From the NCBI GenBank assembly GCA_009835515.1, contig VXXH01000014.1:1-12545 (forward strand): a stretch of DNA of 12,545 nt. Reading direction: 5' to 3'. Position 1 is the first letter of the stretch; every line of letters begins with the position of its first letter. The notes beneath the pieces were generated by a model, which was given only the letters and a program-made list of their open reading frames with translations, was not told the origin of the DNA and searched no databases. Shown here in pieces: positions 1 through 12,545 of the stretch. A program made the translations under genes and the position numbers. The stretch is from Candidatus Poribacteria bacterium. GTDB taxonomy: Bacteria > Poribacteria > WGA-4E > WGA-3G.

Positions 1-1761
1 ACCTATCTCCGTATCACACTCGGCACTTTACAGATCCGGCGTGGTGCAATACTGCGTTATCATTCAACGGGTCAAAATCTTGATGTTGTAGCGGCGACAC
101 CTGACGAGACATTCTCGTCAATTCTTGTTGAGCCAGATGAATTAGAAGCTTTGCTGAAACATCCGTTCATAGAGAACACCGCGCCTCCTGATGCTCTTAA
201 ACCATTTTTCGCTCGGAGTGCCAAGTTGTCCGAAACGATTGATATACGTCTTTGGATTCCGCTAAAAATTCAAGACGAATTTTTGGGCATGATAGGTCTG
301 GGCAAATTTTTGGCAAGAGATGCATTAGAGACTTGGGAGAAGGAGTTACTGACAACGCTTGCACACCAAATTTCGATTGCCATTGCCTATTCGCAGATGG
401 TGGAGGGCATCCAGAGCGAAAAGTTTCGGTTGTTCATGCTCGCTGAAAGTGCGCCGCAAATTTGTCAACTGCTACAACCAGAGGCGGCTGCAGAACAAGT
501 GGTCCAGCAAGCTGTCTCGCTGCTTGACGCTAACGCTGGTGCCCTTATGCTTACGGACACCGAGCAACAGGCACTTGAAATGCACTATGCCTTTCCAGAG
601 AACTTGCTTGAAAATAGCACGGTGCAGGATAACACGAATGGACTTGTTATTTCTTATGGTGAGGACACACCGCTATCCGAAGAAGCGATGTCCGTAGAAG
701 TGTTGAAATCTGTCGTTAAAGAAGGAATACCGGGGCATTGTCTACCTAAATTCGACACCCTTTTTGGGGGCAAAAATTTGATGGCTGTTCCTATTCCTGG
801 GCGTGATGGTGATATTTTGGGGGTCCTTGTTGTTGGTGACAAGGAGGAACGCGGTGGCAGAATTACCTCCTTTACGGATGAAGATGTAATCCTCCTTGAT
901 TCCTTTGCGAAACAAGCAGGTGTTGCGATTGAGAATGCTCAGCTCCATCAGGAGGCACTTGAGGCGCGTCAGTTACAGGCAGAAATGGAGGAGGCGCGCA
1001 AAATCCAGGTGAACCTCATCCCAGAGACACTGCCAGATATTCCGGGATATGAGGTTGCGGGACATTATGAGCCACGCGGTCCCGTCGGTGGTGACTATTA
1101 TGATTGTATCGCCTTGCCTACGGGACATTGGGGTCTTGCAATTGCGGATGTTTCTGGCAAGGGGATGCAAGCGGCACTGCTCATGGCAACGCTTCGCGCG
1201 GGGCTTATCTCGGAATTGTCGCGCGCAGAAAGTGTTGAACAAGAGACACCTAACCAGTCTTCCTTGTACGCCGAAATCGCCACTATGGCGATGATCCTGA
1301 ACTCGCTCCTTTACGCCAGCGGGACAGAAGAGAAATATGCGACCTTCTTCTACAGCCATCTTAACCCGGAAACAGATATTCTTACGACGCTCAATGCGGG
1401 GCATAATCCACCGTTACTCATCAGAAAGGATGGCACCTACAAGTGGTTGGGTGAGGATGTTGGCGGTATTCCGCTCGGAATGTTTCCGAACGATATGGTT
1501 TCAAGCATTGCCGACTATGAAGCAGAACATGTCCAACTCGCCAGTGGTGATGTCATTGTGTATTATACAGATGGTGTCACAGAAACTGTCAACGTTGAAG
1601 ATGACTATTATGAAGAGGAGCGGCTTGTGGAGGCATCAAAAGCATGCAAGGATGAATCTGCCGAGGGTATCCGCAAGTACCTTCACAACGCTGTCATGGA
1701 ATTCCAGGGAGAAGCGGATCAGTTTGATGACCTGACGCTCCTTATTTTGAGAAAGGAATAA
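1..1761 (+). CDS. GAF-domain SpoIIE/RsbU-type serine phosphatase (5' truncated by window)
   Basis: The reading frame is open to base 1 with no stop, so the gene begins outside the window and a TTG at 151 is not a credible start. The 586 visible residues hold the end of one GAF-like sensor domain (about 1-115), a second GAF-like domain (about 150-320), a charged helical linker and a C-terminal PPM/SpoIIE phosphatase domain (about 335-586). The metal-binding acidic residues of the family are all there: VGGDYYD (codons 1084-1104), IADVSGKG (from 1141), YTDGVTE (Asp codon 1570) and the final FDDLTLL (Asp codons 1726 and 1729), plus NAGHNPP near 1393. Known members dephosphorylate phosphoserine on anti-anti-sigma proteins in partner-switching pathways, with the GAF domains sensing a ligand or signal. 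No RsbV/RsbW partner is visible. Its link to the following DUF58/BatA genes is only by neighbourhood; a repeat element separates them. Confidence 0.93.
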   Translation, partial: TYLRITLGTLQIRRGAILRYHSTGQNLDVVAATPDETFSSILVEPDELEALLKHPFIENTAPPDALKPFFARSAKLSETIDIRLWIPLKIQDEFLGMIGLGKFLARDALETWEKELLTTLAHQISIAIAYSQMVEGIQSEKFRLFMLAESAPQICQLLQPEAAAEQVVQQAVSLLDANAGALMLTDTEQQALEMHYAFPENLLENSTVQDNTNGLVISYGEDTPLSEEAMSVEVLKSVVKEGIPGHCLPKFDTLFGGKNLMAVPIPGRDGDILGVLVVGDKEERGGRITSFTDEDVILLDSFAKQAGVAIENAQLHQEALEARQLQAEMEEARKIQVNLIPETLPDIPGYEVAGHYEPRGPVGGDYYDCIALPTGHWGLAIADVSGKGMQAALLMATLRAGLISELSRAESVEQETPNQSSLYAEIATMAMILNSLLYASGTEEKYATFFYSHLNPETDILTTLNAGHNPPLLIRKDGTYKWLGEDVGGIPLGMFPNDMVSSIADYEAEHVQLASGDVIVYYTDGVTETVNVEDDYYEEERLVEASKACKDESAEGIRKYLHNAVMEFQGEADQFDDLTLLILRKE

Positions 1762-1762
1762 A

Positions 1763-1904
1763 TAGTTGTCAGTTGTCAGTACGGTTTTTTTTTCAAAAAA
1801 ACCTTTCGGTTGTCAGTTAAGAGGTTTTCGTTTAACGAGCCCGTCTTGTAACTGACAACTGATGACCGATAACTGAAAACCATTCTCCTGACAACTGATA
1901 ACTA
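1763..1904. repeat. Palindromic heptamer repeat element, copy 1
   Basis: It begins TAGTTGTCAGTTGTCAGT one base after the phosphatase TAA and ends CTGACAACTGATAACTA ten bases before the DUF58 ATG. The left arm is built of AGTTGTC units and the right arm of the complementary GAYAACT units. An A/T hairpin lies at 1783-1803, followed by a second GGTTGTCAGTTAAGAGG block. It fills essentially the whole intergenic space. Function is unknown; folding into a long hairpin in RNA or single-stranded DNA is an inference. Confidence 0.85.
1783..1803. repeat. A/T-rich stem-loop module (G:C variant)
   Basis: Perfect inverted repeat: GG plus seven T, loop TTC, seven A plus CC, flanked by TAC and TTTC as in the other copies. 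Compared with 2914-2932, the second stem pair is G:C instead of A:T and there is one extra T:A pair. It is not a classical rho-independent terminator because it has no G/C-rich stem followed by a U tract. Confidence 0.8.
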
Positions 1905-1914
1905 TTAAAAACAG

Positions 1915-2895
1915 ATGCAACAGAGTTCGACAGTCGGCCGCACATTTTTAGATCCAACAATCCTTGCCCGAATTGGGAATCTTGAATTAATTGCGAAATT
2001 CGTTGTGGAAGGTTTTATCTCAGGGCTACACAAAAGCCCGTATCACGGGTTTAGTGTTGAATTCTCACAGTACCGACAATATATGCCCGGAGACGATACT
2101 AAACATATAGATTGGAAAGCCTACGCCCGCACGGATAGGTACTATATTAAGCAGTTTGAGGAAGAGACGAATCTCAATTGCTATCTGCTTTTAGATACAA
2201 GCGAGTCTATGGCGCATCCGTCAGATGATGAGCAGACAAACGATGCCACGACAGACGGAAACGGTGCAGGGGCACCAAGGCTGACGAAGTTGAGATATTC
2301 GAGTTTCCTCATCGCGTCACTTGCCTATTTTATGGCGAAGCAGCGCGATGCAGTTGGATTCGCCTATTTTGATGATGCGCTTCGCCAGTACCTCCCAGCG
2401 CGAAGTAGCACATCACATTTACACTCAATTTTGCTCACATTGGAGACGTTACAGACAACAAAAAATACAAGGATGGGAACGCCACTCCATCAAATTGCTG
2501 AACGTCTTACCAAACGCGGATTGGTACTTTTCATCTCAGATCTCTACGATGAAAATCATGAGGAGGTCATCGCCGGATTAGAACATCTCCGTTATGAAGG
2601 ACACGAAGTTATCGTCTTCCATGTGCTTGCCCAACAGGAGCTTGAGTTTGCTAACTTTGAGACAGGACGGAGTTCGGAAGCACTTATCCGATTTATTGAT
2701 TCAGAAAACGACGCTGAGATTATCACAACCCCGCAAGCGATTCAGGAGAGTTATCTGAGCAATTTCAACGACTTTCTGGATACCTATAGGCTCGCGCTGC
2801 GACAAGCGGATATTGATTACAACATCATAACAACAGCAACCCCGATTGATCTTGCCCTCGCTTCTTATCTTGCTAAGCGGCAAGGTGTCCTCTAA
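1915..2895 (+). CDS. DUF58 / von Willebrand A-like domain protein
   Basis: The 326-residue protein carries the DUF58 signature: G45-F-S-V-E-F-S-Q-Y-R, then P58-G-D-D-x(4)-D66-W-K-A-Y-A-R-T-D, followed by the FEEETN stretch. This leads into a vWA-like fold with a MIDAS-type D94-T-S-E-S-M motif. No signal peptide or membrane segment is seen, so it is probably cytoplasmic. DUF58 proteins usually sit beside MoxR-type AAA+ ATPases and BatA/BatB membrane proteins; their biochemical role is not settled. Here the next gene is BatA-like, which supports a shared module, but no MoxR gene lies in the window. Residues about 102-120 (rich in D, T, N, G) form a low-complexity loop after the MIDAS motif. The ATG at 1915 has no Shine-Dalgarno sequence: the leader is the right end of repeat copy 1 plus the A/T-rich CTATTAAAAACAG. 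Confidence 0.93.
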   Translation: MQQSSTVGRTFLDPTILARIGNLELIAKFVVEGFISGLHKSPYHGFSVEFSQYRQYMPGDDTKHIDWKAYARTDRYYIKQFEEETNLNCYLLLDTSESMAHPSDDEQTNDATTDGNGAGAPRLTKLRYSSFLIASLAYFMAKQRDAVGFAYFDDALRQYLPARSSTSHLHSILLTLETLQTTKNTRMGTPLHQIAERLTKRGLVLFISDLYDENHEEVIAGLEHLRYEGHEVIVFHVLAQQELEFANFETGRSSEALIRFIDSENDAEIITTPQAIQESYLSNFNDFLDTYRLALRQADIDYNIITTATPIDLALASYLAKRQGVL

Positions 2896-2900
2896 GGGGA

Positions 2901-3012
2901 TAGTTGTCAGTACGATTTTTTTTCAAAAAATCTTTCAGTTATCAGTTGTCAGTTAAGAGGGTTTTGAACTATCATACATCTCTTTTACCTGATCCCCGAA
3001 GACTGGTAACTA
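2901..3012. repeat. Palindromic heptamer repeat element, copy 2
   Basis: The left end TAGTTGTCAGTACGATTT starts five bases after the DUF58 stop codon. An A/T hairpin follows at 2914-2932, then AGTTATCAGTTGTCAGTTAA with AAGAGG at 2955-2960. A CTCTTTT block at 2980-2986 partly mirrors AAGAG. The right end is a reduced arm, CTGGTAACTA at 3003-3012. The remaining 37 bases before the next ATG are A-rich and I recognise nothing in them. Confidence 0.8.
2914..2932. repeat. A/T-rich stem-loop module
   Basis: GATTTTTTTTCAAAAAATC is a perfect 8-bp stem (GATTTTTT with AAAAAATC) with loop TTC. The same 19 bases recur at 12511-12529, again directly after a repeat left arm. Confidence 0.85.
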
Positions 3013-3049
3013 AAGACGCTAAAAACGGAACAAAACTTAATAGTTAAAA

Positions 3050-5185
3050 ATGTTTGGCTTGACTTTCTTAACAACTTCTTTTGCTATAGCCGGTGCGATA
3101 GGCGCATCCATCCCTCTCATTCTTCATCTGCTGAATCGGGAACGTGCGCGGCGGCTGATTTTCAGCACTGTTCGTTTCATCCAGATGTCGCATCAGACGA
3201 ACGTGCGGCGGCATAAGTTGAAACGGCTGCTCCTCCTGCTCATGCGTATTCTGATGTTGGCATTGCTCGGTTTAGCATTTGCGCGTCCATTTTTCGCCGA
3301 TTCACCAGAGTTTACGCAAAAAACGGGTGGCAAACGGAACGCTGTTATTATTCTGGATACCTCTTATAGTATGCAGTATGAAGGCGTCCTTGAGAATGCG
3401 AGAAAAGCGGCAGTCGAAATTCTGGACGGGCTTGATGCCTCCGATGCTGCGTGCCTCATTCTTTCGTCCGACACTGCACGTGTCGTTGCGCCGCTTGGTT
3501 CAGAGTTTACGCATATTCGTACGGCTTTGAACAACGCAGAGACGACTAACGAGCGGACGGATTACTTGGACGCGATGCAAACGGCGGATGAAATCCTCCA
3601 GTCTATTCCTATCGGTGAGAAACAGGTTTATCTTGTCGGAGATATGCAAAAGCGGGGGTGGGAGAATTTTATTGAGACGGACAAACTCAGTCCTGATGTC
3701 CAAATTAACTTTGTTGATGTGGGTGCTGGAAAACCGCAGAATTATGCGATTACAGACATCAGTGTTCCGCCTGTTATCTTAAAGGAACAGAAAGCGTCGC
3801 AGCTTGTCGCGCGGGTCCGTAATTTCGGAGATGAACCGGTTGAAAATCTGCAAGTGCGTCTCTTTATAGACGACAATGTGATTGATAGTGTTGAACTTGA
3901 TATTGAACCAGATGATCTCGCGGACGCTGTTTTTAAGGTTGAGTTTCAAGACGAGGCGACACATACAGGTTGGGTTGAACTGCCAGCGGATGCCCTCAGT
4001 ATTGACAACAAGCGGTATTTTACTTTGCAAAGTCTACGGTCGATTAAAGTCCATGCTGTCCGTGAAAGGCCGCGAACGAGAGGTCGCTATCAAACTGTAG
4101 AGACTTTCTTCATGAAGAAGGCGTTGGTATCGGGGCGTGATGCTGTGCAAATTGATTTCGCCGAATCAGTCTCGGTCCCGAATGCCTCGACGCTTGCAAG
4201 CGTAGATGTGCTGATCCTTGCGGATGTTGCGGAACTTTCTTCCGGTGAAGCGGAGCGTGTGAAGGCTTATGTCGCTGCGGGTGGCGGTCTGATTGTAACG
4301 GTCGGCAATAATATTGATGCCGATGTTTATAGACAAGGTCTTGGCGGTGAGACCGGATTAATGCCGTGTGACTTTGTGCAAGCCGTGGGTGATGCGCTGG
4401 ATCGCGAACAATTCCGTGTGCTCGCTACGGTGAAATATGAACATCCGATTTTCGTGCCGTTCAAGGAGCCGAATCACGGGGATTTTGGCAAGGCTCGGTT
4501 TTACAGAATTTTTCAGGCGGTACCTACAAAGGATGCAACCGTCATTGCTGCTTATGATGATGGGAGTCCCGCGCTCTTTGAGAAACCTTACGGGACCTTG
4601 GGACGTGTGCTCTGTTTTACCTCGACAATAGACCGGGAATGGAACGATCTGCCGATTCGTGCTGTCTATCTGCCGTTTCTGCATGAGACTATTAAGTATC
4701 TCGCGCTTAAGGATGTGGACGCTGCACCGAATTATCAGGTTGGTGATAGCGTTGAACTGAAGATCTCGGAAGATGAAAATGGCGATGCTGCGCGGAATGC
4801 GGAAATCGCTGTGTTTAATCCAAACAACGTTGAGACTCGCTTACAACGCAATGAGAATCCTACTGAAATTTCCTCGCAGGGCAGTGTTTTTTATGCTGAC
4901 ACCGCGGTACCGGGCATCTACTCAGTCCATACGTCTGGTGCAGCACCATACTACTTTATTGTCAATGTTGACACAACTGAGTCCGACCTTGCGGCACGTG
5001 ATGTAGAGGAACTAACAAGTATGCTGAAAGGTGCTGCAGACGAATTGGTTGAGGAGAAACCGGCTGCGGAACTCATAGCGCAATATGAGGCGGATGTTGA
5101 GAAGAACCAAAATGTATGGGTCTATCTCATGTTAGTTGTTTTTGCGTTGGCAGTAACAGAAATGTTCTTTGCCAATCGCGTTTAG
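3050..5185 (+). CDS. BatA-type membrane protein with vWA, CARDB-like and glutamine-amidotransferase-like regions
   Basis: A 711-residue protein. The N-terminus matches the BatA/aerotolerance double-membrane-segment domain: hydrophobic stretches at about 5-28 and 60-82 separated by the basic NRERARR...RRHKLKR region. A von Willebrand A domain follows with MIDAS D103-T-S-Y-S-M. About 235-320 resembles a CARDB-type beta-sandwich (VPPVILKEQ, VRNFGDEPVENLQVRLF). About 385-500 resembles the class I glutamine-amidotransferase-like fold found in such proteins (VLILADVAEL, AYVAAGGGLIVTVG), without an obvious catalytic cysteine. A conserved block near 515-537 (GTLGRVLCFTSTIDREWNDLP) precedes another beta-rich part. 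A last membrane helix lies at about 689-707 with a short FFANRV tail. The protein should sit in the inner membrane with its large middle part probably periplasmic. It follows the DUF58 gene, the usual partner. The ATG has no clear ribosome site; TAGTTAAAA precedes it. Confidence 0.9.
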   Translation: MFGLTFLTTSFAIAGAIGASIPLILHLLNRERARRLIFSTVRFIQMSHQTNVRRHKLKRLLLLLMRILMLALLGLAFARPFFADSPEFTQKTGGKRNAVIILDTSYSMQYEGVLENARKAAVEILDGLDASDAACLILSSDTARVVAPLGSEFTHIRTALNNAETTNERTDYLDAMQTADEILQSIPIGEKQVYLVGDMQKRGWENFIETDKLSPDVQINFVDVGAGKPQNYAITDISVPPVILKEQKASQLVARVRNFGDEPVENLQVRLFIDDNVIDSVELDIEPDDLADAVFKVEFQDEATHTGWVELPADALSIDNKRYFTLQSLRSIKVHAVRERPRTRGRYQTVETFFMKKALVSGRDAVQIDFAESVSVPNASTLASVDVLILADVAELSSGEAERVKAYVAAGGGLIVTVGNNIDADVYRQGLGGETGLMPCDFVQAVGDALDREQFRVLATVKYEHPIFVPFKEPNHGDFGKARFYRIFQAVPTKDATVIAAYDDGSPALFEKPYGTLGRVLCFTSTIDREWNDLPIRAVYLPFLHETIKYLALKDVDAAPNYQVGDSVELKISEDENGDAARNAEIAVFNPNNVETRLQRNENPTEISSQGSVFYADTAVPGIYSVHTSGAAPYYFIVNVDTTESDLAARDVEELTSMLKGAADELVEEKPAAELIAQYEADVEKNQNVWVYLMLVVFALAVTEMFFANRV

Positions 5186-5194
5186 ATTTTTTAG

Positions 5195-5350
5195 TGGTTA
5201 TCAGTTATCGGTTGTCAGTTTTCAGTAAGAATAGTTGTCAGTTGTCGGTTATCAGTTATCAGTTAAAAGAGGGTTGGGACAATTCAAAAGGTCTCTTTCT
5301 GAAAACTGAAAGATTTTTCTGCGAAAAATCGGACTGAAAACTGATAACCA
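5195..5350. repeat. Palindromic heptamer repeat element, copy 3 (compound)
   Basis: A perfect 10-bp terminal inverted repeat, TGGTTATCAG at 5195-5204 and CTGATAACCA at 5341-5350, bounds the element. Inside are two runs of AGTTRTC-type units (5197-5226 and 5232-5264), a central AAAGAG (5266-5271) / CTCTTT (5293-5298) stem, and the A/T hairpin at 5312-5330 in inverted orientation. It starts nine bases after the BatA-like stop and ends shortly before the AAGGAG of the next gene, so it fills the space. Confidence 0.85.
5312..5330. repeat. A/T-rich stem-loop module, inverted copy
   Basis: Stem GATTTTT / AAAAATC with loop CTGCG. On the other strand the flanks read CAGTCC-stem-TTTCAGTTTTCAG, matching the CAGTAC-stem-TTTCAGTT flanks of the copies at 2914 and 10638. 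The module is therefore present here in reverse orientation. Confidence 0.75.
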
Positions 5351-5365
5351 TTCCAAGGAGAAATC

Positions 5366-6283
5366 GTGAACTTTGAAGCAAGTGCACCGATTGAGGTGCC
5401 GAAAATCGTATCTGATGAGCAGACCGAGTTTTTTATCCAGAACGGGTATCTTGTTGTACCGAATCTGCTCTCTCTTGATGAAATAGAGGAGTTGCGGCAG
5501 GACACCGTCACGCTGGCGAAAGGCGGGCATCCGTGCGACAATCTAAAACCGCTTCCTGACGATGTTAGTGATGCTGAGGCGATCAGCCGTATCCTCTGTA
5601 TTCATCAACCGCATTTTGTCAGTCCAATCATTGAGAGGTACGTCAAACATCCAAAAATCTGCGGTATCTTGAGCCAAATAGCCGCTGCGCATCTCCCGCA
5701 TTGGGACGGAAGTGTCAAGTGCATGCAGTCCATGCTTTTTGTGAAACCGCCAAATTTTCAGGGGCAGGCGTGGCATCAGGACGAAATCTACATTCCGACG
5801 CGTGATCGTTCCTTAATTGGTGCTTGGATCGCGATGGATGATGCTACAGTCGAAAACGGGTGTTTATGGGTTCTTCCGGGTTCACATCGTCAAGGCTATC
5901 TCTATCCGCAGCGGTCTCATGAAAATCCAGATGAGTTTGATTTTGCAGCGGAAAGTTACGGTTTTGATGACACCGATGAGGTGCCGGTTGAAGTTACAAC
6001 GGGGACATTAGTCTTCTTCAACGGGTATCTGCTCCATCGATCGCGTAAGAACCGCGGCGATACGTTTCGCAGGGTTTTGGTGAGCCATTACTGTAATGCT
6101 TGGTCGCTGTTACCTTGGTCAATTCGGGAGGGTGAGAGTCCAGCGAATGCTGACCGTCGGTGCATTGTTCCTGTTTCTGGCGTTGATCCTTATGCGTGGA
6201 AAGGCTATGATGCCCCACCCAAGAACGTTTCTCTGCGGACATGCAAAGCCGTTCAGCAAATGGAGGCATCAGATGCAAGTTGA
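5366..6283 (+). CDS. Phytanoyl-CoA dioxygenase (PhyH) family protein
   Basis: A 305-residue Fe(II)/2-oxoglutarate-dependent oxygenase of the PhyH superfamily. The iron-binding facial triad is visible: H137-x-D139 in the WHQDE motif and H224 in LLHRSRKNRG. R235, eleven residues after the distal histidine, is where human PhyH has its 2-oxoglutarate-binding arginine. The opening, in which a free-standing EFFIQNGYLVVPNLLS stretch leads into LDEIEELR, is typical of bacterial members, as is ENGCLWVLPGSH. The substrate cannot be read from sequence. The start is GTG at 5366 with AAGGAG at 5355-5360 and five bases of spacing. It heads a tightly spaced run (67-residue protein, rph, rdgB), which suggests co-transcription, though no functional link to RNA or nucleotide metabolism is evident. 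Confidence 0.93.
   Translation: MNFEASAPIEVPKIVSDEQTEFFIQNGYLVVPNLLSLDEIEELRQDTVTLAKGGHPCDNLKPLPDDVSDAEAISRILCIHQPHFVSPIIERYVKHPKICGILSQIAAAHLPHWDGSVKCMQSMLFVKPPNFQGQAWHQDEIYIPTRDRSLIGAWIAMDDATVENGCLWVLPGSHRQGYLYPQRSHENPDEFDFAAESYGFDDTDEVPVEVTTGTLVFFNGYLLHRSRKNRGDTFRRVLVSHYCNAWSLLPWSIREGESPANADRRCIVPVSGVDPYAWKGYDAPPKNVSLRTCKAVQQMEASDAS
6262..6266 (+). promoter_or_regulatory. Ribosome binding site inside the PhyH gene
   Basis: GGAGG lies six bases before the ATG at 6273. It decides that the downstream small gene starts there, near the end of the PhyH gene, rather than at codons further upstream in that frame. Confidence 0.7.
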
Positions 6284-6476
6284 TGGTTTTTTAGAACTCA
6301 GGCGAGCGTTGGAGACAATGTTCTCACAAATTGAGGCAGGCGAGGATATACTGGCGCAATTGGAGCGAATCAACGAGTTGCATCGGGAACTTGCGCCGAC
6401 AGCCCCTAAAATGCTTGGGCACTATCTTGAACGGAAAAGTTACACAAAGGCATTAGCACTACTTAAAACCTTATAG
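6273..6476 (+). CDS. Small helical protein of 67 residues, unrecognised
   Basis: I do not recognise this protein. It begins MQVDGFLELRRALETMF and is predicted by eye to be mostly alpha-helical, with regularly spaced Leu/Ile (ILAQLERINELHREL) that could form a short coiled coil. A break at APTAP is followed by a second amphipathic segment ending LALLKTL. There is no signal peptide, membrane segment, cysteine or metal motif. It is very likely translated: a GGAGG sits six bases upstream, the start overlaps the PhyH stop by 11 bases, and its own TAG at 6474 ends directly against the rph start region. Translational coupling with both neighbours is the natural reading. The same frame is open back to 6096, but that part overlaps the conserved PhyH C-terminus and has no comparable start. 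Confidence 0.7.
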   Translation: MQVDGFLELRRALETMFSQIEAGEDILAQLERINELHRELAPTAPKMLGHYLERKSYTKALALLKTL

Positions 6477-6478
6477 AT

Positions 6479-6484
6479 GGGGAG
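6479..6484 (+). promoter_or_regulatory. Ribosome binding site selecting the rph start
   Basis: GGGGAG followed by AAAA and then ATG at 6489. This favours the ATG at 6489 over the in-frame ATG at 6477, which directly follows the TAG of the previous gene and would contain this site within its own coding sequence. Confidence 0.6.
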
Positions 6485-6488
6485 AAAA

Positions 6489-7247
6489 ATGGCGAGAGAG
6501 GATGGACGGCGGCCAGATGAGTTGCGGCCGGTTACGATTAAACGACATTATATCAAACATGCAGAGGGTTCAGTCCTCGTTGCAACAGGGGACACCCGTA
6601 TTATATGTACAGCCTCCGTTATTGACCAGCAGCCCCGGTTCATGCGCGACCAACGGATCAAGAATAGAGGTTGGGTAACAGCCGAGTACTCGATGTTACC
6701 GCGTTCGACTTCTGAACGGATGCAACGCGAGATAACCCGCGGCGGTGCCAGTGGTAGAACACAAGAGATACAACGTCTCATTGGTCGTTCCTTGCGTGCT
6801 GCGGTAGACTTGTCCGCCTTAGAAGAGCGGACAGTCTGGGTGGATTGTGATGTGATCCAAGCCGATGGTGGCACACGCACCGCATCGATTACAGGTGCGT
6901 TTATCGCACTCTGGGATGCGTGTCAAGGGCTTGTCAAAAGTGGAAGAATCGAAACGTTTCCTATTACCGATAACATTGCTGCAACCAGTGTTGGGCTTGT
7001 CAACGGTGAAGCCTTGTTAGATCTGTGTTATACGGAAGATTCAACAGCCGATGTTGATATGAATATTGTTATGACCGGTAGTGGGCAGTTTATAGAGATA
7101 CAGGGCACAGCAGAGGAGAAACCCTTTTCGCGGGACGATTACAATCAGATGTTGGATCTTGCTGTTGGTGGTATACAACAACTGATCCGATTACAAAATC
7201 GGATGATGTTGGAGGATTTAGATGAAGCTGGTATTGGCGACGCGTAA
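6489..7247 (+). CDS. rph: Ribonuclease PH
   Basis: A 252-residue phosphorolytic 3'-5' exoribonuclease that trims tRNA 3' ends. Family blocks run in order: [16 protein letters not shown] start, [70 protein letters not shown] and [29 protein letters not shown]130 in GGTRTAS corresponds to the phosphate-binding arginine (E. coli R126), and D184 and D190 to the catalytic/metal aspartates (E. coli D178, D184). The length is normal. I chose ATG 6489 because MxxDGRxxDELRP aligns with the start of known RNase PH proteins and GGGGAG precedes it; ATG 6477 would add four residues. The 3' end overlaps rdgB by 26 bases. The rph-rdgB order is common, as in Bacillus subtilis. Confidence 0.96.
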
Positions 7248-7887
7248 CCAAGGCAAGGTACGGGAGCTCGCGGAGATGCTGAGGAGTTATCAGTTGTCAG
7301 TTATCAGTTGTCAGTCACAAGAGGTGTGCGATTCACCAGATACCTCTTTAACTGGTAATCGAGAACTCATAGTTGATAACCAGTATGAGGTGATCTCTTT
7401 GAACGCCTATCCTGATGCGCCAGAGGTTATTGAGGACGGAAAAACATATATGGAGAATGCCGCTAAAAAAGCGTCTGTCATTGCGCAATACACAGGTTAT
7501 TCGACGCTCGCTGATGATGCTGGCTTAGAGGTAGATGCGCTCAAGGGTGCGCCCGGTATCAACTCTAAACGTTGGGCAGGTGAAGACGCTACGGATGCGA
7601 TCCGGATTGCGAAACTTCTTCAAGCACTTGAAGGTGTTACGGATCGGCGTGCCCGTTTTGTTGCCGCGATTGCAGTCGTCCACCCTGATGCTACACCCGA
7701 AGGCGTTCTCGGTATTTGTGAGGGATACATCAGACACGCGCCGGTAGGAGAGGGCGGGTTTGGGTATGATCCCGTGTTTGTGCCGGACGGTTACGATCAG
7801 ACTTTCGCAGAATTGGGTGAAGAGATAAAAAATCAGATTAGTCATAGAGCCAAGGCGTTAGAAAAAGCACTTGCTTTGTTTTTATAG
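7222..7887 (+). CDS. rdgB: dITP/XTP pyrophosphatase (RdgB/HAM1 family) with repeat-derived insertion
   Basis: A house-cleaning nucleotidase that hydrolyses dITP/XTP to monophosphate and pyrophosphate, keeping deaminated purines out of nucleic acids. Motifs: [12 protein letters not shown] (5-16), YMENAAKKA (76-84), [17 protein letters not shown] with D98/D99 matching E. coli D68/D69, GGFGYDPVF (178-186) and SHRAKAL (207-213). At 221 residues it is longer than the roughly 197 usual. Counting motif offsets against E. coli RdgB puts about 31 extra residues between MLR21 and EVISLN (56-61). These residues ([11 protein letters not shown]...) are encoded by a copy of the intergenic heptamer repeat. 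The frame and all catalytic motifs are intact, so the gene is probably functional; the insertion falls between the first helix and the next strand, likely a surface loop. GGAGG at 7211-7215 sits six bases before the ATG, inside rph. Confidence 0.95.
7285..7385. repeat. Palindromic heptamer repeat element, copy 4, inside rdgB and translated
   Basis: Two exact tandem copies of AGTTATCAGTTGTC (7285-7298 and 7299-7312) plus AGT form the left arm. AAGAGGT (7319-7325) and ACCTCTT (7342-7348) form the central stem. CAGATACCTCTTTAACTG (7337-7354) is identical to 10756-10773 in an intergenic copy. The right arm is degenerate (ACTGGTAATCGAG, GTTGATAACCAGT). The reading frame of rdgB passes through without a stop. 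Confidence 0.85.
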
Positions 7888-8042
7888 TTATCAGTTGTCA
7901 GTTGTCAGTTGTCAGTCGGGTTGCGATTGCTGATCATCTTTTTGCAACAGTTGTGGCTCAAATGGGATAGCGACGGTTACCAAAGGATGTTGATGCGTCA
8001 GAGACCTCTTATCTGGAAACTGATAACCGATAACTGACAACT
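7885..8042. repeat. Palindromic heptamer repeat element, copy 5
   Basis: The left arm starts with the rdgB stop codon itself (TAGTTATCAG) and holds four AGTTRTC units to about 7913. The right arm at 8019-8042 (ACTGATAACC, GATAACTGACAACT) is complementary. ACCTCTTATC at 8004-8013 resembles the central stem sequence. The interior, about 7917-8000, is not repeat-like; I see no RNA gene or reading frame of interest in it. No A/T hairpin module is present in this copy. Confidence 0.8.
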
Positions 8043-8059
8043 CTAAAATTGAGGAGAAA

Positions 8060-8617
8060 ATGGCAGTACTTAACGATTTACGCAACGGGTTGGTTATCCG
8101 ACTCAACGACACTATTTACACGATAGTGAATTGCCAGCATGTGAAACCTGGGAAGGGCAGTGCCTTCGCACGAACAAAAATTAAGCGTGTCACCGATGGT
8201 GCTGTTTTAGATCGCACCTTCCGTTCCAATGAGACTATCGAGACCGTCAGGCTTATGGATCACAAGATGCAGTATATGTACCGAGATGGCGATGTGCTAT
8301 GGTTTATGGACAACGAAACATTCGAGCAGCACACGCTACCGATAAGTCTTGTTGAAGATAGTTTGAAGTTTCTGAAAGAAGGAGAGACTGTCACTGTCAA
8401 AATGGACGGACAGGTACCACTCGCGGTTGAACTTCCGAACTTCGTTGAACTTCAAATCGTTGAAACCGATCCCGGCTTGCGGGGTGATACCGTCAGTGGT
8501 GGTTCCAAACGTGCTACGCTTGAGACAGGTGGCGTTGTTAACGTTCCACTTTTTGTGCAAAACGAAACGCGTATCAAAGTTGACACGCGGACCGGAAAAT
8601 ATGTAGAAAGGATATAA
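8060..8617 (+). CDS. efp: Elongation factor P
   Basis: A 185-residue three-domain translation factor that binds between the P and E sites of the ribosome and relieves stalling at polyproline. The KOW-like N-terminal domain (about 1-62) contains the tip loop KPGKGSAF; K32 corresponds to the modified lysine of E. coli EF-P (K34), so a lysine-type modification, not arginine rhamnosylation, would be expected. The middle OB domain (about 65-128) includes MYRDGDVLWFMDNETFEQ, and the C-terminal OB domain (about 130-185) has the family signature ETDPGLRGDT followed by the conserved KRATLETG and a terminal DTRTGKYVER. The length is standard. GAGGAG at 8051-8056 precedes the ATG by three bases. efp followed by accB-accC is a widely conserved order. 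Confidence 0.97.
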   Translation: MAVLNDLRNGLVIRLNDTIYTIVNCQHVKPGKGSAFARTKIKRVTDGAVLDRTFRSNETIETVRLMDHKMQYMYRDGDVLWFMDNETFEQHTLPISLVEDSLKFLKEGETVTVKMDGQVPLAVELPNFVELQIVETDPGLRGDTVSGGSKRATLETGGVVNVPLFVQNETRIKVDTRTGKYVERI

Positions 8618-8712
8618 TAGTTATCAGTTACCAGTGGCCAGTACCCAGTTACCAGTTAAAGACTGGGAAACTGAAACACTGTTAACTGTTAACTGTTAAC
8701 TGGTAACTGATA
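8618..8712. repeat. Palindromic heptamer repeat element, copy 6 (variant units)
   Basis: A perfect 13-bp terminal inverted repeat, TATCAGTTACCAG at 8622-8634 and CTGGTAACTGATA at 8700-8712. The units are AGTTACC, AGTGGCC and AGTACCC on the left and CTGTTAA three times plus CTGGTAA on the right, still with a 7-base period. Its last base is the A of the accB start codon. Confidence 0.85.
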
Positions 8713-9233
8713 TGCGTCAAAACAGACCCAAGGATAAATCTCAATCTGGTGAACAAGACTATAGTGATATCCTTGAACTCGTTGAACGGTTGGCAGAGGT
8801 GCTCGACCGTGCGGATCTCACGGAGGTCCGCGTTCGGGACAACGAATTTGAGGTGCAAGTCTCCAGATACCGTGGTAACCTGGGCGGCTATGAGCGAATG
8901 CCTTCACCACAGCCAACCGAGACAGGTATGGCGGTGGGAACACCGCATCTGCCGGGAGAAAAGGTGGAAGTGGAGGTGGATGGTGATGGACAGAGTGTCT
9001 ACATCAGCGCGCCGATGCCAGCGCGTTTCTATTGTGCGCCTGCTCCTGATGAGTCGCCTTTTGTGCAAGTTGGGGATACGGTTAGCACGGGTGAACCTGT
9101 TGGGATGCTCGAAGTTATGAAGACTTACAATCCTGTGGAGGCTCCGTTTAACTGCGAAATTTTAGAAATTCTTGCTGAAGATGGCGAAGCGGTTGAATAT
9201 TCGCAACCTTTGTTCCGCGTGAAACAGTTGTAG
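8712..9233 (+). CDS. accB: Biotin carboxyl carrier protein of acetyl-CoA carboxylase
   Basis: A 173-residue carrier that holds biotin and shuttles the carboxyl group from the biotin carboxylase to the carboxyltransferase, the first step of fatty acid synthesis. The N-terminal helical region (DILELVERLAEVLDRADLTEVRVRDNEFEVQVSR, about 14-48) is typical of AccB. It is followed by a linker of about 45 residues and the C-terminal biotinyl domain (about 95-173) with SAPMPARFY, PFVQVGDTVSTGEPVGMLEVMK and the second half-barrel. The biotin-accepting lysine is K137. The motif reads VMKT where MKM is usual. No Shine-Dalgarno sequence is visible: repeat copy 6 runs right up to the ATG. accC follows 31 bases downstream with no repeat between, so the two are probably co-transcribed. 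Confidence 0.96.
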   Translation: MRQNRPKDKSQSGEQDYSDILELVERLAEVLDRADLTEVRVRDNEFEVQVSRYRGNLGGYERMPSPQPTETGMAVGTPHLPGEKVEVEVDGDGQSVYISAPMPARFYCAPAPDESPFVQVGDTVSTGEPVGMLEVMKTYNPVEAPFNCEILEILAEDGEAVEYSQPLFRVKQL

Positions 9234-9264
9234 GCGTGATCTCCCGATTGCGAGATATAAAAAT

Positions 9265-10620
9265 ATGATAAAAAAGATACTAATAGCAAATCGCGGTGAG
9301 ATCGCTGTTCGCGTTATCCGAGCCTGTAAAGACATGGGGATTAAGACGGTCGCTATCTTCTCGACCGCGGATGAAGATGCCCTGCACGTTAAATATGCTG
9401 ACGAGGCGTACTGCATCGGCCCGCCGCCTTCAGCAGAGAGTTATCTCAAATATGCGAATATCATCGCAGTTGCGGATTTCGCGAATGTCAACGCCATTCA
9501 TCCAGGTACGGGGTTTCTCGCTGAGGACGCGCAGTTTGCCGAGATTTGTGAGGCACACGAAATAAAGTTTATTGGACCTTCTGTCACGAATATTGCGACT
9601 ATGGGGAATAAGGTGCAGGCACGTGAGACCGTAGCAAAAGCGGGCTTAAAACTTGTACCGGGTAGCCGAAGTGGCAAACGCAAAAACAGCAAAAAGGGGA
9701 CAGTTGAGACAGCTGACGAAGCCGCGCAGCTTGCAGAGAAGATTGGCTATCCTGTTGGGATCAAAGCCGTTGCTGGTGGCGGGGGGCGCGGTATCCGAAT
9801 CGCTGAGAACCGTCCCAGCCTGTTAACCCTTTTTCACACTGCGAAGGCAGAAGGCGAAGCCTCTTTTGGGAACGGAGATGTCTACATTGAAAAATGGATT
9901 GAAGAGGCGCGGCATATTGAGGTCCAGATTTTAGGGGATTTACACGGCAATGTCGTCCACTTCGGTGAACGTGAATGCTCTATTCAACGTAAACAGCAAA
10001 AACTCCTTGAAGAAGCACCCGCTGCCTCTATTCCATCGAAACTCCGTTCAGAAATCTGTAAAGCTGCCGCGAAAGCCGCGAAAGCCATCGGCTATACAAA
10101 CGCAGGAACTATTGAGTTTGTTGTTGACAAAGAGGATAACTACTATTTCTTGGAGATGAATACGCGGATTCAGGTGGAACATACTATCTCCGAGAGCATA
10201 ACCGGTACTGATTTGATCAAAGAACAGATCCGGCTGGCAATGGGGGAGCAGCTTGGGTACAATCAATCCGATATTCAGATTCAGGGGCATGCCATTGAGT
10301 GTAGAATTAACGCTGAGGACCCCTTGAACAACTTCATGCCTTCTCCAGGGCTTATCACAAATTACCATCCACCGGGAGGTATCGGTATCCGGGTTGACGG
10401 CTGTATCTACACCGGATACACTGTGTCGCCGCACTACGATTCACTCATTGCGAAACTCATTGCGTCCGGTAGGGATCGGGAAGAAGCGATTGCCCGGTTG
10501 AAGCGAGCCCTGTCCGAATTCGAGATTGAAGGCATAAAGACGACAATCCCACTCTTCCGCAATATTCTCAACGACGAACGTTTTCGCAGTGGAACCATTT
10601 TTACGAACTTCTTAGAGTAG
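9265..10620 (+). CDS. accC: Biotin carboxylase subunit of acetyl-CoA carboxylase
   Basis: A 451-residue ATP-grasp enzyme that carboxylates biotin on AccB using ATP and bicarbonate. Order: pre-ATP-grasp domain (KILIANRGEIAVRVIRACK, about 4-110); ATP-grasp with K116, K167 and the glycine loop AGGGGRG (170-176); catalytic EMNTRIQVEH with R301, Q303, V304, E305 (E. coli R292, Q294, V295, E296); ECRINAED with R347 (E. coli R338); then the C-terminal domain to residue 451. The length is normal. Unusual points: HPGTGFLAED has T82 where HPGYGF is the rule; EHTISE replaces EHPVTE; MGNK replaces MGDK; and a lysine-rich stretch GKRKNSKKG (137-145) makes the loop after VPGS about eight residues longer than in E. 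coli. Only a weak GAGA lies upstream of the ATG. Partner of the preceding accB. Confidence 0.96.
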   Translation: MIKKILIANRGEIAVRVIRACKDMGIKTVAIFSTADEDALHVKYADEAYCIGPPPSAESYLKYANIIAVADFANVNAIHPGTGFLAEDAQFAEICEAHEIKFIGPSVTNIATMGNKVQARETVAKAGLKLVPGSRSGKRKNSKKGTVETADEAAQLAEKIGYPVGIKAVAGGGGRGIRIAENRPSLLTLFHTAKAEGEASFGNGDVYIEKWIEEARHIEVQILGDLHGNVVHFGERECSIQRKQQKLLEEAPAASIPSKLRSEICKAAAKAAKAIGYTNAGTIEFVVDKEDNYYFLEMNTRIQVEHTISESITGTDLIKEQIRLAMGEQLGYNQSDIQIQGHAIECRINAEDPLNNFMPSPGLITNYHPPGGIGIRVDGCIYTGYTVSPHYDSLIAKLIASGRDREEAIARLKRALSEFEIEGIKTTIPLFRNILNDERFRSGTIFTNFLE

Positions 10621-10801
10621 TTGTCAGTTGTCAGTACGATTTTTTCTCCGAAAAAATCTTTCAGTTTGCTTCGCAGTGAGAAAAAGAGACTTTGTGATTA
10701 TCAAAACCTCTTTTACAGGTCATCGGTTTTCGGTTAAAGAGGGGTACGGTTTAATCAGATACCTCTTTAACTGACAACTGACAACTGAAAACTGATAACT
10801 A
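10618..10801. repeat. Palindromic heptamer repeat element, copy 7 (compound)
   Basis: The left arm begins with the accC stop codon (TAGTTGTCAG). It holds the A/T hairpin at 10638-10658, an AAAAGAG (10682-) / CTCTTTT (10708-10714) pair, then a perfect 10-bp stem GTTAAAGAGG (10733-10742) / CCTCTTTAAC (10762-10771). The right arm CTGACAACTGACAACTG runs on to CTGATAACTA, ending at 10801. A further half copy CTGACAACTGAAAACTA lies at 10809-10825. The whole space between accC and the next gene is repeat-derived. Confidence 0.85.
10638..10658. repeat. A/T-rich stem-loop module (5-base loop)
   Basis: Stem GATTTTTT with AAAAAATC around loop CTCCG, in the same position after the left arm as the copies at 2914 and 12511. 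The stem is conserved while the loop differs (CTCCG rather than TTC). Confidence 0.8.
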
Positions 10802-10835
10802 TTTCCTCTGACAACTGAAAACTATTAAAACTGAT

Positions 10836-12485
10836 ATGCGTTTCTTCTTGCTTACGCTTGCGATAGTCGTTTTAACACCCGTGACGCTACAAGCGGAAAC
10901 TACCTTCGTTGATATCACAGACGCGGCGGGGCTCCATTTCCAACATTCGAGCGGAACGCGTTCCAGTCTACTCCCTGAAGATATGGGGTCTGGTGCCGGT
11001 TTTGCTGATATAGACAACGATGGCGACATTGATCTCTACATTGTCAATATTCCCCATCCACTGACACAAGATGTTAGTCCCGATAGCAAAACAAATATTC
11101 TCTATCGTAACAACGGGGATGGCACGTTTACAGATATTACCGATCCTGCTGGTGTTGGGCATACAGGATACGGCATGGGGTGTGTCTTCGCAGATTACGA
11201 TGGTGATGGCAATATTGACCTGTATGTAACGAATTATGGCGCGAACGTCCTGTATCGCAACAACGGGGATGGCACTTTTCGGGATGTGACCACAACTGCC
11301 GGTGTCGGTTGTGAATTGTGGAGCACAGGGGCTGCTTTCGCAGATGTGGATGGCGACAACGACCTTGATCTCTACGTTTGCAACTATGTTACCTACGATT
11401 TAGAGAAACTTGAGCAGATGCAGGAGGAGTCTTTACAATCTGGTAAACCGGTGCCGAGTGCGCTGAATCCACATGTCTTTGAACCACAGGATAATGTTTT
11501 CTACCGTAATAATGGGGATGGCACCTTTACGGATGCAACTGCTGAATTAGGGATCGCGGCACCCGGTGGCAGAAGTATGCAGTGCCTCTTTAGCGACTTT
11601 GATAATGATAACGACCTGGACCTATACGTCGCAAATGACACCTCTGTGAACTATGTCTATCGTAATGCAGGGGATGGCACTTTCACGGATGTTAGTGATG
11701 ATTCGTGGGCGGCGGATTTTCGGGGTTCTATGGGATTGACTGCTGGTGATTACGATGGCGATGGGGACGTTGACCTCTTTATGAGTCATTGGGTTGATGA
11801 AGAAAACGCGCTTTACAGAAATCTTTTGAAAGAAGACGCTGCAGGCGAGCATATCAGGTTCGTGGATGAATCCTATTCAGCGATGCTGGCTGAGGTGGGC
11901 ATCAAACAGATCGGTTGGGGCACCGCACTTTTCGACTACGATAACGATGGCGATTTGGACATCTTTGTTACGAATGGCAGTACCTTCCAAGAACTGAGGC
12001 ATCCAGAAGTGCTTATTCCACAAGCAGATGCGCTGTACCGTAACAATGACGATGGCACTTTCACGGATGTTAGTGAAAGCACAGGTATTGCGGCACTCGC
12101 TACACGCGTTGGGCGTGGTGCGACGTTTGGGGATTACGACAACGATGGTGATGTTGATATTTTCGTCGTCAATAATCACGCACCCGCGACCTTATTGCGC
12201 AATGAAGGTGGCAATCGCAACAATTGGTTGCACGTTGAACTGGTTGGCGCAGACGGGAATCGAAATGCTATCGGCGCGAAGATTCAACTCAAAACGGCGG
12301 ATCGGACACAGATACGAGAGATTTACGCCGGTGAGAGTTACATGTCCTCTAACAGTTTCATTGCTGAATTCGGTGTGGGAGGTGCCACACAGATTGAGAC
12401 TTTGCAGGTTACATGGGTGAACGGAGATACGCAAGCACGGCATAATATACCGGTAAACCAGCGAATCCGTATAACTCAGGAATAA
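10836..12485 (+). CDS. Exported FG-GAP/VCBS beta-propeller protein with ASPIC/UnbV C-terminus (CRTAC1-like)
   Basis: A 549-residue protein. Residues 1-20 form a Sec signal peptide (MRF, a hydrophobic core, then VTLQA before ETTF). The body has seven FG-GAP/VCBS-type loops of the calcium-binding DxDxDGDxD kind (for example DIDNDGDIDLYIVN, DYDGDGDVDLF, DYDNDGDVDIFVVN) and five LYRNNGDGTFTDVT-type repeats plus one divergent one (ALYRNLLKEDAAGEHIRFVDES). This pattern fits a seven-bladed integrin-alpha-like propeller. The last part (about 465-549: NWLHVELVGADGNRNAIGAKIQL to QRIRITQE) matches the ASPIC/UnbV domain. Family members are extracellular or periplasmic and often implicated in binding or adhesion; the ligand is unknown. 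The ATG has no Shine-Dalgarno; ACTATTAAAA at 10821-10830 repeats the leader of the DUF58 gene (1901-1910). Confidence 0.94.
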   Translation: MRFFLLTLAIVVLTPVTLQAETTFVDITDAAGLHFQHSSGTRSSLLPEDMGSGAGFADIDNDGDIDLYIVNIPHPLTQDVSPDSKTNILYRNNGDGTFTDITDPAGVGHTGYGMGCVFADYDGDGNIDLYVTNYGANVLYRNNGDGTFRDVTTTAGVGCELWSTGAAFADVDGDNDLDLYVCNYVTYDLEKLEQMQEESLQSGKPVPSALNPHVFEPQDNVFYRNNGDGTFTDATAELGIAAPGGRSMQCLFSDFDNDNDLDLYVANDTSVNYVYRNAGDGTFTDVSDDSWAADFRGSMGLTAGDYDGDGDVDLFMSHWVDEENALYRNLLKEDAAGEHIRFVDESYSAMLAEVGIKQIGWGTALFDYDNDGDLDIFVTNGSTFQELRHPEVLIPQADALYRNNDDGTFTDVSESTGIAALATRVGRGATFGDYDNDGDVDIFVVNNHAPATLLRNEGGNRNNWLHVELVGADGNRNAIGAKIQLKTADRTQIREIYAGESYMSSNSFIAEFGVGGATQIETLQVTWVNGDTQARHNIPVNQRIRITQE

Positions 12486-12498
12486 CCATCAGCTGAAC

Positions 12499-12545
12499 AG
12501 TTGTCAGTACGATTTTTTTTCAAAAAATCTTTCGGTTGTCAGTTG
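12499..12545. repeat. Palindromic heptamer repeat element, copy 8 (cut by window end)
   Basis: CAGTTGTCAGTACG, the A/T hairpin at 12511-12529 and then CTTTCGGTTGTCAGTTG closely follow the left half of copies 1 and 2. The right arm lies outside the window. Confidence 0.8.
12511..12529. repeat. A/T-rich stem-loop module
   Basis: Identical over 19 bases to the copy at 2914-2932, with the same TAC upstream and TTTC downstream. Confidence 0.85.

Follow-up and report, generated by a model that had tools for sequence, protein, structure and literature searches.

Dispersed palindromic repeats located in frame in conserved protein genes were described as Rickettsia palindromic elements (RPEs), which were reported from 19 reading frames and also have intergenic copies (PMC2229807, PMC3733652), and intragenic GTAG/CGTC REPs have been published as well (PMC3733652). 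Bacterial MITEs, such as ERIC, RUP and Correia, are short elements with terminal inverted repeats and no gene of their own, some of which are fused in frame; a target duplication is given for Correia, ERIC, RUP and YPAL (PMC2229807). TAACTGA repeats were reported from Beggiatoaceae, Thiocystis, Cyanobacteria and Bacteroidetes; one of their orientations is stop-free, with the translation LSVISYQ, and the other contains stops in all frames (MacGregor 2015, PMC4679880). Some copies lie in ORFs, mainly at protein ends, and those of the BOGUAY genome are mostly located directly upstream of start codons; Poribacteria do not appear in the available text of that study (PMC4679880).

Among the matches listed from the open-licence literature, as judged by titles and abstract openings, no publication on such repeats in Poribacteria was found, and a search of the open-licence literature returned none on miniature inverted-repeat elements in Poribacteria. 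The way in which protein-coding palindromes enter genes is, to our knowledge, unsettled. Here, a repeat located in frame in a poribacterial rdgB gene is described together with a shorter palindrome found at a second position of the same gene in related species.

The rdgB gene and its insert

The window (the whole stretch of DNA that was analysed, 12,545 nucleotides) is contig G000:C335 of genome G000, a 4.85-Mb assembly of 881 contigs. Labels beginning with G, P and L denote genomes, RdgB proteins and loci, respectively, and 38 genomes belong to the same genus as G000. The window contains the following features.

7222..7887, + strand: rdgB, encoding XTP/dITP diphosphatase, 221 codons, insert-bearing (open ORF, Pfam; sole rdgB match in G000)
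7285..7383, + strand: repeat-derived insert at rdgB site 1, codons 22-54 (outer limits approximate, net gain of ~31 residues)
7285..7315, + strand: left arm of the insert, heptamers AGTTATC/AGTTGTC, stop-free in the reading used
7319..7348, + strand: stem of the insert with its loop, AAGAGGT at 7319-7325 and ACCTCTT at 7342-7348
7337..7354, + strand: 18-base exact match to 10756-10773 in an intergenic copy
7349..7383, + strand: right arm of the insert, degenerate, without a stop in the rdgB frame
7699..7701, + strand: codon 160 (GAA), rdgB site 2, empty here and replaced by a 57-bp palindrome in relatives
1763..1910, no strand assigned: intergenic palindromic element with heptamer arms (fold z -6.9)
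2894..3021, no strand assigned: heptamer element, intergenic
5196..5356, no strand assigned: heptamer element, intergenic
7886..8045, no strand assigned: heptamer arms 3' of rdgB, intergenic (fold of 7886-8034 not significant, z -0.93)
8605..8718, no strand assigned: heptamer element of the AGTTACC type, intergenic
10618..10830, no strand assigned: heptamer element with the 18-base match, intergenic
12491..12545, no strand assigned: heptamer element truncated by the contig end

The initial annotation of the window had proposed that a repeat element was inserted in frame in rdgB and translated, with a net gain of about 31 residues and all catalytic motifs kept. The ORF at 7222-7887 is indeed open and the repeat of the insert was found genome-wide; that the insert is translated we infer from the preserved frame. 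The details of its composition were confirmed, since the 14-mers at 7285-7298 and 7299-7312 are identical, the two halves of the stem were found at the positions listed above, and the 18-mer occurs at just two sites in the window. The gain in length is borne out by the Pfam Ham1p_like match, in which residues 3-217 correspond to profile positions 1-184 (a surplus of ~31 residues), and by the offset relative to E. coli RdgB (1k7k), which shifts by 31 between a weak N-terminal match and the match from residue 70. The RdgB core is intact, and invariant catalytic-type columns are retained in a 43-sequence alignment. As the loop differs in all relatives, the limits given for the heptamer insertion at site 1 are approximate. 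An upstream ORF (6477-7247) overlaps the start of rdgB by 26 bases (7222-7247).

A heptamer repeat in the genus

The insert region matches at least 50 places in its own genome at E <= 0.001, itself included. The 15-mer CAGTTRTCAGTTRTC occurs 72 times per strand in G000, where the reversed-pattern control gave 0, and is present in all 38 genomes of the genus, with 3 to 157 matches each over both strands and 0 or 1 for the control. Outside the genus it is sparse, with 1 to 11 matches in 16 of the 46 other genomes of the phylum. A looser scan detected 22 heptamer elements in 296 kb of G000 (window counted in), including 2 within ORFs. In 400 kb of G005 it detected 21, and one of the 2 located within ORFs there is unreliable (the ORF crosses unread bases); a shuffled control yielded 1 element. 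Another 42 elements, 4 of them within ORFs, came from 199 kb of contigs chosen for having matches. Tandem direct repeats of TAACTGA or its reverse complement are present here, and the rdgB copy is in the stop-free orientation, its right arm having drifted to a form without in-frame stops. Folding is pronounced for the intergenic element at 1763-1910 and modest for the rdgB copy (z -2.57).

In-frame heptamer elements are not confined to rdgB. One was found in a TlyA-type methyltransferase, whose FtsJ match spreads 233 residues over 179 profile positions; another, in the opposite orientation, in RecD2; and a third in a protein of 849 aa that lacks Pfam matches and carries the same composite as the rdgB genes of G004 and G005. 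Matches to tlyA were obtained in 36 of the 38 genomes of the genus, the open frames ranging from 286 to 380 aa. A variable loop of the rdgB kind is seen in the 28 sequences that could be used; the loci of G011 and G025 were unread, and G015 was left out before tree construction (wrong ORF). The tlyA loci L226-L255 combine this hypervariable, repeat-filled loop with a second variable stretch upstream. A repeat-like peptide was also noted in inserts of both RdgB (GETPKQKH; P0029, P0032 and P0039) and TlyA (AETPKQRPSSKN or AEIPKQKPSSKN; G003 and G004).

The site-1 loop across relatives

The rdgB gene was found in 56 of 60 relatives. Orthologues lacking the insertion exist: among 34 congeneric RdgBs, the site-1 loop is 7-9 aa long in 15 and 11-50 aa in 19. 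Relatives do carry equally long, unrelated sequences at this position, which the initial annotation had counted against an insertion; read by eye, however, they mostly belong to other repeat families, and the 15 short loops stand beside them. The longer loops contain, by eye, heptamer arms of three types (AGTTATC, GGCTATC and ACCGCGA), GTAG-type palindromes recognized by tag in G015 and G020, and other palindromes in G024 and in G010 and G030. At site 1 of G004, G005 and G011, a 54-bp palindrome with TTGACC ends is nested in a heptamer arm, again by eye. No family could be assigned to G033 or to parts of other inserts. Longer site-1 loops that do not obviously consist of repeats also occur in two genomes from outside the genus, G038 and G048, and long loops can thus arise otherwise. 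Site 1 is therefore a loop that tolerates many repeat families and not the home of one element.

Un-nested and nested forms coexist among the 120 further RdgB proteins listed of 1838 found, namely P0013 (REPITDNQYEV) and P0012 (REPIT-LTKNSSTDNFAKARVLGQ-NQYEV), as if the palindrome had taken the place of the D codon. Repeats nested in repeats were also observed in P0018 and P0027, where a VRAGLPSPYG/VRAGLPTPYG element (GTAG-type by peptide) lies within the centre of the heptamer element. Some RdgBs (P0041 and those of G004 and G027) appear as mosaics of the N-terminal half of one clade and the C-terminal half of another, suggesting interspecies recombination.

The TTGACC palindrome

The palindrome is 54-57 bp long (TTGACCAAGAAC...GTTCTTGGTCAA), with a 15-bp stem, terminal inverted repeats and no coding gene of its own, and has in-frame copies in several genes, among them rdgB, rsmG and tlyA. 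With the exact stem, 39 copies were found in 16 of the 38 genomes of the genus; when three stem pairs were left free, 87 copies (summed forward counts) were found in 21, and none in the 46 other genomes of the phylum. The free pairs covary, being Watson-Crick in 176 of 189 cells for the 63 distinct sequences among the matches listed (permutation mean 129, maximum 146 in 5000), and stem pair 9 reads C-G in 29 of these sequences and G-C in 27. A stem scan of three genomes revealed mostly paired palindrome ends and a few single ones.

Of the 38 copies examined (of 39), 16 lie in ORFs of at least 200 aa and are flanked on either side by 40 aa or more; the same holds for 21 of the 55 distinct copies examined, orthologous copies being counted separately. 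All 21 in-gene copies are 54 or 57 bp long; of the 34 located outside genes, 27 measure 54 bp and the other 7 measure 51, 53 or 55 bp. According to Pfam, the host genes encode Ham1/RdgB, GidB/RsmG, FtsJ/TlyA, a lactamase-fold hydrolase, ROK, amine oxidase, TPR, VWA and PD40/Omp85-type proteins.

No mobiliser of the palindrome was found within the Y1 family, to which the search was confined; the Y1 (RAYT) transposase received no support as a candidate (0 stem motifs in 30 loci versus 0.8 expected; a weak test). As a separate observation, 18 GTAGGGGC palindrome cores occur in the same 30 Y1 loci versus ~2 expected, with 16 of the 18 clustering around two Y1 transposase genes, L344 (G001) and L359 (G009), in the manner of a REP/RAYT-like pair. 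Viral carriage was not detected either, as one stem variant had 0 exact matches in the viral collection.

Three base pairs are replaced

At three coding sites for which empty orthologues are available, the palindrome replaces exactly 3 bp. At rdgB site 2, a GAA or AAA codon of the nearest empty relatives gives way to TTGACC...GGTCAA; in the lactamase-fold gene the palindrome stands for GTC, GTT or AGC, and in rsmG it is swapped for TTC (TTT in G020). Intergenic copies nested in heptamer arrays agree: of the 55 copies, 11 could be scored, and all 11 lack 3 nt (modulo 7), although the first form of this phase test scored none, other settings 2 of 2 and the looser, margin-based form 11 of 11, the settings having changed between runs. 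No target site duplication was seen at the three coding sites, and the 11 scorable nested copies are consistent with this modulo 7. The preceding base is Y in 52 of 55 copies and the following base R in 54 of 55, a preference that is confounded by the heptamers outside genes. No explanation of the 3-bp rule was found in the phage data and literature searched.

Two ideas were rejected. Arm homology, which had looked suggestive at rdgB site 2 and rsmG, does not appear to guide insertion in general, as the best flank match averaged 7.71/15 versus 7.61 at random positions (38 copies). Empty sites as excision scars were ruled out, the empty codons varying between lineages. Single rsmG sites also deviate: just the 3' part of the palindrome is kept in G029 (L263), and the site of G019 looks doubly filled (L266).

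Probable recurrence at codon 160

One 57-bp allele is present at codon 160 of rdgB in G006, G020, G029 and G027, with 55-57 of 57 bases identical, whereas the flanking third codon positions of these four species are just 0.63-0.78 identical. Three of the four carriers have closer relatives with an empty site, i.e. G000 for G020 (0.91), G004 for G027 (0.92), and G011 (0.78 at third positions) and G005 (0.927 overall) for G029. A 54-bp variant occupies codon 160 in G019, the relatives of which (G018, G025 and G002) are empty. Of the 120 RdgB proteins listed of 1838 found, 5 have the allele; 9 could not be parsed for the span, none of which contains the peptide of the allele. The filled P0057 and the empty P0033 are 97.0% alike in the core, and P0059 and P0047 97.6%. 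The insert at RdgB site 2 of another Poribacteria contig (L086) is different and has an internally repeated peptide, GRGKPVPR/GRGPVPRH.

These data suggest repeated, site-precise acquisition of the palindrome at codon 160. Since the four-gene tree contains a long, unexplained G005 branch, the claim of recurrence is based on the pairwise comparison of flanks. Even with up to 3 mismatches allowed, no further occurrence of the 57-bp allele was found in the 38 genomes, an argument against a genomic donor pool; what is left is transfer between orthologues, by either a homing-like step or very-short-tract recombination.

The main competing explanation, to which we assign somewhat less than an even chance, involves no site-precise re-insertion and posits either a single ancestral insertion followed by many losses or homologous recombination between co-resident species. 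The lack of a visible donor pool fits this explanation, as do signs of interspecies recombination elsewhere in rdgB (P0041 joins a P0045-like N-terminal half to a G004-like C-terminal half) and the case of G006, to which the filled G020 is closer than any of the empty genomes in the comparison (overall 0.893 for G000 and 0.901 for G020). The protein nearest to that of G006, P0010, is also filled; P0010 is the nearest protein to P0045 as well. However, a near-identical insert on diverged flanks is difficult to reconcile with it, and within 30 bases on each side the filled species are no more alike mutually than with their empty sisters. Moreover, the empty codons follow lineage (GAA, AAA and others) and are not scar-like, and the same pattern recurs in the lactamase-fold gene (G010 versus G003, insert 52/54 identical, third positions 0.55) and in rsmG (G004 versus G011, 53/54 and 0.61).

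Proposed explanation and its alternatives

The explanation in which we have high confidence is that of an in-frame hairpin-repeat passenger in rdgB, tolerated in a loop, combined with a palindrome probably acquired more than once at codon 160. A non-autonomous, hairpin-forming repeat would have been inserted in frame in rdgB of a Candidatus Poribacteria sponge symbiont and would persist there as a passenger, either neutral or mildly costly, and several unrelated repeat families would have landed in the same loop in relatives. The palindrome nests in heptamer repeats and also enters genes directly, replacing exactly 3 bp where a comparison is possible; its movement may be driven by a trans-acting factor. 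Tolerance of the rdgB insert would have three reasons: the insert is located in the loop that joins helix 1 to the following strand, the heptamer arm as oriented in rdgB is stop-free in all frames, and frame-breaking or stop-keeping copies would be purged.

The structural model agrees with such a loop. AlphaFold2 (43 sequences) gave a mean pLDDT of 86.9, with 151 residues at 90 or above; residues 27-52 of the insert, at pLDDT <50 beside the confident core, are predicted to be disordered, and in the model the insert follows helix 10-28 and precedes strand 56-59. That the insert is kept for a function, as a useful RdgB loop or as an mRNA hairpin tuning expression, appears improbable. Its dN/dS is below 1 in three pairs (0.33, 0.41 and 0.27, versus 0.11, 0.08 and 0.06 for the core) and few housekeeping genes receive insertions recurrently, both of which would suit a function; however, these pairs have common ancestry and few changes, the insert is predicted to be disordered, 15 of 34 species do without it, and the families and lengths found at the site are interchangeable. 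The dN/dS values point to weak constraint at most.

Growth of the heptamer stretch in place by replication slippage could account for arrays differing by 7-bp units (G011 has three heptamers' worth of codons fewer than G005), but is very improbable, given that the insert also has the AAGAGGT/ACCTCTT centre and the 18-mer shared with an intergenic copy, and that the same composite occurs in the unrelated 849-aa protein. An assembly or binning artefact, conceivable for a 12.5-kb contig of a fragmented assembly in which repeats invite mis-joins, is scarcely credible in view of closely similar inserts in the single-contig 6.66-Mb genome G005 and in other protein clusters (e.g. P0003, P0005 and P0010).

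Beyond the passenger explanation, the TTGACC palindrome may tentatively, and with more doubt than confidence, be regarded as a new class of minimal mobile element. Such a homing-cassette-like hairpin of 54-57 bp would repeatedly enter fixed positions of housekeeping genes in related species, take the place of exactly 3 bp at a Y-NNN-R target that is roughly symmetric, keep the frame, and spread from orthologue to orthologue without flanking DNA via a putative trans-acting recombinase. The genus combines filled and empty orthologues with an exact junction rule, by which 54 or 57 bp take the place of 3 bp, and a position filled in several species beside empty relatives, and the insertion mechanism is therefore testable. 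Non-coding mobile DNA can be a source of loop growth in conserved enzymes.

Comparison with known systems

In-frame palindromes are, as a kind, already known, and the heptamer has already been published (PMC4679880); as far as the searches go, the new features are the 54-57 bp palindrome, a landing site common to many repeat families, the replacement of 3 bp and the recurrent filling of a single position. The likeness to RPEs noted in the initial annotation holds, in that the poribacterial repeat is also palindromic and occurs both between genes and in frame within conserved genes. It is set apart from RPEs as described by its host, Candidatus Poribacteria instead of Rickettsia, by an apparently different sequence, by its build (heptamer-built arms or a shorter 54-57 bp hairpin), by the several unrelated families in one loop, and by the 3-bp replacement and the reuse of one position, which do not feature in the RPE descriptions available (PMC2229807, PMC3733652).

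The heptamer is that of the TAACTGA repeats, since the reverse complement of AGTTATC, when rotated, gives TAACTGA; here, unlike in the repeats described, the heptamers serve as arms on both sides of a stem, giving palindromes within a conserved enzyme. The GTAG-type palindromes at rdgB site 1 of G015 and G020, which are not of the window's family, may be counterparts of GTAG REPs. In contrast to GTAG REP/RAYT pairs, the TTGACC palindrome showed no link to the 30 Y1 loci. With MITEs it shares its short length, terminal inverted repeats, lack of a gene and in-frame positions, but it replaces 3 bp with no duplication seen.
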